Shown here piece after piece: positions 1-10,604 of a stretch of DNA of 10,604 nucleotides. Position 1 is the stretch's first letter. The number at the start of each line of letters is the position of its first letter. The notes below the pieces were generated by a model. The model ran no database searches, was not told the DNA's origin, and saw nothing but the letters and a program-made list of their open reading frames with translations. Both the position numbers and the translations under genes were made by a program. The stretch is taken from contig CADBQF010000116.1 in NCBI GenBank assembly GCA_902796705.1, forward strand, positions 1-10,604, written 5' to 3'. This stretch comes from Ruminococcus flavefaciens (GTDB lineage Bacteria > Bacillota > Clostridia > Oscillospirales > Ruminococcaceae).

Positions 1-305
1 GCACGGCAGCGGTGCATCGCATCGGCAAAATCCCTGTTTATCCGCATCTCAACTTTATGCTGACGGAAATACTTCTTCATTGAACCGGAAATATGTATCT
101 TATCCGGAAATATCACGAACCGCTCATGAGGGCACCACCACAGTATAGGATCTCCCTCATTATACCACGGAAATATCCCGTTGCTGTAGGCAAGCAGCAG
201 CCTTTCCGGAAGCAGGTCACCTCCGACAGCAAGAAGACCGTTATCTTCTGCGAGTGTCGGTTCAGGGAAATATATCTTTCCCTCTTCAAGACGAAATATC
301 GACAT
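1..305 (-). CDS. aat: Leucyl/phenylalanyl-tRNA--protein transferase (Aat), N-terminal part, cut by window edge
   Basis: Aat transfers Leu or Phe from aminoacyl-tRNA to the N-terminus of proteins beginning with Arg or Lys, creating a destabilising N-degron in the cytosol. About 101 codons are visible, translated by hand from the minus strand; the rest (E. coli Aat is about 234 aa) lies beyond base 1. Family signatures seen: FPEPTLAEDNGLLAVGGDL at residues 13-31, then PERLLLAYSNGIFPWYNEG and PILWWCPHERFVIFP (residues about 32-68), which match the conserved Aat N-terminal block (GLLAVGGDL, AY..GIFPWY, WW.P..R). The ATG at 305-303 follows the clpA TGA after only 2 bases, with an AAAGG ribosome site inside the end of clpA, so it is the third gene of the clpS-clpA operon and probably translationally coupled. 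The identification is firm; integrity of the missing C-terminal part is unknown. Confidence 0.93.
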   Translation of the reverse strand, partial: MSIFRLEEGKIYFPEPTLAEDNGLLAVGGDLLPERLLLAYSNGIFPWYNEGDPILWWCPHERFVIFPDKIHISGSMKKYFRQHKVEMRINRDFADAMHRCR

Positions 306-307
306 AT

Positions 308-2596
308 TCAGACCTTTCTGCCCTTTGCGGCACTCGTTGTGAATTTTCCGTCTGATGCGGAAAGTACGAGCTTTCCGCCTTTTTTGAGTTTTCCGAAAAG
401 TATATCATCTACAAAGAGAGGCTTGACTTCATTTCTTATCACACGGTCAACTTCTCTTGCTCCGAATTCACAGCTTATGCCTTTTTCCATGATAAGACCG
501 GAAGCTGACTTATCTGCGGTGAATTCGATATTCCTTGCGGAGAGCTGAACGGCAAGCTCTTTGAGCTTTTTGTCCACCACGAGTTCAGCCATTTTATCGT
601 TCATTCCGTTGAATACGACTATCTTATTAAGGCGGTTGCGGAATTCCGGCTGGAACGTGTTTTTTACAGCGTCCATTACAACGCCCGGATCGCCTGCTGT
701 TCTGTTGAAACCTATCGAATTGCGGCTGATGCGGTCTGCACCGGCATTTGATGTCATTATTACGATCACGTTTCTGAAATCGGCTTTTCTGCCCTGATTG
801 TCAGTCAGTGAAGCGTCGTCCATCACTTGCAGGAGTACATTGTATATATCGCTGTGAGCCTTCTCTATCTCGTCAAGAAGAAGAACAGCCGAGGGCGTTT
901 TTCTTATAGCTTCCGTAAGGAGTCCGCCGTCTTCGTATCCGACATATCCGGCAGGAGAACCTATGAGCTTTGCAACAGCGTGCTTCTCGCCGTATTCGCT
1001 CATATCAAAGCGGATAAGCTTTATGCCGAGTTCATCTGCAAGACATTTGGCTATTTCAGTCTTTCCGACACCTGTAGGGCCGACGAACAAAAGGCTTGCA
1101 AGCGGCTTGTTGTCTTCGATAAGTCCGGCTTTTGAAAATTTGACCGCATTCACCACCTGACTGATAGCTTCCTCCTGACCGAAAACTCTGCTGCACAGAC
1201 GCTTTTCAAGCCCGGCAAGGCCTGACATATCGTCAGTATCATCTGATACGACCGGGACACGGCATATCTTCGTGACGACCTCATTGATGACATTTTTGTA
1301 CACTTTAAGAGGATCTTTTCCGGTCTGGTGCAGTTTCCTGTAAGCACCGGCTTCATCGATAAGGTCTATAGCCTTATCCGGGAGACAGCGTTCGTTGATG
1401 TATTTCACGCTCATGCGGACGGCGTACTCTATCACGCCCCTTGCAAAGCGTACACCATGGTAATCCTCGTACTGCTTTTTCAGACCTTTGAGGATATTGA
1501 CAGTCTCCGCTTCGGAGGGTTCTTTTATCTCAATATTCTGGAATCGTCTTACCATGCTCCTGTTTTTCTCGAAATACTTCTTGTACTCTTCGAAAGTAGT
1601 CGCACCTATGAAGCGTATATGTCCGTCGGAGAGATACGGCTTGAGCATATTGGACGCATCGAGAGAGCTTTCACCGACAGCACCTGCTCCGGCAAGGTTG
1701 TGTATCTCGTCGATGTAGACTATAGGCTTTTCCTCCTTGGCTATCTCTGAGAGGACTTTCTTGAAACGCTTTTCAAAATCGCCTCTGTACTGTGTTCCGG
1801 CAAGCATACCTCCGAGGTCGAGAGCGAATACCTTAGCACCTGCGAGCGGTTCGGGTATCGTGCCTTTCTGTATCATACGCACAAGACCGTATGTAATGGC
1901 TGTTTTTCCGACACCGGGTTCTCCTATATGGAGAGGATTGTTCTTTTCACGGCGGCAGAGAACCTGTATAGTCCTGTCAAGCTCCTCTTCCCTGCCGATA
2001 AGGACTCCGTCATCGCTGAGCGTTTCATTCAGACACGGAGCGTACAGATTCCAGCTTTTCTTGTCTTTGTCAGGAGCAGGAACTTCACCGGGCATACCTC
2101 TGACCTCTGCATTTTGAGAATCGCACAGATATGAAGACCAGTCCTTTGCTCCGGTGTGTACAGGTTCTTCCTCTGCATTTTCAATAGATGCAGCCGTTGC
2201 AAGAAGTTCTGCCTTTGAAACGCCCTGCTTTTCAATGAAATATACGGCATAGCATCCGCTCAAAGTCCACATGGCGTTCAACAGGTGGCGTTCGTATATC
2301 TCGCTGCATCCGCTGCTGTATGCGGAAGATGCGGCTCTTTCAATGAGCTTGTCCACTCCGTCGGAAAGCTGAGGGCCGCCGGAAGTATATTTCTCGATAT
2401 ATTCCTCTGCATAGGCATGAACGTCATTTTCGAGTACGTTGAGATCTCCTCCGCAGTCAGCAAAAGCATCTGCATACGGCTGACTGCTCAATATCATCAT
2501 AAGGATTATTTCCGGGGTGACGTATTCATATTTGTTCGCCTGAGAATACTCCATAGAACGGTAGAGTACATCAAGTGCTTCTTTGGAAAGTTCCAT
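308..2596 (-). CDS. clpA: ATP-dependent Clp protease ATP-binding subunit ClpA
   Basis: This is a two-ring AAA+ unfoldase that feeds substrates to ClpP in the cytosol. At 762 aa it has the usual ClpA length. Domains in order: Clp N-domain (about 1-140, the docking surface for ClpS); variable linker (about 140-195); first AAA+ module with Walker A GEPGVGKT at 225-232, Walker B IVYIDE at 292-297 and arginine finger region RR at 354-355; second AAA+ module with Walker A GPTGVGKT at 506-513, Walker B VLLLDEIEKAH at 571-581, RNR at 653-655 and sensor-2 GAR at 712-714. The stretch between the modules (about 420-445) is short, with no coiled-coil M domain, which argues for ClpA and against ClpC or ClpB. 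IGF at 628-630 fits the ClpP-docking loop, so partnership with ClpP is expected. The start is preceded by GGGAGG (2603-2608) six bases upstream. It begins 1 base after the clpS stop and ends 2 bases before aat, so all three are one operon. Confidence 0.95.
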   Translation of the reverse strand: MELSKEALDVLYRSMEYSQANKYEYVTPEIILMMILSSQPYADAFADCGGDLNVLENDVHAYAEEYIEKYTSGGPQLSDGVDKLIERAASSAYSSGCSEIYERHLLNAMWTLSGCYAVYFIEKQGVSKAELLATAASIENAEEEPVHTGAKDWSSYLCDSQNAEVRGMPGEVPAPDKDKKSWNLYAPCLNETLSDDGVLIGREEELDRTIQVLCRREKNNPLHIGEPGVGKTAITYGLVRMIQKGTIPEPLAGAKVFALDLGGMLAGTQYRGDFEKRFKKVLSEIAKEEKPIVYIDEIHNLAGAGAVGESSLDASNMLKPYLSDGHIRFIGATTFEEYKKYFEKNRSMVRRFQNIEIKEPSEAETVNILKGLKKQYEDYHGVRFARGVIEYAVRMSVKYINERCLPDKAIDLIDEAGAYRKLHQTGKDPLKVYKNVINEVVTKICRVPVVSDDTDDMSGLAGLEKRLCSRVFGQEEAISQVVNAVKFSKAGLIEDNKPLASLLFVGPTGVGKTEIAKCLADELGIKLIRFDMSEYGEKHAVAKLIGSPAGYVGYEDGGLLTEAIRKTPSAVLLLDEIEKAHSDIYNVLLQVMDDASLTDNQGRKADFRNVIVIMTSNAGADRISRNSIGFNRTAGDPGVVMDAVKNTFQPEFRNRLNKIVVFNGMNDKMAELVVDKKLKELAVQLSARNIEFTADKSASGLIMEKGISCEFGAREVDRVIRNEVKPLFVDDILFGKLKKGGKLVLSASDGKFTTSAAKGRKV

Positions 2597-2597
2597 A

Positions 2598-2897
2598 CTA
2601 TGCCTCCCTTATCTCCATTCTGAACGGAAAGCCTTCCGCTCTTGCCCTTGTGAGGGCAGCTCTTACCTTTGTAGATGCTATATCATAAGGGTATTTCCCT
2701 ACAACAGCCATTCCGCCCTTATGTACCTGCATCATAAGCTGCTGTGCGGTTATCTCATCTTTATGGAAGATCTCTACCAGCACTTCCACGACGAATTCCA
2801 TTGTGGTGAAATCGTCGTTGAGCATGATGACGCTGTACTGCTGAGGTTCTTTTATCCGGGTGACTGTACGTTCTTTTGACGCACTCTGGACTGACAT
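2598..2897 (-). CDS. clpS: ClpS adaptor, N-degron recognin for ClpA
   Basis: ClpS binds proteins with N-terminal Leu, Phe, Trp or Tyr and delivers them to ClpA. The 99-aa protein has the complete recognition pocket. LNDDFTTMEFVVEVL (residues 26-40) holds Asn27, Asp28 and Asp29 and the gatekeeper Met33, which correspond to E. coli Asn34, Asp35, Asp36 and Met40 with a constant offset of 7. QVHKGG (57-62) supplies His59, matching E. coli His66. Lys77 matches Lys84 on the ClpA-contacting face. The flexible N-terminal tail (1-17), which enters the ClpA pore in characterised homologues, is present. The start has AGGAG at 2906-2910, eight bases upstream. The gene opens the clpS-clpA-aat operon. A terminator for the upstream gene (2941-2973) leaves only about 45 bases for its promoter, and I found no convincing one. 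Confidence 0.94.
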   Translation of the reverse strand: MSVQSASKERTVTRIKEPQQYSVIMLNDDFTTMEFVVEVLVEIFHKDEITAQQLMMQVHKGGMAVVGKYPYDIASTKVRAALTRARAEGFPFRMEIREA

Positions 2898-2905
2898 CAG
2901 ATCAA

Positions 2906-2930
2906 CTCCTGTACTGCTCCTGATAGGAGC
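2906..2930 (-). promoter_or_regulatory. clpS leader: small hairpin next to a duplicated Shine-Dalgarno-like sequence
   Basis: Read on the minus strand, GCTCCT (2930-2925) and AGGAGC (2921-2916) form a perfect 6 bp stem with a 3-base loop. CAGGAG occurs twice, at 2922-2917 inside the hairpin and at 2911-2906 as the real ribosome site. The single CTCCT arm can therefore pair with either copy, and the second pairing would hide the ribosome site. The geometry is plain in the sequence; any regulatory role is inference. Confidence 0.35.
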
Positions 2931-2940
2931 TTATTTATCG

Positions 2941-2973
2941 CAAAACAAGGAACGTCCCGGCAGAACGTTCCCT
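2941..2973 (-). terminator. Rho-independent terminator after the bilin-reductase-like gene
   Basis: On the minus strand, GGAACGT (2971-2965) pairs with ACGTTCC (2955-2949) around a 9-base loop. A G-U pair (2972/2948) and an A-T pair (2973/2947) extend the stem to 9. It is followed by GTTTTG at 2946-2941, so the stem flows straight into a T-rich tail. It lies 14 bases past the stop codon of the upstream gene and separates it from clpS. The tail is short, so some readthrough into clpS is possible. Confidence 0.7.
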
Positions 2974-2986
2974 TTGCTTGTATAGA

Positions 2987-3799
2987 TCATTTATTACCGA
3001 AGATCTCTGTTCCGAAAAGCACCTTATCAAAGAAATCCTTTGTTCTTTCGCTGCCTATAGCTTTTTTGAACATATCGGTAGATATACCGCCCTGAGAGAT
3101 CAGGCGGTCAGTGAATTTCCGGTTGAGTTCACACTTGACTTTTCTTTCCTCCTGTGTGAGCTGAGGAAGTTTTGCGGCAGCTTCGAGGTAGATGCTCACT
3201 GCATCGCAGAACATCTCATAGATAGCCGGATCGTCGCATGGCTTGCCGGACTTGTGAAGAACGACGCTCATCATGTCGTCCTGCCATGACGGTGTTGTCC
3301 TTACATCTTCAAGATAGCTGTACTTCAGGGCGAAACTGCGGAGCTGGTCGATGACTTCCCTGTACTCCTCGCTGTCTTTGCTGCTGACTGTGTCATAGAA
3401 TTCGGTATATGCCATTCTCTTTCCGAGCATATAAATATAATCAGCCGAAAGGATAGGCATTTCCTTCTCGAACGGTGTAATTATGAAAGAGAGCATCTGC
3501 ATGACTCCTACGTTTACTTTCATCACAGAGAGATTTCCTATGCCGCATATCTCGTACTGCGAGACGTTGAACTTCACTGCCTTATTCAGTGCGATCTGCT
3601 GATATTTTCCCGGATCAAGAGGTCTTATCTTTGCGTTCTCAGTTATTGTACGCATACCTCCGCTGAGAGTCACGTTCATTGATCTTACATTCTTTGAGAT
3701 ACTTGCTGCTGCGAATGCTGCACCTGTTCCGGCGAGAAGAGCTGAACCGAGCAGTATGCCTTTTACGAGCTTTTTATTATTCTCCGCTTTGTTTTTCAT
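2987..3799 (-). CDS. Exported or membrane-anchored protein resembling ferredoxin-dependent bilin reductases (distant homologue)
   Basis: This 270-aa protein has a lysine-rich N-terminus, a hydrophobic segment at about 14-30 (GILLGSALLAGTGAAFA) and a possible AFA cleavage site at 28-30, so the rest should face outward or sit on the membrane. The remainder matches the phycocyanobilin:ferredoxin oxidoreductase family by eye in three collinear blocks. EMPILSADYIYMLGKRMAY (113-131) resembles LPLFGCDIV of PcyA, with Asp120 at the place of catalytic Asp105. PSW (170-172) matches PPW. DMFKKAIGSERTKDFFDKVLF (242-262) aligns without gaps to the PcyA C-terminus [20 protein letters not shown] region. The PcyA residues His88 and Glu76 are not kept; other family members also vary there. 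Known members reduce biliverdin with ferredoxin, in the cytosol or plastid, so an export signal is odd. It could instead be a tetrapyrrole-binding or otherwise repurposed fold. The start is fixed by AAAGGAG at 3807-3813. Internal Met41 lacks a ribosome site. Confidence 0.55.
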   Translation of the reverse strand: MKNKAENNKKLVKGILLGSALLAGTGAAFAAASISKNVRSMNVTLSGGMRTITENAKIRPLDPGKYQQIALNKAVKFNVSQYEICGIGNLSVMKVNVGVMQMLSFIITPFEKEMPILSADYIYMLGKRMAYTEFYDTVSSKDSEEYREVIDQLRSFALKYSYLEDVRTTPSWQDDMMSVVLHKSGKPCDDPAIYEMFCDAVSIYLEAAAKLPQLTQEERKVKCELNRKFTDRLISQGGISTDMFKKAIGSERTKDFFDKVLFGTEIFGNK

Positions 3800-3830
3800 C
3801 TGATATCTCCTTTCTTACTGTGAAAGACAG

Positions 3831-3846
3831 CACATACTATCACATA
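3831..3846 (-). repeat. Direct repeat TATGTG-n4-TATGTG at the presumed transcription start
   Basis: On the minus strand TATGTG occurs at 3846-3841 and again at 3836-3831, one helical turn apart, starting two bases past the -10 box of the promoter at 3848-3876 and spanning the expected start site. Two same-face half-sites at this place would suit a repressor, but the repeat is short and could be chance. Confidence 0.3.
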
Positions 3847-3847
3847 A

Positions 3848-3876
3848 ATTATATCATGAGTTTGAGTTTCTGTCAA
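3848..3876 (-). promoter_or_regulatory. Consensus sigma-A promoter of the bilin-reductase-like gene
   Basis: The -35 box TTGACA (3876-3871) and the -10 box TATAAT (3853-3848) are both perfect, the spacer is 17 bp, and TGA just before the -10 gives an extended -10 motif. Transcription would start near 3841, leaving a leader of about 42 bases with AAAGGAG. It is the best-matching promoter in the window. Confidence 0.88.
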
Positions 3877-4033
3877 TAAAATCCGCTGTATGTTCATTAG
3901 AATAACCGCTATATTTTTTGTGCATTTTTCACTAACGCATAAGATAACACGATGAAAGCAGCACTAAGCGATAATGTCAGTAATGACTATAAAATCGCAT
4001 GATTTATTTCAAAAATTTAATATTAAGTGTTTA
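3877..4033. other. AT-rich divergent spacer between the two promoters
   Basis: This stretch separates the minus-strand promoter at 3848-3876 from the plus-strand promoter at 4034-4062. It is AT-rich, with runs such as the T6 near 3915-3920, which could serve as upstream promoter elements for either direction. I see no open reading frame with a ribosome site, no stable hairpin and no clear operator. Confidence 0.5.
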
Positions 4034-4062
4034 TTTACATTCGCAGAAAAATATTGTATAAT
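4034..4062 (+). promoter_or_regulatory. Sigma-A promoter of the glutamine synthetase-like gene
   Basis: TTTACA at 4034-4039 (5 of 6 matches to the -35 consensus), a 17 bp spacer, and a perfect TATAAT at 4057-4062. Transcription would start near 4069, giving a leader of only about 26 bases that holds the GGAGG ribosome site at 4082-4086. That leaves no room for a leader terminator or an ANTAR-type double hairpin. Confidence 0.75.
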
Positions 4063-4094
4063 AATAAAAGTGTTTTTTTACGGAGGTTTTTTCT

Positions 4095-5387
4095 ATGAGC
4101 CAAGCTCCAAAAGAGATCCTCAAATTTGTTGAGGAGAACGATGTCAAGTTCATACGCCTGACTTTCTGTGATATTTCAGGCAATCTCAAAAATGTTGCGA
4201 TAATGCCGGACGAGCTGGAAAGAGCTTTTACGTGCGGCATACCTTTCGATGCTTCTTCACTGGGCAGCGATATCTCTGATCTGCTGCTCTTTCCGGATAT
4301 ATCCACTCTCTCGGTGCTTCCGTGGAGGCCGAGATCGGGCAGAGTCGTCCGTTTCTTCTGTGACCTGCGTAATCCTGACGGTACAGATTTTGAGGGCGAT
4401 ATCCGCAGAGACCTTACAAGATATATAAACGAACTGCGGCTCAACGGCTTTTCGTGTGAAATGGGTACTAAGTGCGAATTCTATCTGTTTGACCTTGACG
4501 AGAAAGGTCAGCCTACAAAGATACCTCACGACAGCGGCAGCTTCCTCGATGTAGCTCCGCTCGATAAATGTGAGAACGCAAGGCGTGAGATATGTCTTTC
4601 ACTTGAAGAAATGGGTATGCACCCGATAAGTTCATGCCACAAGCACGGCCCCGGACAGAACGAGATCGATTTCCGTGAGAATGAACCTGTTGCTGCTGCT
4701 GATAATATGGTGCATTACAAGACTGTCGTAAAATCCATAGCCGCACAGAACGGTCTGTTCGCTTCGTTCATGCCGAAGCCTTTGCCGAATGAACACGGCA
4801 GTGCATTGAGCATTTCTATAAGCCTTAAAAAGAACGGAGAGAATATCTTTGGCACAGGCGGAGATATCCCGTTCGAGGGACGATGCTTCATTTCCGGTGT
4901 ACTAAGGCATATACGTGAGATAACGGCTTTCCTCAATCCGATCACCAATTCGTACAAAAGGTTCGGCATCGGCTACGCTCCGAAATATGTCAACTGGTCG
5001 TTCGAGAACCGCTCTCAGCTAATACGTATCCCCTGCATTTCAGGTGTGACTCCGAGGATAGAGATACGTTCTGCCGATGCGTGCTGCAATCCGTATATCA
5101 CTTTCAAGCTGATACTCGCTGCCGGTATCGAAGGACTGCGTTCGGGAGACTGTTCACTCATGGAAAGCACCATGAAGGAAGATATGTCCCCTGCCGGATT
5201 TGAACCTCTGCCGCTGTCACTGAGAGAGGCTCTTGATATCGCAAGGGAGAGCAGCTTTGTAAAGCAGAATCTCCCGGAGAATATTTTGTCTACCGCATTC
5301 GCACAGATAAGCAAGCAGCTCCAGCAGTATGACCTCGCTCGAAATAAGGACGAATTTGAAGATATGACATATTTTAAATTTATGTGA
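4095..5387 (+). CDS. Glutamine synthetase type I homologue with degenerate active site, probable pseudoenzyme
   Basis: The fold is glutamine synthetase I (430 aa; short clostridial form without an adenylylation loop). Recognisable landmarks: FDASS (51-55), LLLFPD..T (63-71), PGQNEIDF (186-193), NSYKRFG (285-291), NRSQLIRIP (305-313), RIEIR (321-325) and CNPY (331-334). Residues that bind metals and glutamate in Salmonella GlnA are changed. Glu129 is Lys126 (GTKCEF), Glu212 is Lys183 (SSCHKHGPGQ), His269 is Ser239 (HGSALSISISL), and the flap base Glu327, which should precede Ala-Pro, is Tyr294 (GIGYAPKY). Glu131, Glu220 and Glu357 are retained as Glu128, Glu190 and Glu323. With two metal-ligand Glu reversed in charge and the base lost, ATP-dependent glutamine synthesis is unlikely. 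The frame is intact with normal codon use and good expression signals, so it is not a decaying pseudogene. It is followed after 15 bases by an ANTAR protein, suggesting a sensing or scaffold role in nitrogen control. That role is inference. Confidence 0.85.
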   Translation: MSQAPKEILKFVEENDVKFIRLTFCDISGNLKNVAIMPDELERAFTCGIPFDASSLGSDISDLLLFPDISTLSVLPWRPRSGRVVRFFCDLRNPDGTDFEGDIRRDLTRYINELRLNGFSCEMGTKCEFYLFDLDEKGQPTKIPHDSGSFLDVAPLDKCENARREICLSLEEMGMHPISSCHKHGPGQNEIDFRENEPVAAADNMVHYKTVVKSIAAQNGLFASFMPKPLPNEHGSALSISISLKKNGENIFGTGGDIPFEGRCFISGVLRHIREITAFLNPITNSYKRFGIGYAPKYVNWSFENRSQLIRIPCISGVTPRIEIRSADACCNPYITFKLILAAGIEGLRSGDCSLMESTMKEDMSPAGFEPLPLSLREALDIARESSFVKQNLPENILSTAFAQISKQLQQYDLARNKDEFEDMTYFKFM

Positions 5388-5402
5388 TAGGGCTGATCTT
5401 TT

Positions 5403-5966
5403 ATGAAAAGAGCGATAATAGTATCTCAGGCAGGTCAGGAAGCTGAAACAGCCGGTCAGGTCCTCAGAGCTGCCGGATTCGTAAAAACTGCGGAAGTCTC
5501 CGGCTGTGCCGAAGCAAGGCGTTATCTCACAGGCGATGTGCTGCCGGATATCATGATAATAAATTCACCTCTTCCCGATGAATCAGGACACGAACTCGCA
5601 CTCATGGCGGCTTCTGCTGCGGCGTGCGGTGTTATCTTCATTGTGCCGGGAAATATAGCGGACGAAACAGCCGACAGCTTCGCCGGGAGCGGCATACGTG
5701 TGATAACTCGTCCTCTGAACAGGAAAATACTCACTGAAACGATAGCTGAGCTTTCTGCCGGAACTCCGGCTGTGGACAAGGAAAGCCCTGATCTCCTTAT
5801 AAGGATAGATGAGATAAGGCTGATAAACAAAGCGAAGCGTACTCTCATGGAATACCTTGGCTTTACCGAGCCGCAGGCTCACAGGTATATCGAAAAACAA
5901 GCAATGGACAACCGCCAGACTCGTCTGGAGGTAGCGGAAAAGATCATATCTTCATACGACAAATAA
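5403..5966 (+). CDS. ANTAR-domain RNA-binding regulator with a pseudo-receiver domain
   Basis: Residues 1-118 have the size and strand pattern of a response-regulator receiver, but the phosphorylation chemistry is gone. The acidic pair after strand 1 is missing (IIVSQAG, 5-11). The acceptor position in DIMIINSPLPDESG (49-62) is Asn54 instead of Asp. The usual Lys near the end is Arg103 (TRPLNR). Residues 131-183 match ANTAR: a helix with INKAKRTLMEYLG (141-153), then TEPQAHRYIEKQAMDNR (155-171) and VAEKII (177-182), the usual three-helix pattern with the AK, LM and A..Y signature. ANTAR domains bind paired RNA hairpins and prevent transcription termination in characterised cases, and glnA-linked ANTAR regulators are known in clostridia. 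The gene begins 15 bases after the synthetase-like gene behind a weak AGGG site, and they share one promoter and one terminator. Its target RNA is not visible here. Signal input may come from its gene partner rather than from a kinase; this is inference. Confidence 0.88.
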   Translation: MKRAIIVSQAGQEAETAGQVLRAAGFVKTAEVSGCAEARRYLTGDVLPDIMIINSPLPDESGHELALMAASAAACGVIFIVPGNIADETADSFAGSGIRVITRPLNRKILTETIAELSAGTPAVDKESPDLLIRIDEIRLINKAKRTLMEYLGFTEPQAHRYIEKQAMDNRQTRLEVAEKIISSYDK

Positions 5967-5978
5967 AATACATATTTC

Positions 5979-6023
5979 ACGCCCCGAAGCAGCTCAGGAT
6001 ACTGCTTCGGGGCGTTGTTTTCT
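5979..6023 (+). terminator. Strong rho-independent terminator after the ANTAR gene
   Basis: ACGCCCCGAAGCAG (5979-5992) and CTGCTTCGGGGCGT (6002-6015) form a perfect 14 bp GC-rich stem with a 9-base loop, followed by TGTTTTCT (6016-6023). It lies 12 bases after the ANTAR stop and ends the two-gene operon. Confidence 0.92.
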
Positions 6024-6101
6024 GAGGCACTTCATGAAGTAATTTTTTTATCAAAGTTATTCATCAGTCACAATTTGTCCACCATTTCTCCGGAAAATGA
6101 G

Positions 6102-6130
6102 TTGAATATGACGATATAATTGTTTATAAT
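6102..6130 (+). promoter_or_regulatory. Sigma-A promoter of the beta-galactosidase gene
   Basis: TTGAAT at 6102-6107 (4 of 6 to consensus), a 17 bp spacer, and a perfect TATAAT at 6125-6130. Transcription would start near 6137, giving a leader of about 57 AT-rich bases with GGGGA at 6182-6186, seven bases before the ATG. A second TATAAT at 6115-6120 has no fitting -35 box. I saw no catabolite-control (cre) site that I could defend. Confidence 0.7.
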
Positions 6131-6169
6131 TATGATTGGAAGTTCAGTTCGTTTTATATAAAAAAATAA

Positions 6170-10438
<4,269 letters not shown>

Positions 10439-10507
10439 CCGGAAATAACTCACGCAGACTCAGCGGAAAATCCCGTTCCGGATTGGCTCTGACTGCATGA
10501 TACCTAT

Positions 10508-10546
10508 AAGGAAGGACTGTTCAGGCATCAGTCCTTCCTTAATTTT
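10508..10546 (+). terminator. Rho-independent terminator after the beta-galactosidase gene
   Basis: AAGGAAGGACTG (10508-10519) and CAGTCCTTCCTT (10529-10540) form a perfect 12 bp stem with a 9-base loop, followed by AATTTT. It is 70 bases after the stop codon. The short T-run makes it moderately strong. Confidence 0.85.
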
Positions 10547-10577
10547 GCGTTCTGACAAACATATTGAAAAAAAGTTA

Positions 10578-10604
10578 TTGCCAAAACCGCTTTTTGAGTG
10601 TATA
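10578..10604 (+). promoter_or_regulatory. Probable promoter of the next gene, cut by the window edge
   Basis: TTGCCA at 10578-10583 (5 of 6 to the -35 consensus), then exactly 17 bases, then TATA as the last four bases of the window. Placement just past a terminator and the 17 bp spacing shared with the three other plus- and minus-strand promoters support it. The full -10 box cannot be seen. Confidence 0.45.

Follow-up and report, generated by a model that had tools for sequence, protein, structure and literature searches.

The window, by which we mean the whole 10,604-nucleotide stretch of Ruminococcus flavefaciens DNA that was analysed, contains two intact open reading frames, 4095-5387 (430 amino acids) and 5403-5966 (187 amino acids), with 15 bases between them. 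A preliminary description had pictured the first as a glutamine synthetase (GS) homologue with an intact frame and a good promoter, lying in one operon with an ANTAR gene. Both frames are indeed unbroken, a well-spaced TTTACA-17-TATAAT promoter precedes the first gene, and the pair shares this promoter and a terminator downstream of the second gene. The features of the locus are as follows.

4034..4062, + strand, sigma-A type promoter (TTTACA-17-TATAAT) of the GS-ANTAR pair, from the sequence
4082..4086, + strand, ribosome-binding site GGAGG, from the sequence
4095..5387, + strand, glutamine-synthetase-like (GS-like) protein, 430 amino acids, predicted pseudoenzyme (Pfam PF03951/PF00120)
4470..4472, + strand, Lys126 codon, at metal ligand E132 (Salmonella E129), by alignment
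4476..4478, + strand, Glu128 codon, kept ligand E134, by alignment
4641..4643, + strand, Lys183 codon, at metal ligand E189 (Salmonella E212), by alignment
4662..4664, + strand, Glu190 codon, kept ligand E196, by alignment
4809..4811, + strand, Ser239 codon, at metal ligand H245 (Salmonella H269), by alignment
4974..4976, + strand, Tyr294 codon, at flap E304 (Salmonella E327) in one of two alignments, the other having a gap
5061..5063, + strand, Glu323 codon, kept ligand E333, by alignment
5403..5966, + strand, pseudo-receiver and ANTAR RNA-binding protein, 187 amino acids (Pfam; AF2 pLDDT 85.4)
5562..5564, + strand, Asn54 codon, receiver phosphorylation site, by alignment
5802..5948, + strand, ANTAR domain (Pfam)
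5980..6021, + strand, strong intrinsic terminator ending the two-gene operon, from the sequence

Both GS domains are recognised by Pfam in the GS-like protein (Gln-synt_N, 4e-20; Gln-synt_C, 1.4e-76), and its AF2 model (pLDDT 90.6, from a 54-row alignment) finds its best solved match in M. mazei GS 8tfk (TM 0.90 in Foldseek). The beta-grasp and catalytic domains and the overall GS fold are thus present, in agreement with the fold landmarks noted earlier. Against the NCBIfam GlnA equivalog TIGR00653 the protein scores 315 bits, under the 429-bit cut-off. Active-site columns were read against the aligned part of B. subtilis GS (4s0r), whose numbering is used here; the metal-ligand roles and Salmonella numbering of these positions are those we take to be standard, the roles of Glu304, Arg62 and Arg316 excepted. 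Inspection of the six metal ligands (E132, E134, E189, E196, H245 and E333) revealed that three are replaced, by K126 at E132, K183 at E189 and S239 at H245, and that E128, E190 and E323 retain E134, E196 and E333; the arginines R298 and R335 are also kept, as R289 and R325. At the flap, E304 is matched by Y294 in one alignment and by a gap in another. The four substitutions named in the preliminary description (Lys126, Lys183, Ser239 and Tyr294) are therefore found at the corresponding B. subtilis positions, and a shift of the alignment that would restore the ligands is ruled out by the motifs CEFYLF, HKHGPGQNEID and RIEIR, which anchor the columns. Two features go beyond the losses reported there: the stretch holding Arg62 and the D50 loop is deleted, and position R316, Arg in the window, is Arg in 41, Cys in 30 and Leu in 6 of the 81 members of the clade described below.

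The accessible text of a study of B. subtilis GS assigns to Glu304 and Arg62 a network that holds glutamine, and a role also to Arg316 (PMC9249791). With two Glu-to-Lys changes and with the metal His and flap Glu lost, the GS-like protein should not run the Mg-ATP ligase reaction, and the GS-like proteins of Ruminococcus have probably lost the ability to make glutamine. The placement of the two lysines suggests, without proof, that their amines replace the metals at the former metal-ligand sites.

To place these changes in context, we assembled an orthologue set of 81 sequences, consisting of the window and the best 80 of 319 related stretches; the 80 loci come from records labelled Ruminococcus, or Oscillospiraceae, Clostridiales or Bacillota bacterium. 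Across this set E132 is replaced by Lys (73) or Arg (8), E189 by Lys in all 81, and H245 by Ser (66), Asn (8), Cys (5) or Ala (2), and both the flap Glu304 and Arg62 are absent throughout. E134, E196, E333, R298, R335 and G241 are invariant in 81 of 81. Every member has downstream an open reading frame that aligns with the window ANTAR protein (one of them incomplete), so that the search for the same degenerate form beside ANTAR in relatives, put forward in the preliminary description, returns it in 81 of 81 of this best-matching set. Values of dN/dS were 0.016-0.083 in the 10 of 12 pairs giving a value, the remaining two being saturated, and 160 of the 430 columns are conserved in at least 80 of the 81 sequences. 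A strain-specific pseudogene is ruled out by the shared replacements and by these dN/dS values; the degenerate GS is a conserved state, not decay or a single-strain oddity.

Which protein makes glutamine in this organism was sought in the draft genome of the window (2.27 Mb, 441 contigs, 88.7% complete), where three GS-domain proteins were found: the window GS-like protein, a second GS-like protein on contig C361, and a type III GS (GSIII) of 697 amino acids (PF12437, 2e-77) with metal motifs intact by eye. The preliminary description had looked to a second, intact glnA; no intact or canonical type I glnA was found in this 88.7%-complete draft, and the type III enzyme is the apparent working synthetase. 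A mixed oligomer of the GS-like protein with the active synthetase, also raised there, is unlikely, because the apparent active enzyme is a type III protein of 697 residues and the search turned up no canonical type I subunit.

The same search brought out a second degenerate GS-ANTAR pair, on C361, here in a glutamate synthase operon with the order gltB (cut by the contig end)-gltD-GS2-ANTAR2-purF-asnB; these names were given by eye, and the gltB, purF and asnB counterparts in the R. flavefaciens locus L198 were confirmed by profile. GS2 scores 261.5 bits against the TIGR00653 cut-off of 429. Hits in each of 12 R. flavefaciens genomes numbered exactly two for ANTAR, two for GSI-like and two or three for GSIII-type genes. 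In all 12, as in the window genome, GS2 carries Ser in place of E132, a flap Thr and Gly in place of R316, and keeps its other metal ligands. The order gltB-gltD-GS2-ANTAR2-purF recurs in 12 of 12, with asnB next within the stretch in 9. Opposite this gltB cluster runs a divergent operon with glnN (12 of 12), pyrG (11) and amtB (10), all three being present in 9; amtB was not found in the 88.7%-complete window draft. In L198 the AmtB of the regulated cluster carries a fused PII domain. Among 60 genomes of the genus, counted by eye, 43 had two ANTAR hits, 13 had one and 4 had none.

The partner of the GS-like protein carries an ANTAR domain (5.4e-15; 55.4 bits against a threshold of 27.3), and its model (pLDDT 85.4) has Rv1626, EutV and AmiR as nearest full-length folds. 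The receiver is not of the phosphorylatable kind, having S8 and Q9 instead of the acidic pair and N54 instead of Asp. The Asn reported earlier at the phosphorylation site is thus present, though the clade varies at this position (Asn 55, Asp 12, Cys 7, Val 3, Ser 2, Gly 1 and Phe 1 of 81); the acidic pair is lost, only 2 of the 81 having an acid at either position 8 or position 9.

We then widened the survey to the class Clostridia, in which an ANTAR domain was detected in 156 of 293 genomes, and picked 80 ANTAR stretches for family spread among the matches listed. A type I GS reading frame is present in 58 of the 80, directly adjoining the ANTAR gene in 57 and further off in one (L117). These ANTAR-linked synthetases form a gradation, from fully canonical proteins, through proteins with all metal ligands but a Lys at the flap and no Arg62, to proteins with metal ligands missing. 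Taking as GS-paired the ANTARs of the 57 stretches with an adjoining GS together with that of the window genome's second pair, the receiver Asp is kept in 7 of 58 GS-paired as against 20 of 23 unpaired ANTARs (Fisher p 2e-10, for rows that are not independent), and an acid at 8 or 9 together with the Asp in 2 of 58 as against 13 of 23. Sorted by partner, the Asp is kept beside 5 of 16 canonical synthetases, 1 of 20 with ligands kept and flap lost, 1 of 14 with a flap Glu or Asp and no Arg62, and 0 of 8 with metal ligands lost. The preliminary description had both the synthetase and the receiver losing their chemistry while staying together; a joint loss does not hold, as the Asp is already absent beside 11 of 16 canonical synthetases, which indicates that GS contact probably came first and catalytic decay later. 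Since loss of phosphorylation goes with GS pairing even where the GS is canonical, the GS looks like an input replacing the kinase, and it seems to have taken over from phosphorylation in signalling to the ANTAR protein.

A tree of 75 rows, made by a quick method with the trait columns removed and with 21 of 72 inner branches open, places the divergent ANTAR-linked forms in one clade of 46 rows (SH-aLRT 99), nests the window clade among rows with intact ligands, and needs at least seven changes of metal-ligand state; its rows are nearly all ANTAR-linked by choice, so it does not show ligand loss to be commoner beside ANTAR than elsewhere. The long branches L160, L139 and L158 are uncertain in this tree.

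Candidate RNA targets were scanned for as hexaloop hairpins with A at loop position 1 and G at position 4, the 3' half forming the 5' arm of a terminator, with one mononucleotide shuffle of each sequence set for comparison. The R. flavefaciens nitrogen loci (317 kb) yielded 26 sites, as against 2 after shuffling; the class-wide ANTAR stretches (474 kb) yielded 33 against 1, and the window-orthologue loci (660 kb) 10 against 1. Among the genes downstream, read by eye, are amtB, glnN, GS, gltB, asnA and nadE; profile matches for one example of each confirmed amtB, pyrG, glnN, nadE, asnA and peptidase C26. In every one of the 12 R. flavefaciens clusters a site lies between gltB and the glnN operon, in front of amtB in 10 and of pyrG in 2, and many gltB leaders, on the opposite strand, also carry a hexaloop site.

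According to the accessible part of PMC3369931, the ANTAR motif is as a rule a dual hairpin, and ANTAR sites precede nitrogen genes; the R. flavefaciens sites differ from that description in being mostly single hairpins. The classic dual-hairpin motif was not found in the window or in loci L086 and L087, all three of which likewise gave no Rfam match at E up to 1, and it gave one weak match in 20 R. flavefaciens stretches; the single-hairpin form was recognised in amtB leaders. Leaders of the amtB type hold two tandem hairpins, the second of which can be aligned in 15 of 15 leaders (with G at loop position 1 in 2) and passes the scan in 7 of the 12 R. flavefaciens clusters. When a promoter was required (at most two mismatches in each box, a distance from -10 box to stem of 4-21 allowed), the stem started 7-11 nt after the -10 box, with a mode of 11, in 33 of 33 sites, many of them in orthologous leaders; this spacing leaves little room for a first hairpin upstream. 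Since pairing was itself a criterion by which the scanner selected sites, covariation counts carry a bias, and we do not offer them as proof.

Genomes were also searched with two models, R1 and R2; of the 59 sites from R. flavefaciens and the class, 22 went into a set termed A2, together with the window genome's own site. At E up to 0.05, R2 found hits in all 12 R. flavefaciens genomes, some at loci in its training set, so that, with R2 partly trained on the same loci (5 of 23 rows), the hits are not all independent. There were 25 such hits, with 15 before amtB (one of these, L247, before an amtB remnant), 2 before pyrG (L234 and L241), 1 each before gltB and asnA, and 3 at a divergent nadE/GNAT pair (L250-L252). 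Hits L245 and L246 look like plain 3' terminators; L253 is the last of the 25. Of 16 control genomes of the class in which no ANTAR was detected, 2 also gave R2 hits, before glnN, an amidotransferase gene and one further gene, which suggests that the ANTAR gene may be missing from these drafts.

Within the window genome, scanning of 24 kb gave no hexaloop/terminator site, and there is none before glnN or before the window's own operon, whose short leader holds neither a hexaloop hairpin nor a terminator. The genome has one candidate target, with a strong promoter, before a peptidase C26 gene on contig C269. R1 ranks this site second to a plain terminator (E 0.029), and R2, whose training set included the site, gives it E 0.073; these searches of the genome scored 150 candidates each. 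The top R1 hit in this genome, on C140, was set aside as a plain 3' terminator. The peptidase is gamma-glutamyl hydrolase-like, scoring under the NCBIfam cut-off, and in the R. flavefaciens genome G297 an almost identical leader precedes a gene whose protein is 84% identical to it.

We consider it probable, on the analysis as a whole, that the GS-like protein and its ANTAR partner form a one-step nitrogen sensor, in which a non-catalytic GS-like protein would gate the ANTAR protein by contact in the manner of AmiC and AmiR. The GS-like protein would bind a ligand, most likely glutamine or glutamate and perhaps with a nucleotide, and according to its ligand state would hold or free the pseudo-receiver ANTAR protein by direct contact. 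Once free, the ANTAR protein may bind nitrogen-assimilation transcripts at their 5'-terminal hexaloop hairpin and block the overlapping terminator, so turning the genes on; we infer the direction of this switch, and likewise which of the two ANTAR proteins reads which site. The most likely outcome is that the pair switches on genes for uptake and use of ammonia and glutamine. Counted against a sensor are the single candidate site of the window genome and amtB not being found in its draft, the mostly single hairpins of R. flavefaciens, the sites in 2 of 16 genomes where no ANTAR was detected, the Asp kept in 12 of 81 clade ANTARs, and the genus genomes with no ANTAR hit (4 of 60) or one (13).

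The GS-like protein might instead be a structural partner that lends the ANTAR protein a scaffold or stability, or that forms hetero-oligomers with GS2, the signal coming from elsewhere (for example PII-AmtB or ANTAR2). The co-existence of two GS-ANTAR pairs, the PII-AmtB fusion in the regulated cluster of L198 and the GS subunit fold kept in the AF2 model would suit such a role, but R298, R335, G241 and E134, which we take to be pocket residues, are unchanged in 81 of 81, odd for a scaffold, and we regard it as unlikely. Also unlikely, in our judgement, is an enzyme with changed chemistry, for example a one-metal gamma-glutamyl ligase or a metal-independent form, beside an ANTAR protein that merely regulates nitrogen genes. 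Purifying selection is strong, all 81 orthologues retain three metal acids and two substrate arginines, and GS-family proteins with other substrates exist (PuuA, GlnA2/3); against this stand the Lys at E189 in every orthologue, Lys or Arg at E132, the missing His and flap Glu and the variable R316, and the ligands lost are not the same from clade to clade, a pattern that does not point to a single new activity in common. That the gene is a relic, its catalysis decayed after GSIII took over and its retention due to operon linkage alone, is very improbable: the window genome and all 12 R. flavefaciens genomes have GSIII-type genes, and one of the 80 loci (L034) has a stop at codon 422 of 430, but the purifying selection seen in dN/dS and in the 160 conserved columns disfavours it, and the gene is the first of its own operon, with a well-spaced promoter.

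The preferred reading, a contact-gated sensor, has precedents. As far as the accessible texts describe them, NasS-NasT and AmiC-AmiR are pairs in which a ligand-binding partner protein holds a receiver or pseudo-receiver ANTAR antiterminator (PMC3795266, PMC3369936). These texts give the same adjacency of partner and receiver-ANTAR genes, and nitrogen-related targets; AmiR likewise has a non-phosphorylated pseudo-receiver and is among the solved structures nearest the window ANTAR protein. The partner differs, being NrtA-like in NasS and a GS here, where the contact is predicted from the genes. AmiC has a periplasmic-binding-protein fold; the window shares the AmiC-AmiR gene arrangement, with a GS fold in place of that one. 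We class the pair as a variant of the ligand-gated ANTAR pair and do not place it in the GS enzyme family. NitR, an ANTAR protein of Clostridium saccharobutylicum, was reportedly first studied by Stutz in 2007. In the accessible parts of the sources it induces GS and GOGAT genes on nitrogen limitation (PMC6316151, PMC4676874), the same tie of ANTAR to glutamine and glutamate synthase genes by antitermination; the window differs in that its neighbouring GS is degenerate and the apparent enzyme is a GSIII encoded elsewhere. Sensing by GS for a transcription regulator through contact is itself described, again in partly accessible sources, for Gram-positive GS-GlnR, where GS contacts the regulator through Glu304, Arg62 and the GlnR tail (PMC9249791), and for GS-TnrA, where GS is the regulator's contact partner (PMC6316151). 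The GS of GS-GlnR is active, whereas the window protein lacks Glu304 and Arg62 and has a partner with an RNA-binding domain; the B. subtilis contact mode (glutamine-Glu304-Arg62) cannot be used, both residues being absent in 81 of 81.

More tentatively, and with the balance of judgement somewhat against it, the pair may belong to a system widespread in gut and rumen Clostridia, in which a dead GS serves as glutamine sensor, lysines in place of Mg keep the pocket folded metal-free, decay recurred where GS had replaced phosphorylation, and the regulon is read through a single 5' hexaloop hairpin. The connection of NitR with GS and GOGAT, ANTAR sites upstream of nitrogen genes and the partnership of an active GS with a regulator are already known from the accessible literature; a search of it, largely without subscription journals, found no ANTAR-linked GS pseudoenzyme. 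If the sensor reading is true, a bacterial enzyme family has repeatedly been turned into a signalling pseudoenzyme, with intermediate stages, from canonical through loss of the flap to loss of metal ligands, persisting next to one kind of regulator, and major fibre-degrading bacteria of rumen and gut gain a nitrogen sensor, for which RNA sites, residues and a partner are provided that can be tested. Annotations of 'glutamine synthetase' beside ANTAR in Clostridia may often not mark a working enzyme.

The window GS-like protein also matches lengsin (2j9i, E 7e-6), a GS-fold protein of the eye lens without GS activity. Lengsin, for which we know of no regulator partner, is vertebrate and far away in sequence, but shares with the window protein a GS fold without the expected catalysis.

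Among the nitrogen-locus stretches of R. flavefaciens, the leaders of amtB type carry two predicted hexaloop hairpins in tandem, and the transporter gene of one such stretch, L198, encodes a fusion protein.
L198, 12570-12730: amtB-type leader with two hexaloop hairpins in tandem; counterparts in L199-L209, L211, L212 and L215
L198, 12730-14538: ammonium transporter whose C-terminus is joined to a PII domain
Each of the two hairpins overlaps a terminator of its own, with a spacing of about 60 nt between them; in 2 of the 15 leaders, the first loop base of the second hairpin is G rather than A. At the nadE/GNAT loci (L250, L251 and L252, near 1507-1634), a single-hairpin terminator site lies at both of two divergent promoters, which are flanked by two genes, one for a glutamine-dependent NAD synthase, the other, named by eye, for a GNAT-like acetyltransferase.

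ANTAR-type leader sites also occur upstream of glnN and an amidotransferase gene in two class control genomes with no detected ANTAR (G033 and G037; stretches L254-L257). Either a missing contig or a different reader protein may explain these sites.

A further gene group and a further large gene lie in the window.
3-2897, minus strand: gene group with clpS, a clpA-like AAA+ ATPase gene and aat (leucyl/phenylalanyl-tRNA transferase)
6194-10438: large beta-galactosidase of glycoside hydrolase family 2, 1414 aa
The first row places parts of the N-degron pathway side by side in a Clostridial genome; aat, at the window edge, is partial, truncated by the window end. The beta-galactosidase, which bears a concanavalin-like lectin domain and a type I dockerin at its C-terminus, is an enzyme of the cellulosome type.
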